Source: a bacterium (GTDB lineage: Bacteria; Desulfobacterota; Deferrisomatia; Deferrisomatales; BM512). Taken from it: 64,000 nucleotides of DNA. Positions 1 through 64,000 of this stretch are shown here, one piece after another. The stretch is taken from contig SCTA01000040.1 in assembly GCA_004322275.1 (NCBI GenBank), positions 70,138 through 134,137 on the forward strand. Direction: 5' to 3'. The position numbers were made by a program, and so were the translations under genes. Numbering within the stretch: the stretch's first letter is position 1; each line of letters opens with the position of its first letter. The notes below the pieces were generated by a model that saw only the letters and a program-made list of their open reading frames with translations, ran no database searches and had not been told where the DNA came from.

Positions 1-178
1 CCGCTTCCGCCGGGGCGGGAGCGGCGGCGGGGGATGCCTGAGCCGCAGGAGCTTCGGCCTTGGGAGGGTCGCCGCCAGCCTCGAATTTTACCCCGGCTGA
101 AACCCCTACCGAGGTACACCCGGCGGAAAAAATCATCAAAAACGCGACTGCGGCGAAATTAACCAGCGTCTTTCTCAT
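1..178 (-). CDS. Lipoprotein, truncated by the window edge
   Basis: The reading frame runs off the left edge, so only the first 59 codons are present. It starts with ATG at 178, behind a purine-rich ribosome site (AGAGGGG) eight bases upstream. The first 21 residues form a lipoprotein signal: M-R-K-T, a hydrophobic run, then the lipobox F-S-A-G-C. The mature part begins C-T-S-V-G and soon becomes a Pro/Ala-rich linker, typical of a lipid anchor followed by a flexible spacer. The functional domain lies outside the window, so no role is assigned. The lipoprotein signal is seen directly; outer or inner membrane placement is inference. Confidence 0.7.
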   Translation of the reverse strand, partial: MRKTLVNFAAVAFLMIFSAGCTSVGVSAGVKFEAGGDPPKAEAPAAQASPAAAPAPAEA

Positions 179-180
179 CA

Positions 181-405
181 GCTTTACCCCTCTGGCGGCT
201 GTATCGGCAAAACCATGAAATGAGTCAGGAGAATGGAATGATAGTAAAGGGCGGCTAAAGGTTCAAGCCGTATCATGCCAACCGGCGAATTTATAAGGAT
301 GCGCCCGTTCGCCTTGGCTCCTCACGGAATGCTTTTACGCCGCCGGTTAAATGTTTTAAAGTAAGCTTTCGGCTTCTCTTGCGGCTGGATAATCAAGGCG
401 GGACC
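181..405. other. Divergent intergenic region
   Basis: This region separates the leftward lipoprotein gene from the rightward GT-C/TPR gene, so it should hold two outward promoters. It is AT-richer than its surroundings. No strong promoter hexamers, structured RNA or repeat could be assigned by eye. Confidence 0.4.
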
Positions 406-2013
406 ATGACCTTTAAAAAATACTCGACGGCGATCTTCGCGGCCCTCCTTGCGGCGCTGGTGCTGGCCGTCTATTGGCAGACGACGGGATTTGAGTTTAT
501 TTCCCTCGACGACCTCGAATACACAGTCCTTAATCCCGTCGTCAAGGGCGGTCTTACCGGCGAGGGGGTAAAAGAAGCCTTTACTTCGACTCATCTCCAC
601 GCTTACGTACCAGTCACCCTGCTTTCCTTCATGGCAGACGTTGAGCTTTTCAGCTTAAAGCCTTCGGGCTTTCACTTCACCAACACAATTTTGCATCTTC
701 TAAATACAATTCTACTGTTCGCATTTCTTTACAGGGCCACAGGCTCAAGCTGGAAGAGCTTCTTCACGGCGGCCCTCTGGTCGATCCATCCGATGCGCGC
801 CGAGTCTGTCGCCTGGGTAGCCGAGCGGAAGGACGTGCTGGCGGGGTTCTTTTTTCTCGCCGGGCTTATCGCTTACTGTGAATACGCGAAGAATAGAAAA
901 CCGGCTTTTTATATCGCTACGTTTTCGGCGATGTTTCTAGGACTTCTGTCAAAGCCCGTTCTCGTCGTCTTCCCCGCAGTATTGTTGATTACTGACTTCT
1001 GGCCCCTCGAAAGAGTCAAGGAGCAGGGAGAGAACCTGAAAAAACTGCTCATAGAGAAAATCCCGTTTATTGCGCTTTCAGTCCTTTTTTCGGCTCTTAC
1101 GGTTGTAATCCAGAGAGGAACCATCTACACGATCGAGCGAAGAAGCGCTTTGGCCCGCCTTTCCGATATAGCCGCCTCGTACGTCCACTATCTCAAAGAG
1201 ACGGCATGGCCTTTCGGTCTTATTATGAAGACCAGATCGCCGGAAGCTTACGTTATCGGCGTTTGGGCGCTTGCAGCCGGATTTTTAATAATTGCATTTA
1301 CGTTTACGGCTTGGAGAGTAAGAAAAACCGCCCCTGCGGTAACGGCCGGGTGGTTGTGGTACCTTGCCGTTCTATTTCCGGTAAGCGGAGTCTTGCCGCT
1401 GGATTTTTATTTCGTGGCCGACCATTTCACCTACCTGCCCCACATCGGCCTCATAGTCGCCATCGTATGGGGCGCAGAGCGCCTTTACAGCCGTTTCGCG
1501 AAGGATTTAAGGCCTCTGACTGTTGCAGGGGGAGTTATTGCTGTGGTTCTCTCGGTGCTCTGTTTCCGGCAGGTTTCTTTGTGGAAAGACGACTTCACGT
1601 TGTTCGGCTACATCGACAACGTAACCGGCGGTAAAAGCGCCCTGGCGAAGTTCAGCCTTGGCCTCGCCAACTCCCGCGCGGAAAAGCACCGGGAAGCTTA
1701 CGACAAATATGGCGAGGCTCTGGCCCTGGAGCCCAACTTCGTCCGGGTGAACGGCTACAAGGGGATGGCGGCGGCGAATCTTGGCAGGTATCGCGAAGCG
1801 GCGGATCTTTTAAGAAAAGAGCTTGAAATCTTCCCCGGCGACAGGGATTTTTGCACAAGGCTTGCGAGCATCCTCATCCTCGCGGGCGACCTTCCCGGCG
1901 CGGCGCGGCAGGGGCTGGAGAATATCAAGAAATGGCCCGAAGACAAAATGGCGTGGGACGCGGTGAACTATCTCGGGGGCGAAGCAAGGGCAAGAGAAAT
2001 TGCCGGAAGGTAA
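406..2013 (+). CDS. Multi-pass membrane protein with C-terminal TPRs (TMTC/GT-C-like)
   Basis: A 535-residue inner-membrane protein. The N-terminal two thirds is a series of hydrophobic segments. An acidic pair (L-D-D-L-E-Y, residues 34-39) sits in the first exported loop, where GT-C glycosyltransferases carry their catalytic acidic residues. The signature HPMRAESVAWVAERKDVL (about 128-145) is typical of bacterial TMTC/DUF1736-like proteins. The last ~130 residues contain two or three TPR-like helical repeats (for example around G-E-A-L-A-L-E-P-N). ATG at 406 is preferred over an upstream in-frame TTG at 379 because AAGGCGG lies just before it. Family placement is from motif memory. A glycosyl-transfer role is inference and the substrate is unknown. 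Confidence 0.75.
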   Translation: MTFKKYSTAIFAALLAALVLAVYWQTTGFEFISLDDLEYTVLNPVVKGGLTGEGVKEAFTSTHLHAYVPVTLLSFMADVELFSLKPSGFHFTNTILHLLNTILLFAFLYRATGSSWKSFFTAALWSIHPMRAESVAWVAERKDVLAGFFFLAGLIAYCEYAKNRKPAFYIATFSAMFLGLLSKPVLVVFPAVLLITDFWPLERVKEQGENLKKLLIEKIPFIALSVLFSALTVVIQRGTIYTIERRSALARLSDIAASYVHYLKETAWPFGLIMKTRSPEAYVIGVWALAAGFLIIAFTFTAWRVRKTAPAVTAGWLWYLAVLFPVSGVLPLDFYFVADHFTYLPHIGLIVAIVWGAERLYSRFAKDLRPLTVAGGVIAVVLSVLCFRQVSLWKDDFTLFGYIDNVTGGKSALAKFSLGLANSRAEKHREAYDKYGEALALEPNFVRVNGYKGMAAANLGRYREAADLLRKELEIFPGDRDFCTRLASILILAGDLPGAARQGLENIKKWPEDKMAWDAVNYLGGEARAREIAGR

Positions 2014-2020
2014 AGAACGA

Positions 2021-2051
2021 GAAGAAAAGGGGGCCGGGCGACCCGGCCCCC
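2021..2051 (-). terminator. Rho-independent terminator of the beta-roll gene
   Basis: A perfect 10-bp GC stem (2029-2038 with 2042-2051) has a 3-base loop. On the minus strand it is followed by TTTTCTTC. It lies between convergent genes, and the T-tract side shows it mainly serves the minus-strand gene starting at 2905. Confidence 0.75.
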
Positions 2052-2071
2052 TTGCCGGTAAGTTACTGATT

Positions 2072-2905
2072 CTAGAAGAGTGTACCTGAGGCCGCCCAGA
2101 AGAAGTGGTCGCTGACGGTAAGACCAGCACCGCCACTTATCGATGAACTCATGCCGGAGACGATGTTGTTTTGTCCCCCGCTAACCGATGCCCAATCATT
2201 TGCTGTTGTATTTCCTCTGCCGCCGCTGACAGATGCAGCATAGCCGCCTGCCACATTTTCGTTGCCGCCGCTAACTGAGGAGTTGCTCCCGGAGGCCACG
2301 TTGAATGCCCCGCCGCTAACCGAAGAATTGCCTCCGGAAGTTATGTTGCCTGCTCCGCCGCTAATCGAAGAGTATTCGGCTTCCGCTCTGTTGCCGGACC
2401 CTCCTGAAATACTGGCAAAATTAGCTACGACTGCATTGTTGTCACCAGCCAGGAATCCTGCGTAACCGGTGAATTCGTGTGACAACCCCACCACGAAGTT
2501 GTGAGAACCTGTGCGCAAGCGGCTATTGGCTGCATTGTTCTCGTTGTAGCCGACGATGAGATTGCCGAGGCCAACTGGAGAAGGATACCCCCAAGTTGCA
2601 CCCGAACCGTCGCGGACGTGGAAGTTGGCTCCGGTGAAGATAACGTGGGGACCGGCGAGGCCGTTGATGGAGTTGGTGTCTACGCCGACATAACCATCGA
2701 GTTGGAGAGCGGTATTCGCTTCGACCGCTGACAGCCTGCCTTCAAGTTCTACGGGGGCATATGCTTCAAGTTGCACCACCCTCGCAGTGAGCGCCGCGAC
2801 CGCCGCCTGTAGCGCCACGATGTCGTCCTGGGTGTTGGCCGAGGCGGTGCCCGCCTGAATGGCCATAAAAATGCCGAGTGCGAGAATTCCGAGTTTTGAC
2901 TTCAT
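2072..2905 (-). CDS. Secreted 15-residue-repeat beta-roll protein
   Basis: A 277-residue exported protein. Residues 1-23 are a Sec signal peptide ending A-S-A. Residues 25-65 form a short heptad-like coiled coil (Q-D-D-I-V-A-L-Q). Residues 164-268 hold seven consecutive 15-residue units of the pattern (S/A)-S-(V/I)-S-G-G-x-x-N-x-x-x-x-x-x, preceded by degenerate units from about 134. The pattern recalls the left-handed beta-roll of YadA-type adhesin heads, whose repeat is usually 14 residues. There is no C-terminal YadA anchor or LPXTG; the protein stops at W-A-A-S-G-T-L-F. It may therefore be secreted or assembled with a partner, possibly as a trimer through the coiled coil. An adhesin or surface-fibre role is inference. 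A structured leader precedes the gene and a strong terminator follows it. Confidence 0.7.
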   Translation of the reverse strand: MKSKLGILALGIFMAIQAGTASANTQDDIVALQAAVAALTARVVQLEAYAPVELEGRLSAVEANTALQLDGYVGVDTNSINGLAGPHVIFTGANFHVRDGSGATWGYPSPVGLGNLIVGYNENNAANSRLRTGSHNFVVGLSHEFTGYAGFLAGDNNAVVANFASISGGSGNRAEAEYSSISGGAGNITSGGNSSVSGGAFNVASGSNSSVSGGNENVAGGYAASVSGGRGNTTANDWASVSGGQNNIVSGMSSSISGGAGLTVSDHFFWAASGTLF

Positions 2906-2985
2906 CTCTTTTTCTCCGGTTCAAGGTGAGAGCCTGACGGGAATCGCCAGGCTGCGTCGACCGGCTTCAACCGGCCTTATTTACC
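2906..2985 (-). promoter_or_regulatory. Structured 5' leader, possible degenerate GEMM-type riboswitch
   Basis: Just upstream of the beta-roll gene the minus-strand transcript can fold into nested stems. CCGGTTgAAG near 2973 can pair with CTTgAACCGG near 2920. Inside lies a hairpin CCGG-TTGAAG-CCGG, then GACGCAGCC, then a stem GCCTG...CAGGC. The order hairpin, GACGCA, GCC resembles the core of c-di-GMP-I (GEMM) riboswitches (GAAA-type hairpin, then GACGCAAAGCC), but two core A residues and the tetraloop receptor are missing. The structure is visible; ligand binding is speculative. Confidence 0.3.
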
Positions 2986-3020
2986 TGTTATCGTGCGGTA
3001 TTTTTTACACTCCCGGCGAT

Positions 3021-3062
3021 AAAAAAGGCCGCCCTCCGTGACCCAATCACAGAAAGCGGCCT
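3021..3062 (-). terminator. Terminator-like hairpin with T-tract
   Basis: AGGCCGC (3026-3032) pairs with GCGGCCT (3056-3062) around an inner GTGA...TCAC stem. On the minus strand the stem is followed by six T residues. It lies upstream of the beta-roll leader with no gene directly before it, so it may end a small RNA or readthrough transcript. Confidence 0.55.
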
Positions 3063-3449
3063 CTATGCTTACAAGCCCACCCCCTGTACTGGCTGTCGGC
3101 TAACGTGTCGCATCTTCGCACAGGGGGGGCACGCAAGGGTTATCCATCGTGGCGCTACAAGGCAATGTCGCAGCCATCATGGCTAGCTGTAAAAATTTAC
3201 CTTCGAGTCCAAAAACATTCCGTTAACCTGTTTTTGGACGAGCCTTCACTTCGTTCCCCCCTCGGGGCCATCTTTAGGTGGCTTGGGGCGCGGGTGCGGG
3301 GCGCGCCAAGCCCCGCTAGCTGTAAAACCTGCGAAGCACACAAAAGACTCTGGATTCCCGCCCTTCGGGCGAGAATGACGACAGAGGCGTCGCCTTTCGC
3401 TTCGCTCAATCACGACCTACGCTATCGCGGAGCCGCAACCTGCATTTTC
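3063..3449. repeat. Gene-free stretch full of inverted repeats
   Basis: No convincing coding frame is present. Several independent palindromes are visible: CCCCCTGT...ACAGGGGG around 3078-3126; a perfect 11-bp stem (3207-3217 with 3229-3239); a long GC stem near 3279-3312 (GGCTTGG...CCAAGCC); and CGCCC-TTC-GGGCG near 3358-3371, within a sequence that looks like a dispersed proteobacterial intergenic repeat. The density suggests a cluster of REP-like elements or eroded mobile DNA. Confidence 0.5.
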
Positions 3450-3490
3450 CGGCAACAAAAAAGGGCCTGCCGAAAACCGGCAGACCCTTG
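3450..3490 (-). terminator. Rho-independent terminator of typA
   Basis: A 12-base arm (3461-3472) pairs with 3478-3489, with one mismatch. It is followed on the minus strand by TTTTTTGTTGCC. It lies about 55 bases past the typA stop. Confidence 0.8.
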
Positions 3491-3544
3491 AATTTATCGG
3501 ATGACAACTGTGCCTTGCGCCGCTTTCGCGGCGAACAGTTCCGG

Positions 3545-5356
3545 TTACTCCTGTTCCCTATTCTTTTTCGGCCGCATGTTGAACTGGAGTATCTTTTTGC
3601 GGACTCGTATCGACTTGGGGGTGACTTCGACAAGTTCGTCGTCGTCTATCCACTCCAGGGCGTGTTCGAGGGTCATCTCCCTGGGGGGAATCAGCCTCAT
3701 GGCGTCCTCGGAGCCCGCCGCGCGCATGTTGGTCAGCTTCTTTTCACGGATGACGTTGACGTCGAGGTCGTTTTCCTTGTTGTTTTCCCCGATTATCATC
3801 CCCTCGTAGGCCTCGATTGTGGGGCCGATGAAGAGCACGCCGCGCGGCTGGAGGTGAAAAAGGGAGTAATTCGTCGCTTTGCCTCTTCTGTCGGCGATGA
3901 GAGCCCCGTTTATCCTGCCCACTATCTGCCCCTGCCACGGTTCGTAGCCGTCGAAAAGGCTGTTCATTATCCCGGTGCCCCTCGTGTCGGTCAAAAACTC
4001 GCTACGAAGGCCGATAAGCCCTCTGGAAGGGATGCGAAACTCCATCCGCACGCGCCCGTGGCCGGGGTTGTGCATCTGGGTCATCCTGCCCTTTCTGGAA
4101 GCGAGCTTTTCGGTTATCACGCCGACGAACTCATCCGGGCAGTCGACTATGACAAGCTCCATAGGCTCGTGAAGGACGCCGTCGATCTCCTTGGTCACCA
4201 CCTGCGGCTTCGAGACGGACATCTCGAACCCTTCGCGGCGCATCATCTCGATCAGAATCGCGAGCTGGAGTTCGCCGCGCCCCAAAACGATGAATTTGTC
4301 CGGCTCGGGTATCTCCAGTTTCAGGCTGACGTTGTGGACTATCTCCTTTTCAAGCCTCGCGCGAATCTGGCGGGAGGTGACGAAATCGCCCTCCCTCCCG
4401 GCGAAGGGGGAGGTGTTGACCGAGAAGATCATCGAGATCGTCGGCTCGTCAACGTGGATGCGCTTCATCGGCTGCGGGTTGTCCACCGAGGTAAGCGTGT
4501 CGCCGATGGAGATGTCGTCGATGCCGGCCACGGCTATTATGTCGCCCGCTTCGGCTTCCGGGGTCTCGATTCGCTTGAGTCCCTGATGGGTGTAGACCAC
4601 GGTGGTCTTTACGTTTTTCAGCCCTTCCGCCTTCGAGAGCGCGTACTGGGTGTTGGGCTTTACCGTTCCGTTGAAAAGCCTGCCTATGGCGAGCTTTCCG
4701 ACGTAGTCGTTGTAATCGAGGCTGGTGACCAGAAACTGGGTAGACGAAGCCCGATCGCCCTTGGCCGGAGGAACGGTCTTCAGTATCTCCTCGAAGAGGG
4801 GCCGGAGGTCTTCGGAAACGTCGTCGATCTCCTTGTGGGCCGTCCCCTTCCGGGCGTTGGTGTAGTAGACGGGAAAATCGAGCTGCTCCTCGGCGGCGTC
4901 GAGATCGATGAAGAGATCGTAGATCTCGTCAAGCACCTCGCCGGGCCTCCTGTCGGGGCGGTCGATCTTGTTCAGAACCACGATGGGGGGAAGCCCGAGC
5001 GAAAGAGCCTTCTGGAGGACGAACCTGGTCTGGGGCAGCGGCCCCTCCGCCGCATCGACCAGCAGGATGACTCCGTCCACCATCTGGAGGGTGCGCTCGA
5101 CCTCTCCGCCGAAATCGGCGTGGCCGGGGGTGTCCACTATGTTAATCTTCACGCCCTTGTAGTAGACGGAGGTGTTCTTGGCGAGTATGGTTATCCCCCT
5201 CTCTCTTTCGAGGTCGTTGGAGTCCATCACCCGCTCGTCCACCTTTTCGTTTTCGCGGAAGGTTCCGCTCTGCCAGAGCATGGCGTCAACGAGGGTGGTC
5301 TTGCCGTGGTCTACGTGGGCGATAATTGCTATTGTACGAAATTCCTGATGATCCAT
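3545..5356 (-). CDS. typA: GTP-binding protein TypA/BipA
   Basis: A 603-residue translational GTPase of the BipA/TypA family, which binds ribosomes and helps 50S assembly and stress-related translation. Visible G-domain motifs are A-H-V-D-H-G-K-T-T (G1, residues 13-21), D-T-P-G-H-A-D (G3) and N-K-I-D (G4). E-R-E-R-G-I-T-I in switch I and the ~600-residue length separate TypA from EF-G and LepA. The C-terminal half carries the TypA-specific [11 protein letters not shown] segment. GGAG lies eight bases before the ATG. The gene has its own terminator, so it is probably monocistronic. It is divergent from the ABC export pair. Confidence 0.97.
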
Positions 5357-5507
5357 ATCGATTCTCCGTTAATTTATTCGAGGGCGGCCTTTCTACCACC
5401 TATGTACCCTCCGGTCAAGCTCCCCGGATTGACACCGGGCGCACCGAGAGGGTACAAAGAAAGACTTCCCCAAACCCCGGCAATTTCAACCGGAGATATT
5501 TATAATT

Positions 5508-6377
5508 TTGACTGACCTGACAAAGGGCGGCGCGCCGGCGATTGAGACGCACTCCCTGAAAAAATATTACGGTGACATCCGCGCCCTCGACGGCCTCGAC
5601 CTCAAGGTCGGGCAGGGCGAGATTTACGGCTTTCTGGGGCCTAACGGCGCGGGCAAGACCACCACCATACGGATTCTCACCGGCACCGCCAGGCCCACTT
5701 CCGGCGAGGCTTTCGCCGGAGGCTTCGACGTGCAGAAAAACCCGGTGGCCGCCAAAGCCGCCTTCGGCGTGGTGAGCCAGCACTCAAACATCGACTCGGA
5801 TCTTACCGTCAGGGAGAACCTCGAACTCCACGGGATTTTGCACGGCATGGGCAGGGAGCGTAGAAATTCCCGCATTGCCGAGCTTCTCTCCTTCGCCGAC
5901 CTTGCCGCCAGAGAACACCACCTCGCCCGGACCCTTTCGGGGGGGATGAAGAGAAAGCTCACGATAATCAGGGCCCTCCTCCACGAGCCGAAGATACTCT
6001 TTCTCGACGAGCCCACCACCGGCCTCGACGCGGGCTCCCGGAGGAGGATGTGGGACCTCGTCCGCTCTATCCACGAGGGAGGGGTCTCGGTTTTCCTCAC
6101 CACCCACTACATCGAGGAGGCCGAAGCACTCTGCAGGAGGGTGGGCATAATCGATTCGGGCAAACTCATCGCCGAAGGAACGCCGGAGGAACTTGTCCGG
6201 GGGCTCGGAACTATCGCCGTGGACGTCTCGGAGGACGGCAGGACGGTTACCAGCTACTTCCAGACCCGCGAAGCGGCCGGGGAATTCCTCGGCAAAAGCG
6301 GCAAGAACGGCAGGATTCGACCCACCAGCCTCGAGGACCTCTTCCTGAAACTCACAGGAAGGAGGGTGTCCGCGTGA
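5508..6377 (+). CDS. ABC-2 type exporter ATP-binding protein
   Basis: A 289-residue ABC ATPase of the drug/natural-product export (DrrA/NatA-like) group. Walker A is G-P-N-G-A-G-K-T-T at residues 44-52, the signature is L-S-G-G-M-K-R-K-L and Walker B is I-L-F-L-D-E-P-T-T-G-L-D. The switch His lies in T-T-H-Y-I-E-E-A-E. The ~65 residues after the nucleotide domain match the accessory tail of this group. The start is TTG at 5508, with GGAG twelve bases upstream and no closer ATG. Its stop overlaps the GTG start of the permease gene, so the two should be co-translated as one exporter. The substrate is unknown. Confidence 0.92.
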   Translation: MTDLTKGGAPAIETHSLKKYYGDIRALDGLDLKVGQGEIYGFLGPNGAGKTTTIRILTGTARPTSGEAFAGGFDVQKNPVAAKAAFGVVSQHSNIDSDLTVRENLELHGILHGMGRERRNSRIAELLSFADLAAREHHLARTLSGGMKRKLTIIRALLHEPKILFLDEPTTGLDAGSRRRMWDLVRSIHEGGVSVFLTTHYIEEAEALCRRVGIIDSGKLIAEGTPEELVRGLGTIAVDVSEDGRTVTSYFQTREAAGEFLGKSGKNGRIRPTSLEDLFLKLTGRRVSA

Positions 6378-7108
6378 AGGGCGTGCGGGCGGTCCTCTAC
6401 CGCGAGTCGCGCCTCTACTCCCGAAGGCTCACGAAGCACCTCGCCGGGTACCTGATGAGCCCTTTTCTCTTTCTCCTCGTCTTCGGCTGGGGAGTTGGGA
6501 AACACGTCCAGATGGAGGGGATGAGCTATATTCAGTTCATGCTGCCGGGTCTGGCCACAATGGCGGCCATGACCCAGAGCTACGCGATGGCGACGGAGAT
6601 AAATATAGCACGCTTTTACTGGCGCATCTTTGAAGAATTCCAGATGGCCCCCGTAAATCCCTGGGAAATCGTCCTCGGTGAGGTAATCTACGGGATGTTC
6701 AGGGGGCTCATGGCGGCTGGCGCGGTCTACCTCCTGGGTTTCTTTTTCAACGCCTGGGTTCCCGTCGGGCCGCTGGGGGTCGCCTTTTACATTCTTCACG
6801 CCTTCACCTTCTCCTCGGCGGCGGTTGTGGCGGCGATGATAGTGAAGACCCACGCAGACCAGGGTCAGATAAACACCTTTTTCATCGTGCCGATGAGCTT
6901 TCTTTGCGGAACCTTCTTTCCGCTCGAAAGGCTGCCGGAATGGGCGGGAGTTCTGGCGAGGGCGCTTCCCCTCACTCACTCGAATCTTCTCATCAGGGCG
7001 GTGATCTTCAACACTGAGATACCCTGGGGGAGCTTTTTCGCGCTCACCGCTTTCGCAATCGGATTTTTTTCTTTCGCCGTTTACCTCGTAAGACGAGCAG
7101 CTACCTAG
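6374..7108 (+). CDS. ABC-2 type exporter permease
   Basis: A 244-residue integral membrane protein with about six hydrophobic segments, fitting the ABC2_membrane family that pairs with DrrA-like ATPases. Visible family features include a charged N-terminus, M-L-P-G-L near residue 55 and F-F-P-L-E-R-L-P-E-W before the last helices. The GTG start overlaps the upstream stop by four bases (GTGA) and has GGAGG nine bases upstream. The longer open frame to the left is antisense-like shadow inside the ATPase gene and is not used. The TAG stop lies at the first bases of a palindromic element (7107-7252). Confidence 0.9.
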   Translation: MKGVRAVLYRESRLYSRRLTKHLAGYLMSPFLFLLVFGWGVGKHVQMEGMSYIQFMLPGLATMAAMTQSYAMATEINIARFYWRIFEEFQMAPVNPWEIVLGEVIYGMFRGLMAAGAVYLLGFFFNAWVPVGPLGVAFYILHAFTFSSAAVVAAMIVKTHADQGQINTFFIVPMSFLCGTFFPLERLPEWAGVLARALPLTHSNLLIRAVIFNTEIPWGSFFALTAFAIGFFSFAVYLVRRAAT

Positions 7109-7252
7109 GAGGCTGTTAAAAACTGTTGCGAGCCCCGTTTTCTGCGTCGCGTGCTCGCTCGGGCGCTCGCCGTATTAAAATATACTGTCTCGCTTCTCGC
7201 TCCGCGTCTCCTTGAAACCGGGGCTTCTCTCGACGTTTTTAAACAGCCTCCT
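7107..7252. repeat. MITE-like palindromic element, family A (copy 1)
   Basis: AGGAGGCTGTTAAAAAC at 7107-7123 is mirrored by GTTTTTAAACAGCCTCCT ending at 7252. Inside, TTGCGAGCCCCG near the left end mirrors CGGGGCTTCTCTCG near the right. A related element with the same layout lies at 61839-61981 and a fragment at 25557-25600. It begins within the permease stop codon and may act as a bidirectional terminator. Confidence 0.8.
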
Positions 7253-7266
7253 AAAGGAAACTTTTC

Positions 7267-7998
7267 ATGGTTAATAATTTTATAAAACATGGAACGCTCA
7301 TCGGCATCGGCGTGGGCCCCGGAGACCCGGACCTGATGACGGTAAAGGCGATAAAGGTCATGAACGCGGTGGACGTTATCTTCGCCGCGGGACACAAGCG
7401 CTCCGGCGTCTCCATCGCCGCCGAGATCGCCCGCCCCCACCTTCTTCCCGGCAAGGAGGTGGTGCAGCTCAACTTCCCCCACACCTTCGACTCGGTGGAC
7501 GGCAGGGAGCCCCACCGCGAGGCCGCAGGGATAATTGCCGAAACCCTTAAAAAGCCAGCCTCGGCGGCTTTCCTGACCCTCGGCGATCCGATGACCTTCT
7601 CCACCTTCACCTACGTCCGCGACGCGGTGCTGGAAATCCTTCCCTCCGCTACAATCGAAGCGGTTCCAGGAATCACCTCCTTCGCGGCTGCGGCGGCGGC
7701 GACGGGAACACCCCTCGCCGAGGGTGAGGAGACGCTGGCGATTATGGGCGCGGCGAGGGAGACCGAGGGGCTTCTGGAGGTCATCGACAGGGCGGACAAC
7801 ATCGTTATAATGAAGCCCTACAAAATGACCGAGAGGGTCTGCGAAATCCTTGAGGAGCGCGGCCTTGCGGACTCCACTTTTTTCTGTACCGAGTGCTCCC
7901 GCCCGACGCAGAAAATATCGCGGGGGCTTGGTGGAGCGAGAAACGCGGGGCCTGAGAAATACATGAGTCTCTTTCTGGTGAGAAAGAAAAAGGGGTGA
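7267..7998 (+). CDS. cbiL: Precorrin-2 C20-methyltransferase
   Basis: A 243-residue SAM-dependent tetrapyrrole methylase that places the C20 methyl group on (cobalt-)precorrin-2 in corrin synthesis. The N-terminus shows the family glycine motif G-I-G-V-G-P-G-D-P-D-L-M-T-V-K-A (from about residue 13). The mid-protein has L-G-D-P-M-T-F-S-T-F and V-P-G-I-T-S-F-A-A-A, both typical of CbiL/CobI. The stop overlaps the start of a BtuC-like permease gene (GTGA), which ties it to a corrinoid uptake set. No other cob/cbi gene is in the window. No cobalamin riboswitch was found upstream, where the palindromic element sits instead. Confidence 0.9.
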   Translation: MVNNFIKHGTLIGIGVGPGDPDLMTVKAIKVMNAVDVIFAAGHKRSGVSIAAEIARPHLLPGKEVVQLNFPHTFDSVDGREPHREAAGIIAETLKKPASAAFLTLGDPMTFSTFTYVRDAVLEILPSATIEAVPGITSFAAAAAATGTPLAEGEETLAIMGAARETEGLLEVIDRADNIVIMKPYKMTERVCEILEERGLADSTFFCTECSRPTQKISRGLGGARNAGPEKYMSLFLVRKKKG

Positions 7999-9032
7999 GA
8001 ACGAGGAAAGGCGCGCGGCTTGCGCTGGCGCTTACCCTTATTTTGCCTCTGGCCGCCCTCTTCGCGGCCTCGGTCGGCTCTTCGGGGCTCGGGCCGCTGG
8101 ACCTCCTCGGCGCTATCGGCGCGAAACTCGGCCTCTCGGCCTCGAATTTATCCGAGATTGACAGCCGGATTCTTCTCGACGTGCGGCTCTCCCGGGTGCT
8201 CCTCTCGATACTGGTCGGCGGAGGACTCGCAGCCTCCGGCGTAATCTTTCAGGGCATCCTCCTTAATCCCCTCGCCGACCCCTACACCGTCGGAGTCTCC
8301 TCCGGCGCAGCGCTCGGCGCTTCGGTGGCGATACTCGCGGGTTTAGGCGGCTACACGGCGGCGGGGCTCGGCCTCCTTCCCCTCGCGGCCTTCACCGGCG
8401 CGATACTCGCCCTCACCCTCGTCCATCTCCTCGCCTCGGCGCGGGGCTACTCGGGGAGCGGGACGCTGATTCTGGCCGGAATAGTCGTCTCGACAACCCT
8501 TTCCGCCGGGATAAGCCTTTTAAAGAGCCTGAACGAGGAATCCGTAAGCTCCATCGTTTTCTGGATAATGGGGAGCCTCTCCGGGCGCGGGTGGGGCCAC
8601 GCGGTCTTCTCCCTCCCCTACATCGTCGCGGGGCTTTCCATCGCCTTCTGGTTAGGCCGTGACCTCGACCTTCTCGCCCTCGGCGAGGACGGCGCCCGCC
8701 AGATGGGGGTCGATTCGGCGAAGGTGCGAAAGCTCCTCCTCGTCTCGGCTTCCGTTATGACCGGCGCTTGTGTCGCGGTCAGCGGGGTAATCGGCTTCGT
8801 GGGGCTTATCGTCCCCCACCTCGTCCGCACCGCCACCGGCCCCTCGCACCGGCAACTCCTCCTGAATTCCTTCCTCGCGGGGGGGATACTCCTGAGCCTG
8901 GCGGACGCCCTCTCCCGGACGATTCTCCCCGGCGGAGAGGAGATTCCCGTCGGCGTAGTGACGGCGCTCATCGGCGGCCCCTTCTTCTGCTGGCTCCTCG
9001 GAAGAAAGTCTTCCGGCAGGGCTATGGGTTGA
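7995..9032 (+). CDS. btuC: FecCD-family ABC permease, probably corrinoid (BtuC-like)
   Basis: A 345-residue permease with about nine or ten hydrophobic helices. The family landmarks are R-L-S-R-V-L-L (about residue 68), the segment N-P-L-A-D-P-Y-T-V-G-V-S-S-G-A and, near the C-terminus, G-F-V-G-L-I-V-P-H-L-V-R. This family imports B12, haem and ferric siderophores. The B12 assignment rests on overlap with cbiL and on the downstream binding protein, so iron-chelate uptake remains possible. The GTG start overlaps the cbiL stop by four bases. Confidence 0.85.
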   Translation: MRTRKGARLALALTLILPLAALFAASVGSSGLGPLDLLGAIGAKLGLSASNLSEIDSRILLDVRLSRVLLSILVGGGLAASGVIFQGILLNPLADPYTVGVSSGAALGASVAILAGLGGYTAAGLGLLPLAAFTGAILALTLVHLLASARGYSGSGTLILAGIVVSTTLSAGISLLKSLNEESVSSIVFWIMGSLSGRGWGHAVFSLPYIVAGLSIAFWLGRDLDLLALGEDGARQMGVDSAKVRKLLLVSASVMTGACVAVSGVIGFVGLIVPHLVRTATGPSHRQLLLNSFLAGGILLSLADALSRTILPGGEEIPVGVVTALIGGPFFCWLLGRKSSGRAMG

Positions 9033-9037
9033 AGCCG

Positions 9038-9820
9038 ATGATAGAGGTGAAGGGACTTTGCGCCGGTTACTCCAAAACGATGATTCTGAAGAACGTCGAT
9101 TTCAGGGTCGAAAAGGGCGGATTCGTGGGGATTCTCGGCCCCAACGCCTGCGGCAAGTCCACCCTCGTAAAGGTGCTCTCCGGGATTCTGACCCCCTCTT
9201 CGGGGAGCGTTGTCGTCGGCGGCTCCAGCGTGACGGAGACTCCCCCCCTCGAACTCGCCCGGAAGGTCGCGGTAATCCCCCAGTCAACGGAGATACCCTT
9301 CCCCTTCACCGGCGAGGAACTTGTCGCTATGGGGAGGTTTCCCCACATCGGGCGCTTCTCGGCGCTCTCGCACGCGGACACTGGGATGGTAAAGACCGCG
9401 CTTCGCGAGACTAACACCGAGGAACTGGCGCAAAGGCCGGTGACCGAGATCTCCGGCGGCGAGCGCCAGCGGCTGATTCTGGCGCGGGCGCTCTGTCAGG
9501 GTTCCCCACTTCTTCTGATGGACGAGGGTACGGCGGCGATGGACGTTCACCGCAAGATCGACGCCTTCGACCTTCTCAAGCGGAAAAACGCCGGGGGCTT
9601 GACCGTCGTCGCCGTGATGCACGACCTGAACCTCTCCGCCCTCTACTGCGAACGGCTGGTTTTCATGAAGGCCGGGGCTATCTTTGCGGAGGGGACGACG
9701 GCGGAGGTGTTCACGAAGGAGATAATAGAGGGAGTCTACGAAACGCCGGTCGAACTCTTCCGCCACCCTGTTTCCGGCGTCCCGCAGGCGTTTTTCATCC
9801 CCAGAAGGCACAGCCATTGA
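9038..9820 (+). CDS. btuD: ABC importer ATP-binding protein, probably corrinoid (BtuD-like)
   Basis: A 260-residue ATPase partner of the preceding permease. Walker A is G-P-N-A-C-G-K-S-T (34-42), the signature is I-S-G-G-E-R-Q-R (138-145) and the H-loop is V-M-H-D-L-N-L-S (193-200). Walker B reads L-L-L-M-D-E-G-T-A-A-M-D, with Gly where most family members have Pro (D-E-P-T). ATG at 9038 is used. An in-frame TTG at 9029 overlapping the permease stop is an alternative that would add three residues. Its own stop overlaps the TTG start of the binding-protein gene. Confidence 0.88.
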   Translation: MIEVKGLCAGYSKTMILKNVDFRVEKGGFVGILGPNACGKSTLVKVLSGILTPSSGSVVVGGSSVTETPPLELARKVAVIPQSTEIPFPFTGEELVAMGRFPHIGRFSALSHADTGMVKTALRETNTEELAQRPVTEISGGERQRLILARALCQGSPLLLMDEGTAAMDVHRKIDAFDLLKRKNAGGLTVVAVMHDLNLSALYCERLVFMKAGAIFAEGTTAEVFTKEIIEGVYETPVELFRHPVSGVPQAFFIPRRHSH

Positions 9821-10683
9821 AGAAGCTGCTTCTTTTTATCTTTCTCATCCCCTCTCTAGCGTTTTCGGCGTGCATAACCGACGACGTTGGGGAGAAGGTC
9901 TGCCTCGACGCGCCTCCCGCGCGGGTTGTCTCCCTCTACGGAGCCTTCACTGAGCTTGTCGTCGAGCTGGGCGCGGGCGCTTCGATTATCGCGCGAACCA
10001 AGAGCGACGACACCTTGGAGGAACTCAAGGACGCTCCCGTGCTCGGCACAGGCCTTCGCCCCAACGTCGAATACATCATGGCCCTCCGCCCGGACCTTAT
10101 TATCAGCCGCGGCGGAAAATCCGCCAGCGAAGCCCTTACCTCCCTCAAGGCGCGCGGCCTTGCCGTCGCGGCCTTCGACCCCACGACCATCGCGGAGACT
10201 TATTCCGCCGTTGAAAGACTCGGCATTCTCTTCGGCAGGGCGCAAGAGGCGGGCGAACTGACAAGAAAGACCAGGGAGGGGCTGGCCAAAGTCGCCGAAA
10301 AGGCGAAAAAAGCGAAAAGCATCCCCACGGTCGCCTTCGAGGTGCGCGCCGAACCCCTAACCCTTTCGGGAAAGGGCGGGCTCGTCGCGGAAATAATCGA
10401 TATAGCGGGCGGCAAGGTCTGCGTCGAGGTGGACAAGAAGCTGGTGCGCTTCGACATGGAAGCCCTCCTCAAGGCCGATCCCGACGCCTACATCGTCCAG
10501 GAGGGGCCGATGAACAAGAATCCGCCGCGCCCCGAAGAGCGCCCCTTTCACGCGAATCTGCGGGCGGTAAGGGAAAAACGGGTGCTTTACGTTGACGAAA
10601 AGCTGATCTCGCGCCCCGGTCCGAGAATCGCAGAAGCGGCGGAGACGATTTCGCGCTTTCTGCACCCGCAGCTTTGGCAATAG
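9817..10683 (+). CDS. btuF: Periplasmic corrinoid/metal-chelate binding protein (BtuF-like)
   Basis: A 288-residue exported binding protein. Residues 1-18 are a signal peptide (M-K-K-L-L-L-F-I-F, cleavage near F-S-A-C), possibly lipidated at that Cys. The mature part has the BtuF/FhuD-type fold signature: R-V-V-S-L-Y-G-A-F-T-E, then L-R-P-D-L-I-I-S and a long middle helix. It delivers ligand to the BtuCD-like transporter encoded by the overlapping upstream genes. Translation starts at TTG inside the btuD stop (TTGA). It ends TAG, immediately followed by the hrpB ATG with no spacer. Confidence 0.85.
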   Translation: MKKLLLFIFLIPSLAFSACITDDVGEKVCLDAPPARVVSLYGAFTELVVELGAGASIIARTKSDDTLEELKDAPVLGTGLRPNVEYIMALRPDLIISRGGKSASEALTSLKARGLAVAAFDPTTIAETYSAVERLGILFGRAQEAGELTRKTREGLAKVAEKAKKAKSIPTVAFEVRAEPLTLSGKGGLVAEIIDIAGGKVCVEVDKKLVRFDMEALLKADPDAYIVQEGPMNKNPPRPEERPFHANLRAVREKRVLYVDEKLISRPGPRIAEAAETISRFLHPQLWQ

Positions 10684-13236
10684 ATGGCCCTTACCCCTCT
10701 CCCGATCGATTCACATCTTCCTGATATCCTCGAAGCGCTCGGAGAGCATAACGCCCTCGTCCTCTCCGCCCCGCCGGGAACAGGAAAGACAACCCGCCTG
10801 CCGCCCGCGCTCCTCAAGGCCCCCTTCATGGAGGGAAAGAGCGTCGTCGTCCTCGAACCCCGGAGAATCGCCGCCCGCGCCGCGGCGCGAAGAGTCGCGG
10901 AGGAGACCGGGACGCCGCTCGGCGGGCTCGTCGGCTACCACGTCAGGATGGACAAAAAAGCCGGGAAGGACACGCGGCTGCTCTTTTGCACCGAGGGGAT
11001 ACTGACCGCCCGGCTGCGCAGCGACCCTTTCCTGGAAGGTGTCGGGGCAGTAGTCCTGGACGAGTTTCACGAGCGGAGCCTCGAAGCCGACCTCGCGATA
11101 GCCTTCCTCCGGGAGATTCAGCGCGAAGTGCGCCCCGACCTTCGGATAATCGCGGCTTCCGCCACCCTCGAAACCGGCGCTGTGGCCGGTTTCCTCGGCG
11201 CGGCGAAAATCGAACTCGATACACCAATTTATCCGGTCGAAGTCTCCCATATTGAAAAGCCGGTAACGGGAAGACTCGAAGACGCCGTCGCCTCCGGGGT
11301 TAAAAGCCTCTGGCACAGGAGACCCTCCCAGAGGGGCGACCTTCTGGTCTTTCTTCCGGGCGCGCGCGAGATACGCCTCGCTCAAAAGGCGCTGGAGGAA
11401 TGGGCGAAGACGCACTATGTCGAGTTGGTGCCCCTCCACGGTGACCTTCCGCCGGAGCTTCAGGACAAGGCGCTGAAAAAGAGCGTAGGAGAGAGGGTGA
11501 TTCTCGCCACCAACGTGGCCGAGACGAGCCTGACCATCGAGTCCGTCACCGGTGTGGTGGACTCGGGACTGGTAAAGGTGACGGAATTCGACCCCGCCTC
11601 GGGCCTCGACCGCCTCCTCACGGTACGCGCCAGCAGGGCAAGCGCCACGCAGCGGGCCGGACGCGCGGGAAGAACCGGTCCCGGCGTCGCCCTTCGCCTC
11701 TGGACCCGCCACGACGACCTCTCCCTCCCCTCCCGCATTCCCCCCGAGGTCACGCGGGTCGATCTTTGCCGCGCCGTACTGGAAATCATCTCCTTCGGCC
11801 ACCCGGACCCCGCCAATTTCGGCTGGTTCGAGAAGCCGGAAAGAGAGCGGCTCGATTCCGCCACGGCGCTCCTTCGCGAACTGGGGGCGGTGGACGCAAA
11901 AGGCAAGGTGACGGAAGAGGGGCAAAAGCTCCTCGGCCTGCCGCTCCACCCTCGCCTCGGAAAGCTCCTCCTCGAAAGCGCGAAGGCGGGGCTGGCGCGG
12001 GAAAGCGCACTTATCGCGGCGCTGCTGGAGGAGCGCGACATCTTCCGGGCGGGCGGTACGTTCAGGGAACAGGGTGCGCCCCGGAGCGGTTCGCTAGCCC
12101 ACGATTCCGACCTTCTACTTCGTCTGGAAGCGCTTGAGCAGTTCGGCGAAGGCCGCCGGAGCTTCGGGGGCGAGGAACTCAACGCCGGAGCTGCGCTTCA
12201 GGTTCTGAGGAGCGCGCGCAGACTCGAAGAGCTGGTTAAAACGCCCGAGGGAAGAGCTTCGACGGACCCGGAAACCCTGCTGAGACTCATCTTTCTCGCC
12301 TTCCCCGACCGCGTCGCCCTTCGCCGCGAAAACACCCGCGACCGCTACCTTCTCGCGGGCGGGCGCGGCGCGGTGCTGGACAAAGCGAGCGCGGTGGCCG
12401 GTTCGGACTTCATCGTCGCCCTTTCCGTCGATTCAGGCGCTCGCGGCGAGCGCTCCGAGGCTCTGATACGCCTCGCCAGCGCCATAAAACCCGAATGGCT
12501 GCGAGAAACCGGCCTCGTTGACAGGAAAATCGAGACTTTCTGGGACGCTGAGAAAGAGCGCGCGCTTTCAAACGCCATCGAAAGCTATCTCGGCCTCGTT
12601 ATTTCGCAAAAACCTTCCCCCGTCGATCCCGAAACCGCCTCGAAACTACTTTCGGAACGCGCAAAGGCAGGGTTCGACCGCGCCTTTACCCAGGGCGACG
12701 CAGCGCAAAACCTAATAGCCAGGATGAACTTCCTCGCAAAACACCTCGCAAATTTCAGAGGATTCGATGAGGAGAGGAAAGAGAAGCTCGTCGAGGAAGC
12801 CTGTTTCGGAAAATCCTCCTTCGCGGAACTAAGAAAAGAAAATCTCGCCCAACTCATCCTCTCCTCCCTCGACCGGGGCGAGCGGGAAACCCTGCGCAAA
12901 AACGCGCCGGAAAGAGTGCTCGTCCCTTCGGGAAGGGAGGTTAATCTCGATTATTCCGGCGAGGCCGGGCCGATCCTCCCGGTAAAGCTCCAGGAACTCT
13001 TCGGCCTGAAGGAACTCCCGAAAGTGGCGGGCGGGAAAGTATCCGTGGTCGCCCACATCCTCGGCCCCCACGGAAGGCCGTTACAAGTCACCTCCGACAT
13101 CGGCGGCTTCTGGACCAACTCCTACCCGCAGATACGAAAAGAGATGCGCGGCCGCTACCCAAGGCACAACTGGCCCGAAGACCCTCTCGCGGAAGCCCCC
13201 TCCGTGCGTTCTCTGAAAAAACGCCCCGAAAAATAG
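10684..13236 (+). CDS. hrpB: ATP-dependent helicase HrpB
   Basis: An 850-residue DExH-box helicase of the HrpB family. Motif I is A-P-P-G-T-G-K-T-T (about 30-38), motif II is V-V-L-D-E-F-H-E-R-S and motif III is A-A-S-A-T-L-E. Motif VI is Q-R-A-G-R-A-G-R-T. The C-terminal part carries the HrpB-specific region ending W-P-E-D-P-L, and the length is usual for the family. Its physiological role is poorly known. The start codon abuts the btuF stop, so it is translationally linked to the uptake genes, although a functional link is not evident. Confidence 0.95.
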   Translation: MALTPLPIDSHLPDILEALGEHNALVLSAPPGTGKTTRLPPALLKAPFMEGKSVVVLEPRRIAARAAARRVAEETGTPLGGLVGYHVRMDKKAGKDTRLLFCTEGILTARLRSDPFLEGVGAVVLDEFHERSLEADLAIAFLREIQREVRPDLRIIAASATLETGAVAGFLGAAKIELDTPIYPVEVSHIEKPVTGRLEDAVASGVKSLWHRRPSQRGDLLVFLPGAREIRLAQKALEEWAKTHYVELVPLHGDLPPELQDKALKKSVGERVILATNVAETSLTIESVTGVVDSGLVKVTEFDPASGLDRLLTVRASRASATQRAGRAGRTGPGVALRLWTRHDDLSLPSRIPPEVTRVDLCRAVLEIISFGHPDPANFGWFEKPERERLDSATALLRELGAVDAKGKVTEEGQKLLGLPLHPRLGKLLLESAKAGLARESALIAALLEERDIFRAGGTFREQGAPRSGSLAHDSDLLLRLEALEQFGEGRRSFGGEELNAGAALQVLRSARRLEELVKTPEGRASTDPETLLRLIFLAFPDRVALRRENTRDRYLLAGGRGAVLDKASAVAGSDFIVALSVDSGARGERSEALIRLASAIKPEWLRETGLVDRKIETFWDAEKERALSNAIESYLGLVISQKPSPVDPETASKLLSERAKAGFDRAFTQGDAAQNLIARMNFLAKHLANFRGFDEERKEKLVEEACFGKSSFAELRKENLAQLILSSLDRGERETLRKNAPERVLVPSGREVNLDYSGEAGPILPVKLQELFGLKELPKVAGGKVSVVAHILGPHGRPLQVTSDIGGFWTNSYPQIRKEMRGRYPRHNWPEDPLAEAPSVRSLKKRPEK

Positions 13237-13263
13237 CTCCACGCCTTTACTCCCTCTTTTGTC

Positions 13264-13293
13264 TTGTTAAGCTTATTAATGAAGCTGTACTAT
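13264..13293 (+). promoter_or_regulatory. Sigma-70-like promoter for superoxide reductase
   Basis: TTGTTA at 13264-13269 and TACTAT at 13288-13293 are separated by 18 bases, in an AT-rich stretch 45 bases before the coding start. The match is by eye only. Confidence 0.4.
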
Positions 13294-13338
13294 TGCATAC
13301 CGTTTTGGTTTTAATTACTTCGGAAGAGGAGATTACAG

Positions 13339-13701
13339 ATGAGCATAGGCGCGTATTACAAATCGGCTGACTGGAAGACCGAAAAGCACGTCCCCGTAAT
13401 CGACTGCCCCGACGCTTTCGCGCCGGACGCCTTCATCGACATAACCGTCACCATCGGCAAGGAGATACCCCACCCCAACACCGTCGAGCACCACATCAGG
13501 TGGGTCAACCTGTTCTTCATCTCCGACAAGGGGGTCGCCACCGACCTCGCCCGCGTCGAATTCAACGCCCACGGCGAAGGCCCCGGCTTCACCGCCTCCA
13601 AAGCCACCGTAGCGGTAAAGCTCACCGGCCCCGGCACCCTGATCGCCACCTCCTACTGCAACATCCACGGCCTCTGGGAGAGCTCGAAGACAATCTCCTA
13701 G
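13339..13701 (+). CDS. Superoxide reductase (neelaredoxin-type, one Fe centre)
   Basis: A 120-residue class II superoxide reductase, which reduces superoxide to hydrogen peroxide without making oxygen, in the cytoplasm of anaerobes. The His4Cys iron ligands are all visible: H17 (in E-K-H-V-P), H45 and H51 (in H-P-N-T-V-E-H), C107 and H110 (in C-N-I-H-G). The gating Glu15 and Lys16 are also present. The rubredoxin-like N-terminal domain of desulfoferrodoxin is absent. A GAGGAG site lies before the ATG. The gene has its own promoter-like sequence and terminator. Confidence 0.95.
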   Translation: MSIGAYYKSADWKTEKHVPVIDCPDAFAPDAFIDITVTIGKEIPHPNTVEHHIRWVNLFFISDKGVATDLARVEFNAHGEGPGFTASKATVAVKLTGPGTLIATSYCNIHGLWESSKTIS

Positions 13702-13718
13702 AGTTTCAGCACGGAAAC

Positions 13719-13750
13719 TAAAAGGCCGCCTCAAAAGGGCGGCCTTTTTC
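13719..13750 (+). terminator. Rho-independent terminator after superoxide reductase
   Basis: A perfect 10-bp stem (13721-13730 with 13738-13747), loop TCAAAAG, followed by a T-run. Confidence 0.85.
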
Positions 13751-13820
13751 GCGCAAACGTCTTACAAAATTCTTCGATAAATGTTAGATATCAGGGAATC
13801 CTTCACCAAAAGGCGCTCAA

Positions 13821-14003
13821 ATGACAATGAAAGCTGAAATCAAAGGCAACAAGCTTTACATCGAAATCGACCTTGAAAAGCCCACTCCCTCGGCTTCCGG
13901 CAAGACCCTTGTGGTAGCCAGCACGAGGGGCAACGCCGTCACCACGGCCCTCGTAGACGGAAAACCGGTCACAATCGGCCTCAACGCCTACATAAAGCCG
14001 TAA
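13821..14003 (+). CDS. Small conserved hypothetical protein (60 residues)
   Basis: A short soluble protein with alternating beta-like segments (K-A-E-I-K-G-N-K-L-Y-I-E-I) and a central S-A-S-G-K-T-L-V-V-A-S-T-R-G motif. I recall similar small conserved proteins of unknown function, unverified. ATG at 13821 and a second ATG at 13827 are both possible starts. It lies 11 bases before the GIY-YIG gene and probably shares its transcript. It has normal codon use for the region, no signal peptide and no membrane segment. Confidence 0.6.
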   Translation: MTMKAEIKGNKLYIEIDLEKPTPSASGKTLVVASTRGNAVTTALVDGKPVTIGLNAYIKP

Positions 14004-14014
14004 ATCATATTTTC

Positions 14015-14263
14015 ATGGAGTGGCAGGTCTACATCATCCTTTGCTCCGACGGCTCGCTTTACACCGGCATAACCACCGACCTGCAAAGGCGCTTTTCGGA
14101 GCATGCCGGGGGAACCGGGGCGAAGTACTTCAGGGGGCGAAAACCCGTCGAAATCGCCTTCTCCGAGGGCGGTCACACCAGAAGCACCGCCTCCCGGCGC
14201 GAATACTTCCTGAAATCCCTCTCCAGGGAAGAGAAACTGGAACTCGCAAAAACTCCCGCCTGA
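14015..14263 (+). CDS. GIY-YIG domain protein (UPF0213-like)
   Basis: An 82-residue protein made of a single GIY-YIG nuclease fold. The motif appears as V-Y-I-I-L-C (residues 5-10) and L-Y-T-G-I-T (15-20). A conserved Arg follows in the helix L-Q-R-R-F-S-E-H, and a Glu lies in S-R-R-E-Y-F. Stand-alone proteins of this size (YhbQ/UPF0213 group) have been linked to DNA repair, but nuclease activity is not shown for most of them. It sits just after the 60-residue gene. Confidence 0.85.
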   Translation: MEWQVYIILCSDGSLYTGITTDLQRRFSEHAGGTGAKYFRGRKPVEIAFSEGGHTRSTASRREYFLKSLSREEKLELAKTPA

Positions 14264-14400
14264 TTTTTCTCTCTTATTTCTTACGGCCGGAAACCCTTTA
14301 ACCTCTCGTTCGGGTATGTTATAAGTCCGCTCTCCAAAATGCGGGGCCGTCCTTCGCCTTCCGAACCGGTCCAAAAAAATAACATCTCACGGAGATTTAA

Positions 14401-15492
14401 ATGGGTTTTCGCTGCGGCATAGTTGGCCTTCCCAACGTAGGCAAATCGACGCTTTTCAACGCTCTCACCCGCGCGGTTATCCCCGCGGAGAACTACCCCT
14501 TCTGCACCATTGAGCCCAACGTCGGCGTCGTGCCCATGCCCGACCCCCGGCTCGACGTTCTGGCCGGAATTGTAAAACCCCAAAGGGTTTTGCCGACGAC
14601 GATGGAATTCGTCGATATCGCGGGTCTGGTCGCGGGAGCCTCAAAGGGAGAAGGGCTCGGCAACAAGTTTCTCGCCAACATCAGGGAGACCGACGCCATC
14701 GCCCACGTGGTCAGATGCTTCGAGGATCAAAACGTCGTTCACGTGGACGGCAGGATCGACCCCATCAAGGATATCGAGGTCATCAACACCGAACTTATCT
14801 TCGCCGACCTGGAAACGGTGGAAAAGGCCCTCGCCCGCCTCCAGAAACTGCTGAAGACCGGCCAGAAAGAGGTCCTGGCCCAGAAAAACCTCCTCGAACG
14901 CCTTACCGCCCACCTGGGCCGTGGCGGCATGGCCCGCTCGCTTGAGACCACCCCCGAAGAAAAGCAGCTGCTCTATCCCCTGCACCTTCTTACGATAAAG
15001 CCCACCGTCTTCATCGCGAACGTGGCTGAAAACGGCTTTACCGGCAACCCCCACCTCGCCGCCGTCTGCGAATACGCAAAGCGCGAGGGCGCGGAGATGG
15101 TGCCGGTCTGCGCCGCCGTCGAAGCCGAAATATCGCAGCTGGAGGACTCCGAAAAGGCGGAGTTTCTGGCGGACCTCGGCCTTGACGAGCCCGGCCTTAA
15201 CAGGGTTATCCGGGCCGGGTACAAACTTCTCGGCCTCCAGACCTACTTCACCGCGGGCGTTAAGGAAGTGCGCGCCTGGACGACGCAGACCGGCTGCAAG
15301 GCTCCCCAGGCCGCGGCGGTAATCCACACCGATTTCGAGAAGGGGTTCATCAGGGCCGAGACGATCTCCTACGACGATTTCACCGCCTGCGGCGGCGAGC
15401 AGGGCGCAAAGGACTCAGGCAAGTGGAGGCTTGAGGGCAAGGAGTACGTCGTAAAGGACGGAGACGTGCTGCACTTTCGCTTCAACGTCTGA
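14401..15492 (+). CDS. ychF: Ribosome-binding ATPase YchF
   Basis: A 363-residue Obg-related P-loop protein. G1 is G-L-P-N-V-G-K-S-T (8-16). G3 is D-I-A-G-L-V. The G4 position lacks a canonical NKxD, consistent with the known ATP preference of YchF. The last ~85 residues form the TGS domain ([14 protein letters not shown]). The length is typical. GGAG lies nine bases before the ATG. It is followed by a terminator and is probably monocistronic. Confidence 0.96.
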
Positions 15493-15494
15493 AA

Positions 15495-15527
15495 CCGGGC
15501 CGCCTTAAAAGGGCGGTCTTTTTTATT
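15495..15527 (+). terminator. Rho-independent terminator after ychF
   Basis: CCGCCT pairs with GGGCGG (a G-T pair at the loop side), loop TAAAA-like, followed by CTTTTTTATTTG. Confidence 0.75.
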
Positions 15528-15784
15528 TGTGTACGACGAATCAGGGAAAACGCAATCCATCAATTAAGCCCATAATATCGCAAAACCCCGTGAACCCGAA
15601 ATTTCATAAGACACCAGAGTCATTGACGGAAAAATTTAACATTTTTCAGCCTGTGAACCCGTTTTGCCTCAAGATCAAAAAACTACTCCTTCGAGTGATG
15701 CGGATTGGCGAAACAAGGCGTAAAAAGGGGAACAAAATGGGCTTTTTGAACGGTATATAAGGCAAAATAGCAAAAGGAGGCGCG
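15528..15784. other. AT-rich gene-free stretch before the small membrane triplet
   Basis: Base composition drops visibly in GC here and stays low through 16560. A 77-codon open frame at 15527-15760 has no ribosome site and low-complexity content and is not accepted. The stretch probably holds the promoter of the three small membrane genes. Confidence 0.4.
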
Positions 15785-16003
15785 GTGAATTTCTGGGATA
15801 TGCTTACACTTTTAATAATTATTGCAGCCTTCGGTTGTCTTGCTACTATTCAACTGCGGAACCTTTGCATTTGGGGACTTGATATTAAAAAACTGCTTAC
15901 TCGCGAGGACAACCAGATTGATAAAAAACTTTTCCTTTGGTTTGTCATTCTATTTGTCGCAGGCCTGACAATGGCCTTTATCCTGAAATACACCAAAGGA
16001 TAA
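15785..16003 (+). CDS. Small two-helix membrane protein, paralogue 1 of 3
   Basis: A 72-residue protein starting at GTG, with an excellent AAAGGAGG site four bases upstream. Residues 5-24 and 51-68 are hydrophobic helices. Between them is a charged loop (K-K-L-L-T-R-E-D-N-Q-I-D-K-K-L). The ends share F-W-D near the N-terminus and I-L-K-Y near the C-terminus with the two genes that follow. The loop has diverged (C-I-W-G-L-D-I-K-K-L rather than G-I-W-G-I-P-T-I-E-Q-L). The function is unknown. The AT-rich composition suggests horizontal acquisition, although membrane-helix codons also contribute. Confidence 0.7.
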   Translation: MNFWDMLTLLIIIAAFGCLATIQLRNLCIWGLDIKKLLTREDNQIDKKLFLWFVILFVAGLTMAFILKYTKG

Positions 16004-16062
16004 TTTGTCAGACGCTATAAATATGCATTGCCGACAAAAAACAATACTAAAAGGGGGTTTAA

Positions 16063-16281
16063 GTGCATTTTTGGGACTACCTGGCGTTGTTATTTTTTTT
16101 AGCCGGAGGCTGCTGTCTTGCGGCCATTCGCTTTAGAAGGAACGGAATATGGGGAATTCCAACGATCGAACAGCTGTCATCGGAGGAAAGGAAAGTTGAT
16201 TTAAAACTGATTCTGGCGGCGATTGTCCTTTGGACTTTGGGAACTATCCTGGGCCTGATCCTCAAATACGGCAGGCAGTAA
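16063..16281 (+). CDS. Small two-helix membrane protein, paralogue 2 of 3
   Basis: A 72-residue protein with a GTG start behind AAGGGGG. Hydrophobic helices (about 6-22 and 48-66) flank an acidic loop containing G-I-W-G-I-P-T-I-E-Q-L-S-S-E-E-R-K. The loop is identical to that of the next gene and is encoded by a 44-base block that is the same in both. A C-C pair lies in the first helix. Its function is unknown. It is clearly a tandem duplicate. Confidence 0.7.
   Translation: MHFWDYLALLFFLAGGCCLAAIRFRRNGIWGIPTIEQLSSEERKVDLKLILAAIVLWTLGTILGLILKYGRQ
16150..16193 (+). repeat. 44-base block repeated at 16409-16452
   Basis: The sequence from TGGGGAATTCC through GGAAAGGAA is identical at 16150-16193 and 16409-16452. 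It encodes the shared loop of paralogues 2 and 3. Flanking bases differ, which points to recent duplication or conversion limited to the loop. Confidence 0.85.
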
Positions 16282-16321
16282 TAGATTCCCACAAGGCGAT
16301 TACCAGCATAGGTAAAACTGT

Positions 16322-16537
16322 ATGAGTCTTTTTGAAAAGGTGACTGTTTTTATTTTTGTCGCTGCCGGCTGTTGTCTCTCCGCGATTCATCTAAGAAAAA
16401 ACGGCATTTGGGGAATTCCAACGATCGAACAGCTGTCATCGGAGGAAAGGAAGGTTGATCTAAAGCTTTTTTTAGCCGCAATTATTTTGTTCGTTATCGG
16501 TATAATTTTTGCCGTGATTCTAAAATATTCACAATGA
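16322..16537 (+). CDS. Small two-helix membrane protein, paralogue 3 of 3
   Basis: A 71-residue protein starting at ATG, with no strong ribosome site visible (GTAAAACTGT upstream). It has the same layout as its neighbours: helix with G-C-C-L, the identical 17-residue loop segment, then a second helix ending I-L-K-Y-S-Q. The flanking helices differ more than the loop, so the loop is under constraint or was homogenised by gene conversion. The gene is followed after 27 bases by the terminator of the convergent citrate-synthase-like gene. Confidence 0.68.
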   Translation: MSLFEKVTVFIFVAAGCCLSAIHLRKNGIWGIPTIEQLSSEERKVDLKLFLAAIILFVIGIIFAVILKYSQ

Positions 16538-16555
16538 GAAGTATATTTGTCGCAA

Positions 16556-16590
16556 GTAAAAAAAGGGCCTGCCGAATCCGGCAGGCCCTC
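16556..16590 (-). terminator. Rho-independent terminator after the Re-citrate-synthase-like gene
   Basis: A perfect 11-bp stem (16564-16574 with 16579-16589), loop AATC, followed on the minus strand by a run of T residues. It lies 25 bases past the stop. Confidence 0.9.
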
Positions 16591-16614
16591 GTTATTTCGA
16601 CTCAACGGATAAAA

Positions 16615-18435
16615 CTACTCCTGTTCTTCCTGTCTCGCGATCTCTTCAAACCGCACGTCCATCCCGATTATCCCGACAATCTCGTCTTTCATGTCGAAGA
16701 CGGGGGCGGAGACGGTTATGGTGAGCCTGCCGGTGACCTTTGAGGTGAAGAGGTCGCTTGCGGCGACCTTGCCGTCTTCGAGGGGCTTTTTGAACCACTC
16801 CCGGTCGGAGAAGCTCATCCCCTTTTCGTCGTACTCGGCGAATTTGGATCTGTCTTCGATCTGGGTGACGTTGCGCGTTATCTTGACGCCGCTAAGGTCG
16901 GTGACGTAGACGAACTGGATGAAGGGGAGCTCTTCTACCGCCGCGTCGAGCGCCTTCGTCACGCGGTCGGGCTCCATGGAGCGGACCTCGGGGTCTTCCG
17001 AGATTCTTTCCAGAATGGTGCGGCCATGCTCAAGAACGCGCTTCTTGAGGATGTCGTACTCGGAGACGAAGAGCTGGGGCATGTATTTTCTGGCCTTGCG
17101 CTGCATCTCGTCGTTGCCCATCGTTGTGTTTCTGCCCGCTTCGTACTCGCGCATGATGGACTTGTATATCTTCTGGACGCCCGGATGGCGCTTGTCCACC
17201 TTCTTGTCCTCTGCGAGGGCGAAGTGGGTGTTTATCCAGTGGGCGACGCCCGCCATGCCGGACTTGTCGGTGACGGCGACGCACATCGGGCGGTTGAGAA
17301 TCTTTTTGGTGTCGAAGATGTTGTAGATCTCCTCGTCCTTGGAGATGCCGTCGATGTGTATGCCCGCTCTCGTGGTGTTGAAGTCGGAGCCGATGAAGGG
17401 CGTCGAGGGCGCTATGTAGTGGCCCAGCTCGCGCTCGTAATAGTTGCGAATCTCGGTGATGACCGCCGGGTCCATGCCGTCCTCGGTCCCCTTGAGTTCC
17501 ATGTACTCTATGACAAGTCCCTCGATGGGCGGGTTGCCGGTGCGCTCGCCGAAGCCGAGCAGAGTCCCGTTGACCGCGGAACAGCCGTGCAGCCAGGCGG
17601 TGGCGCCGTTGACCAGCACCTTGTGGAAATCGTTGTGGCCATGCCATTCAAGCTGTTCGGAGGGCACTCCTGCGTGCATGCGCATCGCCCGGACAAGCTG
17701 CGCGACGGAACGGGGGAGCGCCGCGCCCGCGTAGGGAACGCCGAATCCCATCGTGTCGCACAGGCGTATCTTGACGGGAATCCCCGCCTCTTCTCCGAGC
17801 TGCATGAGTTTTCTGGCGAAGGGGACTACGAAGCCGTAGATGTCGGCGCGGGTGACGTCCTCGAAGTGGCAGCGCGGCTTCACACCTTCGGCGAGAGCCG
17901 CCGAGACCACGTCGAGGTAGTCCTTGAGGACCTGCTTTCTGGTCTTTTTCAACTTCATGTAGATGTGGTAGTCGGAGACGGAGGTGAGAATGCCCGTCTC
18001 GGCTATCCCCATCGCCTTCACCAGCTTGAAGTCTTCCTTCACCGCCCGTATCCACGAGGTTATCTCCGGGTATTTGTAGCCAAGCTCCCTGCACTTCTCC
18101 ACGCCCTTGCGGTCGGTTTCGGAGTAAAGAAAAAACTCCGTCTGGCGTATTACGCCCTTCTTGCCGCCGAGCCTTGACATGAATTTGTAGAGCTGGACGA
18201 TCTGTTCCACGGTGTAGGGCGCGCGCGCCTGCTGTCCGTCGCGGAAAGTCGTGTCGGTGATGAAGATATCCTCCGGCGGCTCCGGCGAGAGGATTATCCC
18301 GTCAAAGGGGGTTCTGCACACCTCCGTGTAGGGAAAGATATTCCTGTAGAGGTTGGGCTCGTCCCGCTCGAATACCTCGTCGAGGGGGAAGAGACCGGCG
18401 GGACCCGAAAGTTTCCTGAACCATTCCGCGGACAT
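16615..18435 (-). CDS. Re-citrate synthase-like DRE-TIM enzyme fused to a Cache domain
   Basis: A 606-residue two-part protein. Residues ~55-460 are a DRE-TIM metallolyase: D-T-T-F-R-D-G-Q-Q (61-69) and the metal-binding H-G-H-N-D in L-E-W-H-G-H-N-D-F. Sequence features (T-T-F-R-D-G-Q-Q, P-Y-T-V-E-Q-I-V, S-D-Y-H-I) resemble Re-citrate synthase of Clostridium kluyveri and Syntrophus more than homocitrate or isopropylmalate synthase; this rests on memory, not a search. Residues ~470-606 look like a single Cache/PAS-like sensor: F-V-Y-V-T-D-L-S-G, F-S-D-R-E-W-F, then T-I-T-V-S-A-P-V-F-D. No membrane segment is present, so the sensor would be cytoplasmic and could bind an allosteric ligand. The gene has its own terminator. 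Confidence 0.75.
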   Translation of the reverse strand: MSAEWFRKLSGPAGLFPLDEVFERDEPNLYRNIFPYTEVCRTPFDGIILSPEPPEDIFITDTTFRDGQQARAPYTVEQIVQLYKFMSRLGGKKGVIRQTEFFLYSETDRKGVEKCRELGYKYPEITSWIRAVKEDFKLVKAMGIAETGILTSVSDYHIYMKLKKTRKQVLKDYLDVVSAALAEGVKPRCHFEDVTRADIYGFVVPFARKLMQLGEEAGIPVKIRLCDTMGFGVPYAGAALPRSVAQLVRAMRMHAGVPSEQLEWHGHNDFHKVLVNGATAWLHGCSAVNGTLLGFGERTGNPPIEGLVIEYMELKGTEDGMDPAVITEIRNYYERELGHYIAPSTPFIGSDFNTTRAGIHIDGISKDEEIYNIFDTKKILNRPMCVAVTDKSGMAGVAHWINTHFALAEDKKVDKRHPGVQKIYKSIMREYEAGRNTTMGNDEMQRKARKYMPQLFVSEYDILKKRVLEHGRTILERISEDPEVRSMEPDRVTKALDAAVEELPFIQFVYVTDLSGVKITRNVTQIEDRSKFAEYDEKGMSFSDREWFKKPLEDGKVAASDLFTSKVTGRLTITVSAPVFDMKDEIVGIIGMDVRFEEIARQEEQE

Positions 18436-18485
18436 GTCAACTCCTTATCAATAAACCGGCCTTGTGGGCTTACGCCCTTGGGCCG

Positions 18486-19424
18486 TCACGCTCCCCGAGC
18501 CAGAAGCTCAAGCGCGCTTATAAAATCGGGTCTCACGTTCAGGGAGGGAGCGCGCCGAAACCCGGTTATCCCCAGCGAATGGGCGAGTTCCCTGTATTCC
18601 ACGTCTATCTCTCGAAGCGTCTCTATGTGGTCGCTGACAAAGCTCACTGCAACCACGGTAACGTCCTTCACCCCTTCCTTCGCGAGGGAACGAAGGGCCT
18701 CCTCCATCGAGGGCGCAAGCCATTTCACCGGCCCCGCCCTTGACTGGAAGGCCAGGAGGTGTTTTTTGCCGGGGAACCTCTCCATCACCCCCGCGACGGT
18801 CGCCTTTATGTGGTCGAGGTAGGGGTCGCCGCCCTCTATAACGCTCACCGGAACGGAGTGCGCGCTAAAGAGGATGGTGGTCTCCCCCGCGCCCTCCATC
18901 GCCTCCCGAAGGCTCTCCGCCAGCGCGTCGAGGTAGGGTGGAAAATCCTGCCACGAGCGGATTACCGTCTTCGGAAGCCCGCCGAGACCTCCCTTTTCAA
19001 GGGCCTCTTCGAGGTCGGCGATGCTGGTCCCCGTGGTCGCCCTGCAGTAGTGCGGGTAGAGCGGCAGGACGACTACGCGCCCGATTCCGGCTTCCTTTGC
19101 CCTTCTGACCGCCTCCTCCGCCCTCGGATGCCAGTAGCGCATCGTGACGAAGACTTCGTAATCCTCCCCCAGTTTTTCCGCCAAGGCTTTTGCCTGCGCG
19201 GCGGTGATACCCGGAAGGGGAGATTTGCCCCCCATCGCCTCGTACTGCGCGGCGACCTTTTTCGCCCTCCTTTTGCTTATCGCCGAAGCGAGCGGCCTTT
19301 GGAGCCAGCGCGAAAGGGGAAACTTCAGTATCTCCGGGTCCGAAAAGAGATTGTAGAGAAAAGGGGCGATCGCCTCGATTGAATCCGGCCCCCCCATGTT
19401 TAGCAAAAAAATTCCTGTTTTCAT
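18486..19424 (-). CDS. hemH: Ferrochelatase
   Basis: A 312-residue ferrochelatase, inserting Fe2+ into a porphyrin at the end of haem synthesis. Family motifs are L-L-N-M-G-G-P-D (7-14), L-P-L-Y-P-H-Y, the catalytic H in F-S-A-H-S-V-P, and F-Q-S-R-A-G-P-V-K-W-L. Translation starts at ATG 19424. The longer frame upstream would read back into the neighbouring methyltransferase gene and lacks homology. It begins 11 bases after the methyltransferase stop and is probably part of the ilv-leu-led transcript or its tail. Confidence 0.95.
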   Translation of the reverse strand: MKTGIFLLNMGGPDSIEAIAPFLYNLFSDPEILKFPLSRWLQRPLASAISKRRAKKVAAQYEAMGGKSPLPGITAAQAKALAEKLGEDYEVFVTMRYWHPRAEEAVRRAKEAGIGRVVVLPLYPHYCRATTGTSIADLEEALEKGGLGGLPKTVIRSWQDFPPYLDALAESLREAMEGAGETTILFSAHSVPVSVIEGGDPYLDHIKATVAGVMERFPGKKHLLAFQSRAGPVKWLAPSMEEALRSLAKEGVKDVTVVAVSFVSDHIETLREIDVEYRELAHSLGITGFRRAPSLNVRPDFISALELLARGA

Positions 19425-19435
19425 AGACGGTTTCG

Positions 19436-20527
19436 CTATTTTGAACCGGCGTACTTTGAAACCATGAAAAAAAGCTCCATCCCGCCGTTCAAAAAGCGGG
19501 TTTCCTCTACATCCGTCCCGGCGGGAAGCGCATTTTTCGCCCCCTGCGGCGCAACCACCCCGTAGCGCCACCCCGCAAACTCTCCGGTGAGCAATTTTTT
19601 TATCTTACCATAAACCTGGCGGCTGTCGCCTATCCTGATTCCGTAGGGGGGATTGGCTATAAGAAGCCCCCTTTCGGCAGGGGGCGAAAGCTCCTCCATG
19701 TCGGCGGCCGCCACTTCGATATGTTCCGCCACCTTCGCCGCTTTTGCGGAGCTCACCGTCAGCGCGACCGCCCCGGGGTCTATGTCGGAGGCGTAGATCG
19801 GGTGCTTAGGAGAACTCCTCACCCCTTCGCGGGCGAGGGCCAACTCTTCTCCCCACGCCTTCGCGTCGAAGGAGGGAAGGCGCTCGAAGGCGAAGCTTCT
19901 GTGGAACCCCGGAGGAATGTTAAGGGCTATGAGCGCGCCTTCCACCGGGAAGGTTCCGCTTCCGCAGCAGGGGTCCAGAAGGACCTCGCTTCCGTCGTAG
20001 CCCGCGACCATCAGAAGGGCGGCGGCGAGATTCTCCCGCATCGGCGCTTCGCCGGTAAGCTTTCTGTAACCGCGCCGGTGAAGGTGCTCGCCGGTGGTGT
20101 CCAGCGAAAGCGTCGCCTTGTCGCCCGAGAGGCGCAGGTAAAGTTCCGCCCCCTCGCCCTCTTTGAGCCCCCCGGCCGATTCGCGCAGTATCTCTTCGAG
20201 CTTTCCGGTGTGATAAAGGACGGTCTTCCGGGTCGAGACGCTTACTGAGGCCCCGGCGGAAAGGTCGATAAAATCGCCCCACGGAAGGGCCTTCAGGTTG
20301 CGGGAAAGTTCTTTAAAGGAACGGGCGGGAAAGCGGGCTGCCCTCACGAGCACCCGGTTCCCCGCCCTTGACCACAGATTAACCCTGTAAACGTCCCTCC
20401 ACGTTCCGGTGAAGGAGACGCCGCCCGGAAGGACCGAAACTCTCTTGAGGCCGAGTCTTTTCAGTTCTTCGGAGGCGATAGATCCGAGGTTTGGAGGAGT
20501 GGATAGAAATCCCTCCAGCTTCTCCAT
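19436..20527 (-). CDS. THUMP-type class I RNA methyltransferase (RlmL/YpsC-like)
   Basis: A 363-residue protein. The first ~150 residues resemble the ferredoxin-like plus THUMP RNA-binding region of guanine-N2 methyltransferases (S-T-P-P-N-L-G-S near residue 10; G-E-H-L-H-R-R-G-Y-R near 150). The C-terminal Rossmann part has D-P-C-C-G-S-G-T-F (SAM site) and the catalytic N-P-P-Y-G for amino-group methylation. The likely substrate is 23S rRNA or tRNA guanine; which of these cannot be told. It starts at the base after the leuD stop, so it is translationally coupled to the leucine genes. Confidence 0.88.
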   Translation of the reverse strand: MEKLEGFLSTPPNLGSIASEELKRLGLKRVSVLPGGVSFTGTWRDVYRVNLWSRAGNRVLVRAARFPARSFKELSRNLKALPWGDFIDLSAGASVSVSTRKTVLYHTGKLEEILRESAGGLKEGEGAELYLRLSGDKATLSLDTTGEHLHRRGYRKLTGEAPMRENLAAALLMVAGYDGSEVLLDPCCGSGTFPVEGALIALNIPPGFHRSFAFERLPSFDAKAWGEELALAREGVRSSPKHPIYASDIDPGAVALTVSSAKAAKVAEHIEVAAADMEELSPPAERGLLIANPPYGIRIGDSRQVYGKIKKLLTGEFAGWRYGVVAPQGAKNALPAGTDVEETRFLNGGMELFFMVSKYAGSK

Positions 20528-21028
20528 CTACCCGGCTTTGCCCTTGGTCTTGGCTATGTGGGCCATGAGACCGCCGTCGGCGATAAGTTCCTGCATGAAG
20601 GGAGGGATAGGAGCTACCTTGAACTCTATCCCCTTGGTATTGTTCCTGATTATCCCCGCGTCGGCGTCCACCTCTATCTCGTCGCCCTCGTCGCACTTGT
20701 CGTAGGCCTCCTCCGACTCAAAGATCGGAAGGCCCATGTTGAAGGCGTTGCGGTAGAAGATTCTCGCGAAGGATTTGGCCACCACGCAGGAGATTTTCGC
20801 CTCCTTTATGGCTATGGGGGCATGCTCCCTGCTGGAGCCGCAGCCGAAGTTCTTCCCTGCGACGATTATGTCTCCCGGCTTTATCTTTTTCATGAAGTCC
20901 GGGTCGGCGTCCTCCATGCAGTGCTTGGCCAGTTCGAGCGGATCGCTGGTGATGAGGTAGCGGGCGGGTATGATGGCGTCGGTGTCTATGTCCGAGCCGA
21001 ATTTCCAGACTCTTCCAGTGAGTTTCAT
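20528..21028 (-). CDS. leuD: 3-isopropylmalate dehydratase, small subunit
   Basis: A 166-residue swivel-domain subunit of isopropylmalate isomerase (leucine synthesis). Motifs are [12 protein letters not shown] (10-21) and the substrate-recognition loop [11 protein letters not shown]. The short length fits the archaeal/anaerobe-type LeuD rather than the ~200-residue E. coli form. ATG at 21028 overlaps the leuC stop by four bases (ATGA). The longer in-frame extension upstream lies inside leuC and is rejected. Confidence 0.95.
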
Positions 21029-22290
21029 GTGGCGACCTCCTCGGGGGCCGCGATGCGCCCCATCACCGCAGTTGCCGCGGCCACAGCGGGGCTCGCGAGA
21101 TAGACTTCGCTCTCGGGGGAGCCCATTCTGCCGACGAAGTTCCGGTTTGTGGTGGCCAGCGCCCTCTCGCCCTTCGCGAGAATGCCCATGTGGCCGCCGA
21201 GACAGGGGCCGCAGGTGGGCGTGGAGACCGCCGCGCCCGCGTCGAGGAAGATTTCCACCAGACCCTCCTTCATCGCCTGTCTGTAGATGGACTGAGTGGC
21301 GGGAATGACGATGAGGCGAAGATATTTGGCCACTTTCTTGCCCTTGATGACCGCGGCGGCCTTGCGAAGGTCGGTTATCCTGCCGTTGGTGCAAGAGCCT
21401 ATGATTACCTGGTCTATCGGCACGTTCCCGGCTTCGTCCACCGAACGGGTGTTGGAGGGCAGATGGGGGAAGGAGACCTGCGGGCGAAGGCCGTTGCAGT
21501 CGATGTTGACGATCTCGGCGTACTTCGCGCCGGGGTCGGAGTTGTGGTAAACGGGGGTGCGGCGGAAGCGCCCCTCGACGTACTCTTTCGTTATCGCGTC
21601 GGGGATGAAGATGCCGTTCTTGCCGCCAGCCTCGATGGCCATGTTCGCCATCGTGAACCTGTCGTCCATCGGGAGAGCGTCGATTACCGGGCCGGTGAAC
21701 TCCATCGCCCGGTAAAGGGCTCCGTCCACGCCTATCCTGCCGATGGTGTTGAGAATAAGGTCCTTGCCGTCCACGAAGGGGCCGAGCTTGCCGGTGTAGA
21801 CGAACTTCATAGTCTCGGGAACCTTGAACCAGGTCTCGCCGGTGATCATCGCAGCGGCGAGATCTGTGGAGCCGACGCCGGTGGAGAAGGCCCCGAGCGC
21901 CCCGTAGGTGCAGGTGTGACTGTCGGCGCCGATTACCACGTCGCCGGGGCCGACGATGCCCTGCTCGGGCAGGAGGGCGTGCTCGACGCCCATCTCACCG
22001 GTCTCGAAGTAGTTCTCAAGGCTCTGCTCGCGGGCGAAGTCGCGGAGTATCTTGCACTGCTCGGCGGAAGCTATGTCTTTGTTGGGGGCGAAGTGATCGG
22101 GCACAAGCGCGACGCGGGTCTTGTCGAAGACCTTTCCCGCACCGGCCTTTTTGAACTCCCGTATCGCTATGGGGGCCGTGATGTCGTTCCCCAGCGCGAT
22201 ATCCACCTTGACGCTTATAATCTCGCCGGGAACCACGACGCTCTTTCCGGCGTGGGCGGCGAGAATCTTCTCGGTTATGGTCATTGCCAT
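21025..22290 (-). CDS. leuC: 3-isopropylmalate dehydratase, large subunit
   Basis: A 421-residue aconitase-family subunit that holds the [4Fe-4S] cluster. The cluster cysteines lie in I-G-S-C-T-N-G and [10 protein letters not shown]. The [10 protein letters not shown] motif is near residue 125. The length matches the shorter HacA/LeuC type that pairs with a short LeuD. GAGGAAA lies eight bases before ATG 22290; an in-frame ATG two codons later is possible. It follows leuA after 15 bases. Confidence 0.96.
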
Positions 22291-22305
22291 CTTATGGTTT
22301 CCTCA

Positions 22306-23835
22306 TCACATATAGGTACCGAAGGATTTTTTCCTCCGGTGTTCCAGTTTGTTCAGGGCGCGGACGAAAGCCTTCGCGGAGGCGACCACTATGTCGGTGT
22401 CGCTCGCCTGACCGTTGGCCATGACTCCGCTCTCCTCGATGCGGACGCTAACCTCCGCCTGCGCGTCGGTTCCGCCGGTGATGGAGCTTATGTTGAAGGA
22501 TTCCAGCCGCGGGTGCTTGCCGGTGAGCTTCTTTATCACCGAGAAGGCCGCGTCCACCGGGCCGTCGCCGAATTCCGCCTCCTGCCGCACCACGCCGTCT
22601 ATCTCCATCTGGACGGTGGCGGTGGGAACGGTCACCGTGCCGGAGGTGACGTTCAGGTAGACGAGGCGGTAGCGGTCCGGAAGGCGAAGAACCCGCTCCG
22701 CCACGATTGCCTCGATGTCCTCGTCGTAGATGACCTTTTTCTTGTCGGCCAGCTCCTTGAAGGCGGTAAACGCCGTTTCGACCTGCTCCGGCGACAGCTC
22801 GTAGCCGAGGCCCTTCACCCTGTCCACGAAGGCGTGTCTGCCGGAGTGCTTTCCGAGCACCAGTTCGTTGGTGGAGATTCCGACCGACTCGGGGGTCATA
22901 ATCTCGTAGGTGGACTTGTCCTTTAAAATTCCGTCCTGATGGATACCCGCCTCGTGGGCGAAGGCGTTTGCGCCCACTATCGCCTTGTTGGGCTGGACCG
23001 GGAGGCCGGTAATGTTGGATACGAGCCTGCTCGTGGGGTAGATGTGTTCGGTCTTTATCGAGGTCGTCACGTCGAGGAGGTTCTGGCGGACCCGAAAGGC
23101 CATTACGACCTCTTCGAGGGAGGTGTTGCCCGCCCGCTCCCCGATGCCGTTGATTGTGCACTCCACCTGCCGCGCGCCCGCCTGCACCGCCGCGACCGAG
23201 TTGGCCGTGGCGAGGCCGAGGTCGTTGTGGCAGTGGACGGAGATGATCGCCTTGTGGATGTTCGGCACCCTGCTGAAAATATCCGCTATCGTCTCCCCGA
23301 ACTGCGAGGGTATCGCGTAGCCGACAGTGTCGGGAATGTTGACAGTGGTCGCCCCGGCGTCGATTACCGCCTCGATGACCCTGCAAAGGAAATCGATGTC
23401 GCTACGGCCCGCGTCCTCCGCCGAAAATTCGACGTTGGTGGTGTACTTTACGGCGTGCCTGACCGCCGCTATCGCCTGCTCCAGCACCTCTTCGGGAGAC
23501 TTGCGGAGCTTGTGCAGCATGTGAATGGGCGAGGTGGCGAGAAAGGTGTGTATGCGCGGGTTGGCGCCGCCTTTGAGGGCCTCCCAGGCCCTGTCGATGT
23601 CGGCGACGCTGGCGCGGGCGAGCCCGGCGACCTGCAAACCCCTCACCTTGTCGGCGATGAGCTTCACCGATTCAAAGTCGCCCGGCGAGGAGATGGGGAA
23701 ACCCGCCTCGATGATGTCCACGCCGAGGCGCTCCAGAGCCTGCGCCAGACGGAACTTTTCCTCTACGTTCATGGAAGCGCCGGGCGATTGCTCGCCGTCG
23801 CGCAGAGTTGTATCGAATATGAATACCTTGTCCAT
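22306..23835 (-). CDS. leuA: 2-isopropylmalate synthase
   Basis: A 509-residue LeuA, condensing acetyl-CoA with 2-oxoisovalerate as the committed step of leucine synthesis. The catalytic barrel starts [12 protein letters not shown] (9-20), and the metal-binding H-C-H-N-D-L-G is visible. The last ~130 residues are the LeuA dimer/allosteric domain (G-D-G-P-V-D-A-A-F), where leucine feedback acts in the family. It follows ilvC across a 160-base gap that holds a large palindromic repeat. No T-box or leader peptide was recognised. Confidence 0.96.
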
Positions 23836-23900
23836 TTATTCCTCTCTTTATGAGGATGGAAACCTATATACAGCTGAAAAACGTCGCGAGCACGTAGCAC

Positions 23901-23991
23901 GTAGGGTGCGTTAACCGCGCAAGCGGCGTAACGCACCATTACATCGGATAAATCGTCGGTGCGTTACGGCCTTACGCCTAACGCACCCTAC
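23901..23991. repeat. Double GGTGCGTTA-type palindrome
   Basis: GTAGGGTGCGTTA (23901-23913) mirrors TAACGCACCCTAC (23979-23991). Each half also contains its own smaller palindrome (GGTGCGTTA...TAACGCACC). Related single copies lie at 27352-27388 and 37881-37914. The element sits between ilvC and leuA and could form a strong RNA structure within the operon. Confidence 0.85.
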
Positions 23992-23995
23992 GCTC

Positions 23996-25048
<1,053 letters not shown>

Positions 25049-25058
25049 TCAGAAAAAT

Positions 25059-25544
25059 TTATGCGGAAACGGAGCCGCGCTGGATAGCCACCCTTCCGGT
25101 GCGGACAATCTCCTTTATACCGAGAGGCTGGAGAAGTTCAAGAGCGGCCTTGATTTTGCCGTCGTCGCCGGTGAGCTCGATGGTGTAGGTGGAGGGCGAG
25201 ACGTCCACTATCTTCCCACGGAAGATCTCTGAAAGCCGGAGTATCTCGGCCTTCGTCTTCTCGTTGGCGTTCATCTTCACAAGCACCATCTCCCTGCCGA
25301 TGTAGTCGCCCATCGTCAGGTCCACGACCTTTATAACGTTCACCAGCTTGTTTAGCTGCTTGGTTATCTGCTCGATGATCTGGTCGTCGCCCCTCGTCAC
25401 TATGGTCATCCGGCTGACGGTGGGGTCCATCGTCTCCGCGACCGAGAGGCTGTCGATGTTGAACCCTCTGCCGGAAAAGAGTCCGACCACCCTTGAAAGG
25501 ACGCCGAATTCGTTTTCGACGGTAACAGTAATCGTATGCCTCAT
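25059..25544 (-). CDS. ilvN: Acetolactate synthase, regulatory small subunit
   Basis: A 161-residue regulatory subunit (IlvN/IlvH class). An N-terminal ACT domain ([20 protein letters not shown]) would bind valine for feedback control. The C-terminal domain (residues ~85-161) contacts the catalytic subunit. It lies 73 bases downstream of ilvB; the gap contains a fragment of a family A repeat. Confidence 0.96.
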
Positions 25545-25556
25545 ATCAATATCCTC

Positions 25557-25600
25557 TCAAAACTGCTGCGAGCCCCGTTTTGTAGCTTGCCGGCTCGACG
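25557..25600. repeat. Fragment of family A palindromic element
   Basis: AAAACTGCTGCGAGCCCC here matches the right arm of the 61839-61981 copy read on the opposite strand. The matching half is missing, so this is a truncated copy. It lies in the ilvB-ilvN gap. Confidence 0.6.
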
Positions 25601-25617
25601 AACTCCCGGTGATATCC

Positions 25618-27303
25618 TTATGCGAGTAGCATTTTGCTTAAGGCCACTCCGGCCGGGACCATCGGGTAGACGCCCTCTTCACGCGCGACCTGAAAATCCA
25701 TTATGACCGGGCCGTCGTGGGCGAGTCCTTTTTCAATGACTTCCCTCACCTCTTCGGGTTTGGTGGCGCGAAGGCCGAGCGCCCCGTAGGCTTCGGCGAG
25801 CTTGACGAAATCAGGCGCGTAATCCATCACCGTGTGCGAGTAGCGCTTGCCGTAAAAAAGCTCCTGCCACTGGCGCACCATGCCGAGGTAGCGGTTGTTG
25901 AGGATAGCTATCTTCACCGGCAGCTTGTACTGAACAACGGTGGCAAGCTCCTGTATGTTCATCTGGATCGAGCCGTCGCCCGCGATGTCGATTACCGTCT
26001 TTCCGGGGAAGGCGGCCTGCGCCCCTATCGCTGCCGGGAAACCGTAACCCATCGTGCCGAGACCGCCGGAGGTCAGCCAGCACCTCGGCTTGTCGAGAGT
26101 GAAGAACTGCGCCGCCCACATCTGGTTCTGCCCGACCTCGGTGGAGATTATGCAGTCTCCCCCGGTCACTTCCCGGAGCATCTCGACGACGTACTGCGGC
26201 TTTATCTCCTCGGTTTTCTCGTAGGAGAGAGTGTGGTGCGCCCTCCACCCGGCGATTTCGTCGAGCCAGGGCTTAATCTCCTCGTCCCTGCCGGAGATGT
26301 TCTCCTTGTCTATAAGCTCAAGCCACTTCGCAAGGACCCTCTTCACGTCGCCGACGATCGGAATGTCCACCTTGACGTTCTTCGATATGGAGGTGGGGTC
26401 GATGTCCACGTGGATTATCCTGGCCCCTGGCGCAAATTCGTCCACCTTGCCGGTGACTCGGTCGTCAAACCTAGCGCCGACGGCGATGAGAAGGTCGCAC
26501 TCGGTGACGGCCATGTTTGCGCAGTAGGTGCCGTGCATGCCGAGCATCCCGAGGCTAAGGGGATCGGAGCCGGGGAAGCCTCCCAGCCCCATGAGGGTCA
26601 TCGTCACCGGAATGTCCAGCTTTTTGGCCAGCGCGGTGAGCTCCGCCGAGGCATTGCTGAGAATGACTCCGCCTCCCGCGTAGATAAGGGGCTTTTTCGC
26701 CTCCATTATCGCGGCGACCGCTTTCTTTATCTGGCCTGGGTGCCCCTCGTAGTTGGGGTTGTAGCCGCGAAGACTCACGCTCTCCGGGTAAGAGAACTTC
26801 GTCGAGCTGACCACCACGTCCTTGGGGAGGTCAACCAGCACCGGGCCCGGCCTGCCGCTGGCGGCGATGTAGAAGGCCTCCTTCATTATCCGTGCGAGGT
26901 CGGCCACGTCTTTCACGAGAAAATTGTGTTTGGTGCAGGGGCGGGTTATGCCGACGATGTCCGCCTCCTGAAAGGCGTCGTTGCCGATAAGCCCCGTCGG
27001 GACCTGGCCGGAGATAACCACTATCGGAATCGAATCCATGTAGGCGGTGGCGAGGCCGGTAATGGTGTTGGTAGCGCCGGGGCCGGAGGTGACGAGGGCT
27101 ACCCCTACCTTGCCCGTGGCTCTGGCGAAGCCGTCCGCCGCGTGTACGGCGGCCTGCTCGTGGCGCACGAGTATGTGCCGGATGTCGGAGTCGTAAAGAA
27201 CGTCGTAGATGTTCAGCACCACTCCTCCGGGGTAGCCGAAGATGGTTTCGACCCCCTCTTTCTTGAGGCACTCGATGAGGATTTCCGCTCCAGTCAGTTT
27301 CAC
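25618..27303 (-). CDS. ilvB: Acetolactate synthase, catalytic large subunit
   Basis: A 561-residue ThDP- and FAD-dependent enzyme, the first common step of branched-chain amino acid synthesis. Motifs are F-G-Y-P-G-G near the N-terminus, R-H-E-Q-A-A with the catalytic Glu, and the ThDP site G-D-G-S-I-Q-M-N...[11 protein letters not shown] at 27303 is chosen because GGAGG lies five bases before it. An ATG eight codons upstream (27327) has no clear ribosome site. The gene is second in the ilvD-B-N-C-leuACD series. Confidence 0.96.
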
Positions 27304-27351
27304 TTTACCCTCCGGTATTCGGCCCATTCCATAAATTCGTATCAGTTATAT

Positions 27352-27388
27352 GGTGCGTTACGCCGCTTGCGCGGCTAACACACCCTAC
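27352..27388. repeat. GGTGCGTTA-type palindrome
   Basis: GGTGCGTTA...TAACACACC arms with a GCCGC-TT-GCGGC core, in the gap between ilvD and ilvB. It belongs to the same family as 23901-23991 and 37881-37914. Confidence 0.75.
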
Positions 27389-27461
27389 CTTGCCCAGATT
27401 CAGTTTGTCCTTTTGACGTAAACGGCCGACTCGTCTTCCGGGCCGGCCGCTTTGGTTATCT

Positions 27462-27491
27462 GGCTGATTCTCTTTAAGGTCTGAATCAGCC
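27462..27491 (-). other. Hairpin at the 3' end of ilvD
   Basis: A perfect 9-bp stem, GGCTGATTC with GAATCAGCC, has a 12-base loop and spans the last bases of ilvD. No T-run follows on the minus strand. It may be an mRNA processing or stability element rather than a terminator. Confidence 0.5.
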
Positions 27492-29141
27492 CTCCAAAAC
27501 GGCGCCCGTATTTGCCGATGTTACAAGCCGGGCATAGCGGGCCAGCCAACCGGAAAGCTTTTTGGGCGCCGGGGCGGACCACTGTGCCCTCCTTAGCGCC
27601 AGCTCTCCGTCGTCTACAAGGAGGCTAAGCCGCCTCGCTGGAATGTCGAGCTCTATAAGGTCGCCGTCGCGGACAAGCGCTATGACTCCGCCCGCCGCCG
27701 CCTCCGGACTCACGTGGCCGATGCAGGGGCCTCTGGTTCCGCCGCTGAAGCGGCCGTCGGTGACGAGCGCCACCGAATCGCCCAGCCCCATCCCCATCAG
27801 CGCCGAGGTGGGCGCGAGCATCTCGCGCATGCCGGGGCCGCCCCTCGGGCCTTCGTAGCGTATGACGAGAAAGTCGCCCGCCTTGACCTTTCCGCCCATG
27901 ACGGCGGCCATGGCGTCCTCCTCCGAATCGAAGCAGACTGCCTTGCCCTTGAACTTCATCATCGCTTCGCTTACGCCGGATTGCTTCACCACCGCGCCGT
28001 CGCCCGCGAGATTGCCCTTGAGAATGGCGATACCGCCCTCCTTGCGGACGGGGTCGTCAACGGTGCGGATGACCTCCGCGTCCAGCCACTCCACCGAGGA
28101 CGCCACGCTCTTCACGCTGCGCCCCGAAACGGCTGGCCCTTCCGCGAGGGTGTCCGCGAACCTGGACATGACTGCGGGTATGCCTCCGGCGATGTCGAGG
28201 TCCTCCATGAAGAACTCGCCCGCCGGGCGCATCGAGCATATCTGCGGAGTGGTCCGCGAAAGCTCGTCGAAGCGGTCCATCGAAAGTTCGTAACCCGTCT
28301 CTCGCGCAATGGCGCAGAGGTGGAGGATGGTATTGGAGGAGCCGCCGAGCGCCAGGTCCACCTTTATCGCGTTGTCGAAAGCGCCGGGAACCATAATCTT
28401 GCGCGGGGTTACGTCTTGCTTGACCAGCTCGACCACTCTAGCGCCGCTCGCGAAGGCTATGTGGCGCTTTTTGGCGCTCACCGCCAGCGCAGTGGCGCAG
28501 CCGGGGAGGCTCATGCCGATGGCCTCGGTAAGGCAGGCCATCGTGTTCGCGGTGTAAAGCCCCTGGCAGGAGCCGCAGCCGGGACAAGCCTCGTCCTCGC
28601 AGGCGGTAAGCTCGGCCTCGGAAATCTCCCCGGCCTTTCGCTTCGCCATCGCCTCGAAGGTGTCGCGGACGAAGGAGAGCCTTCTTCCCCGGAGTTTTCC
28701 CGAGAGCATCGGCCCGGCGGAGACGACAATCGCGGGTATATCGAGCCGCGCAGCCGCCATCAGCATTCCGGGGGTAATCTTGTCGCAGTTGGTAAGGAGA
28801 ACGAGCCCGTCCAGGGCGTGGGAGCGGGAGACCGTCTCCACCATGTCGGCGATAAGCTCGCGGCTGGGGAGGCTGTAGCGCATCCCCTCGTGGCCCATCG
28901 CAATGCCGTCGCAGACGCCGGGAATGCCGAAGAGGAAAGGATAGCCGCCGCCGGTGTGAACGCCCTTTTCTATGTAGCGCTCAAGGTCGCGCATCGAGAC
29001 GTGACCGGCGATCAGGTCGGTGAAGCTCGAAGCGATGCCAATCATCGGCTTGCCGAATTCGCTTCGGGGCATGCCCGAGCCCTGGAGCAGCGCCCTGGTG
29101 GGAGCCCTTTCTAATCCTTCAAGAATCCTGGAACTTTTCAC
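27486..29141 (-). CDS. ilvD: Dihydroxy-acid dehydratase
   Basis: A 551-residue Fe-S dehydratase, the third step in valine/isoleucine synthesis. Cluster and metal motifs are T-N-C-D-K-I-T-P-G and [16 protein letters not shown]. The C-terminal region has [10 protein letters not shown]. The length is usual for the family. It is first of the ilv-leu genes on this strand, so the operon promoter should lie between 29142 and 29330. A downstream hairpin and a 150-base gap precede ilvB. Confidence 0.97.
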
Positions 29142-29415
29142 TTCGCCTCTATCCGGTAAAAATTGAAATCGGGAATAAAAACCTCTTCAAGCCTACATGT
29201 TATTCGGGGATATTGTGTGCGTCAACCCGTTAAATCAAGAAAAAAATTCGCAAGTCCGTATCACCAAAAGATTTTTCGCGCAGTCAAACCCCGGCGGCCT
29301 TGACAGGCGGGTCAAAAGGAGCGATAAAAGCCTCCAGGAGCCTGTTGAAAAACGGCTGCGACGTTTCAACAACCTCTTGAACTCCCCGAAAATCCTTCAC
29401 TAAACCGGAAAGCGA
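29142..29415. other. Divergent ilvD/nadB intergenic region with a partial repeat
   Basis: This region holds outward promoters for ilvD and nadB and is AT-rich near 29160-29270. TGTTGAAA (29343-29350) pairs with TTTCAACA (29364-29371) around GCTGCGAC. With the flanking AGGAGCC, this resembles the end of a family A element and is probably an eroded copy. Confidence 0.5.
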
Positions 29416-31008
29416 ATGAAAAGTTTCGATTTTATCGTCATCGGAAGCGGCATAGCCGGCCTTTCCTTCGCGCTTGAAGCCGCCGAACACGGCACTGTGG
29501 CGATTATTACGAAAAAAGACCGCGTCGAATCCTCCACCAACTACGCACAGGGGGGCATCGCCGCCGTCTTCAACGAGGAGGACTCCTTCGAGAGCCACGT
29601 TTCCGACACCCTCAACGCCGGTGACGGGCTCTGCCACGAGGAGGTGGTCCGCTTCGTGGTCGAGCACGGCCCCGCGGCGATCGAAAGACTTTTGAAGTGG
29701 GGGGTCAACTTTTCAAGAAGCGAGCTAAACCCCGCCGAATTCGACCTAGGCCGCGAAGGCGGCCACACGAGGAGGAGAATCCTTCACGCCAAAGACTCTA
29801 CCGGCAAAGAGGTCGAGCGGGCTCTCATCGATTCCGCCAAACACAGTCCGAACATACATTTTTTCGACAACCACTACGCCGTGGACCTTCTCGTCCGCCG
29901 CCCTCCGGAAGGGGAACCCTTCTGCTTCGGGGCATACATACTGCACACCGGCGGAGAGATAGAGCCCTTCACCGCCCGCGCCACCGTGCTGGCGACAGGC
30001 GGAGCGGGCAAGGTCTATCTCTACACCTCAAACCCCGACATCGCCACCGGCGACGGCGTCGCAATGGCTTACCGCGCCGGGGCCGAGGTCGGCAACATGG
30101 AGTTCATGCAGTTTCACCCCACCTGCCTCTACCACCCCTACGCGAAGAACTTCCTCATCAGCGAAGCGGTGCGCGGAGAGGGAGGGATACTGAAACTCGC
30201 CGATGGCTCCACCTTCATGGAGCGCTACCACAAGATGGCGAGCCTCGCCCCGAGGGACATCGTCGCCCGCGCCATCGACGCCGAGATAAAGCGCACCGGC
30301 AGCGACTGCGCCTTTCTGGACATCACCTTTCTCGACCCCGGCTTCATACGCCAGCGCTTTCCGGCCATCTACGCGAAGTGCCTGGAATTCGACATAGACA
30401 TAACGAAAGACCCCATCCCCGTCGTCCCCGCCGCCCACTACCTGTGCGGCGGAATAATGACCGGCCTTACGGGCAAAACCACGCTCGACGGCCTCTACGC
30501 CATCGGCGAGGTCGCCTGCACCGGCCTTCACGGGGCCAACCGCCTCGCCTCCAACAGCCTCCTCGAAGCGGTCGTCTTCTCGAAGACAGCCGTGGAGGAC
30601 GCCATAGCGAGGGTCAAGTCCAACGGCGGCATGAGGATACCCGCGCCCGACCCCTGGGACTACAGCGGGACCTCCGACAGCGACGAGGAGGTCGTCATTA
30701 CCCAGAACTGGGACGAGATACGCAGATTCATGTGGAACTACGTCGGCATCGTCCGCTCGGACAAGAGGCTTGAGAGGGCCAAGAAGCGTATCGACCTTCT
30801 GATGGAGGAGATTGACGACTACTACAAGCACTTTCGCGTTACGGGGAATCTTATCGAGCTTCGCAACCTGGCGCTTGTCGCCAGACTCATGATCCATTGC
30901 GCGAGAGAGCGGAAGGAGAGCCGGGGGCTCCACTTCAACATAGATCATCCGGAAAAAGACAACGCGGCATGGCTTAGGGACACCGTCACGCGAAAAAGGA
31001 TGACCTGA
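29416..31008 (+). CDS. nadB: L-aspartate oxidase
   Basis: A 530-residue flavoprotein that oxidises aspartate to iminoaspartate for quinolinate and NAD synthesis; anaerobes use fumarate as acceptor. The FAD motif V-I-G-S-G-I-A-G-L-S is at residues 9-18. H-T-R-R-R-I-L-H-A-K-D and H-G-A-N-R-L-A-S-N-S-L-L-E are strong NadB signatures. nadC lies at 46661 in the same window; nadA was not seen. The gene follows a divergent region with a repeat remnant. Confidence 0.95.
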   Translation: MKSFDFIVIGSGIAGLSFALEAAEHGTVAIITKKDRVESSTNYAQGGIAAVFNEEDSFESHVSDTLNAGDGLCHEEVVRFVVEHGPAAIERLLKWGVNFSRSELNPAEFDLGREGGHTRRRILHAKDSTGKEVERALIDSAKHSPNIHFFDNHYAVDLLVRRPPEGEPFCFGAYILHTGGEIEPFTARATVLATGGAGKVYLYTSNPDIATGDGVAMAYRAGAEVGNMEFMQFHPTCLYHPYAKNFLISEAVRGEGGILKLADGSTFMERYHKMASLAPRDIVARAIDAEIKRTGSDCAFLDITFLDPGFIRQRFPAIYAKCLEFDIDITKDPIPVVPAAHYLCGGIMTGLTGKTTLDGLYAIGEVACTGLHGANRLASNSLLEAVVFSKTAVEDAIARVKSNGGMRIPAPDPWDYSGTSDSDEEVVITQNWDEIRRFMWNYVGIVRSDKRLERAKKRIDLLMEEIDDYYKHFRVTGNLIELRNLALVARLMIHCARERKESRGLHFNIDHPEKDNAAWLRDTVTRKRMT

Positions 31009-31097
31009 CGGAATTCCACTGTTTTTTGGGGATTATTTGCGGATTGAATAAATAATAATAATATTCTGCTCATCATCCTTCCTCCGTGGAGGCGCAG

Positions 31098-32630
31098 ATG
31101 ATCAGACTGAGAGTTCTGGCTCCAGTTGCGGTTGTACTAACGATCCTTGCTTTTATCACCGCAGCCGCGGGTTACATGGTTCACCGCAGATGGATATATC
31201 ACGACGCCCGGGAACTGGCCACGTTCTACACCCGGGTTTTCGACGTCTACGTCGATGGCAGAAAAGTCGCCCTGACGGGTTTTCTGGATGTAATCAAAGA
31301 CGATCCGGAGCTACAGAAAGCCTGGCTGGCAAAGGACAGGGACCTCCTTCTGAAACGCTCCCTCCTGCTCGAAGACAAAGTCAAATATAACTTTAAAATC
31401 ACCCACTTTTACTTTCACGACCCGGAGCGGCGGAATTTTCTCCGCGTCTACGATCCGCCGCGCCACGGTGATATCGTGGACAGAATCTCCCTCCTCCAGG
31501 CGGAAAAGACGGGCAAGACGACCAGCGGCATCGAGACGGGCTCTCTGGGCTCCCTGACCCTGAGGGTCGTCCTTCCCTGGGTAATAGACGGAAAAATCGC
31601 CGGATACATCGAGGCCGGGGACGACATCAGCGAGGTCATTCGGCCCGTCGACGACGACAACAAGGCCGAGACGCTGATAGTGGTGGAAAAGGGCAACGTA
31701 ACGAGGGAGAGGTGGGAACGGGGGATGAAAGTCTTCGGCCATTCCCGCCCATACGATTTCTTTCCGAACCTTCTCGTGGCCGCCTCGACGCTGAAGGTGC
31801 TTCCGGAAAAACTGAAGACCTGTTTCAACCACCCGGGGGAGGACAAGCCCCACGAGCACAGGATTACCATCGGTGACGAAAAGTTTTACGTGGCCTCCTC
31901 CCCCATAAAAGGCTTTTTTCAATCGAAAGTCGGAGAGTTCGCTGTCCTCCGGAACGTTACATCCGAAGAACGGGACATGTTCAATCTCCTCAAGATACTG
32001 GTTGTCGGCTACACCCTGGGCGGGGGTTTGCTGACGATACTTTTCAGCGTTTATCTCAGGCGTATCGACAAAAAACTGGAAGCGTCGCAAAAGGCCCTTG
32101 AGGATATGGCCGTTCACGACCCGCTTACGGGGCTTTACAACCGGGCAAAGATGGTCGATTTCATGAAGCACCAGTTCGCGATGCAGACAAGAGACAACGC
32201 CCCCATAAGCGTAGTGATGCTGGACCTCGACTTTTTCAAAAAAGTCAACGACCTTCACGGCCATCAGGCCGGCGACGCGGTGCTAAGTGAGACCGCTAAA
32301 AGGCTGACAGAGATCGCTCGCGAAACCGATCTGGTGTCTCGCCACGGCGGAGAGGAATTTCTCTTCGTGCTGCCCCAGACCGGCATGGAGGGAGCCTTGA
32401 GTCTCGCCGAGCGGGCAAGGAGGAAGATAGAGAGCAAGGAGTTCCCGACCGACGTTGAAGGAAAAACCCTCAAGGTAACGGCCTCCTTCGGCGTCTCCGA
32501 GAAAACCAAAGACGACGATTTCACCATCGAGCAGCTCATCGAACATGCCGACAAGGCTCTCTACCGGGCGAAAACTTCCGGCAGAAACAGGGTTTGCGCA
32601 ATGGAAAAGCAGGTTAAGGAGAGTACCTGA
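31098..32630 (+). CDS. Membrane diguanylate cyclase with Cache-type sensor, copy 1
   Basis: A 510-residue protein. A transmembrane helix at ~7-28, an extracytoplasmic sensor of about 270 residues and a second helix near 300-320 are followed by a GGDEF domain. The active site is G-G-E-E-F at 417, and the inhibitory I-site R-E-T-D lies five residues before it, so both c-di-GMP synthesis and product inhibition are expected. The sensor contains I-T-H-F-Y-F-H-D-P, L-R-V-Y-D-P-P and G-S-L-T-L-R-V-V-L-P-W, like dCache domains that precede MCP or GGDEF modules. ATG 31098 is chosen (GGAGG six bases upstream) over GTG 31086. A close paralogue follows. Confidence 0.9.
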   Translation: MIRLRVLAPVAVVLTILAFITAAAGYMVHRRWIYHDARELATFYTRVFDVYVDGRKVALTGFLDVIKDDPELQKAWLAKDRDLLLKRSLLLEDKVKYNFKITHFYFHDPERRNFLRVYDPPRHGDIVDRISLLQAEKTGKTTSGIETGSLGSLTLRVVLPWVIDGKIAGYIEAGDDISEVIRPVDDDNKAETLIVVEKGNVTRERWERGMKVFGHSRPYDFFPNLLVAASTLKVLPEKLKTCFNHPGEDKPHEHRITIGDEKFYVASSPIKGFFQSKVGEFAVLRNVTSEERDMFNLLKILVVGYTLGGGLLTILFSVYLRRIDKKLEASQKALEDMAVHDPLTGLYNRAKMVDFMKHQFAMQTRDNAPISVVMLDLDFFKKVNDLHGHQAGDAVLSETAKRLTEIARETDLVSRHGGEEFLFVLPQTGMEGALSLAERARRKIESKEFPTDVEGKTLKVTASFGVSEKTKDDDFTIEQLIEHADKALYRAKTSGRNRVCAMEKQVKEST

Positions 32631-32716
32631 TTTTTAGGATACGCAGGGCCGTCGCGGTTTGCCAAACACGTAATTTATAATAGTCTTTGGTTGTCCCCCT
32701 TCCACGCGGAGCGCAG

Positions 32717-34246
32717 ATGATCAGACTACGGGTTTTGCTCCCGGTTACGATTACCCTCGCCGTCCTCTCGGTCTTCCCGATAACTTCCGGGTCCATGGTT
32801 TATCGCAAAATGATCTATCACGAAGCCGAAGAGGCCGCCATCAACCGCGCCAACCTCTACCGCTTCTACGCCGAGAAAAGCACCGCGGGCATCACCGCCT
32901 TTTTAAAGGTCATAAAAGACGATTGCGAACTTCGCGAGGCGTGGCTTTCGCGCGACCGGCAGCGCCTTCTGGAGCGGGGCCGGGAGATACAGGAAGTTGT
33001 CAGGGTTCCGCTGAGGCTGACGCACTTTTATTTCATCGAACCGGACGGCGTCTGTTACCTCCGGGTTCACAATCCCTCTCTCTACGGGGACAAGATTGAA
33101 AGATATTCATTCCTGGATGCGCAGAAAACGGGTGAAACGTCTAGCGGGTCGGAACCGGGGCCTCTGGGGACACTGACGCTCAGGGTGGTCCTTCCGTGGG
33201 TCATCGACGGCAATACGGTTGGTTACATCGAAGGCGGAGAAGACCTCGACCAGATCGTCAAACCGGATCCGGCGCACCATAAGGGAATCACTCTGGTTCT
33301 GTCGAAGAAAACCTCGGTGACAAAGGAGAGTTACGAAGCGGGTTCAAAACTCTTTTCAAGAACCTACCCCTACGACTATTTCGCGAACCGGGTCGTCATG
33401 GCCGCTTCCGTAAACGATCTCCCCGGCGAATTGCCGAAATTATACTCTCCGCCGGAGGAGTATTCGGAACAGGATTTCGAGTTACGGATCGGAGACAAAA
33501 AATATCTCACCGTCGTCAGCGTAATCAAAGACAAACGGGAAGAACCGCTTGGGGAGATAATGGTCCTGACCGACATCTCGGAGGAATGGGCCGCCCTTCG
33601 CCGGTACTTTTATACCATGCTGGGAATCTTCGCCTTCGGCGGAACCGCGCTTACCCTCATCTTCAGCGCCTACCTCAGAAGAATCGACAAAAAGCTCGAC
33701 GTCTCCAGAAAAAGTCTTCAGGAACTGGCGACCCGCGACACGCTCACCGGGCTTTACAACCGCTCCAGGATGACCTCCTTCATGAAGTACCAGCTGGCCA
33801 TGCAGACCCGCTACAAGACCCCGATAAGCATCGTGATGATGGACCTCGACTTTTTCAAGAAGATCAACGACCTTCACGGCCACCGGGCGGGCGACGCAGT
33901 GCTGAAAGAGGCGGCGAAACGGCTGCTTGAGTGCGCCCGCGGAACCGACCTCGTGGTTCGCTACGGAGGAGAGGAATTTCTCGTCGTCCTTCCGCAGACC
34001 GGCATCGAGGGGGCAAGAAACTCCGCGGAGAGGCTCAGGGAGAAAATGGAGGAAAAAGAATTTCCGACCGACGTGGAAGGGAAAACCGTCAAGGTAACGG
34101 CCTCCTTCGGCGTCTCCGAAAAGACCAGTGACGACGACTTCACCATCGAGCAGTTCATCGAATACGCCGACAAAGCCCTCTACCGGGCGAAAACCTCGGG
34201 CAGAAACAAGGTCTGCACGATGGAAAAAATGGGAAGCGAGTGGTAG
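32717..34246 (+). CDS. Membrane diguanylate cyclase with Cache-type sensor, copy 2
   Basis: A 509-residue paralogue of the preceding gene. It has the same architecture: N-terminal helix, dCache-like sensor, helix, GGDEF. G-G-E-E-F is again at residue 417, with the I-site R-G-T-D five residues before it. The sensor differs most in its first half (for example I-N-R-A-N-L-Y-R-F-Y versus A-T-F-Y-T-R-V-F-D-V), while L-R-V-V-L-P-W-V-I-D-G is shared, suggesting different ligands with the same output. The start region (GGAGCGCAG then ATGATCAGACT) is nearly identical to that of copy 1, which supports ATG 32717. The two arose by tandem duplication. Confidence 0.9.
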   Translation: MIRLRVLLPVTITLAVLSVFPITSGSMVYRKMIYHEAEEAAINRANLYRFYAEKSTAGITAFLKVIKDDCELREAWLSRDRQRLLERGREIQEVVRVPLRLTHFYFIEPDGVCYLRVHNPSLYGDKIERYSFLDAQKTGETSSGSEPGPLGTLTLRVVLPWVIDGNTVGYIEGGEDLDQIVKPDPAHHKGITLVLSKKTSVTKESYEAGSKLFSRTYPYDYFANRVVMAASVNDLPGELPKLYSPPEEYSEQDFELRIGDKKYLTVVSVIKDKREEPLGEIMVLTDISEEWAALRRYFYTMLGIFAFGGTALTLIFSAYLRRIDKKLDVSRKSLQELATRDTLTGLYNRSRMTSFMKYQLAMQTRYKTPISIVMMDLDFFKKINDLHGHRAGDAVLKEAAKRLLECARGTDLVVRYGGEEFLVVLPQTGIEGARNSAERLREKMEEKEFPTDVEGKTVKVTASFGVSEKTSDDDFTIEQFIEYADKALYRAKTSGRNKVCTMEKMGSEW

Positions 34247-34281
34247 AATCGGCCGGACAAATGACGCTAAACAGTTTTTTG

Positions 34282-34309
34282 TTGAAAATCGGTAGGATCG
34301 GGATATTTT
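34282..34309 (+). promoter_or_regulatory. Possible promoter for the selenoprotein gene
   Basis: TTGAAA (34282-34287), a 16-base spacer and TATTTT (34304-34309), in an AT-rich gap 71 bases before the start codon. By-eye match only. Confidence 0.3.
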
Positions 34310-34380
34310 TACGGTAACCTTTTACTGTGAAACTCATCTTTTAATTATTGGCTCTACCTTCAACGCAAGAGGATTAAGTA

Positions 34381-34683
34381 ATGATCGAAATCACTCAAAA
34401 AGCTGAAGAGATGCTCCTCAAGGCCATCGAGGGCCAGGGAGAGAATCTCACGGTAAGGCTCTATCAGGCCGGAGTTGGCTGAGGAGGCCCCTCTTGGGGC
34501 ATGGCTCTGGACGAGCCAAAGGAAAACGACGAGATCGTAAAGTACAGCGGTTTCTCGGTAGCCGCCGACAAAGAGCTTCTCAAGCAGACCGGCGGAGTAA
34601 AGGTCGATTACCTGAGCGGCCCCTTCCGCAAGGGCTTCAGTATCAAATCAGCGGCCGATACCTGCGGAAGCTGCAGCTGCTGA
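34381..34683 (+). CDS. HesB-like selenoprotein (UGA-encoded selenocysteine at codon 34)
   Basis: A 100-residue protein only if TGA at 34480-34482 is read as selenocysteine. Codons 1-33 and 35-100 are in one frame and both sides match the IscA/ErpA/HesB fold: L-T-V-R-L-Y-Q-A-G-V-G-U-G-G before, and V-D-Y-L-S-G-P-F-R-K-G-F-S-I after. Sec replaces the first conserved cysteine of the family. The tail C-G-S-C-S-C (C95, C98, C100) supplies the others. A hairpin follows the UGA at SECIS-like distance. HesB-like selenoproteins with this kind of tail are known from Geobacter relatives. The role may be Fe-S or redox handling; this is inference. AGAGGA precedes the ATG and a strong terminator follows. 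Confidence 0.85.
34480..34500 (+). promoter_or_regulatory. Candidate bacterial SECIS at the in-frame UGA
   Basis: TGA at 34480 is followed four bases later by GCCCC-TCTT-GGGGC (34487-34500), a stable 5-bp stem with a 4-base loop, extendable by GAG/CTC across a bulge. Bacterial SECIS elements lie directly downstream of the UGA within the coding region. The stem here is slightly closer to the UGA than in E. coli fdhF. Confidence 0.7.
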
Positions 34684-34700
34684 AAAGCTTTAAGTAAATT

Positions 34701-34729
34701 AAAAAAGCCCGTCAACGACGGGCTTTTTT
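34701..34729. terminator. Bidirectional Rho-independent terminator
   Basis: A perfect 13-bp stem (34701-34713 with 34717-34729) begins AAAAAA and ends TTTTTT around a 3-base loop. It serves the selenoprotein gene and the convergent methyltransferase gene. Confidence 0.9.
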
Positions 34730-34744
34730 GTGTCTTTATATCAG

Positions 34745-35731
34745 CTATTTCGTTGCTAAAAGCAGCCTGCTCGGGGAGCCGGGAATGGTTATCCTCTCCG
34801 TAGGAACAAGCCCCGCAACCTTCATGCAATTTTCCAGTTCGGCGAAACTGTAGCTCCTGCCGGAGCATGTCGCCGCGAGCATGTGGACCCCGAAGAGCGC
34901 CGAGGAAAGAGGCGAGGTCTTGCCGTCGTCGAGAAAGTGCTCGTGAACCGCCAGAACTCCCCCGCTTGAGAGCGCCCCGGCGCAGAGGGTTATCACCTTT
35001 TCCACCTCCGCCTCGCCCAGCATGTGAAGAACCTGGCTGGCGAAGATGAGGTCGTAAGGGCCGCCGAGGCCGTCCTTGCCGAAATCGCCCTCTATGAAAT
35101 TTACCCGCTCGGCGCCGGGTTTTCCTTCGACGAATTTTCTGGCGACCTTCGAGGTTCTGGAAAGGTCGAAGTGAAAGACCTTCGCGCCGGGAGCCCGCGC
35201 CGCGAAAGCCAGCGCGTAGTTTCCGGGGCCGCCGCCGAGGTCGAGCACCGCCTTTTTGTCCGGAAGAGGCAGCAGCGCGGCGATTTTCGGGGCTATCTCC
35301 CTCGTTATGTTCTCCATGCCGAGGATGAAATCGCTTAGCGCCTCTTCGTCCGAGGGCAGCACGTCTTCTTTTCGCAAACATTTGGCGCTGCCGGAGCGCC
35401 AGGTTTTTTCAAGGTCCGCCCAGTCCTGCCACCCGGCGTTTATGTGGTTCATAATCGCCCCTTTGTAGTCGGGAGAACGTTTCACGAAAAATCGCGCCGA
35501 GCTTTCAGAATTTTTGTAAAGCTCGCCCTCTTTCTCAATAAAGCCGAGGGCGACAAGAGCGTTCGCGGAGATTTCGGTCGCCCGCGAGTCGAGCCCCAAA
35601 GCGGAGGATATCTCCCCCGCGCTCTTTTGCCCCTCCGAAAGCGTCTCGAAGAGCCCCACCTTTACCGCCGTGAGAAGCAGCTTCGCGGGCTGGTAGCCGG
35701 AGGCAAGTTTTCGTATTTCGTCGAAGTTCAC
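34745..35731 (-). CDS. O-methyltransferase-like SAM enzyme with winged-helix dimerisation domain
   Basis: A 328-residue protein. Residues ~10-95 form a winged-helix dimerisation domain (K-V-G-L-F-E-T-L; A-G-E-I-S-S-A-L-G-L-D), typical of acetylserotonin/caffeate-type O-methyltransferases. The Rossmann part has V-L-D-L-G-G-G-P-G-N-Y (SAM site) and D-L-I-F-A-S-Q-V-L-H-M. The expected catalytic His region reads V-H-E-H-F-L-D-D-G. The small-molecule substrate is unknown. The protein ends shortly before the shared terminator, and a small membrane-protein gene lies 15 bases upstream. Confidence 0.85.
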   Translation of the reverse strand: MNFDEIRKLASGYQPAKLLLTAVKVGLFETLSEGQKSAGEISSALGLDSRATEISANALVALGFIEKEGELYKNSESSARFFVKRSPDYKGAIMNHINAGWQDWADLEKTWRSGSAKCLRKEDVLPSDEEALSDFILGMENITREIAPKIAALLPLPDKKAVLDLGGGPGNYALAFAARAPGAKVFHFDLSRTSKVARKFVEGKPGAERVNFIEGDFGKDGLGGPYDLIFASQVLHMLGEAEVEKVITLCAGALSSGGVLAVHEHFLDDGKTSPLSSALFGVHMLAATCSGRSYSFAELENCMKVAGLVPTERITIPGSPSRLLLATK

Positions 35732-35746
35732 GCCCCTGCCCTTTCG

Positions 35747-35959
35747 TCACCTTTCAAGAAAGAATTTGGCGGCCAGAACTACCGTTGGAGTCAGATGGAA
35801 GACGAGGTCGAAGATGTCCAGAGGCCTTTTCAAAGTGCCGGAGAAGAGCATTCTGGTCTTTTCGACCAGATGCGGCTCCGGGAAAAAGGGAGCCAGGGCC
35901 GCGAAAATAGCCAGCGGTATCAGCAGCGAGTATGGAATCTGCACGATAAATTCCTTCAC
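35747..35959 (-). CDS. Small conserved membrane protein (70 residues)
   Basis: A 70-residue protein with an N-terminal hydrophobic helix (I-P-Y-S-L-L-I-P-L-A-I-F-A-A-L-A-P-F) and a second weaker one at the C-terminus. In between is P-E-P-H-L-V-E-K-T-R-M-L, then R-P-L-D-I-F-D-L. I recall this family as short proteins of unknown role, sometimes annotated as RND-transporter-related, without proof. It sits between the methyltransferase gene and the 177-residue gene on the same strand. Confidence 0.65.
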   Translation of the reverse strand: MKEFIVQIPYSLLIPLAIFAALAPFFPEPHLVEKTRMLFSGTLKRPLDIFDLVFHLTPTVVLAAKFFLER

Positions 35960-35992
35960 TCCAAACGCCTCCCTTCCTCAACAAGGTACTTC

Positions 35993-36526
35993 TTACCTGC
36001 CCTCTTTCCGCGAAATCCACAGGGTCATCGCGGGCAGCTCCGTCTTCTCCCAGCCGCCGCCGACGCGCATTTTCGCGTATTCGGCGTAAAGTCCGTCTAT
36101 GACGTCCAGGCACTCGCGGATGTGGCCAAGGCGCACGAGAATCGTACCCTCCACCGGGTCATCCTCCTCGTCGGGGAGTACGGCGGGAATCTTCATCCCC
36201 TTCACGTCGAAGGTCGCCCCGCTGAGGGTGAAAGACCACTCGAAATCCCCCTTCCGGAGGCCGAAGCGGGCGCTGGTGACCTTCTTGCCCACCGAAAGCC
36301 CTGCGGCGGCTTCGGCGGACTGGGAAACGTCGCCGGAGCGCAGGATGTTTTCCTTCGACTCGGATTCGAGGGATTCGAGCACCAGCATATCGTCAACCCA
36401 GAGCGATATCTCGCCGATCCCCTCGACGCTCAGCCCCTTTTCCTCCGTCTCCGCCCGAAACCAGAGCCAGGTAAGAAACTCGTGGCCCCAGAAGGCCTTT
36501 TCCTCTATTGCTTTAAGTACGTCCAT
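35993..36526 (-). CDS. Conserved hypothetical partner of the RdgC-like protein
   Basis: A 177-residue soluble protein of unknown fold. The N-terminal stretch A-F-W-G-H-E-F-L-T-W-L-W-F reads like a conserved helix. The rest is beta-rich (F-E-W-S-F-T-L-S-G-A-T-F-D). It lies three bases after the stop of the RdgC-like gene and so is co-translated with it. I recall the same pair adjacent in other deltaproteobacteria, unverified. The function is unknown. Confidence 0.7.
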   Translation of the reverse strand: MDVLKAIEEKAFWGHEFLTWLWFRAETEEKGLSVEGIGEISLWVDDMLVLESLESESKENILRSGDVSQSAEAAAGLSVGKKVTSARFGLRKGDFEWSFTLSGATFDVKGMKIPAVLPDEEDDPVEGTILVRLGHIRECLDVIDGLYAEYAKMRVGGGWEKTELPAMTLWISRKEGR

Positions 36527-36529
36527 AGC

Positions 36530-37141
36530 TTACCTCGAAGGGGCGAATTGTGAAGAGATTACCCCGGCCAGACTCTTTTCGTCGCCGGTGGCGCGAAGGG
36601 CCAGAGCGTAGGGGAAGAGGGGACGGAGCTTTACGTTGAAGGTCTTCTCGAAGAGGGTCTGGAAGGTTCCCGAGACGTTTTCGGAGCAGGCGAAGAGGTA
36701 GACCTCGCCTTTCCCCAGATCCCAGCTCATCTCGATCGACCTGATGGTCGGCAGGGCGCGGGCGGATAGCTTCTGCTTGACGATGTCCTTCACCTCCTGC
36801 CGCTCGTGGCGGGAGAGCTTTTCGCGCCCCTCGCGCTCCTTTATCGACTTCTCCAGAAGCTCGCACTCGCGCTTGAAGATGACTCCGGGGATGCGCCTTA
36901 CGTCTATGCGCATGGAAAGGTTGATGGTATCCCCTATCAGCCAGCGGTCGGGGGTCGGCCCGCTAAGGAAGATGTCGTCTACAGCGACCCAGCCCACCGC
37001 TTCCTCGCGGGGGTCGTTATCCGTGAAATCCTCGAAACCGTGGTTTTTAATCTTCTCGTAAAAGTCGTTGCGCAAATCTCCGGGCAGGGCGCCTGAAACC
37101 TCGTAGCGCCGTATCCGTATCGTTCCCGTCAAAAGGGCCAT
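36530..37141 (-). CDS. RdgC-like recombination-associated protein, short form
   Basis: A 203-residue protein resembling RdgC, a ring-forming DNA-binding protein that limits RecA filament loading. Recognisable segments are V-G-W-V near residue 50, I-D-V-R-R-I-P-G-V-I-F-K, the helix R-Q-E-V-K-D-I-V-K-Q-K-L, and L-P-T-I-R-S-I-E-M-S-W-D. E. coli RdgC has about 300 residues, so this form lacks roughly the last third. The next gene encodes an unrelated 177-residue protein that may compensate. Assignment is by pattern memory. Confidence 0.6.
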   Translation of the reverse strand: MALLTGTIRIRRYEVSGALPGDLRNDFYEKIKNHGFEDFTDNDPREEAVGWVAVDDIFLSGPTPDRWLIGDTINLSMRIDVRRIPGVIFKRECELLEKSIKEREGREKLSRHERQEVKDIVKQKLSARALPTIRSIEMSWDLGKGEVYLFACSENVSGTFQTLFEKTFNVKLRPLFPYALALRATGDEKSLAGVISSQFAPSR

Positions 37142-37230
37142 TTTTTCACTCCGGTATTTTGTAAATTGAAGAACCTGATATAAAACCCAAAAAGTGGCCG
37201 TGTCAATCGCAGGTGTGGTAGCTTTATAAA

Positions 37231-37878
37231 ATGACTCCCCAGAATTCCCTATCGCTCGTTTTCGCCAGCTCCTTCGTCCTCGCCCTCTCGGGGGCGATGA
37301 TGCCGGGGCCCACGCTCGCGGTGACGATTCGCGAATCGGCGAGGCGCGGCTTCTGGGCCGGGCCGCTGGTAACGGCGGGCCACGGTCTGGTGGAGATACT
37401 GGTCGTAATCGCCATCTTCGCCGGTCTGGGAAAGTTCTTTCAGGAGAGATACTTCATAGGGACCGTGGGTGTAGTGGGAGGGGCCGCGCTGGTCTCCATG
37501 GCCATAGGCGGCTTTCGCGAGCTTCCCCGCCTGACCCTCTCCTTCGCCGACGGAGAGGGAGAAAGCCAGAGCCCCTTCAAGGCAGGAATGGTCACCTCGG
37601 TCACGAACCCCTACTTCATCGTATGGTGGGCCACCGCCGGGCTTTCCGGGATGACTCTCGCCTCCGGGGCCGGAGCGCTTGCCCCGGTTACTTTCTTCAC
37701 CGGCCACATCCTCGGCGACCTCGCCTGGTACGCCTTCGTCTCCGCCCTCGTCCACCACGGCCGGAGCGTGCTTACCGACAAACGCTACAGGATACTCGCC
37801 GGGACGATGGGAGCGGTGCTCTTCATCTTCGGTTCGATATTTTTCGTCTGGGGTGGAATGAAGCTGGCCGGAGTTTAA
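37231..37878 (+). CDS. LysE/RhtB-family exporter
   Basis: A 215-residue membrane protein with about six helices. The N-terminal signature G-A-M-M-P-G-P-T-L-A-V-T (residues 21-32) and the central S-V-T-N-P-Y-F-I-V-W-W motif identify the LysE superfamily of amino-acid and small-metabolite exporters. The substrate is not determinable. It is divergent from the RdgC-like gene. Its last codons (K-L-A-G-V-stop) are echoed by a near-identical 15-base sequence across the palindrome that follows. Confidence 0.88.
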   Translation: MTPQNSLSLVFASSFVLALSGAMMPGPTLAVTIRESARRGFWAGPLVTAGHGLVEILVVIAIFAGLGKFFQERYFIGTVGVVGGAALVSMAIGGFRELPRLTLSFADGEGESQSPFKAGMVTSVTNPYFIVWWATAGLSGMTLASGAGALAPVTFFTGHILGDLAWYAFVSALVHHGRSVLTDKRYRILAGTMGAVLFIFGSIFFVWGGMKLAGV

Positions 37879-37880
37879 AT

Positions 37881-37914
37881 GTAGGATGCGTTACGCTTCG
37901 CTAACGCATCCTAC
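37881..37914. repeat. GGATGCGTTA-type palindrome encoding the end of mqnD
   Basis: GTAGGATGCGTTA and TAACGCATCCTAC arms with a CGCTTCG core. The right arm, read on the minus strand, supplies the last codons (R-R-M-R) and the TAG stop of mqnD. It is the same family as 23901-23991. Confidence 0.85.
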
Positions 37915-38773
37915 GAAACTTTGAAGCTGGCGGGGGTTCAGCTTTAAGCGCGAAAACCTCCCCCTCCCATTCCCGTATCAACCCCAGCTTCCTCTGCCTG
38001 GACAGCAGTTCGAGAACGGCCTTTTCCCCCTCTTCCCCGAGGTCCCTTGAAAATTCGTTGACGTAAAGCGCGATATGGCGGGCGGTCACCTCGTCGTCAA
38101 GCTCCTGCGCGTTTTCGCGGACGTATTCTGCGACCTCTTTGGGGTGGCTCCTGCCGTAGTCGAGGGACTTTCTGAGCAGTTCTTCGACGTGGAGAGGGTC
38201 GAGACCCGAATCGCGCCGCAGGAGTATCGCCCCGAGGGGTATCGGCGCTCCGGTCGTGCGCTCCCACCACTCGCCGAGGTCTTCTACCGCTGTGAGTCCC
38301 CTGCCCTCGTAGGTGAAGCGCCCTTCGTGGATTATCACGCCCGAGGCGACTTCGCCCCGCTCTATCGCCTCCATAATCTCGCAAAAGACCATCGGGACGC
38401 CGGTGAAACGCCCGCCGAGGCGCAGGGAAAGGAGGAGGTGCGCGGTGGTGTTCTCGCCGGGATGGGCGATGGGGAGGGCGGCAAGTTCCGCCGCCGTCTT
38501 CTCCCCCTTCGACACCCACAGCGGGCCGCAGCCTCTTCCGAGAGCGCCGCCGGAGCGTAGGCACCAGTAATCCGGCAAAACCTTGCCGAGTACGGCGTAG
38601 CTGGCCTTGGTCATGGGAAGCTCGCCCGAAAGGGACATACGGTTGAGTGTCTCCACGTCCTCCAGAACCGGCTCGAAAACTATCTCCCCGGTGTCGATGA
38701 GACCGTGGACAAGGGCAAAGAACTGCACGGTGTCGTTCGGACAGGGTGAGAAGCCGAAACGGACCCTTTTCAT
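37901..38773 (-). CDS. mqnD: 1,4-dihydroxy-6-naphthoate synthase (futalosine pathway)
   Basis: A 290-residue MqnD, which converts cyclic dehypoxanthine futalosine to dihydroxynaphthoate in menaquinone synthesis. The start F-G-F-S-P-C-P-N-D-T (residues 6-15) is the hallmark. H-P-G-E-N-T-T-A-H-L-L-L and the active-site H in V-I-I-H-E-G-R-F-T-Y are visible. ATG 38773 overlaps the mqnB stop by four bases. The extreme C-terminus is encoded by a palindromic repeat, so it is probably not conserved. Confidence 0.93.
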   Translation of the reverse strand: MKRVRFGFSPCPNDTVQFFALVHGLIDTGEIVFEPVLEDVETLNRMSLSGELPMTKASYAVLGKVLPDYWCLRSGGALGRGCGPLWVSKGEKTAAELAALPIAHPGENTTAHLLLSLRLGGRFTGVPMVFCEIMEAIERGEVASGVIIHEGRFTYEGRGLTAVEDLGEWWERTTGAPIPLGAILLRRDSGLDPLHVEELLRKSLDYGRSHPKEVAEYVRENAQELDDEVTARHIALYVNEFSRDLGEEGEKAVLELLSRQRKLGLIREWEGEVFALKAEPPPASKFRRMR

Positions 38774-39513
38774 CTGCGCTCCGCCTCCAGCTTGACGAGA
38801 AACCCCTTCGCCCCCCTTCCCGCAGCCTTTATCGCTTCTTTCAGCTTCCACGCCGAAAGGTCGCGCGGCCCCGCCATGTTGGAGATGCCCCTGATTTCGG
38901 CGAAGGGTATCCCCTCCTCCATCGCCACCTGCGCGGCGGCATAGCCCTCCATGTTTTCGCAGATGGCCCCGTAAAGCTCCTCCATCAGGCGCGCCCTTTT
39001 TTCCGTAGCGGTGACGGTGGAGGAGGTTACGAAGGGGCCTTCGGCGGCGTTGCAGAATTCGCAGGAACTCAGGAGCAGCGACCTTGCGTGGCTTTTGGAA
39101 AGGGGGATAAAGAAATTAAGGTTCGCGCCCGGCAGCCGCACCCTCGGCACCAGAATCGGCCTCGGCTGAATCTCCGGGGGTATCGGCTCGACCCCCCAGT
39201 CCGCATCCACCTCGGTGGTGGCGACGGCGATGTCGCCGGGGAAAAGGCCGCTGGAGGGGTACGCCCCCCCTATTCCGACCGAGAGGATGAGGCGCGGCGT
39301 CAGCCCGGACAGAACCCGCCCCAGAGCGTAGGCGGTGTTGACCTGGCCGGGGCCGGTGACGCAAAAGTCCACCACAAGCCTCCCCAGCCGGGTTTCGCAA
39401 AAGGGGGGCAAGTCGCCGGCCCAGGAAAGCTCGTCCGGGGTGGCCGCGATGACGAGGACGTCGGGGTCCATTCCGGTGCCGCCCGCGTCGGTTGTAACGA
39501 CCTTGAGATTCAA
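38770..39513 (-). CDS. mqnB: Futalosine hydrolase
   Basis: A 247-residue nucleosidase-fold protein that removes hypoxanthine from futalosine. Motifs include A-A-T-P-D-E-L near residue 25, S-V-G-I-G-G-A-Y-P, and the nucleoside-phosphorylase-like E-N-M-E-G-Y-A-A-A-Q-V-A with the catalytic E-x-x-G-x-x-x-A pattern. TTG at 39513 is favoured because AAGGAG ends eight bases before it. GTG at 39522 abuts the ribosome site and an internal ATG (39471) would trim the N-terminus. It is translationally coupled to mqnD. mqnA and mqnC are not in the window. Confidence 0.9.
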   Translation of the reverse strand: MNLKVVTTDAGGTGMDPDVLVIAATPDELSWAGDLPPFCETRLGRLVVDFCVTGPGQVNTAYALGRVLSGLTPRLILSVGIGGAYPSSGLFPGDIAVATTEVDADWGVEPIPPEIQPRPILVPRVRLPGANLNFFIPLSKSHARSLLLSSCEFCNAAEGPFVTSSTVTATEKRARLMEELYGAICENMEGYAAAQVAMEEGIPFAEIRGISNMAGPRDLSAWKLKEAIKAAGRGAKGFLVKLEAERR

Positions 39514-39640
39514 GTCTGACACTCCTTTTGAGACTTCGTTTACGGGTTTTGAGCGGCTTTTGCGAGAATACCACGCTCCGCCTTCCCCCTAAAGCCATAA
39601 TGCTGGAAAAAGCGAGCGAAATCATGTAAGTTGCGTTTTC

Positions 39641-40663
39641 ATGCCGGGTACAATAAGAGAACGGCTTGAAGCCGAAGAGGAAATAAAGCTCCACAGGAGA
39701 GCGGCGCGTTCGCTGGGCACCGCCGGGAGGCGGCGCGAGGAGGAGCCTTGCGCCATCCGTCTCGCCTGGCAGGTTGACCGCGACCGGATACTGCATTCCA
39801 AATCCTTCAGGCGGCTCAGCCAGAAAACCCAGGTCTTCCTCGCCCCCGCCGGGGATCACTACCGCACCCGTCTGACCCACACCCTCGAAGTCAGCCAGAT
39901 AGCCAGAACCATAGCGAGCGCACTGGGGCTGAACGAAAATCTCACCGAGGCGGTAGCCCTCGGCCACGATCTGGGCCACACCCCCTTCGGCCACGCCGGA
40001 GAGAGCGTGCTGAACAGGCTCAGCCCGAGCGGCTTTCACCACGCGAAGCAATCCCTTCGCGTCGTGGACCTGCTCGAACGCGACGGCAAGGGACTGAACC
40101 TGACGAAGGAGGTCAGGGAGGGGATAGCGGGCCACTCCAAGGGCAAGGGGGAAATAATGGAGCGATTCGGAACCCTGGAATCCCAGGTAGTCCGCGTCGC
40201 GGACCTCGCCGCCTATCTGAATCACGATCTTGACGACGCTCTTCGCGCCGGAGTGGTAAAATCAACAGAGGTACCTGAAAGGGTCCGGACGCGCCTCGGG
40301 GACACCCACGGCTCGCGCATCTCGTCGATAGTGACCGACGTAATCGGAACCACAATCGGCAATGATTACGACTGCATCTCGATTACCGGGGAGATGAACG
40401 ATATTCTGGTGGAATTTCGCGCTTTCCTTTATGATCGGGTGTACGATAATCCCGAGGTCCACAAGGATTTTGTCAAGGCGATAAAGCTTCTCGAAGAGCT
40501 TTACGGCTATTACCGGGAAAACCCCGAGTCCTTGCCCGATTACGCAAAATACGATGCGCCGCCAGAGAAGCGCATCACGGATTTCATAGCTGGAATGACC
40601 GACAGGTTCGCGCTGACCCTGTACGAGTCGATTTTCATGCCAAAGCCCTGGAAAGTGTTGTAA
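39641..40663 (+). CDS. dgt: Deoxyguanosinetriphosphate triphosphohydrolase-like HD protein
   Basis: A 340-residue HD-domain dNTPase of the short bacterial class. The metal site is H-T-L-E-V (first His), then [16 protein letters not shown], with the final Asp in [22 protein letters not shown] lies near residue 55. Such enzymes hydrolyse dNTPs to deoxynucleoside and triphosphate. It is divergent from mqnB and followed by the pseudo-receiver gene after 80 bases. Confidence 0.93.
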
Positions 40664-40743
40664 TTTAGGAGCTTAACCGTATCCGGCGGCAGTAACGGCC
40701 CTTTTGGGCGACTGCGTTAAATCACTGGCACAGGAGTGTAACG

Positions 40744-43644
40744 ATGGCCAAACGCCTTCTCGTCCTTGACCCCGAGGCAAAGTTTTCGTCAATCGCCTCG
40801 GTCGCGCTGAAGTCCGCCGGTTGGGAGACCTCTACGGCAAAGACTTTCGATGAGGCCCGCGAGTTGGTGATAGCGATAGCCCCGGACGCGATGCTTTGCC
40901 CGAACGTCGTCGAGGGGATGGACGAAGCCACCATCGTGAAGGATATCCGCGCACAAAGAAACGGCTCGGCGCTGCCGATTATTCTCCTCGGAGCTAAATC
41001 CCACTTCGGGCCGCACACCTATCTGACCCCCACCCCTCTCTCGGCTTCCGCCTTGTCCATACTTATCACCAAAATCGAGACCCGGCGCGAGGACATGGGC
41101 TTACAGGTGGAAAATTTCGATCAGGCCTTCGACTCCATCATGCAGGACAGGCCGGTCGCCCCGGTTGAGAAAAAAGTCCTCAAACTCGAAGGCGAGGCGA
41201 GACCCTCCGAGCCCAGGACCGAAGCGCCCCCGGCAGAGAAAAAGAGCGTCGAACCCTCTGCTCCCGCCGCCAAACCCGCTCCGCCGCTGCCCGTGCATCT
41301 CTCCGAGCCCGAAACCTGGGTGATAAAAAAACCGGCCTCCGCTTCCTCCGAACCGGTGCTCCGGCTTGAGGAAGCCTGGATAGTCACGGCGAAAGAGTTC
41401 GAGCCCGGCCTCGAAGCGTACCGTCTAGACGTGAAAAAACAGCCTTCCTCTCCCCCGAAATTCGGTCTCGCGAAAGCAGCCCCGGCGGCTGAGGAAGTTG
41501 CCCCCGCTGCCGCAGCCGCAACCGCCGCCGCGGCTGTTGCAGCCGCCGAACCGGCAGTCCGCGAAAAAGCCGCCTCCACGGGTGAGCTCAAGTCCTTCTT
41601 CGGAAAAATCGACGAAAGCTCCCTTGAAGAGGGCGGCGTCGAAGAGTTGGAACTCGGCGAACCGGTCGAAACGGCTGCTCCGGCAGAACCCCGGCCCCTT
41701 GCCGTGATTGCTCCCTCAAGCGCCCCCGCGCCGACTCCGGCGGAGGAATCCGATATGGAGACCGACCTGTCGGAGGGCCTTGAGGAGTCCTTTGAATTCG
41801 AGGAATTCGAGGCAGTGAGTTCCGCGCCGCCCCCAGAGGAAGCGAAAGAGGAGGAGCCCGCGCCGGAAGCGAAAACTCCCGAGCCCGAGCCCGTTTCCCT
41901 TGAAAGCGAAATCCGCCTCGAAGAAGAAGCCCCCTCCATTGGGGATCTCGAAAAGATATTTCAGGAGATGTACCCCGCCGCCGGAAAAAGAGAAGAGGGC
42001 GCGGCCGGAGAAGAGAGTTTTGACGAAGCCAGGGCGCTGGAACTTCTCGACTCCCATCTCGAAGCCTCCTTCGGAACCCCGAAGCCCTCGCCCCAGCCCG
42101 AGGCTGCCGCCGAACCCGTGAAGGAAGAACTTTTCGTCGGGGAGGAAGAGGAGCTTGCCCTCGCGGAACCGGTGGAGGAACTTCAGGCAGTAGCCGGGGA
42201 AGCCGTCGCGGAAGAAGCTCCGGAGGAAAAGGAAGTTGCTCCCCTTCTGATCGCCCGGCCCGCCGAAGAGGCCGGAGCCGAAGAGTTTGCGGAGCAGGTT
42301 GATAACATCGAGGAAGAAGCCCCCTCCGGGGAACTCGAATATCTCCTTGAAACTACGGCCGTTGAGGCAGCTCCCGAAACAGGGGAACCCGCGCCTCCCT
42401 CTGCGGAAGAAGCGGAGGTCATCGAGGAAGACGTCGAGATGCTTCCCGCCGTTTTATCTCCTGAAGTCCGGCTCGAACTGGAATCCTACTTCAAGGGTCC
42501 GGATACGGAGGAGCCGGAGGAAGAAAAAGCCGCTGAAACCGGAGTTGCCGAAGAACAGGTTGCCCTGGAATCACCGGAAGAAGAGGCGGAGAGGTTCGTT
42601 TCCATCTCGGAGGAGCCCGAAGAACCCTTCGAGCTTGAATCCCCCGCTGAGGCGACGCTTTACGCAGGGGCCGAGGCGGCGGGAATCGAGTCTCTGGACT
42701 CGGGAGAACCCTCCTTCGGCGAAATAGAGCTTGAGCCGCCCCTGGCCGCCCTAGCCGTGGAGACGCCAGCCGGGGAAGAGGAAATATCCGCCGGGGAAGC
42801 TCTTGCCGAAGAGATTCTCGCCGCAGAAGCGCCCGCCGAAGAAGAACTTGCGGAAGAGTTCTTCGAGGAAGAGGAAGTTGCCGAAGAAGCAAAGGCCGCC
42901 GGGGAACAAAAACAGGCAGCCAGCGACTTCTTCGACTTCGCCTCGATCGAGGAGGAGCTGTCGGAGGGAGCGGCTGAAACCGCCGCCGTGGAGGAACCGC
43001 CCGCTACGGCGCCTCCCGCTCTTGAGGAATTTGAATTCTCCTCCGTGGAAGAGGAGCTTTCCGGAGAGCCTTCCGGTATCGCCGAATCTCTGCTGGCTGA
43101 GGCGGCCTCGGTTGCACAAGAGAAGCCTCTTTCGGAGCAGACCTTCGACTTCGCCGCCGCCGAAACCGAGGTGAAGGTCCCGGTTGAGGTCCTTTCAGGA
43201 CCGTCCGCGGTTCTCGTCGAGGATTTCGATTTTGAAACCGCCGAGGAGGAACTTACCCTGCCCGTTGAGGAACTCTTTCCGGTTCCGGCCAAAGAGCCGG
43301 AATTGGCCGTAGCGGGAGACGGTCATCCGACGGACACCCATGAGCTCGATTTCGACGAACTGGACGGGGTTCTCGGCGAGCTTGAGGAATTCACCCCCTC
43401 TCTGGACGTGAGAGGCGGGTTCTCCTTTGAACCGGTGGAAGCTGTCAGCGGCACGCAGGAAACGGACGGGGCAGCCGCCCAGCCCTGGAAAAAAGCGGCC
43501 GCCCTCGCCGCCGAAGCCGCCTCGAAGTCGATCGCCGATTCCGGGGTCGCCTCCTCACTGAATTCCGGCGAGCTGGCGGAGATTATCAGAAAAGCGGTGG
43601 AAAAAGCCGTCGAGGAGTCTATGGGCGGCGCCTCCGGGAAGTAA
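40744..43644 (+). CDS. Pseudo-receiver protein with long acidic disordered tail
   Basis: A 966-residue protein. Residues 1-120 follow the receiver-domain pattern (L-L-V-L-D-P-E; P-D-A-M-L-C-P-N-V-V-E-G-M-D; I-I-L-L-G-A-K), but the phospho-acceptor Asp position is Pro and the K of the usual K-P motif is Thr, so it should not be phosphorylated. Residues ~140-900 are extremely Glu/Ala/Pro-rich and predicted disordered. Repeats of the form F-(D/E)-F-x-x-x-E-E-E-L start near residues 729, 764, 801, 829 and 869. The last ~50 residues form a helix pair (L-A-E-I-I-R-K-A-V-E-K-A-V-E-E). It resembles, in layout only, scaffold proteins such as FrzS or AglZ. AGGAG precedes the ATG. Confidence 0.75.
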   Translation: MAKRLLVLDPEAKFSSIASVALKSAGWETSTAKTFDEARELVIAIAPDAMLCPNVVEGMDEATIVKDIRAQRNGSALPIILLGAKSHFGPHTYLTPTPLSASALSILITKIETRREDMGLQVENFDQAFDSIMQDRPVAPVEKKVLKLEGEARPSEPRTEAPPAEKKSVEPSAPAAKPAPPLPVHLSEPETWVIKKPASASSEPVLRLEEAWIVTAKEFEPGLEAYRLDVKKQPSSPPKFGLAKAAPAAEEVAPAAAAATAAAAVAAAEPAVREKAASTGELKSFFGKIDESSLEEGGVEELELGEPVETAAPAEPRPLAVIAPSSAPAPTPAEESDMETDLSEGLEESFEFEEFEAVSSAPPPEEAKEEEPAPEAKTPEPEPVSLESEIRLEEEAPSIGDLEKIFQEMYPAAGKREEGAAGEESFDEARALELLDSHLEASFGTPKPSPQPEAAAEPVKEELFVGEEEELALAEPVEELQAVAGEAVAEEAPEEKEVAPLLIARPAEEAGAEEFAEQVDNIEEEAPSGELEYLLETTAVEAAPETGEPAPPSAEEAEVIEEDVEMLPAVLSPEVRLELESYFKGPDTEEPEEEKAAETGVAEEQVALESPEEEAERFVSISEEPEEPFELESPAEATLYAGAEAAGIESLDSGEPSFGEIELEPPLAALAVETPAGEEEISAGEALAEEILAAEAPAEEELAEEFFEEEEVAEEAKAAGEQKQAASDFFDFASIEEELSEGAAETAAVEEPPATAPPALEEFEFSSVEEELSGEPSGIAESLLAEAASVAQEKPLSEQTFDFAAAETEVKVPVEVLSGPSAVLVEDFDFETAEEELTLPVEELFPVPAKEPELAVAGDGHPTDTHELDFDELDGVLGELEEFTPSLDVRGGFSFEPVEAVSGTQETDGAAAQPWKKAAALAAEAASKSIADSGVASSLNSGELAEIIRKAVEKAVEESMGGASGK

Positions 43645-43707
43645 CGGCAAAAAAACGGATTACCTGTGCGTTTTGCGCTGCCTTGAAGTAAATTCAGAGC
43701 GGTTTTA

Positions 43708-43888
43708 AGGGCTTGTCCGTAAATAGGCCTTTCGGAAATCGCGCCGGATTTTGAGTTCGATTTTGTCGCGAAGATTGATCAAAACCGCAGGCGTAGTTGT
43801 TCTACGTCGAGGTTTTGCGATTGATGAGCGGCAAAAGCGGGCCAAAAGCCGGATGCGAGAACGAAGGTTTTATTTACGGACAAGCCCT
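43708..43888. repeat. MITE-like palindromic element, family B (181 bp)
   Basis: Perfect 18-bp terminal inverted repeats, AGGGCTTGTCCGTAAATA at 43708-43725 and its complement at 43871-43888. The interior contains a second imperfect palindrome (ATCAAAACCGC...GTTTTGCGAT, about 43778-43824). No open frame of useful length is inside. The element occupies most of the 341-base gap before valS; the remainder holds the valS promoter and ribosome site. Confidence 0.85.
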
Positions 43889-43985
43889 GAATAACGCCTC
43901 GGGTACAGGCCTGCCTGCATGGGCGCATTGAGCGCACCGGCGGGCCGTTCCCCGGCGTCTTTTTGTTTTAATCAGAGGATTTGAC

Positions 43986-46661
43986 ATGTCTAACCCGGGC
44001 AAGATCGAAGGAACCTACTCCCCCCGCGACTTTGAAGAAAAGTGGTACGCGCGGTGGCTGGAGAAGAAGTATTTTCACGCCGATGAAAAGAGCGCAAAGC
44101 CGCCCTTCTCGATAGTGATACCCCCTCCCAACGTCACCGGCATTCTCCACATGGGCCACGCGCTTAACAATACCCTTCAGGACGTGATGACCCGCTACAA
44201 GCGCATGGACGGCTTCGAGGCTCTCTGGATGCCCGGCACCGACCACGCCGGTATCGCCACACAGAATGTGGTGGAGCGGAGGCTCCGCGAGGAGGGAAAG
44301 ACCAGGGAAGACCTCGGCCGCGAGAAGTTCATCGAGCGCGTCTGGGAATGGCGCGGCGATTACGGCGGCACCATCGTAAAGCAGCTCAAGCGCCTCGGTG
44401 CCTCCTGCGACTGGGACCGCGAGCGCTTCACCATGGACGAGGGGCTTTCCCGCGCCGTCCGCGAGGTCTTCTGTACCCTCTACGAGGAGGGGCTGATCTA
44501 CAAGGGCAGCTACATCATCAACTGGTGCCCCCGCTGCAAGACCGCGCTGGCCGACGACGAGGTGGATCACGAGGAGACGAAGGGGAACCTCTGGAATCTC
44601 AAATATCCCCTCGAAGACGGCTCGGGCTTCGTAGTCGTAGCAACCACGCGCCCCGAGACGATGCTGGGCGACACCGCCGTGGCCGTACACCCCGACGACG
44701 AACGTTACAAAGCGCTCGTGGGCAAGTACGTGATCCTGCCCGTAATCGGGCGGCGCATCCCCATCATTGCCGATTCCTTCGTAGACCCCGCTTTCGGTTC
44801 CGGCGCGGTCAAGGTCACACCGGCCCACGACCCTAACGACTTTAGCTGCGGACACCGCCACAACCTCGAATTCATCAGGGTGATAGGCGAAGACGGCTTC
44901 ATGACCGCCGAGGCGGGCCCCTACGCGGGGATGGACCGTTACGAGTGCCGCGAGCGCCTCGTCGCAGCCCTGACCATCGACGAAGTCCTCGTCTCCACGC
45001 AGGAACATCAGAACGCCGTCGGCTGCTGCTACCGCTGCCGCACCGTCATAGAGCCCCTCATCTCCGAGCAGTGGTTCGTCAAGGTCGCCCCCCTCGCCCA
45101 AAAGGCCGTGGAAGCCGTCCAAAACGGCGATACCCGCATCATCCCCGACCACTGGAAGAAGACCTATTACCACTGGATGGAGAACATAAGGGACTGGTGC
45201 ATCTCCCGGCAGATCTGGTGGGGCCACAGGATACCGGCTTTCGTCTGCCCCGAATGCAAGGAGATGACGGTCTCCCGCACGGACATAGACACCTGCCCCA
45301 AATGCGGCCACAAGGGACTTGAGCAGGAGCACGACGTTCTCGACACCTGGTTCAGCTCCGCCCTCTGGCCCTTCTCGACGATGGGGTGGCCCGAAGAGAC
45401 CGATACCCTCAAAAAATTCTACCCGACGAGCCTTCTGGTCACCGGTTTCGACATCCTCTTCTTCTGGGTCGCCAGAATGATGATGATGGGCATCTGGTTC
45501 CGCAAGGAGGTCCCCTTCCGCGACGTCTACCTCCACGCCCTCCTCCGGGACGAGCAGGGGCGCAAGATGTCGAAGTCTCTGGGGAACTCCCTCGACCCCA
45601 TCGAGCTCATCGACGAATTCGGCGCGGACGTGCTTCGCTTCACCCTCGTCGCCTTTGCGGCGCAGGGCCGCGACATACGCCTCTCGAAGGGCCGCTTCGA
45701 GGGCTACTACCGCTTCGCCAACAAGATATGGAACGCCGCGCGCTTCATCTTCATGAACCTGGAAGATTTCGACCCCAAAGCCGCCGAGGTTCCCTTCGAG
45801 AAGCTTTCCTCCTCCGACAGGTGGATACTGGGGCGCTTCGACGAGGCCGCCGCCAGGGTGCGCGAGGCCCTCGACAATTACTACTTCAACGAGGCCGCGA
45901 GCGAGGTCTACAAATTCCTCTGGAACGAGCTTTGCGACTGGTACGTGGAGATGGCGAAACGCCCCCTCTACTCGAAGGACAACCCGGAGGGAAAACTCGG
46001 AGCCCAGCAGACCCTTATCCGCGTCTTCGACGGAACCATGCGCCTCCTCCACCCCTTCATGCCCTTCCTCAGCGAGGAACTCTGGCAGAAGCTCCCCTGG
46101 CCCTCATACATGGGCGTCCGCGAGGAGAGCCTGGTCATAGCCGCCTTCCCCAAACCCGGCGGCATGAAGGTTGACCCGAAGGCGATGGAGCGCATCGAGA
46201 TGGTGAAGGAGGTGGTCAGCGCCGTCAGGAACATACGCGGCGAGATGAACGTCCCTCCCTCTAAAAAGATCGAGGTTATTATTCAGGGAGAGTCCTCCCT
46301 GACCGTGCTTCTGGAAAACGAGCTGGAGATACTGCTGGCCCTTGCCTCCTCCGGGAAAATCGGCTTCATACCTCCGGGAGCGCAAAAGCCCAAACAGTGC
46401 GCCGCCGCCGTCGCCGCCGGGTTCGAGATCTTCGTGCCGCTCGCGGGCCTCGTGGACCTCGCCGAGGAGGAAAAGCGGCTTTGCAAGGAGATCGACAAAC
46501 TCGGAGCCGACCTCGCCAAGGTCGAAGGAAAGCTCTCGAATCCCAGCTTCGTCGATAAAGCGCCCGAGGAGGTAGTCGCCAAGGAGCGCGGCAGGGCCGC
46601 CGAGCTAAGCGAGAACATCGCCAAGCTCTGCGCCAACCTGAGGCGCATACGGGGAGAGTGA
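43986..46661 (+). CDS. valS: Valyl-tRNA synthetase
   Basis: An 891-residue class I synthetase. The N-terminal catalytic motif P-P-P-N-V-T-G-I-L-H-M-G-H (HIGH equivalent) is near residues 46-58, and K-M-S-K-S is in G-R-K-M-S-K-S-L-G-N. The editing domain contains A-T-T-R-P-E-T-M-L-G-D. A Cys4 zinc knuckle (C-P-E-C-K...C-P-K-C-G-H) is inserted near residue 420. The C-terminal ~70 residues are the tRNA-binding coiled coil. AGAGGA lies before the ATG. Its stop overlaps the nadC start region. Confidence 0.98.
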   Translation: MSNPGKIEGTYSPRDFEEKWYARWLEKKYFHADEKSAKPPFSIVIPPPNVTGILHMGHALNNTLQDVMTRYKRMDGFEALWMPGTDHAGIATQNVVERRLREEGKTREDLGREKFIERVWEWRGDYGGTIVKQLKRLGASCDWDRERFTMDEGLSRAVREVFCTLYEEGLIYKGSYIINWCPRCKTALADDEVDHEETKGNLWNLKYPLEDGSGFVVVATTRPETMLGDTAVAVHPDDERYKALVGKYVILPVIGRRIPIIADSFVDPAFGSGAVKVTPAHDPNDFSCGHRHNLEFIRVIGEDGFMTAEAGPYAGMDRYECRERLVAALTIDEVLVSTQEHQNAVGCCYRCRTVIEPLISEQWFVKVAPLAQKAVEAVQNGDTRIIPDHWKKTYYHWMENIRDWCISRQIWWGHRIPAFVCPECKEMTVSRTDIDTCPKCGHKGLEQEHDVLDTWFSSALWPFSTMGWPEETDTLKKFYPTSLLVTGFDILFFWVARMMMMGIWFRKEVPFRDVYLHALLRDEQGRKMSKSLGNSLDPIELIDEFGADVLRFTLVAFAAQGRDIRLSKGRFEGYYRFANKIWNAARFIFMNLEDFDPKAAEVPFEKLSSSDRWILGRFDEAAARVREALDNYYFNEAASEVYKFLWNELCDWYVEMAKRPLYSKDNPEGKLGAQQTLIRVFDGTMRLLHPFMPFLSEELWQKLPWPSYMGVREESLVIAAFPKPGGMKVDPKAMERIEMVKEVVSAVRNIRGEMNVPPSKKIEVIIQGESSLTVLLENELEILLALASSGKIGFIPPGAQKPKQCAAAVAAGFEIFVPLAGLVDLAEEEKRLCKEIDKLGADLAKVEGKLSNPSFVDKAPEEVVAKERGRAAELSENIAKLCANLRRIRGE

Positions 46662-47509
46662 TGGGATTTCCTTTTCAGGAAGCCGACCGGGTTATTCGGG
46701 CAGCCCTTACAGAGGACATCGGCCCCGGCGACGTTACAACGCTTTCGACCGTGCCGGAGAAGACGCGCGCGACCGCTTTTCTGGTCGCGAAGGAAGACCT
46801 TCGCCTCGCTGGGCTTCGCGGATTCACACGGGTCTTCGAGCTTCTTGACCCTTGCGGCGTGACCTTCACCCTTCATAAAAAAGACGGCGACGAGGTACTG
46901 AGCGGCGAGACGATTCTCGAAGCCGAAGGGCCCGCGCGAATACTCCTCACCGGAGAACGGGTCGCGCTGAACCTCCTCCAGCGCCTCTGCGGCATTGCGA
47001 CCATGACCTCGAAGTGGGTTAAAGAACTGGAGGGAACCGGCGCAAAACTCGCGGACACCAGAAAGACTACTCCGGGGTTTCGCGCCCTCGAAAAGTACGC
47101 GGTGAGGGTCGGCGGAGGGGTAAATCACAGGTTCGGCCTCTTCGACGGGGTGCTCATCAAGGAAAACCACATCCGCGCCTCCGGCTCCATAACCAACGCA
47201 GTAAAATCAGCCCGGCAAAGCGCTCACCACCTCCTCAAAATCGAAGTCGAGGTGACGAACCTGGACGAGCTGCGCGAAGCGCTTTTTGCAGGGGCCGACG
47301 CGGTGCTGCTGGACAACATGGACCTTCCGACGATGGCGGAGGCGGTTGCAATCGCGAAGGGAAAGGCTCTGGTCGAGGCTTCGGGGGGAATGAGCCTGCC
47401 AAGACTTCGTGAGGTGGCCGAAACCGGCGTGGACATCATCTCTGCGGGCGCGCTCACCCACTCCGCCCCCGCCTCCGACCTCTCCCTGCTCTTTAAAACC
47501 GGAAACTGA
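46661..47509 (+). CDS. nadC: Nicotinate-nucleotide pyrophosphorylase
   Basis: A 282-residue quinolinate phosphoribosyltransferase, joining quinolinate and PRPP to give nicotinate mononucleotide. Landmarks are A-L-T-E-D-I-G-P-G-D-V-T-T (about 15-27), R-K-T-T-P-G-F-R and E-V-E-V-T-N-L-D-E. The C-terminal S-G-G-M-S and I-S-A-G-A-L-T-H-S loops are present. ATG 46661 overlaps the valS TGA by one base; GTG 46658 is also possible. nadB lies at 29416, apart from this gene. Confidence 0.95.
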   Translation: MGFPFQEADRVIRAALTEDIGPGDVTTLSTVPEKTRATAFLVAKEDLRLAGLRGFTRVFELLDPCGVTFTLHKKDGDEVLSGETILEAEGPARILLTGERVALNLLQRLCGIATMTSKWVKELEGTGAKLADTRKTTPGFRALEKYAVRVGGGVNHRFGLFDGVLIKENHIRASGSITNAVKSARQSAHHLLKIEVEVTNLDELREALFAGADAVLLDNMDLPTMAEAVAIAKGKALVEASGGMSLPRLREVAETGVDIISAGALTHSAPASDLSLLFKTGN

Positions 47510-47516
47510 CGGCGGA

Positions 47517-48020
47517 ATGGCCTGGGAAGTGGAAGACTACTATTACGACATCAAAGAGGGCGAAGAGATACTCGCCTTCCTCTCGACGCTAAAAAAACTC
47601 CGCGGCGGTCTCTATTTCGACCCCGACCTTCTGCGCCCCTGGTCCTGCGACCCCGACAGATGCAGACCTCTCCTCGGCCGGAACCTCTGCTGCAAGGTAG
47701 AGATGCGCTGCCACGCCTTCAACTTCGGCGTCTGCGGCATCCACGAGAACAAACCCTTCTCCTGCGCCCTCTTCCCGATGGAGATAATTCGCGTGGGCTC
47801 CCTCCGGGCGGTCCTCAGCGCCGAAAACCCCCTCCTCTACGAGAAAGCCTGGACTCGCTACGACCGCGACATGCTCAAGTGCTTCGTCGGCGACATGAAG
47901 AGCAGAAGCACTCTCTTCGAGGTGCAGGATTTCATCATCGAAAAGGTCTTCACAAAGGCCGAGGCACAGCTTCTTCGCGCCGCCCACGAAGCCCTCAAAA
48001 GCGAACAAGAACAAGATTAA
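47517..48020 (+). CDS. YkgJ-family cysteine-cluster protein
   Basis: A 167-residue protein with a dense Cys pattern typical of the YkgJ/CxxCxxCC family, which probably binds zinc or iron: C44, C49, C58, C59, C65, C73 and C83 (motifs R-N-L-C-C-K-V, F-G-V-C-G-I-H, F-S-C-A-L-F-P). ATG 47517 lies seven bases after nadC with GGCGG upstream. The longer frame to the left overlaps nadC and is rejected. The function of the family is unproven. Co-transcription with nadC is likely. Confidence 0.8.
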   Translation: MAWEVEDYYYDIKEGEEILAFLSTLKKLRGGLYFDPDLLRPWSCDPDRCRPLLGRNLCCKVEMRCHAFNFGVCGIHENKPFSCALFPMEIIRVGSLRAVLSAENPLLYEKAWTRYDRDMLKCFVGDMKSRSTLFEVQDFIIEKVFTKAEAQLLRAAHEALKSEQEQD

Positions 48021-48021
48021 C

Positions 48022-48144
48022 GCAAACACAGTATTTTCTTCGAGAACGAGGAAGGCGAGAAAAATGACCGGAGGAATACCGGTTTGTATTTCGAGGACGT
48101 TTTTCGAGCCTGACGAAGTCAATCGGAGAAAAGACGAAGTTTGC
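48022..48144. repeat. Imperfect nested palindrome (~123 bp)
   Basis: GCAAAC (48022-48027) pairs with GTTTGC (48139-48144). Inside, GGCGAGAAAAA pairs loosely with TTTTTCGAGCC, and ACCGG with CCGGT near 48067-48083. The layout is that of a dispersed palindromic repeat, but no second copy is present here to prove it. Confidence 0.45.
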
Positions 48145-48152
48145 AAACAAAA

Positions 48153-48186
48153 TAAGAGGCCCCGCTTTTAACAGCGGGGCCTCTTA
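48153..48186 (-). terminator. Strong terminator after the OFA gene
   Basis: A perfect 14-bp stem (48153-48166 with 48173-48186) with loop TTTAAC. The minus strand continues TTTTGTTTGC, so it serves the minus-strand transporter gene. Confidence 0.85.
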
Positions 48187-48230
48187 CTCCTCCCACGGGT
48201 AACCCGGGGGCTTCCTCTAATAAATCAAAT

Positions 48231-50081
48231 TTAAGCCGCTTTCGCCACACGTTCCGCTTCTTCGACGGAGACGGCCTTGACCTTCTTGTCGCGAAGCGTG
48301 AGAGTCAGGGCGGCGCCCACCATCAGGAGAACGCCTGCGGTGATGAAGCCGAGGTCAAAAGAGCCGGTGGTGGCCTTCAGCATCTCGCTGACCCTGCCCA
48401 TCACGAAGCCGCCGATGCCCCACGCGGTGAAGAGAGCGCCGTAGTTGATGCCGAAATTCTTGAGGCCCCAGAGGTCCTTCGCGAAAGAGGGGAAGAGGCT
48501 CAGGTTGGTGCCGTAGTTAAAGCCGATGGCGGAGGCCAGAAGCACCAGCATGATGGCGCTGGGGGACTTGGAGCTGACCACGGGGATTGCTACGAACATA
48601 AGGGCTGCCTGTACGGAGAGCATTATAAAAAGGGTGTTGGCCCTGCCGATCTTGTCGGAAACCATTCCGGCGATGATTCTGCCGGCGGCATTGCCTATCG
48701 CCATAAGCGCGACGGCCAGGAAGGCCATTTCGCCCATGGAGGCTTTCGCCATGCCGGAGATCGAGCCGATAACCATGAGCCCCGCGCCGGAACCGACGAA
48801 GAAAGCGGTCCAGAGGGTGTAGAAGGGCACTGTGCGGATAATCTGGGAAGGAGTCGCGTCCACGGTGGCGGCGGCCTTCTTGGTGGCGGCGGCGTTAGCG
48901 TTGCTCATCGAGCCTTCCGGCACGTAACCCTTGGGGGGGTTGACCAGCAGCATGGAGAGCGCGCTTACCACGGCGGTGAAGGCGATGCCGTAGATAAGCA
49001 TGGATTTCTGGACGCCGTAGTGATTCAGCAGATAGTTGGAAAGGGGCGCGATGTAGACGGAGGCGAGGCCGAAACCGCTGACCACTATGCCCGCGATGAC
49101 GCCGGTTTTCGCCGGGGGAAACCACTTGAGGGCGGGCGGGGTGGCGGCGCAGTAGCCGAAGCCGATGCCCATTCCCGCGAGGCCGCCGAAGCCGAGAACC
49201 CACATCCAGTAGCTGGTCGTTGTAGAGACGAGAATAAAACCTGCTCCGACCAGAAGACCGCCGACGAGGGCGGTGAGGCGCGGCCCGAAGCGATCCTGAA
49301 CCCTGCCCGCGATAATCATCGCTACGGCGAAGACCAGACAGCAGACGGCGTAAGGGTCGTTGATGGAGGCGAGATCCCAGTTGAACTCTCCGCCCTTTTC
49401 GATGGAGGCCTTGATCGCTCCCTTGAAGATCGACCAGGCGTAAAGGATTCCCAGCGCCAGGTTTATGCCTGTGCCGGCCAGCGCGACTGTCCAGCCCTTG
49501 CTGATTTTACTCATCTTCTCTCTCCCTTTGGTTTGATATTCCTGTTTGACTTCTTTTCTCTCAAATTCCAGGGGCGCCTTCACCTCTTCGGGTTCGACGC
49601 CCGCTTCCAAACCGTCGAAAAGCGCTTCAACCGTCTTTTTAAGCCTGCGGGATTCCTCAAGGATGATGTTGACGAACTTCTGCCGGGTGGCCGAATCCCT
49701 GTCGGGGTGGGCGGCCAGTATCTCGGCGGAAGACATAATCGCCGTAAGGGGGGTTCTAAGCTCGTGCTGGAGCACGCCTCTGGCGACCTCGGAGGAGGCC
49801 GCGCCGCGCAGGGTGGGACGGGGGGAAATTCTTGCGGGTTCTTTGGGAGAAGGAGCCATGCCGCTCCACTTCTCCGCGAGCATCGTGTAGCGGGAGCAGT
49901 TCTGGTGGCGGCCGTTGCAGAAGCGGACCATCGTCTCTACGTCGTGAACCGAAGAATCGGGACCGCCGACGTCGCACCACCCCTCGCGGCCGAAGAAGCG
50001 GCACACCGCCCCTTTCGCCGTTTTTGCTTCGCTGGTTGTAGAAGAGTTCGCCGTGGCCAATTTCATTCCTCCCAAGCGCAT
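48231..50081 (-). CDS. OFA-family MFS transporter in frame with a HisKA-like N-terminal extension
   Basis: One uninterrupted 616-codon frame. Residues ~190-600 are a 12-helix MFS transporter of the oxalate/formate antiporter group (K-G-W-T-V-A-L-A-G-T-G-I-N-L at the start of its first helix). Residues 1-189 are unrelated to transporters: four cysteines (C27, C36, C55, C62), then a histidine-kinase dimerisation helix pair with L-Q-H-E-L-R-T-P-L-T (H106). No HATPase domain follows. The internal ATG at 49514 has a good ribosome site (AAAGGGAGAGAGAAG), so the transporter may also be made alone. At the upstream end ATG 50081, ATG 50066 and TTG 50060 compete; GGAGG fits the TTG best. The substrate is unknown; oxalate, formate or another organic anion is possible. 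Confidence 0.75.
   Translation of the reverse strand: MRLGGMKLATANSSTTSEAKTAKGAVCRFFGREGWCDVGGPDSSVHDVETMVRFCNGRHQNCSRYTMLAEKWSGMAPSPKEPARISPRPTLRGAASSEVARGVLQHELRTPLTAIMSSAEILAAHPDRDSATRQKFVNIILEESRRLKKTVEALFDGLEAGVEPEEVKAPLEFERKEVKQEYQTKGREKMSKISKGWTVALAGTGINLALGILYAWSIFKGAIKASIEKGGEFNWDLASINDPYAVCCLVFAVAMIIAGRVQDRFGPRLTALVGGLLVGAGFILVSTTTSYWMWVLGFGGLAGMGIGFGYCAATPPALKWFPPAKTGVIAGIVVSGFGLASVYIAPLSNYLLNHYGVQKSMLIYGIAFTAVVSALSMLLVNPPKGYVPEGSMSNANAAATKKAAATVDATPSQIIRTVPFYTLWTAFFVGSGAGLMVIGSISGMAKASMGEMAFLAVALMAIGNAAGRIIAGMVSDKIGRANTLFIMLSVQAALMFVAIPVVSSKSPSAIMLVLLASAIGFNYGTNLSLFPSFAKDLWGLKNFGINYGALFTAWGIGGFVMGRVSEMLKATTGSFDLGFITAGVLLMVGAALTLTLRDKKVKAVSVEEAERVAKAA
49514..49529 (-). promoter_or_regulatory. 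Internal ribosome site for a stand-alone OFA transporter
   Basis: On the minus strand, AAAGGGAGAGAGAAG immediately precedes ATG 49514, which matches the usual first codon of OFA transporters. It offers an independent start within the 616-codon frame. Confidence 0.55.
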
Positions 50082-50497
50082 TCGCTTTCGCTATAGGAGT
50101 ATTACAAGAGCCGTGCCACGGTTTTAAAACGCCATTTAATAATTTATTATCCTTTATTTACAGATACTTATGCCTTGTCGTGTGCAAGGGCTGAAAAACT
50201 GCTGTTTCGCATTTTGGCGAAATATTAAAAAAGCCCCGTCAACTTGAAACCGGCGGGGCAATATTATTTTATTAAGTTATTTCGGTGAGTTACTGAACTT
50301 TTCGCAAACCGGCGAGTAGGAGAAGAGGTTTTTCGCAAAACTGCGAATCATTCTGGCTTTTTCACCCCGTCACCTACGCTCAACCCAACCGGCTGCGGAC
50401 TAAAAGTTTTTTTAACACGAAGCCAAAGTACGCTCATGCGCATCAAAAAAACTTGAAATAGCGCTAGTTTGCAAAGAACAGGCAAGGAGGTTGCAAG
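50082..50497. other. Gene-free region between the OFA and CGGC genes
   Basis: AT-rich around 50100-50290. It should contain divergent promoters for the two flanking genes and one hairpin (50233-50259). No supported coding frame was found; a 135-codon minus frame at 50348-50755 is antisense to the CGGC gene and rejected. Confidence 0.45.
50227..50262. terminator. Hairpin with flanking A/T runs
   Basis: GCCCCG (50233-50238) pairs with CGGGGC (50254-50259), extended by AATATT arms. The minus strand continues TTTTTTAATATT and the plus strand ATATTATTTT, so it could end transcripts in either direction. Confidence 0.5.
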
Positions 50498-50827
50498 ATG
50501 AAGGTGGAAATAATCCGGTGCCAGCAAACAGAGGATATTTGCCCCGGAACGATGGACTTCACGGTTGCGGCCGGAGGTCAAAAGGCGTTCGAGGAGACCG
50601 GGCCGGTGGAGATCATGGGGTTCGTGTCCTGTGGCGGGTGTCCGGGAAAGAGGGCGGTCGCCAGGGCCAAAATGCTTGTGGACCGGGGCGCGGAAGCGGT
50701 TGTTCTTGCATCGTGCATAGGCAAAGGCACCCCGATGGGGTTTCCCTGCCCGCACTTCTCACAGATGGCGGATGCAATCCGTAGACGGTTGGGGTCCGAA
50801 GCAAGACTAATTGACTGGACACACTGA
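50498..50827 (+). CDS. CGGC-domain putative metal-binding protein
   Basis: A 109-residue protein matching the CGGC domain family. The naming motif lies in F-V-S-C-G-G-C-P-G-K (residues ~44-53). Further cysteines are C8 (I-R-C-Q-Q-T), C15, C73 (L-A-S-C-I-G-K-G) and C84 (F-P-C-P-H-F). The family is thought to bind metal through these residues; its activity is unknown. AAGGAGG lies seven bases before the ATG. It is a single gene, oriented against the large operon that ends at 50910. Confidence 0.85.
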   Translation: MKVEIIRCQQTEDICPGTMDFTVAAGGQKAFEETGPVEIMGFVSCGGCPGKRAVARAKMLVDRGAEAVVLASCIGKGTPMGFPCPHFSQMADAIRRRLGSEARLIDWTH

Positions 50828-50909
50828 CCGAGAGGGCCGCGCCGGTCTTTTTCGGTCGTCGCGCAGTTGTGGGCGGGCAAAACCCGTCCTGCGCTACTAA
50901 ACAAAACCT

Positions 50910-51260
50910 CTAATACTCGCTCCCGTCTTCATCCGCTTCATCTTCGATGGCGGCCTCTTCGTCGCCCTCCTCGAACGCTCCTTCGGGGGCGCAGGCGCTA
51001 AGTTCTCGTTTTTCTTTCCAGGCGGAGTAGCCGACCCAGAGGAAGTAGACGGTGAAAACGGCGATCACCACTGATTCGGCTATCCAGAAGGGAGCCCCGG
51101 CGAGGGGAAAGCCGAGCTTCTTGAAGATGACGACGGGGGCGAGAACGCCGATGACGAGTCCGGGAACGCCCATGACGACGCGGATTTTCGCGACCTTTAC
51201 GGGGTCGAGCCCGCCGGTGGCGTTTTTCAGGTCAAGGTCAGTAACGGTTTTTCGTCCCAA
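50910..51260 (-). CDS. Small membrane protein with acidic tail (last gene of the Ycf46 operon)
   Basis: A 116-residue protein with two hydrophobic helices (about 28-48 and 57-77) and a strongly acidic C-terminal tail (E-E-G-D-E-E-A-A-I-E-D-E). The frame starts at TTG 51260 and overlaps the Hsp70-like gene by 34 bases; a later start near V-K-V-A-K-I-R cannot be excluded. The layout of two helices plus acid tail resembles the other small membrane protein of the operon (56547-56834). It could be a membrane anchor for the ATPases, which is inference. Confidence 0.6.
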   Translation of the reverse strand: MGRKTVTDLDLKNATGGLDPVKVAKIRVVMGVPGLVIGVLAPVVIFKKLGFPLAGAPFWIAESVVIAVFTVYFLWVGYSAWKEKRELSACAPEGAFEEGDEEAAIEDEADEDGSEY

Positions 51261-52663
51261 ATTATCTTGTCCTCTCTAAGGTCTTTGGCCGTGCAGGTAA
51301 GCCTTTTCAAATTGTCTACCTTGAATTCGAGAAGCAGCCGCCTCTCGCCCACTCTCCCCGGAGGGCTGAGCGGTATCACGAAGGGCTCCGCTATAAGCTC
51401 GTGTACGTCGTCGGATCGGGAGGTTACGAAACTTATCTTGCCGTCGTCGCCGATGATTATCTCGCGGCTTCCGATGTCCTCGGTGGATTTTCCGGTGCGG
51501 TAAAGCTGGAGGTGAAGCTCGTACTGGCCGTCGTAATAGGTGTTTACGATGTAGCGCGCGGTGGGAAAGCGCGTCGGGTAGCGGGTGTAGCGCTCCACGA
51601 CCAGCTGGTGGTGGTATTGGCCGGTAATCGGGTCCCTGACCTTCATCGAATAGCTCTGGCGGATCATGTCGTCCGCCGGGCGGTCTACGAGAAAGCCGAG
51701 GCCTCCGAGCCCCGCCGCTGTCTCCGGTATCTCTCCGAATATCTTATCCCCGAAATTCTTGACGAGTATGGCGCGGACGGCGGGTATGCGCGTCGCCCCT
51801 CCGATGAGGCAGACCTTCTTCACGCTATCCTTATCGATTCCTCTCGCCTGCGCTTCCTCCCAGAGCCTGTCGAGGAGCCTCTGGGTGGTGGCGCCGAGGT
51901 CTTCGCGCTGGGCGTACTCGTAGAACTCCTCGTCGGTCATAGAGGTTTCGTGGAGGACGAGTTTCTTTCCCCCGTCATCCCGCAGCCGCTGGCGGTTAAG
52001 CTCTTCGATTATTTTCTGCTTTATGTCCGCCGTTCCTACCGGGTACATCGCAGAGGCGCGCACCACGGGAACGGTGTAGGACTCCCGTCCCAGCCAGTGG
52101 AACTGGACGAGGCGCGCCCGGATGGAGGAGAAACCGAAATCGAAAAAGACGTTAAGGTCGTCCTTGAAAAGGTCCAACCCGTAGCCGAGCGCGACGGCGG
52201 TGTCTTCGTCAACAAGCGATATCGACCGGGCGTCGGAGAGGGTGACCGTCTTGATCCAGTTGACGAACTCCTCGCCCTCGAAGGTCGGGCAGATTATTAC
52301 GATGTCGAGGTAGGTGCCGGTCTCTTTTTTCAGCCTCCTCACCAGTTCGTTGAGGTAGAGAGAGGCGGCCTCCTTGTGGGTCACCTTTCTGCCCTCGACA
52401 AGCTGTCCCAGGGGGGCGGCGTGCATGATGTGGTCCTTGAGGTCGCGGAAGGTCGATTCGAGATCGTACTTTCCCTCGCTCGTGACCTCTTCGCCGATAA
52501 AAACCCCCTCCCCCGCGAGGTTTACTATGGAGGGAACCAGCAGCGCGTTAGAACTGAGCGGATGCTCCCTCGCGGCTGTGCGCAGGAGACCGGCCACTTC
52601 GAGGTTATCTCCTCCGAAGGTGAGTATGGTGTTGTAGTTGCCGAGGTCGATGGTCAGATTCAC
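51227..52663 (-). CDS. Reduced Hsp70-family ATPase
   Basis: A 478-residue actin-fold ATPase of the Hsp70 superfamily. Phosphate-1 reads L-T-I-D-L-G-N-Y-N-T where DnaK has a G-T-T-N-S loop, phosphate-2 is F-D-F-G-F-S-S, and the adenosine motif is L-I-G-G-A-T-R-I-P-A-V-R. The connect-1 region V-D-E-D-T-A-V-A-L-G-Y-G is well kept. The ~110 residues after the nucleotide domain look like a shortened beta-sandwich, and the helical lid of DnaK is absent. No grpE or dnaJ is near. It lies 18 bases after a HEAT-type gene and is likely to work with the Ycf46-like AAA+ protein of the same operon. Confidence 0.85.
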   Translation of the reverse strand: MNLTIDLGNYNTILTFGGDNLEVAGLLRTAAREHPLSSNALLVPSIVNLAGEGVFIGEEVTSEGKYDLESTFRDLKDHIMHAAPLGQLVEGRKVTHKEAASLYLNELVRRLKKETGTYLDIVIICPTFEGEEFVNWIKTVTLSDARSISLVDEDTAVALGYGLDLFKDDLNVFFDFGFSSIRARLVQFHWLGRESYTVPVVRASAMYPVGTADIKQKIIEELNRQRLRDDGGKKLVLHETSMTDEEFYEYAQREDLGATTQRLLDRLWEEAQARGIDKDSVKKVCLIGGATRIPAVRAILVKNFGDKIFGEIPETAAGLGGLGFLVDRPADDMIRQSYSMKVRDPITGQYHHQLVVERYTRYPTRFPTARYIVNTYYDGQYELHLQLYRTGKSTEDIGSREIIIGDDGKISFVTSRSDDVHELIAEPFVIPLSPPGRVGERRLLLEFKVDNLKRLTCTAKDLREDKIIWDEKPLLTLT

Positions 52664-52681
52664 TTATAACCCTTTCGCAAA

Positions 52682-54442
52682 TTACAACTTCTCGATTAGA
52701 ACGATATCGCCGCGCTGCCCGCCGCCCTCCATCCAGACGACGATATCCTTGCACTCGCTCATCAGTTTAACCCTGGCGGAGGAAAATGAACCTAGAATCC
52801 TCGCCGCAAGGGGGCCGTCACGGGGAATCGTCGATTCCACGGAGTCAAGCTCGCTGAGGAACCTGTCGTCCTTCCCTTCTATCCACCGGCGGACGCTGCC
52901 ATCGAGGGAGCGCATGATGAGACGCTGAATTCCGCCCCTGTGGAGCCCCGATTCCGACCAGAAAAGCTCGAACAGAGGCACCGACTCGTCCTCGATGTCG
53001 ATGAAAAGCTCCCATATCCTCGAAAGCTCCTCCCGTATCGTGGAGTGCGCGTTGCCGAGCGCTTCGAGGAAGGGCCCGAAGCCGCCGTCCTCCAGCGCCG
53101 AGAATCTCGTCCTCGGGGAAATGACGGCGGGAAATTTCTTCTGCCCGAGGCGCTCTTTGAGCTTTTCCTGAAGGGATTGCAGATCGACGAGGCCGGATTC
53201 GAGGAACCTCCCGACAAGGAGGACGGGATTCAGCTCCGCCGAACGCGATTCCAGCAGGTGCTGCGGGTCCATTATGGCGGTGGCCGCATCCAGCTCGACG
53301 TAGCCCGGCATCCGAAGCAGCTTCATTGCGGCTGTCATGAAACTTGTCGAGGGGGAATTCAGCCAGCCCCTTGTCGCGAGGTAGGAGGCGTAGAGATCGT
53401 TTCCTTGAACGAGGCCGAGGAGGTCTTTTTCAGCGCTTTCAAGGGTGAACAGGGTTTTGTTCTGCAAAAGGGCGCGAAGCTCGGCCTTTGAGGGATTCTG
53501 GCGGAGTTTCACGGCCAGCTCGGCCGCGACAGCCGGATCCTGGCAATTCCGGAGGCCCCTGTAGAGCCAGGAATTCTCCGTTTTGACCTCCTGCTTCCAG
53601 AAAACCATCTTTTTCAGCAGCGACCCCGCTTTTGAGCTCTCCATGTTTTTCATGAAGAGGCTGTAGACCTCGGGGCTGTCAAGACTGCTGAGAGGCTCAA
53701 CCATCCAGGGCTGGAGTTCCTTCGCCGCGACCCGCAAGAGCGGCTCTGGCCCCTGCGGAGCGCCCATCTTCGCATAGGAGATGAAGGCGGCTCTCGAAAG
53801 CTCGTGGTTTTTGCCTCCGATAAGCGGCGAAAGCCTCTCGCCGTCCTCCGGATTCCCGATCTTTCCCAGCGCCGTCGCCGCCGCCGCGTCCATCGGCGGC
53901 CCCTGCCGAAGCGCCCTGATAAAGAGCGGGCGGGCCTTGGGATAGGCGAGCTTCGCCAGCGCCTCGAACCCCTCCCAGCGTTCGGTGTGGGGAAGTAAAA
54001 GCTCCCCGGCCCTTTCGCCGCCGATATTGACGAGGGCGTCGGCAACGGCCGGGAAGAGATAGGGGTCATCGACGCATTTTACGAGAAACTCGAAGTATTT
54101 TTCGCTCCGGAGCCTGCTCAGGGCCTCTATGGCTACTCTCGTCACCTTCTCGGGCTTTTTTTCGGGGAGATAGCGCAGGAAATAGCGTTCGGCGTCGGGG
54201 TGCCCCATATGGGAGAGGCCGATCATCAGGGAAAATTTTTCGGGGGAATCGGTTTTGAGGGACCACTCGTTCAGCGCTTCCTGAAGCGCCGGGCCGAGGG
54301 CGAGCCCCCCCAGAAGAATCGCTACGCGGTTCGCGGTCTGGCAGGCGTGGTAGCGTCTTATCTGATCGGGATAGGCAGGGATTCCCTTGTGGAGAATCTC
54401 CTCCAGGAGGTCCCCGAGAGGCCGGTTTATAGTATCCTCCAT
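52682..54442 (-). CDS. Helical-repeat (HEAT-type) protein, operon partner 2
   Basis: A 586-residue soluble protein made of repeated helix pairs, for example E-K-V-T-R-V-A-I-E-A-L-S-R-L and A-A-A-T-A-L-G-K-I-G-N-P-E-D-G. These are typical of HEAT/armadillo scaffolds in the N-terminal ~300 residues; the rest is helical without a clear repeat. There is no enzyme motif, signal peptide or membrane segment. ATG 54442 is chosen (M-E-D-T-I-N-R-P-L-G-D-L-L), seven bases after the DUF2997 stop. It probably acts as a scaffold linking the AAA+ and Hsp70-like proteins; this is inference. Confidence 0.7.
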   Translation of the reverse strand: MEDTINRPLGDLLEEILHKGIPAYPDQIRRYHACQTANRVAILLGGLALGPALQEALNEWSLKTDSPEKFSLMIGLSHMGHPDAERYFLRYLPEKKPEKVTRVAIEALSRLRSEKYFEFLVKCVDDPYLFPAVADALVNIGGERAGELLLPHTERWEGFEALAKLAYPKARPLFIRALRQGPPMDAAAATALGKIGNPEDGERLSPLIGGKNHELSRAAFISYAKMGAPQGPEPLLRVAAKELQPWMVEPLSSLDSPEVYSLFMKNMESSKAGSLLKKMVFWKQEVKTENSWLYRGLRNCQDPAVAAELAVKLRQNPSKAELRALLQNKTLFTLESAEKDLLGLVQGNDLYASYLATRGWLNSPSTSFMTAAMKLLRMPGYVELDAATAIMDPQHLLESRSAELNPVLLVGRFLESGLVDLQSLQEKLKERLGQKKFPAVISPRTRFSALEDGGFGPFLEALGNAHSTIREELSRIWELFIDIEDESVPLFELFWSESGLHRGGIQRLIMRSLDGSVRRWIEGKDDRFLSELDSVESTIPRDGPLAARILGSFSSARVKLMSECKDIVVWMEGGGQRGDIVLIEKL

Positions 54443-54449
54443 CAGGACA

Positions 54450-54644
54450 CTACGCTTTATCTTTGATACGCTGGCTCTCCGTGGTCTCCTGCTGGTAGTA
54501 CTCGGAGGTGAACTCCCTGTCGACCTCACCCCCGAGGAGCCGCTCCATCTCGGCGGTGAGCTGGAGGCACTTTGGCCCCTTGGCGCCGAAGACGGTGAGC
54601 TTGACGTTGCCCTTCTCGTCGATTGTTACTTTGATTTCTTCCAC
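54450..54644 (-). CDS. DUF2997 peptide
   Basis: A 64-residue protein that fits the DUF2997 family: a beta hairpin start (I-K-V-T-I-D-E-K-G-N-V-K-L), then G-A-K-G-P-K-C-L-Q-L-T-A-E-M-E, then an E-Y-Y-Q-Q-E-T tail. The function is unknown. It lies one base after the DUF1257 gene. I recall the DUF1257-DUF2997 pairing from cyanobacterial genomes, unverified here. Its small size and charged tail suggest a subunit or adaptor rather than an enzyme. Confidence 0.75.
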   Translation of the reverse strand: MEEIKVTIDEKGNVKLTVFGAKGPKCLQLTAEMERLLGGEVDREFTSEYYQQETTESQRIKDKA

Positions 54645-54645
54645 G

Positions 54646-55020
54646 CTAACTTCTCCGCATGGTTAAGTGTAACTCGTTTCCCTGCTTCGTCTCTTCGACC
54701 AGCGTGTAGTTGTCGATCTTGAGCTGCTCTTTGACTACCTCGGTAGCGTAACGTCTCGTGACTTCGGCGATAAAGGACTCCTGGCTGATGGATTTGATCA
54801 TGTCCCAGTCGGCGACCACCTCGTAGGTGTCGCCCGCCTTCCGAAAACCGATGTCGTAGCCGTCCGGGGTGCTGATTCTGAGCTCGACCTCCATCTTCTT
54901 GCCCATGTAGCCGCGAATCTTTACCTTGCCCTCCTTGTGCTGGAGGTTGAGTTCGCCAAGAGCCCTCTTGAGGTAAAGCATATCGACGATTCTGGTCTTA
55001 ACCCTGGTGAAGTGGGACAT
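54646..55020 (-). CDS. Ycf35-like DUF1257 protein
   Basis: A 124-residue protein of the DUF1257/Ycf35 family, otherwise known from cyanobacteria and plastid genomes. The start M-S-H-F-T-R-V-K-T-R-I is characteristic. Beta strands R-G-Y-M-G-K-K-M-E-V-E-L and D-I-G-F-R-K follow, then D-W-D-M-I and R-Y-A-T-E-V-V-K. ATG 55020 is set by AAGGAG seven bases upstream. The longer frame to 55119 overlaps the ATPase gene and is rejected. The function is unknown. Confidence 0.85.
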   Translation of the reverse strand: MSHFTRVKTRIVDMLYLKRALGELNLQHKEGKVKIRGYMGKKMEVELRISTPDGYDIGFRKAGDTYEVVADWDMIKSISQESFIAEVTRRYATEVVKEQLKIDNYTLVEETKQGNELHLTMRRS

Positions 55021-55048
55021 CAGCTCACTCCTTGTATTCCCGCCGGAT

Positions 55049-56539
55049 TCATTTGTTGTCTTTGTTGGCCCTGCGAGTGCGCTCGGAGGCCCAGTCGCGG
55101 AGTTTCTCGATCCTCTCATGCATCAGCTTGCTGATCGGAATGACCTCCTTCACCCCCTGGCAGACGTCCTCGGTGGAGAATTCGCGCTCCCCATCGTCGA
55201 AGGCGTTGTACATGGCGTTTATAATCCCCTGCTCTATCTCGGCGCCGGAAAAACCGCTGGTCGCGCCGGCCAGCTTGGGAATGTCGAAGTTCCTGACCAC
55301 GGGACGCACCTTGGAGAGGTGGACGCGGAAGATCTCGACGCGCTCTTCGTAGTTCGGAAGGTCGACGAAGAATATCTCGTCGAAGCGCCCCTTGCGCATC
55401 AGTTCGGGAGGCAGGTTGGCTATGTCGTTGCCGGTGGCGATGACGAAAACCGGCTTGGTCTTCTCCTGCATCCAGGTGAGGAAGGTGCCGAAGACGCGGG
55501 CGGAGGTGCCGGAATCCCCGGCGCTGACGACGCTTGAGAAGGCCTTTTCAATCTCGTCGATCCACAGGATGCAGGGCGAGATGGCCTCGGCCAGAAGCAG
55601 CGCCTTTCTGATGCGCTCCTCGGATTCGCCCACGAGGCTGCCGAAGACCTTGCCGAGATCCATGCGCAGGAGCGGCAGGCGCCAGAGGGCGGAAGTGGCT
55701 TTCGCGGTGAGGCTCTTTCCCGTGCCCTGCACGCCGATTATCAGTATCCCCTTGGGGTCGGGCAGGCCGTATTCCTTGGCCCTGCTGGAAAAGGCCTTGT
55801 CGCGCTTTTTCAGCCATTCCTTGAGGTTGTCCAGCCCGCCGATGTCGCTTATCTTTTCCCGCGTGGGGAAAAACTCCAGCACCTCGTCCTTCTTGATTAT
55901 CTTCTGCTTTTCCGAAAGGACCAGGGTTATCGCCGACTGGTCGATGACCTCGTGCTTGAGGACGGATTTCAGAAAAACCCCCCTCGCCTGATTCTCCGTG
56001 AGGCCGAGGGCTGATTTGACCAGTTTCTCCTCCGACTCCTTGTTAAGGTCCACCTTCACCCCTCGCGATTCGCAGAGGGTATGGAGCAGATTTGAAAGGG
56101 TGTCGTAATCCGGGAGCGGCAAGAAGACCTGAGGAACGTCGTCGCGAACTTCAAGGGGGAGTTTGAAGAAGGGCGAGAGGAGAATAAGCGTCTTGCGGCT
56201 CGCCCGGAGGGAGTAGACCAGATTCCGTAGCATGCGCACTACGACGGGCTCCTCGAAATAGGGGTGGAAATCGAGGATGAGAAAGATGCCCTCGCCCTTG
56301 TAGGCTTCTATCCTCTGAAGGGCCGTGAGGGGGTCCATCCTTCCCTCTTCAAGCGGGTTGGCCCCCTCGCCCTCCCTGCGGAAACCCATGACGGAGTTCC
56401 AGACGAAGAGGTCTCTGTTTTTAAGATCCCCCGCGACCTGTTTGACAAGGTCCCTCGCCCTCGCCTCCTCTCCGGTTACAAGCGAGATGATAGGCTGACG
56501 CGATCTGATCAGTATGTCCAGCTCTTCTCTTATTTCCAT
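55049..56539 (-). CDS. Ycf46-like AAA+ ATPase
   Basis: A 496-residue AAA+ protein. The C-terminal ATPase has Walker A G-V-Q-G-T-G-K-S (269-276), Walker B L-W-I-D-E-I (325-330), sensor 1 A-T-G-N-D (368-372), an arginine-finger region [10 protein letters not shown] and sensor 2 helix G-F-S-G-A-E-I-E. The first ~210 residues resemble a degenerate P-loop domain (I-F-L-I-L-D-F-H at 85-92; Walker A lost), as in Ycf46 of cyanobacteria and red-algal plastids. It is the likely motor of the operon, acting as a hexameric remodelling ATPase. The target is unknown. Confidence 0.9.
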
Positions 56540-56546
56540 CGTTCCC

Positions 56547-56834
56547 TCAATCGGCGTTTTCGTCTTCGTCGCCTTCGTCCGGGTAGAGGTTCATTACCCG
56601 CAGGCGGGCCAGAGTAAAAAAACTTACAACAACGGCGATGGCTATAGCTACCGAGAAATTTCCAACGGAAAGGTCAACCAGCCCCGAACGGTTGAAAAGA
56701 TAGGAGATGAATCCCAGGGCCACCACCATCAGCGCCGCGACCGGCAAGAGGCAGGAAAAGGTTTCGCAGGCTCTCCCGACGGTTTCCATGCCGAAGAAAG
56801 CCAGCAGTCCGTTTTTGTTCCCTTCCTTAGCCAT
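56547..56834 (-). CDS. Small two-helix membrane protein with acidic tail
   Basis: A 95-residue protein with helices at about 26-46 (L-L-P-V-A-A-L-M-V-V) and 58-75 (F-S-V-A-I-A-I-A-V-V), ending in P-D-E-G-D-E-D-E-N-A-D. It lies seven bases before the Ycf46-like gene and 63 bases after the HD-GYP gene. Function is unknown. Its layout mirrors the 116-residue membrane protein at the operon end, so the two may form paired membrane anchors. Confidence 0.7.
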   Translation of the reverse strand: MAKEGNKNGLLAFFGMETVGRACETFSCLLPVAALMVVALGFISYLFNRSGLVDLSVGNFSVAIAIAVVVSFFTLARLRVMNLYPDEGDEDENAD

Positions 56835-56897
56835 GTCAATCCTCCGCTAGAGATGTCGCCACGTCAGGCGGATTAATATAAAGCTAAAAAGCGATTT

Positions 56898-58178
56898 TCA
56901 TTCATCCAGCATATCTTCGACCGACTCTATATCGGGAGTCCTGGGCATTGAGAGATCCATTATCTCTCCTCCGTCCGCGATTTCGATCAGGGGCTGGAGG
57001 GCGTCGTACTCCCCGTCAGCGAGGACTACGGCGCGGCTGCCGTCTGAGAGCTTAACGTGCCTGCCGGGCACTATCACGCCGGTGAGCCTCGCGAAGACCG
57101 ACACGAAGACGGGGTGAAGCCTGTTGGCCCGCGACTCCTTAATGAGGACGCTCATCGCCCCGGCGGGAGTATAGGCGCTGGGCTGATAGGGACGGACTGT
57201 GCGAATGGCGTCGAAGGTGTCGGAAACCGCCACCAGCATAGCCGCGGGATGCGGGGTGGACTGGACCGGCAGTTTCGGGTAACCGCTTCCGTCCACCCTC
57301 ATGTGGTGCTCGAAGGCTATGACCGGCACTATGGGCGACATCTCACCCTTCATGTTCATGATTATGGCGGCGCCGTCCACGGGGTGGCGGTTTATTACCT
57401 CGCGCTCCTCGTCGCTCAGCCTTCCCGGCTTGTGGAGCACCTCCAGCGGAATCTTTTCCTTGCCTACGTCGTGGCAGATGGCGCCGATGGCTACGGCGTC
57501 CACGAGCCCCTCGGGAAGGTCCATTCTTCTCGCGACGGCGATGGATAGCGCCGCGACGTTCATCGCGTGGGTGAATGTGTATTCGTCGTAATCCTTCAGC
57601 TCCATTATGGGGCTGAAAATGTCCTGACCCGCCATAACGTGGCCGGAAATTAGCCTTGTTATCTCTCTCGCCCTCACCCAGGCGCCCTTTCGCCCTTCGC
57701 GGATGTCGGACATCATCTCCTGCACCCTGGGCATAAGGGTCAGGTAGCCGGTGGGAGCGTTCAGCCCCTTCTCTTCTTCCTCGTCCTCTTCGTCGAGGTT
57801 TATTGACCCGGCTACGAAACCGACGGTGCTGAAGGAGCCGGGCTCCCCCTCCTTGAGGCGAAGCATGACTTCCAGAAAGCCGCGAACTCCTATTTCCGGC
57901 AAAAAGCGCACCGAGTCCCACTGCATGGCTTTAAAGGCTTCGAGTATCTTTTCGAGTTGCTTGGGCACGGGGCTGAGGACTTCGTTTTCGATGACCACCT
58001 CTTCGCCCATGCGGGAAATTCGTATCGGCTTTTGAAATTCCCGGAGGCATTCCGCGCACCTGTCCGCCGCCGTCTGGACGTGGGGATTGCCGGAGGGGTA
58101 CATCCGGTAGGCCTGATAGAGCCTGCCAAGCTCCAGCATGAACCTTCCGAGAATCGCTTTTTCGTCTACCGCGCTCAA
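56898..58178 (-). CDS. HD-GYP domain protein (putative c-di-GMP phosphodiesterase)
   Basis: A 426-residue protein. Residues ~1-130 share a Y-P-x-G-x-P-containing helical plus beta domain with the neighbouring upstream gene. Residues ~190-360 are an HD-GYP domain: I-C-H-D-V-G-K-E-K-I-P, R-H-P-V-D-G-A, E-H-H-M-R-V-D-G-S-G-Y-P, and D-T-F-D-A-I. All metal and GYP residues are kept, so c-di-GMP hydrolysis to GMP/pGpG is plausible. The TTG start at 58178 overlaps the upstream stop (TTGA), showing translational coupling. No membrane segment is seen. It ties the operon to nucleotide second-messenger signalling. Confidence 0.88.
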   Translation of the reverse strand: MSAVDEKAILGRFMLELGRLYQAYRMYPSGNPHVQTAADRCAECLREFQKPIRISRMGEEVVIENEVLSPVPKQLEKILEAFKAMQWDSVRFLPEIGVRGFLEVMLRLKEGEPGSFSTVGFVAGSINLDEEDEEEEKGLNAPTGYLTLMPRVQEMMSDIREGRKGAWVRAREITRLISGHVMAGQDIFSPIMELKDYDEYTFTHAMNVAALSIAVARRMDLPEGLVDAVAIGAICHDVGKEKIPLEVLHKPGRLSDEEREVINRHPVDGAAIIMNMKGEMSPIVPVIAFEHHMRVDGSGYPKLPVQSTPHPAAMLVAVSDTFDAIRTVRPYQPSAYTPAGAMSVLIKESRANRLHPVFVSVFARLTGVIVPGRHVKLSDGSRAVVLADGEYDALQPLIEIADGGEIMDLSMPRTPDIESVEDMLDE

Positions 58179-59974
58179 TTGTACTTCATCCTGTCGGAGA
58201 TGCTTTTGGCAAGCTGCTTTTCTTCCAGGAATCTGCCGGATTCAAACTGAAAGTTCTGTAGCGCCCGAAACCCTCTCTCCCCCATAAAAGCCATCGCGCG
58301 CAGGGCTTCTCTCCTGACCTGGGGCTTTTCGTGGTCGAGTTGGGCCATTATAAAGGGAAACGCCCTCTGATCCCCGATTCTTCCGAGGATTATCATGCAG
58401 TTTCTCATGAAATACCAAATGCTCCCCCGCGCCTTCCGCACAATCACGGGGGCGGAATTGCTGGAAAAGTGGCACATCAGCTCGACGAGGAAGCGGCGCA
58501 CCGAAAGCCGCTCTTCCATGAGGAGGGTCCGAAGGCCCACTTCGAGTATCTCGGACTCGTGCCTCGCCGCGAACCCTATCACGCGCCTTTTCGTATCTAC
58601 CGCGTAGTCTTTTATATCGGGCACGACCTTGCGGAAAAAGATCTCCATAACGTCGTTCCTCCCAACCAGGGCGTCGGGAACGGCGTTGTCCACCATTTCG
58701 AGAAAGCTCATGATACCGAAGCTGTCCATGTCGGCGAGGCGCTCGGTGATGCGTTCCGCCAGCTGCGATTCGCTGCCTTGAACGTTGTAGAGGGATATCC
58801 CTATCATTACGTGGTCGAGGTGCATCTCGGCGTCCTCGAACATTCCGAAGGCGGCGCCCCTTTCTCCCTCTATTTTAAGCCGCGAGGCCATCCTGTCCAG
58901 GGTCTCACGGTATCCCTTCCCCATGTACTTGTTTTCGTCGAAGTCCACGAGGAAGGATTCGACCCACTCCCAGACCTCCGAAGGGTAGCCGGAGGAAGAA
59001 TCGCTCTGTTTTCTATCCCCAGCGAGCGCGGCGATTGCGAGCATGGCGTCGTTGCCGAGAAAAGACTTCGCGAAGGAGCTGATTCTGGCTTCTTTGTCGC
59101 CGCCGAGGGAGACGAGTCCGGCGAGGAGATCGGCCATCTTTTCCCCGTCAACGAGTTGCATCAGAAAGGAGAGGGATTCGCCGGTGCCGGTGGAGTCGGA
59201 GAGGAGCACGTCTACCAGCCGGGCGAGGTGCTCCGAATCGAGGCCCGCGCCGAGCCTGGCAAGCTGCTGGCCTATTTCCTCGCGCCTGTCCTCGGGTATC
59301 ATGCGAAGAGCCCTGTCAAGCATGGAGCCGAGGCGGGCGAAGATCTGGCTAAGTTCCCTGAAGCTTTCCGGAGCGCCGTCGAAGGTCGTCTGCCAGAATT
59401 CCGGCGAGGAGAGCACCCGCGCCATGTCCTTGGGGCTTCCGCTCTCGGACTGGAGCCAAAGCCACATCTCCCGGCGCTTTTTCAGGGCGGCCTCTTCGTC
59501 GCCGACGCTTTCGGAGGCTTCGAGGGTCATCTGGTCGTGAATGGCTCCGAGGTCGAGCGGAACCAGCTGGATGTTCACGACCCCGTCGTTTTCGAGCGCC
59601 GAGATTATGTTTTCCCCGGCTATGTTCCTGTCGCCCAGCCTCGCGGCGACCAGATAGACCTCCGAGGAAGAGAGGCCGGGACCGAAGGAAATTCTCGCTA
59701 TCTTTCTCGAATTGAGGAATCTGGCCAGAAGCTCGGCGCGGCTCTCCTTGCCCCCGAAGAATTCGCCTCCCACCACCAGTTCGCTGCTCGTAACGCCTAT
59801 GGAGAGGTCTTCGTGACCCTTTTGCCCGGACCACGAGACTACCCGGTCGGCCATCTTGTTCATCTGGGGATGCCCCTGAGGATAGATGGCGACGGTGCGC
59901 ACGAGAAGCATGATATCTCGCGCGAGGGTCTCTACTTCCGCTCTCAGCTCTTCTTTGTCTCTGGGCGTTTCCAT
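58175..59974 (-). CDS. Helical-repeat (HEAT-type) protein, operon partner 1
   Basis: A 599-residue protein. Residues ~1-130 have the same domain as the HD-GYP protein (V-A-I-Y-P-Q-G-H-P-Q-M; L-S-I-G-V-T-S-S-E-L-V-V-G-G). The middle is helical with few motifs. The last ~150 residues contain clear HEAT repeats (R-R-F-L-V-E-L-M; I-L-G-R-I-G-D-Q-R-A-F-P; R-R-E-A-L-R-A-M-A-F-M-G). No enzyme motif is present. The gene begins 20 bases after recR, probably the first unit of the shared transcript. A scaffold or sensor role is inference. Confidence 0.7.
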   Translation of the reverse strand: METPRDKEELRAEVETLARDIMLLVRTVAIYPQGHPQMNKMADRVVSWSGQKGHEDLSIGVTSSELVVGGEFFGGKESRAELLARFLNSRKIARISFGPGLSSSEVYLVAARLGDRNIAGENIISALENDGVVNIQLVPLDLGAIHDQMTLEASESVGDEEAALKKRREMWLWLQSESGSPKDMARVLSSPEFWQTTFDGAPESFRELSQIFARLGSMLDRALRMIPEDRREEIGQQLARLGAGLDSEHLARLVDVLLSDSTGTGESLSFLMQLVDGEKMADLLAGLVSLGGDKEARISSFAKSFLGNDAMLAIAALAGDRKQSDSSSGYPSEVWEWVESFLVDFDENKYMGKGYRETLDRMASRLKIEGERGAAFGMFEDAEMHLDHVMIGISLYNVQGSESQLAERITERLADMDSFGIMSFLEMVDNAVPDALVGRNDVMEIFFRKVVPDIKDYAVDTKRRVIGFAARHESEILEVGLRTLLMEERLSVRRFLVELMCHFSSNSAPVIVRKARGSIWYFMRNCMIILGRIGDQRAFPFIMAQLDHEKPQVRREALRAMAFMGERGFRALQNFQFESGRFLEEKQLAKSISDRMKYN

Positions 59975-59994
59975 GATTTCGCTTTGAGTTTCCG

Positions 59995-60588
59995 TCAGTA
60001 AGCGCTTCGGCCGTCGAGAGCCCGCCCGAGGGTAAGCGCGTCGGCGTATTCGAGGTCTCCGCCCATTGGAATGCCGCGCGCGATCCTCGTAACCTTTACG
60101 TTCAGCGACCCGAGCGCCCGCTTGACGTAGAGGGCGGTGGCCTCTCCGTCAACGCTCGGGTTGGTCGCCAGAATCACCTCCCGCACGGTGCCGGACTCGA
60201 CCCTTTTTACAAGCTGGGCTACGGTTATCTCGCCGGGACCCACTCCGTCGATAGGGGAGAGCCTTCCCCCGAGCACGTGATAAAGGCCGAAAAAATTTCC
60301 CGCGTTTTCAATGGAAACCAGGCTGACCTGATCCTCCACCACGCAGATGATGCCCCTGTCCCGGCGGCCCGAGGAGCATATTTCGCAGATTTCGCTCTCG
60401 GTCATCGAAAAGCAGTTTTTGCAGGGGCGTATCTTGTCCTTCACCTCCAGCAGGGCCGACGCCAGACCTTCGGCGTTCACCCTGGGGCTCGAAAGGACGT
60501 GCATGGCCAGCCTCGTGGCCGTCTTCTCTCCGACGCCCGGGAGCTTCTTGAATTCCCTGATAAGATTTTTTATCGGTCCCGCTATCAT
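59995..60588 (-). CDS. recR: Recombination protein RecR
   Basis: A 197-residue RecR, partner of RecF/RecO in loading RecA on gapped DNA. The helix-hairpin-helix start L-I-R-E-F-K-K-L-P-G-V-G is followed by a Cys4 zinc finger (C-K-N-C-F...C-E-I-C) and a Toprim domain (I-C-V-V-E-D; N-P-S-V-D-G-E-A-T-A). ATG 60588 is the family start; the extra codons upstream lack homology. It heads the minus-strand series that continues into the HEAT/HD-GYP/Ycf46 genes with only 20 bases between. dnaX or a YbaB homologue, common recR neighbours, is absent here. Confidence 0.96.
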   Translation of the reverse strand: MIAGPIKNLIREFKKLPGVGEKTATRLAMHVLSSPRVNAEGLASALLEVKDKIRPCKNCFSMTESEICEICSSGRRDRGIICVVEDQVSLVSIENAGNFFGLYHVLGGRLSPIDGVGPGEITVAQLVKRVESGTVREVILATNPSVDGEATALYVKRALGSLNVKVTRIARGIPMGGDLEYADALTLGRALDGRSAY

Positions 60589-60715
60589 TCCATAACTTTC
60601 GCCCGGTTTCTTTCCCGGTTCGAGGAGTTTTATCGGCTCACAGTTTACTTGACCGCCACCCCATGCTAAGAGGTACTCTTCTTCCTCCAAAGGAACGCAC
60701 TTAAAGGAGTAAAAA

Positions 60716-61852
60716 ATGACCACACCCCTCGGGGAACTTCTGCTGGAGCGCATCCGGCGGGATGGCCCGGTTTCCTTTGAAGAGTTCATGAGGTGGGCGC
60801 TCTACCACCCCTCTTACGGCTATTACTCCTCGGGCAGGGTCAAAATCGGCTCGGACGAAGGCGATTTCACCACCTCGCCTCACGTTTCGGCCCTTTTCGC
60901 CTCCGGGGTAGCCCGCTTCATCGTCTCCGCCGACGCGGCTCTCGGTTCGCCGGAAATTTTTCACCTCGTGGAGGGCGGACCCGGCGAAGGCAAGCTCGCT
61001 CTCGATATACTGGACTTTCTTCGGGAGCGTTACCCCGATCTTTACAGGCGCGCCGTTTACGTTCCCGAGGATGCGAGCGCCGCGCTACGTGAACGTCAGA
61101 AAAAAGTCCTCGAACGCCATCGTGAAAAACTCTCCGCCGAAGCTGTGCAGGGCTACGAGGGCGTCTGTTTCTCCAACGAGCTTCTCGACGCCTTTCCGGT
61201 CAGAAGGTTCATCCTCGAAGGCGGCAAGGCGAGAGAAATTATCGTAGGCGAAGCTGACGGGAGTCTCGCCTTCACGAGCCGCCCCGCCGACGCCTCCGCC
61301 ATACCGGCGCGCATCCCCAAACCCTCCGCCGAAGAAAGCTGGGAGGTCGAAATCTGCGCCGAAATACCGCGCTGGCTCGAAAAAACCTCTTCAAAGATCG
61401 GCCGCGGCTATATCCTGACCATAGATTACGGCGACGAGGCCGGAGAACTTTACGGCCCCCACCGGCCCAGGGGAACGATAAGGGGCTTTCGGGAGCACCG
61501 CCATCTCGACGATCTTCTTTCCGGCCCAGGCTCGGCCGACCTCACCGCCTCTGTGGATTTCACCTCGCTCATCGAGGTGGGGGAGAGCCTTGGCCTCGAA
61601 AACTCAAAACTCATGACCCAGCGCGACTTCCTCTTTTCCTTCGGGCTTCTGGAGGAAGCCGAAAGGATCGAGAGGGAAGAGAGCGACCAGCTTAAGCTTA
61701 TCGAAACCTGCAGGGCGATAGGGCAACTCATCATGCCGGGAACCGGCATGGGCGAATCCTTTCACGCCCTGATTCAGGCGAAGAACGCCCCTCTCTCAGA
61801 GCTTCAGTCAACCTCTTTTTTCGGTTTTACCCTAAACAAGGAGACTGTTTAA
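60716..61852 (+). CDS. MidA/NDUFAF7-like SAM-dependent methyltransferase
   Basis: A 378-residue protein of the MidA (PF02636) family, whose mitochondrial member methylates an arginine of complex I. Motifs are F-M-R-W-A-L-Y-H-P-S-Y-G-Y-Y (about 24-37), the SAM site E-G-G-P-G-E-G (E-x-G-x-G) and C-F-S-N-E-L-L-D-A-F-P-V. Y-I-L-T-I-D-Y-G lies in the second half. The bacterial substrate is not established. It is divergent from recR. Its stop codon lies in the left arm of a family A palindrome. Confidence 0.9.
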   Translation: MTTPLGELLLERIRRDGPVSFEEFMRWALYHPSYGYYSSGRVKIGSDEGDFTTSPHVSALFASGVARFIVSADAALGSPEIFHLVEGGPGEGKLALDILDFLRERYPDLYRRAVYVPEDASAALRERQKKVLERHREKLSAEAVQGYEGVCFSNELLDAFPVRRFILEGGKAREIIVGEADGSLAFTSRPADASAIPARIPKPSAEESWEVEICAEIPRWLEKTSSKIGRGYILTIDYGDEAGELYGPHRPRGTIRGFREHRHLDDLLSGPGSADLTASVDFTSLIEVGESLGLENSKLMTQRDFLFSFGLLEEAERIEREESDQLKLIETCRAIGQLIMPGTGMGESFHALIQAKNAPLSELQSTSFFGFTLNKETV

Positions 61853-61981
61853 AACGTTGCGAGAAGCCCCGGTTTCGAGGAGCCGCGCAACGAAACGCGA
61901 GGCAGTATCGTTAATACGCCGAGCGTTGAGTGAGCACGCGACGAAGAAAATGGGGCTCGCAGCAGTTTTAGACAGTCTCCT
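61839..61981. repeat. MITE-like palindromic element, family A (copy 2)
   Basis: AGGAGACTGTTTAAAAC at the left mirrors GTTTTAGACAGTCTCCT at the right. Inside are TTGCGAGAAGCCCC (left) and GGGGCTCGCAGCA (right), as in the 7107-7252 copy but in opposite orientation. The left arm supplies the stop of the MidA-like gene and the right arm contains the first bases of the fusA stop, so it fills the whole convergent gap. Confidence 0.85.
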
Positions 61982-63995
61982 ACCCGCCCGAGACGTCGTA
62001 GCGTTTGAAAGTCATAGCAAAAACCCCCCTCCCCTGCGTCGCGGAGCGAAGATCGGTCGAATACCCGAACATCCTCCGAAGGGAAACGAAGGCGGTTATC
62101 TCGGCGGAGTTGTAGAGGGATTCCACCGCCTGCACCTCGCCCCGGCGGGCGTTCAGATCGCCTATCACCTCGCCGAGGTTCTCCTCGGGAACAGTGATCT
62201 TCACCTCCATCAGGGGTTCGAGCTGGACGGGGCGGGCCTTTTTCATCGCCTCGCCGAGCGACTGCGCCACCGAGACCTTTACCGCCATCTCGCTTATCGA
62301 CCCCTCTTCCCCCTCCAGTGAGAGAACCTTCACCGCCACGTCTTCGACCGGGTAGCCCAGAGGCCCGCTGTAAAGTCCCTCCTCGACCCCGGCGCGGATG
62401 ATGCGGGAGAACTGCGGCCAGCGAAGGTCTACCGAAGGGTCCACCTCTATGGAATTGCCCACGCCTCTTCCGGCCGCCCTCACCTGCACTGTCGCGGCGG
62501 CGGCGTGGCGCTTGTCGCCGAGAGTCCTGTCGAACTCCACCCTTCCCTCGCCTTCGCCCAGCACGGTTTCCTTGTAGACGACCTGCGGCTTGCCGACGTT
62601 TACCCCTACGTTGAACTCCTCCTCCATCCTCGAAAGCACAACTTCGATGTGGAGTTCGCCCATGCCGGAGATTATCGTCTGCCCCGTCTCCTCGTCCACC
62701 CCGAAGCGGAAGGTGGGGTCTTCCTCCGCGATGCGCGCGAAGGCCTCGTTCATCTTGTCTTCGTCCTGCGTCTTTTTCGGCTCCACGGCCATGCTGATTA
62801 CGGGAGTGGCGAAGGCGATGGTTTCGAGAAGGAGCGGATGCTCCTGATCGCAAAGGGTGTCTCCGGTCATCGTCCACTTTAGGCCGGTGAGAGCTATGAT
62901 GTCTCCGGCCACGGCCTCTTCGGCGCGCTCTTTTTTGTCGGCGTGGACGCCCAGTATGGCGGCGGGCTTTTCAATCTTGTCGCGGGTGGCGTTGTAGAGC
63001 CTTCCGCCGTGGTAAGAGCCGGAGTAAACCCTGATATAGGTGAGCTTTCTGCCCGCGTCCTGCTGTATCTTGAAGGCCAGCGCGCAGAAGGGCTCGTCGA
63101 TCTTTGGTTTGCGTATCTCTTCGGCGCCCGTCTTGGGGTGGACTCCCGTGACCGGCCGGGCTTCCGCCGGGGAAGGCAGGTAATCGACCACGGCGTCAAG
63201 AAGGGGCTGCACGCCCTTGTTGCGGAGGGCCGTCCCGCAAAGCACCGGGACAATCTTGGCCTCAATCGTTAGTTTCCTCACCGAAGCCTTTACCTTTTCC
63301 GCTCCCGGCCACTCCCCTTCCAGAAAAACCTCCGCTATCGAGTCGTCGTAATCGGAGAGAGCCTCAAGAAGTTTTTCCCTGCCGTGTTCCAGAAGCGGAA
63401 GATTTTCAGGGCTGATTTCCCTGCGGTTCATCTCGGCGCCCTGCGTCTTTTCCTCCCAGGTGAGCTCCTCAGCGCTCAGGAGATCGATTACCCCCAGGAA
63501 GGAGGATTCCGCCCCCATCGGCCAGCAGAGCGGCGCGGTGCGTGCGCCGAGCTTGTCGGCGAGGGTGTTCATCGACCGCTCGAAATCCGCCCCGGTGCGG
63601 TCCATCTTGTTTATGAAGCTTATCTTGGGGACTCCGTACTTGACCGACTGCCGCCAGATCGTCTCGGTCTGGGGCTGCACGCCGGCAACGGCGTCGATTA
63701 CGAGCACCACGCCGTCGAGCACGCGAAGGCTTCTTTCGACCTCCACGGTAAAATCGACGTGGCCGGGAGTATCGATGAGGTGGAGGTCGAACCCCTTCCA
63801 CTCGACGCGGGTAGTCGCGGCGGTGATGGTTATTCCGCGTTCCTGCTCCTGCTTCATCCAGTCCATCACCGCGGCGCCCTCGTGCACCTCGCCGATTTTA
63901 TGAATGCGGCCCGTATAATAGAGAATTCTTTCGGAAATCGTGGTCTTGCCCGCGTCTATGTGGGCGAAGATTCCAAAATTGCGTATCTTTTCCAT
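61980..63995 (-). CDS. fusA: Elongation factor G (probable paralogue)
   Basis: A 671-residue translational GTPase. G1 is A-H-I-D-A-G-K-T-T (11-19), G3 D-T-P-G-H-V-D and G4 N-K-M-D. Domains II-V follow in EF-G order (S-G-M-G-E-L-H-I-E-V in domain III). The length is shorter than the ~690-700 of the main EF-G, and the gene is not in an str operon, so it may be the second EF-G type, used for ribosome recycling or stress. This is inference. ATG 63995 is only six bases from the window edge, so its upstream context is not visible. Confidence 0.93.
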   Translation of the reverse strand: MEKIRNFGIFAHIDAGKTTISERILYYTGRIHKIGEVHEGAAVMDWMKQEQERGITITAATTRVEWKGFDLHLIDTPGHVDFTVEVERSLRVLDGVVLVIDAVAGVQPQTETIWRQSVKYGVPKISFINKMDRTGADFERSMNTLADKLGARTAPLCWPMGAESSFLGVIDLLSAEELTWEEKTQGAEMNRREISPENLPLLEHGREKLLEALSDYDDSIAEVFLEGEWPGAEKVKASVRKLTIEAKIVPVLCGTALRNKGVQPLLDAVVDYLPSPAEARPVTGVHPKTGAEEIRKPKIDEPFCALAFKIQQDAGRKLTYIRVYSGSYHGGRLYNATRDKIEKPAAILGVHADKKERAEEAVAGDIIALTGLKWTMTGDTLCDQEHPLLLETIAFATPVISMAVEPKKTQDEDKMNEAFARIAEEDPTFRFGVDEETGQTIISGMGELHIEVVLSRMEEEFNVGVNVGKPQVVYKETVLGEGEGRVEFDRTLGDKRHAAAATVQVRAAGRGVGNSIEVDPSVDLRWPQFSRIIRAGVEEGLYSGPLGYPVEDVAVKVLSLEGEEGSISEMAVKVSVAQSLGEAMKKARPVQLEPLMEVKITVPEENLGEVIGDLNARRGEVQAVESLYNSAEITAFVSLRRMFGYSTDLRSATQGRGVFAMTFKRYDVSGG

Positions 63996-64000
63996 CTTGG

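Follow-up and report, generated by a model that had tools for sequence, protein, structure and literature searches.

The question raised by this locus is how a TGA codon lying inside a frame of the IscA/HesB type is read during translation. The window, meaning the whole stretch of 64,000 nucleotides of DNA that was analysed, comes from a genome of 2.88 Mb (completeness 100), and an earlier sequence-only reading had proposed that a TGA at 34480 splits an IscA/HesB frame of which both halves match the fold; frame and position are as claimed. There are 101 codons in frame at 34381-34683, giving the product MIEITQKAEEMLLKAIEGQGENLTVRLYQAGVG-U-GGPSWGMALDEPKENDEIVKYSGFSVAADKELLKQTGGVKVDYLSGPFRKGFSIKSAADTCGSCSC, and the end codon is also TGA (34681-34683). 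Translation with table 11 returns only a 60-aa ORF at 34501-34683, starting from the ATG at 34501, in line with the expectation that standard callers would list the last 61 codons at most. The answer favoured here, and considered very probable, is that the locus encodes a 100-residue selenoprotein of HesB/IscA fold, in which SelB and Sec-tRNA-Sec acting at 34502-34518 would insert selenocysteine (Sec) at UGA codon 34. The features on which this rests are as follows.

34368..34373, + strand: Shine-Dalgarno-like AGAGGA, 7 nt 5' of the ATG (direct sequence reading)
34381..34683, + strand: predicted HesB-like selenoprotein gene, 100 residues, terminator codon TGA
34480..34482, + strand: in-frame UGA, codon 34, predicted to be read as selenocysteine (motif U-G-G-P)
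34487..34500, + strand: GCCCC-TCTT-GGGGC hairpin, a true palindrome, poorly conserved and not the SECIS
34502..34518, + strand: candidate bacterial SECIS hairpin UGGCUC-UGGAC-GAGCCA, 6 bp, 5-nt loop carrying G at its second and third positions, 25 nt downstream of the UGA
34663..34680, + strand: C-terminal Cys tail C-G-S-C-S-C, putative Fe/Fe-S ligands together with Sec34
34703..34729, + strand: intrinsic-terminator-like hairpin GCCCGTC-AAC-GACGGGC, then a T-run (direct sequence reading)

The HesB gene is a lone one, flanked by a dCache_3-GGDEF gene and a convergent O-methyltransferase gene. The latter, at window positions 34745-35731 (- strand), faces the HesB gene, an arrangement that recurs in two further families of this order (L033:1965-2960 and L036:2125-3117); beyond this convergent gene, here and in those two relatives, the neighbourhood of the HesB gene gives no functional clue. 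On the other side lie two similar GGDEF diguanylate cyclase genes in tandem (31086-32630 and 32687-34246, + strand), the second of which carries the dCache_3 domain according to Pfam.

When Cys is substituted for Sec, the protein matches the NF038090 profile (IscA_HesB_Se) over its full length, residues 1-100 against profile positions 1-101 at 1.6e-23, followed by TIGR00049, TIGR01911 and then the SufA, ErpA and IscA models. With the same substitution the scores fall short of the cut-offs of both selenoprotein models, 82.9 against 85 bits for NF038090 and 48.6 against 66.35 bits for TIGR01911 (HesB_rel_seleno), cut-offs that are thresholds for automatic annotation and hold no biological criterion; the Pfam family Fe-S_biosyn (PF01521) likewise scores 21.8 against a gathering score of 26.3. 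Most members of the order also score just under the NF038090 cut-off (68-87 bits), and since a relative from the same order with the same motif (L032) passes it at 86.6, the sub-threshold score is a difference of degree and not of kind. Among 30 aligned sequences the columns C/U34, G36 and P37 are invariant, reading U34-G-G-P here. A profile of 30 relatives searched against solved structures matches AQ_1857, HI1723, IscA and SufA, and the AlphaFold model (mean pLDDT 85, with the Cys tail disordered at pLDDT < 50) finds IscA and SufA as its best PDB matches in Foldseek, at E values of 8e-6 to 5e-5. The C-G-S-C-S-C tail was reported as intact and is seen as such; Sec34 and tail Cys 95, 98 and 100 are candidate metal ligands. 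The claim that this is a HesB-like selenoprotein whose Sec stands in for the first conserved cysteine is upheld by all the tests applied, among them the full-length NF038090 match, the Sec machinery of the genome and Cys homologues that carry Cys at this site. The gene is a divergent member of the known HesB-like selenoprotein family, and nothing about it is categorically new.

Which RNA element would direct the insertion was the point on which the sequence-only reading went astray. It had placed GCCCC-TCTT-GGGGC directly after the UGA as the hairpin of interest and proposed testing it against a bacterial SECIS model, which calls for a stem of 4-16 bp, a loop of 3-9 nt whose first two positions include a G, a UGA-to-loop spacing of 16-37 nt and an MFE <= -7.5 (PMC13188914). 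The palindrome is real, with five perfect pairs at 34487-34500 and -9.8 kcal/mol, and Sec insertion directed from it is assigned only a very small probability. It fails the model, as its loop UCUU has no G and lies 9 nt from the UGA; all five pairs are kept in only 7 of 53 relatives, and 65.9% of cells are paired (27 sequences) against 65.2 and 60.0% when the register is slid by +1 and +2. A hairpin 9 nt past the UGA would sit largely inside the mRNA channel of the ribosome.

The hairpin at 34502-34518, which overlaps the M-A-L-D-E-P codons, agrees with the same model on all four counts (loop UGGAC, 6 bp, 25 nt, -8.5 kcal/mol). Codon and pair counts here include related sequences and are hence non-independent events: the five inner pairs and the loop G are all kept in 51 of 53 distinct Sec copies, 96.3% of cells are paired compared with 16.7-51.2% when slid, and the Ala codon within the hairpin is GCT in 48 of the 49 Sec copies that have Ala, against the 8.1 that local codon use would predict (GCT makes up 10% of Ala codons in the window). 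Random synonymous recoding of MALDEP, drawn from window codon use with Asp use assumed, retains the full stem and loop G in 0.6% of cases. Relatedness is controlled for by compensatory changes and by Cys paralogues. Two pairs of the stem show double compensatory changes: in L021 and L071 an A to V replacement is accompanied by GAG to GAA, turning C-G into U-A with the stem retained, and in L027 A to V together with E to G exchanges two pairs, again with the stem retained. Eight Cys paralogues, each 0.4-0.7 kb from a Sec copy, use GCC wherever they have this Ala, and their stem probabilities lie at 0-0.07 except for one of 0.54.

The two relatives of the 53 without a hairpin in this register, L030 and L031, hold another one, with a GGCC or GGUC loop, 20 nt past the UGA (AUCGAU-GGCC-AUCGAU and UCCAU-GGUC-AUGGA, about 17-33 nt after the first TGA base), and the ALDEP peptide is replaced where this shifted hairpin stands; both were read from the sequence, and that of L031 differs from the minimum-energy fold. 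The predicted fold at 34502-34518 changes once upstream bases are included, and an alternative fold is also predicted for a short stretch starting 9 nt 3' of the UGA. Insertion of Sec by SelB at the 34502-34518 hairpin is a strongly supported prediction.

The frame could also be a pseudogene, that is, a hesB formerly of Cys type that has acquired a nonsense mutation (or shows one through a sequencing error), as might be suggested by a single in-frame stop in a gene that is otherwise intact and by an Rfam scan of the window that returned no RNA family at gathering score, a result that says little on bacterial SECIS elements. The comparative record is strongly against it. The HesB family is found in 31 of 59 related genomes, and the copies of all 11 genus-, family- and order-mates have one TGA each, at the same codon; across the phylum 165 of 297 genomes have a family match, most of the matches listed having one TGA, and the same TGA codon recurs in 53 distinct sequences. 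Both flanks are under purifying selection, with dN/dS (versus L042, L040 and L041) of about 0.02-0.12 on the 5' side of the TGA and 0.17-0.38 on the 3' side. Given the shared codon in the 11 mates and the purifying selection downstream, the TGA is not due to chance, and since the TGA and a hairpin constrained at synonymous sites are conserved across the phylum, a pseudogene is taken to be excluded, its residual likelihood being slight in the extreme. The sequence-only reading had tied such a pseudogene to a genome without selC/selB, or to homologues with neither Cys nor Sec at the site; tRNA-Sec, SelB, SelA and SelD are all encoded, and Cys homologues have Cys there.

Two side observations follow. 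Cross-checking TGA-bearing HesB against selA has little power because selA is present in 273 of the 297 phylum genomes; one phylum-mate that is 98% complete (G078) has a TGA-bearing HesB and no selA match, probably through an assembly gap. A TGA-bearing HesB relative near position 1600 of L043 (G012) has UACT replacing UxGP and lacks a Cys tail in the portion that was read; it possibly represents a divergent selenoprotein subfamily.

Readthrough of the UGA with another amino acid, e.g. Trp or Cys by a near-cognate or suppressor tRNA, draws what favour it has from the fact that Sec insertion itself, and with it the identity of the inserted residue, is deduced from the sequence, in which the frame, its conservation, the machinery and the hairpin constraint can be directly seen. 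This is judged hardly credible, as the genome has a full Sec set, homologues align a Cys at the site and the hairpin conforms to the bacterial SECIS model. TGA is moreover a normal stop here, ending 18 of 40 long ORFs in the window, as is expected of a Sec-decoding organism. The genome encodes a tRNA-Sec (70.1 bits, over cut-off; tRNA-SeC with UCA anticodon (tca) in ARAGORN), SelB (367 bits), SelA (570 bits) and SelD (366 bits). Other selenoproteins of the genome were looked for by family (SelD and Fdh-alpha), yielding three further likely selenoprotein genes (L074, L075 and L013), each with an in-frame TGA and then a hairpin: two formate dehydrogenase alpha genes with the TGA at the active site (R-L-U-H-S-S-T-V-A) and a predicted hairpin 3' of each, and SelD itself with its TGA in the motif SG-U-GAK.

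On the selenoprotein reading, a ribosome reaching UGA codon 34 would receive selenocysteine from SelB carrying Sec-tRNA-Sec and bound to the 34502-34518 hairpin, and translation would continue to the second UGA and stop there, since that codon has no SECIS. The terminal TGA as a second Sec codon is rejected, as the nearest relative, L042, has its stop (TAG) one codon further on, other relatives stop at TAA or TAG, and conservation does not extend beyond this point. Of the three cysteines that bind metal in IscA, Sec would take the place of the first, and the CGSCSC tail would supply the other ligands. Binding of iron or an Fe-S cluster is the most likely activity of the product, or else thiol/selenol redox chemistry linked to it; the fold suggests the biochemical role of an A-type carrier of Fe or Fe-S. 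A wider proposal, which is rather doubtful, is that the order may have a distinct HesB clade (UGGPSW, short CGSCSC) in which Sec would be a metal ligand of an Fe/Fe-S carrier, and that in this family the SECIS, not the protein, would fix A-L-D-E after the Sec site.

Standard calling cuts this gene short; the analysis restores it and assigns the SECIS to the right hairpin. In many phylum-mates (L017, L021, L026, L053, L054, L055, L064 and L067) a Sec and a Cys copy of HesB are neighbours at a distance of 0.4-0.7 kb, and an NF038090 search of the present genome found no Cys-form paralogue. The Cys-form paralogues (L017, L053, L054, L064 and L067) belong to the same family as the Sec gene and share its Cys/Sec column, but they have TGC at the site and have largely lost the hairpin; with adjacent copies in which the hairpin is kept or lost, the family is a clean natural control for the requirements of a bacterial SECIS.

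Tables of HesB-like selenoproteins date from 2005-2006 (PMC1088965, PMC1794560), with members reported in deltaproteobacteria such as Syntrophobacter, Desulfovibrio and Geobacter (PMC1794560), and the family is described by the motif UxGP (PMC13188914). The HesB-like protein of Methanococcus maripaludis was found by mutagenesis and 75Se labelling (PMC11097638), and nitrogen fixation was unimpaired in a Methanococcus disruption mutant (an unpublished observation cited in the same paper). Any HesB-like selenoprotein is a possible test case for the role of the family, and this member is unexceptional. In comparison with the A-type Fe-S carriers IscA, SufA and ErpA (PDB 1x0g, 1r94, 2d2a), the fold and the position of the first Cys are shared; however, these carriers have Cys rather than Sec at the site, a different C-terminal CxC arrangement and about 19-25% identity to this protein. 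With the HesB-like selenoproteins of NF038090 and TIGR01911 the gene has in common the IscA/HesB fold, a Sec in the place of the first conserved Cys within UxGP, a Cys-rich tail and a bacterial SECIS just downstream, and it differs from them in its UGGPSW motif, its short CGSCSC tail and a score just under the NF038090 cut-off.

Follow-up and report, generated by a model that had tools for sequence, protein, structure and literature searches.

A 616-codon uninterrupted frame on the minus strand, at positions 48231-50081 of the 64,000-nucleotide stretch of DNA analysed here (the window), joins a four-cysteine module, for which we coined the name Cys4, to a HisKA/DHp hairpin and an MFS transporter of the SfMCT type. 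The first-pass annotation had described the same frame and left out its strand. We establish the frame and its domains, their conservation in relatives, an internal ribosome site, the gene neighbourhood and a promoter-like site. The reading of the whole that we favour, and to which we give an even chance, is a two-product gene for a lactate-type transporter in which a Cys4-DHp front end would be regulatory and would feed back on a two-component response.

Domains and products of the window gene

The features of the gene, in its direction of transcription, are as follows.

50104..50118, minus strand: sigma-54-type (-24/-12) promoter-like site TGGCACGGCTCTTGT, score 19/21
50068..50073, minus strand: candidate ribosome site GGGAGG for the long product, from duplex energies and sequence
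49863..50015, minus strand: Cys4 module, C27-x8-C36-x18-C55-x6-C62, of no known family, from two alignments
49617..49772, minus strand: HisKA/DHp hairpin, H106-E107-x-x-T110, with no ATPase domain after it (PF00512, 8.5e-11)
49515..49616, minus strand: linker from DHp to transporter, poorly conserved (dN 0.52, G000 versus G001)
49522..49526, minus strand: internal ribosome site GGGAG ahead of the transporter ATG (49514-49512), -8.4 kcal/mol
48231..49514, minus strand: SfMCT-type MFS transporter, probably for L-lactate or another monocarboxylate, 427 aa plus stop (NF049980; PDB 6g9x)

The long product probably starts at codon 6 (ATG, 50066-50064) or codon 8 (TTG, 50060-50058), where duplex energies are -6.1 and -10.2 kcal/mol, and not at the ATG at 50081, where the ribosome site is almost nil (-0.4 kcal/mol) and the sigma-54-type promoter is about 23 nt away. 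On the minus strand the transporter stop is followed directly, at 48159-48188, by a GC-rich inverted repeat and then a T-rich stretch, which look terminator-like by eye. Farther upstream of the gene lie an Hsp70-like ORF and a HEAT-repeat ORF.

What had been noted simply as a Cys-rich segment contains four cysteines (27, 36, 55 and 62), each invariant in two alignments. The module belongs to no known family: the N-terminal 98 residues of the window protein had a best Pfam match of E 0.099 and none in NCBIfam, no Pfam or NCBIfam family was matched by more than one of 20 Cys4 members or with any credibility, and a PDB sequence search with Cys4 returned nothing below E 0.68. Its region of the AlphaFold2 model is unreliable (pLDDT about 40-50). 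The module may bind a metal or Fe-S centre, to which the four invariant cysteines would point. The hairpin that follows is more familiar. HisKA (PF00512) matches residues 104-155 with 42.2 bits against a cut-off of 26.9 and places H106 within Q-H-E-L-R-T-P-L, whereas no HATPase family matches the 616-aa protein in Pfam at up to E 1 and no HATPase-like remnant was seen in it, so the earlier description of an H-box without an ATPase domain is borne out. AlphaFold2 models the DHp as a two-helix hairpin (pLDDT about 69-79); the front end as a whole has a mean pLDDT of 50.9, and the rest of its model is unusable.

The transporter had been called complete and OFA-type, and the family name needs revising. 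The SfMCT model NF049980 matches residues 197-585 with 411.9 bits against a cut-off of 320, covering profile positions 2-378 of 378, and the protein also matches Pfam MFS_1 (residues 214-560) and PDB 6g9x, which is SfMCT (4.6e-52). Both OFA models fall short of their cut-offs (TIGR00890, 216.1 versus 374.85 bits; TIGR04259, 160.2 versus 335 bits), so the transporter is better placed in the SfMCT branch. Its substrate is probably a monocarboxylate, L-lactate.

Both a long and a short protein are likely to be made from this gene. Ranked by ribosome site, the transporter ATG (codon 190) comes first among the 23 in-frame ATGs examined. The first-pass annotation had already noted a strong internal site there, and the site is conserved: the corresponding ATG ranks between first and fourth among 15-25 in-frame ATGs in each of the first ten MFS fusions, and 20 of 20 further fusions have a transporter-start site of -7.4 kcal/mol or better. 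A strong site in every MFS fusion examined (30 of 30) makes the two-product arrangement, left open earlier, likely. The frame has no stop after the conserved module, so any ribosome translating it must read on through the transporter and give the long product. Fusions of Cys4 to AceTr transporters differ in this respect. A comparable internal ATG is present in five of 14 (L218, L220, L221, L222 and L228); in the other nine, and in G342 and G324, no ATG with a comparable site precedes the transporter core, although L217 has TTG and GTG codons with sites at -8.5 and -7.4. The lack of an internal ATG start in most AceTr fusions argues that covalent fusion is functional there.

Conservation, separate versions and breadth

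When 59 genomes, among them G000 (the genome of the window), were searched with the N-terminal 189 aa, frames of 610-725 aa in G001, G002, G004, G006 and G008 matched strongly, and these frames include the transporter. The fusion for which the first-pass annotation had proposed a homologue search does recur, and with G000 the Cys4-DHp-SfMCT frame is found in six of the 12 genomes of the order, spanning three families. Across 395 genomes of the phylum, a Cys4-HisKA profile matched at full length, among the matches listed, in these six only. A seventh member of the order, G005, has Cys4 and transporter in 581 aa without the DHp. These seven genomes also share an SfMCT orthologue (67-100% identity) and a close homologue of the sigma-54 response regulator (59-100%); in the other five of the 12, where the best regulator match is 43-47% identical, no Cys4 fusion, SfMCT orthologue or close regulator homologue was found. 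No module was found in the further SfMCT paralogues of G006 and G008 (57-58% identity).

Judged from codon comparisons, Cys4 and DHp are under purifying selection and amino-acid constraint in the linker is slight. Cys4 has a dN of 0.11 and a dS of 1.44 between G000 and G001, a pair in which linker dN reaches 0.52 against 0.11-0.15 in the two N-terminal domains; between G002 and G004, dN is 0.044 and dS 1.29 for Cys4, and dN is 0.038 with saturated dS for HisKA. Linkers of nine different lengths occur among 21 fusions (G133 included), every one in frame, at loci that were chosen for long frames. Each of the six fused linkers alone, however, has a 9-36% chance of containing no stop, which counts against our preferred explanation.

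The front end also exists as a gene of its own. In Competibacteraceae/Contendobacter (L026, L027, L036 and L039) Cys4-DHp is encoded by an ORF of its own that ends just ahead of the transporter, and in L026 and L027 the two share one frame with a single stop between them. The first-pass annotation had taken a stop between the parts in relatives as the mark of accidental readthrough. The stop is real in this family but does not carry that meaning, because what lies upstream is an intact gene for a Cys4-DHp protein, likewise without an ATPase, and the fused domains are under selection elsewhere. A separate, intact version points to a real gene and not to the wreckage of a kinase. L040 (Desulfuromonas BM302) was considered as a further fusion but not retained, as a Cys4 motif was not seen in any of the three forward frames of 2750-3400; a linker-like NWPL motif is nevertheless present there.

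A DHp without Cys4 accompanies a more distant SfMCT clade (Desulfosarcina and relatives), encoded by a short ORF (about 75 aa) placed after a sigma-54 regulator and ahead of the transporter. Four of five loci (L054, L066, L092 and L065) have this DHp-only ORF behind the regulator, which is 33-35% identical to the window-type regulator; at the fifth, L060, the ORF is upstream of the transporter but no sigma-54 regulator was matched at the locus. At L058, L061 and L063 the regulator is present and no DHp-only ORF was seen between it and the transporter. In a tree of 73 transporters, the Cys4-linked ones belong to a single 45-member group (support 85/94), which includes five rows labelled 'none', L047 wrongly so, with a Cys4 ORF some 500 nt ahead of its transporter frame; the DHp-only transporters form another group (100/98 branch), and deep relations are weakly supported. 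This separation suggests that the association with a DHp probably arose at least twice.

Cys4 itself is much more widespread. A 20-sequence profile matched 204 of 277 genomes in the class of G342, a different class from that of the window, as small stand-alone proteins or transporter fusions, and one of 274 in the gammaproteobacterial class of G395, namely G395 itself, which suggests local acquisition of the Competibacteraceae copy. Among the matches listed for the class of G342, at least 23 open frames are 506-686 aa long and at least 18 are 216-340 aa, with the remainder mostly 50-162 aa. We examined 20 of the 23 long frames (L194-L213) and 15 of the 18 medium ones (L214-L228). All 20 long frames hold Cys4 together with SfMCT-type sequence, L210 being broken inside the transporter, and 14 of the 15 medium frames hold Cys4 together with AceTr, the exception being L215, a 283-aa Cys4 frame. 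AceTr was confirmed by Pfam and NCBIfam in G342 and by Pfam in G324. Within a redundant set of 87 Cys4 frames, at loci from other families, a single one, from Competibacteraceae, has a DHp. The transporter-DHp fusion described in the first-pass annotation holds up, but that Cys4 is the more widespread partner was overlooked there; because G005 and almost every other Cys4 protein do without the DHp, it cannot be essential to Cys4-transporter function. All five stand-alone Cys4 genes examined are followed by a gene of an unnamed membrane-like family of about 350-390 aa with no Pfam or NCBIfam match (L155:4003-5157, minus strand; homologues at L148, L149, L151-L154, L156 and L229-L233), which SfMCT adjoins in several of the stand-alone Cys4 loci.

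Signalling neighbourhood and possible roles of the front end

In six of the seven genomes (G001, G002, G004, G005, G006 and G008) a kinase/regulator pair lies directly upstream of the fused gene, consisting in G001 of a dCache_2-HAMP-HisKA-HATPase kinase and a receiver-AAA+-HTH_8 regulator of the NtrC type; G000 has the pair unlinked, on contig C28 (79% identity for the regulator and 70% for the kinase). A candidate two-component partner, for which the first-pass annotation had suggested looking, is present. The upstream kinase of G002 (L136, 7312-9292) reads as two frames and may be broken or mis-assembled. Sigma-54-type sites scoring at least 18/21, with weights set in this analysis, were found upstream of Cys4 ORFs in 62 of 68 rows (L027 and L154 contribute two rows each); 1.5% of shuffles score as high, as do 7.8% of windows drawn at random from these loci. 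We infer that the pair controls the fused transporter gene. A layout kept in relatives beside a sensor/regulator pair argues for a transporter that takes part in signalling and against a decayed gene.

What the DHp could contribute is constrained by its residues. In HisKA proteins, according to PMC3510030, a T or N at H+4 is needed for phosphatase and not for kinase activity, and the acidic residue that follows the H serves kinase activity. The H, R, P and L of the H-box are invariant across the order and Competibacteraceae, the HE-x-x-T box is intact in most DHp members aligned, and all 15 non-kinase DHp sequences in that alignment have T, S or N at H+4. In L065 and L060 the histidine is replaced by N or F with the Asn at H+4 retained, and the DHp of G008 lacks the acidic residue (HTVRTPL). 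With no ATPase on the DHp, self-phosphorylation in cis is impossible, which would leave docking, phosphatase activity or phosphate storage; a phosphatase or docking role appears to suit the window DHp best. A copy of the neighbouring pair's own kinase DHp was rejected as its origin (HELRTPL versus HEINNPL). Among the kinases aligned, it is nearer to the DHp of a GAF kinase on contig C14 of G000 than to that of the pair's kinase, so its partner may be another system. Directly upstream of this GAF kinase is a HAMP-PAS-RNase_T exonuclease protein (L158:3158-5278).

In our preferred reading, the long form would carry Cys4 and DHp as a regulatory front end in the cytoplasm, and the short form, initiated at the internal ribosome site, would be the bare transporter. 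The general arrangement would be Cys4 beside or fused to a small-acid transporter, behind a sigma-54-type promoter and usually with a dCache kinase and an NtrC-type regulator nearby. Having no ATPase, the DHp could dock either a kinase or a response regulator, of which the NtrC-type one is the simplest candidate, and as a phosphatase or phosphate sink it would let the loaded, working transporter feed back on the response. A bolder version, which we put forward tentatively and consider rather unlikely in its full form, is an inverse transceptor, in which the DHp and a Cys4 redox or metal sensor on the transporter N-terminus would dephosphorylate or sequester the NtrC-type regulator driving their own synthesis. 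Internal initiation would then fix the proportion of long form to bare transporter, and transporter occupancy and the redox state of the cell would together set the two-component response.

The front end might instead act on the transporter, with Cys4 as a redox or metal switch gating transport or stability and the DHp merely dimerising the long form, without phosphate chemistry. We regard this as a doubtful but serious alternative: at the loci examined, small-acid transporters have Cys4 fused to them or next to them, while the DHp is rare, and in Cys4-AceTr genes that have no plausible internal start the transporter must carry the module. Such a switch leaves unexplained, however, both the invariance of the four H-box residues across the order and Competibacteraceae and the recurrence of a DHp-only gene in a second SfMCT group, behind a sigma-54 regulator in four of five loci. 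If phosphate chemistry is involved, the DHp might also be a relay, passing phosphate from the ATPase domain of a kinase in trans to a regulator. Spo0B and ChpT take phosphate from a kinase and pass it to a regulator in this way. The box, intact in most members, would allow it, but the loss of the histidine in L065 and L060 and of the acidic residue in G008, together with the lack of any HATPase-like remnant in the window ORF, makes a relay improbable.

Two further explanations would deny the front end a signalling role. The module could serve purely to couple translation, as a leader delivering ribosomes to the internal start, the long form having no role of its own; the ribosome site at the transporter ATG in all 30 MFS fusions fits this, and translation of CbrA downstream of CbrX needs upstream translation, according to PMC6591292. 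We give this little credence, as Cys4 and DHp are conserved at the amino-acid level and there are Cys4-AceTr fusions with no internal start. Least credible of all is the fallback of the first-pass annotation, in which a kinase gene has decayed and is read through by accident, or else an assembly error. The stop between the parts in some relatives is what speaks for it, and chance readthrough, decay and misassembly alike are ruled out, as far as we can judge, by the recurrence of the frame in six genomes from three families, the intact stand-alone Cys4-DHp genes and purifying selection on both N-terminal domains.

Relation to known transporter-linked systems

The literature searched, in which subscription papers are mostly not included, yielded no description of Cys4 or of a kinase-less DHp front end on such transporters. 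Within that literature the fused gene is a variant of transporter-linked two-component regulation that has not been described, with Cys4 as its wider core. If our preferred reading is correct, it would represent a second way to wire a transporter to a two-component system, through a DHp alone on the transporter N-terminus. Cys4, undescribed, widespread and tied to two small-acid transporter families behind sigma-54-type promoters, makes the sensing of lactate and acetate supply in these bacteria testable.

A close parallel is with the transceptors, SLC5-STAC histidine kinases of the CbrA/CrbS type, which likewise combine a transporter and two-component parts in a single chain. In these the SLC5 transporter comes first, followed by a C-terminal signalling half with an ATPase. 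The window protein matches MFS_1 and not SSF, its HisKA is N-terminal and it has no HATPase, so the earlier view of a phospho-acceptor-type helix pair on a transporter, distinct from CbrA, is upheld. Genomes of the same taxonomic order as the window also encode GAF-HisKA-HATPase proteins of 1115-1141 aa, which rank with the best DHp matches there; unlike the window protein they are complete kinases with an ATPase and a C-terminal signalling half. Three with a long N-terminus (L234:60-3461, L235:2821-6165 and L236:4057-7479) were scanned, two of which match SSF, one under the cut-off, and all three are possible SLC5-type transceptors. Their counterpart among the DHp matches of G000 is a GAF kinase of 468 aa.

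A small upstream partner is known from the same systems. CbrX is encoded just upstream of the transporter-kinase CbrA and translationally coupled to it (PMC6591292), and it was found bound to the CbrA transporter domain (PMC13022988); in the available parts of both papers it is not described as a Cys4 or DHp protein. On the transporter side, the counterpart is SfMCT, the L-lactate transporter and SLC16 homologue of Syntrophobacter fumaroxidans, whose model NF049980 the window transporter passes; the 420-aa SfMCT chain in 6g9x aligns to window residues 197-598 only and lacks the Cys4-DHp front end. The YaaH/AceTr acetate transporters fused to Cys4 in G342 and G324 have no DHp and belong to a different transporter family (PF01184), but they carry the same N-terminal Cys4 on a small-acid transporter.

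Follow-up and report, generated by a model that had tools for sequence, protein, structure and literature searches.

An AAA+, DUF1257, DUF2997 and lid-less Hsp70 gene module of Deferrisomatales and its recurrence across phyla

Analysis of a 64,000-nucleotide stretch of a Deferrisomatales genome (hereafter the window; contig SCTA01000040.1) revealed a module of seven genes, TM2–AAA–DUF1257–DUF2997–HEAT2–Hsp70L–TM1, at positions 50910–56834. The core of this module, which recurs across phyla, very probably forms one functional system. We read the seven genes as the version, in Deferrisomatales, of a widespread module of chaperone type that is passed on horizontally. Ycf35 (DUF1257), Ycf46 and DUF2997 have long been families of unknown function, found mainly in cyanobacterial and algal plastid genomes. 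Because such genes travel as a unit with a lid-less Hsp70, and often with an iron-sulphur enzyme, they may represent an overlooked ATP-driven remodelling machine.

Gene organization of the cluster

An ORF check of the window found ten densely packed minus-strand ORFs at positions 50910–60597, separated from recR to TM1 by 20, -4, 63, 7, 28, 1, 4, 18 and -34 bases. Coordinates and Pfam matches both agree with the gene families named in the original prediction. The ten genes are as follows, with Pfam E-values unless another model is named.

50910–51260, minus strand: TM1, small membrane protein of 116 amino acids with two transmembrane-like stretches; belongs to the module and was found in no order other than Deferrisomatales, with homologues directly after Hsp70L in other families of that order.
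51227–52663, minus strand: Hsp70L, lid-less Hsp70 of 478 amino acids with nucleotide-binding and substrate-binding beta domains; HSP70 (PF00012) 8e-11, DnaK profile match over both domains.
52682–54442, minus strand: HEAT2, HEAT-repeat scaffold protein of ~586 amino acids; HEAT_2 1.7e-13, kept across the order.
54450–54644, minus strand: DUF2997 protein of 64 amino acids with a near-invariant GxxGxxC; PF11211 3.4e-14.
54646–55020, minus strand: DUF1257 (Ycf35 family) protein of 124 amino acids with invariant N-terminal MSHF and VADW; PF06868 4.8e-24.
55049–56539, minus strand: AAA+ ATPase (Ycf46-like) of 496 amino acids, C-terminal AAA domain intact; AAA (PF00004) 1e-29 at residues 265-393, CDC48/p97-like.
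56547–56834, minus strand: TM2, small membrane protein of 95 amino acids with two transmembrane-like stretches; upstream of the AAA+ gene in the window and of an NrdG-like gene in genus g6.
56898–58178, minus strand: HD-GYP protein, outside the module and part of a separate HEAT1–HD-GYP unit; HD_5 3e-21, the pair occurring without the module in G002-G004.
58175–59974, minus strand: HEAT1, outside the module by synteny, partner of the HD-GYP gene; HEAT_2 3e-6.
59995–60588, minus strand: recR, housekeeping neighbour outside the module; TIGR00615 7e-72, RecR domains also matched in Pfam, equal position in relatives without the module.

The HEAT2 start is most likely the ATG at 54442. No Pfam family above cut-off was found for TM1 or TM2. 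The acid tails predicted for these peptides are present in the window's genome; that of TM1 is not conserved in other families. Promoter and terminator scans gave results no better than shuffles. The host genome is 2.88 Mb in size, and the nearest relative found was 'bacterium D1FMe1.002'; among the members of the order is an isolate catalogued as Deferrisomatales (L063, identical in contig to G006).

Recurrence, co-occurrence and common history

The AAA+/DUF1257/DUF2997 trio occurs together in 62 of the 68 distinct non-viral DUF1257 loci. Three of the six exceptions (L044, L089 and L094) lie on short or end-cut contigs; L075, L127 and a Treponema plasmid on which the AAA gene is 54 kb distant make up the other three. 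All four families of the window's order keep AAA–DUF1257–DUF2997–HEAT2–Hsp70L, with TM1 after Hsp70L wherever it could be called, and within this order the module is vertical and conserved (AAA+ proteins 79-94% identical). Elsewhere in the phylum the order is Hsp70L–AAA–DUF1257–DUF2997 (families f12/f45) or DUF1257–AAA–DUF2997–Hsp70L (family f36). A scan of 84,980 species yielded 36 loci, and Bacteroidia, Nitrospirota, Verrucomicrobiota, Nanoarchaeia, Cloacimonadota, Methanoregula and Planctomycetota are among the groups with Hsp70L beside or near the trio. Actinomadura (Actinomycetota) has Hsp70L ~10 kb beyond the trio, and a Pseudanabaena plasmid carries the array WD40 protein–GrpE–Hsp70–DUF1257–ATPase–DUF2997–AAA. 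Overall, the lid-less Hsp70 family joins the trio, in shuffled gene order, in at least nine phyla, archaea included (two archaeal groups). The recurrence in distant genomes that had been proposed as support for a module was thus found.

Within the phylum, the Hsp70L family (called at >250 bits; the next best match scored 193 and DnaK about 131 or less) is present in 25 of 395 genomes. DUF1257 is also present in 22 of these 25 (Fisher p 3e-23, a value that is only indicative because species are not independent and the test treats them as such). Of the remaining three, G009 and G374 are truncated at contig ends, and G393 is represented by a fragment that begins at contig base 5. A second Hsp70L paralogue in G005 lies away from any module. 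The trio occurs without Hsp70 at many loci (most Planctomycetota; families f10/f51/f58), hence Hsp70 is not essential to the trio.

In the AAA tree, all Hsp70L-bearing loci fall into one supported group (95/88) that ignores taxonomy. Two of its sub-groups, Nanoarchaeia–Delongbacteria–Cloacimonadota and Nitrospirota–Desulfobacterota f36/f25–BMS3Bbin14, reappear in the tree of an NrdG-like protein described below. They also reappear in the Hsp70L tree as far as their members carry Hsp70L, which is missing from Delongbacteria and f25 at the loci used for the trees. A third sub-group, Bacteroidia–Desulfomonile, reappears in the Hsp70L tree. Tree details are unsure since several rows are long-branched and two of the trees carry SH-aLRT support only. 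The cross-phylum groupings common to the gene trees indicate that the set moves as one.

The AAA+ and Hsp70L proteins

Walker A, Walker B, sensor 1 and the arginine finger are all intact in the AAA+ protein of the window. Its pore loop, SLVG/SLLG, departs from the usual aromatic–hydrophobic–glycine pattern in having no aromatic residue. Both NCBIfam and the PDB point to CDC48/p97 rather than to ClpB. The PDB search gave two stretches matched to CDC48/p97, and the N-terminal half is, judged by sequence, probably a degenerate AAA domain. The label 'Ycf46-like' is to be read with the qualification that no Ycf46 model was among the matches and that the cyanobacterial members of the tree are exclusively plasmid AAA+ proteins beside DUF1257/DUF2997.

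In aligned sequences the Hsp70L polypeptide stops after the substrate-binding beta domain and a helical lid was not detected, hence the description 'lid-less' given in the original prediction is correct. Among solved structures Hsp70L is closest to 2v7y, a DnaK chain just 509 residues long, and the beta domain matches the DnaK profile at profile positions 388-415 and 459-491. The catalytic D, K, E and D residues are kept in the window (IDLGNYNT, LKDHI, LVDED and FFDFG). In Deferrisomatales the glycine-rich phosphate loop is changed, with GFSS in place of GGGT in the window; in f12/f45 the catalytic motifs are lost. GrpE adjoins Hsp70L in three distant loci and is not part of the window's cluster; no J-domain protein was found among the cluster genes scanned.

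DUF1257 and DUF2997

Both DUF assignments, failure of which would have spoken against a module, exceed the curated Pfam cut-offs (PF06868: 85 bits versus 22.2; PF11211: 52.9 bits versus 24.1). The N-terminal MSHF and VADW of DUF1257 are present in 34 of 34 aligned rows, and G20, G23 and C26 of the GxxGxxC in DUF2997 are each present in 30 of 31 sequences. The predicted DUF1257 model (pLDDT 93.8, pTM 0.85) has no convincing relative among PDB folds (best E 0.027, TM about 0.3-0.4). The DUF2997 model, which is weak (pLDDT 71), gave no usable fold match, and PDB sequence searches with either protein found no homologue.

Analysis of viral sequences revealed that the two genes also occur as a pair. 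In cyanophage P-SSM2, DUF2997 (PSSM2_178) overlaps DUF1257 (PSSM2_179), and among the 80 best viral DUF1257 contigs there are 76 in which the two genes overlap or sit side by side. AAA, Hsp70L and the NrdG-like gene are absent from these 80 contigs within the stretch examined. The viral pair suggests that these two genes are the smallest unit, and we infer that DUF1257 and DUF2997 may form a complex.

The NrdG-like 4Fe-4S protein and other partners

In 12 loci an NrdG-like 4Fe-4S radical-SAM protein with an intact CxxxCxxC accompanies the module, either directly beside it or close by. Beyond the window's own group, most Hsp70L loci have it as an immediate neighbour. A Paenibacillus plasmid carries the cassette AAA–DUF1257–DUF2997–4Fe-4S (NrdG-like) without Hsp70, and a Paenarthrobacter plasmid has a similar Hsp70-less cassette. 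In the window's order the gene is mostly apart from the module: the window's genome has a divergent relative on another contig, and G008 has the gene adjoining the module. Genomes of the same family that are without the module are also without the NrdG-like gene. Six NrdG-like proteins tested against the NCBIfam NrdG model scored 88-119 bits, all below the cut-off of 126. A role as class III RNR activase was considered and rejected; nrdD in the genome has its own activase-like neighbour, hence the NrdG-like protein is distinct from that activase. The original prediction mentioned neither the NrdG-like protein nor GrpE, nor the pair carried by phages.

Scaffold-type neighbours vary between HEAT, WD40, HEAT plus WD40, and FGE-sulfatase domains. 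No sign of a diversity-generating retroelement was found beside the FGE-domain proteins (four loci, direct repeats of at least 60 bases).

These associations bear on a reading in which the whole system is specialized in activating or repairing a 4Fe-4S or glycyl-radical enzyme, with the NrdG-like protein as the business end, loaded or reset by the AAA+ and Hsp70 proteins. Its adjacency to Hsp70L loci, its presence in both Hsp70-less plasmid cassettes, its separateness from the class III activase and the TM2 gene directly upstream of it in genus g6 (Deferrisomatales) are in accordance with such a role. However, no constant target enzyme adjoins the gene, which is missing from f12/f45 and most Planctomycetota loci, and the Deferrisomatales proteins are divergent (about 150 bits versus 230-265). 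We consider this reading rather unlikely.

Proposed remodelling machine

Our preferred reading, to which we give about even weight, is that the AAA+ and Hsp70 proteins together make up a protein-remodelling machine for which DUF1257–DUF2997 serves as the adaptor. DUF1257 and DUF2997 would form a small complex acting as adaptor or cofactor of the AAA+ ring. Hsp70L would bind the client and, where GrpE is present, would be recharged by it, while HEAT, WD40 or FGE-type proteins might help to select the client. ATP hydrolysis by the AAA+ protein would then remodel the client in the manner of the ClpB-DnaK pair, and in Deferrisomatales, and in that order only, the membrane peptides may tether the machine. 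The most likely client would be an iron-sulphur or radical protein under stress, and we put forward an iron-sulphur client, hinted at by the frequent 4Fe-4S partner, as a tentative suggestion. Linkage, co-occurrence and common history were observed directly, and the association is well supported; the mechanism and the client are proposed from what is known of the families. In favour of the reading are also GrpE beside Hsp70L, the NrdG-like partner, the viral DUF1257–DUF2997 pair and the [4Fe-4S] ferredoxin that accompanies this pair in Synechocystis and binds a DnaJ-like protein. Against it speak the many trio loci without Hsp70, the lost or altered Hsp70L motifs, the lack of a J-domain protein among the genes scanned, the pore loop without an aromatic residue, the mostly distant NrdG-like gene in the window's order and the solitary Hsp70L of G005.

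A more specific and more speculative proposal is that, in bacteria and archaea, a Ycf46-type AAA+ ring, acting through a DUF1257-DUF2997 heterodimer together with the lid-less Hsp70 and the single-4Fe-4S radical-SAM partner, might re-arm or remodel radical or iron-sulphur proteins, that oxygenic phototrophs might keep a reduced Fed7 form of it, and that cyanophage subunits might steer the host machine. The phage-borne DUF2997–DUF1257 pair raises the possibility that viruses exploit the same machine. That Ycf35, Ycf46 and DUF2997 move together with Hsp70, GrpE and a radical-SAM gene yields a concrete biochemical hypothesis for them, and the plasmid cassettes of Paenibacillus and Pseudanabaena are small systems in which it can be tested. 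The literature searched (subscription papers and supplements lay outside its scope) contained no description of an Hsp70-containing module or of an NrdG-like link to Ycf35, Ycf46 or DUF2997.

The main rival to the remodelling machine is an NTP-dependent conflict system of the immunity or self-recognition type. Here the trio plus Hsp70/GrpE would be the engine and the WD40, HEAT and FGE-sulfatase-like proteins the sensors or effectors. The patchy distribution (37 of 395 genomes), cross-phylum transfer in the trees, plasmid-borne loci and carriage of two subunits by phages fit this idea, and a fixed core with changing WD40/HEAT/FGE partners is the grammar of conflict systems (PMC7159879). AAA_21-type ATPases, RloB and zeta-toxin genes also lie nearby in some loci. 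However, in the window's order the module is inherited vertically with no changing effector, DUF2997-ycf35-fed7 is near-constant in tabulated cyanobacteria (PMC4284462), and ycf35/ycf46 are retained by many red-algal plastids (PMC5940233). Nuclease, toxin and pore domains are not recurrent, and the PADLOC matches are generic AAA (IetA) and weak HEAT models only. On balance, a conflict system is possible and somewhat improbable.

Borders of the module

The original prediction had treated all ten genes as one membrane-linked machine under c-di-GMP-type control. All ten are indeed tightly packed in the window's genus, and the seven-gene part recurs as described above; recR, HEAT1 and HD-GYP form a separate block. 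In three genomes of the window's family (G002, G003 and G004) HEAT1 and HD-GYP adjoin after recR, without DUF1257 or the rest of the module, and the HEAT1–HD-GYP pair is found together at unrelated loci in G005, G008 and G009. In other families of the order the module is present without recR, HEAT1 and HD-GYP. As each block occurs without the other, the module is the seven-gene set, and its junction with recR, HEAT1 and HD-GYP is specific to the window's genus. Since HD-GYP belongs to another unit with HEAT1, c-di-GMP control is unfounded, and a single ten-gene operon so controlled is ruled out by synteny. A general membrane link likewise gained no support, the membrane peptides having been found only in Deferrisomatales. 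The ten-gene reading is accordingly very improbable.

That the genes stand together by chance and share no function has almost negligible probability: the core recurs, co-occurs and has shared trees, and recurrence excludes chance for the seven genes. Only the recR/HEAT1/HD-GYP junction may be due to chance.

Comparison with known systems

The remodelling machine proposed here resembles ClpB/Hsp104-DnaK(GrpE/DnaJ) in pairing an AAA+ ring ATPase with an Hsp70, and in having GrpE in some loci. It differs in that its AAA+ is CDC48/p97-like, its Hsp70 is without a lid and no J-protein was seen. ClpB/Hsp104-DnaK also has no counterpart of the two small DUF proteins. The NrdG-like protein shares with the NrdG activase the Fer4_12 domain, CxxxCxxC and NrdG as best NCBIfam match; however, the NrdG-like protein has ~195 amino acids versus a 154-position model, and no nrdD was seen at module loci.

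The GTPase-centric HSP70/GrpE and MoxR-vWA ternary systems (PMC7159879) are similar to the module in that their mobile clusters, too, bring together Hsp70/GrpE and AAA+ chaperones with beta-propeller and FGS-type domains. Their AAA+ is from a different family, that work makes no mention of DUF1257 or Ycf46, and no TRAFAC GTPase, tubulin, MoxR, vWA or VMAP was found among the module cluster genes scanned.

In Synechocystis, DUF2997–ycf35–fed7 is a conserved cluster ('cluster g'). Its product Fed7, a [4Fe-4S] ferredoxin, is required during iron starvation and when metals or oxidants cause stress, and it has a DnaJ-like protein as binding partner (PMC4284462). Ycf46 (slr0374) is reported to lie in a stress operon, its loss affecting CO2 use (PMC7496141 citing Jiang 2015), and in red-algal plastids freshwater habitat is correlated with loss of the ycf35 and ycf46 genes (PMC5940233). 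Unlike the module, the cyanobacterial operon has no Hsp70, HEAT or membrane genes described, has a ferredoxin in place of the radical-SAM partner, and is separate from the operon that contains Ycf46. As in the module, DUF2997 and DUF1257 adjoin and have a single-[4Fe-4S] partner. Iron starvation is one of several stresses to which both fed7 and the slr0374 operon respond.

Viral and plasmid occurrences of DUF1257 and DUF2997

A total of 415 DUF1257 relatives were found in the viral collection, and among the best 80 of these matches the DUF2997 and DUF1257 genes adjoined or overlapped each other in 76. The AAA+ gene was absent beside this pair in the cyanophages and the marine viral contigs.

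L136:4802-5381, DUF2997-DUF1257 pair of cyanophage P-SSM2
L153-L232, marine viral contigs examined for the pair

Plasmids also carry relatives. On Treponema succinifaciens plasmid pTRESU01 a DUF1257 gene (L137:8218-8625) is embedded among genes of a contractile system of the phage-tail or injection type, and this plasmid also bears a Ycf46-like AAA+ gene at a distance of 54 kb. On Geminocystis plasmid pGM3709_04 (L139), genes for RloB, a zeta toxin and an ATPase are interspersed with DUF1257-DUF2997-AAA, which suggests a defence or addiction island.

Loss of Hsp70 catalytic motifs

Analysis of families f12 and f45 of the same phylum revealed that the module Hsp70 has lost its catalytic motifs (L020, L021 and L045), and this pseudo-Hsp70 is retained within the module despite the loss. 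No NrdG-like partner was found in these two families.

Genes near the module

In the window, a CGGC-domain protein (50498-50827) directly follows the module on the opposite strand. A single reading frame (48231-50081) encodes an MFS transporter with an N-terminal HisKA phospho-acceptor domain, an unusual fusion; judged by eye, the transporter appears OxlT-like. At four other loci (L042, L070, L087 and L097) the module is adjoined by proteins with an FGE-sulfatase-like domain, a domain in use in known bacterial conflict systems.
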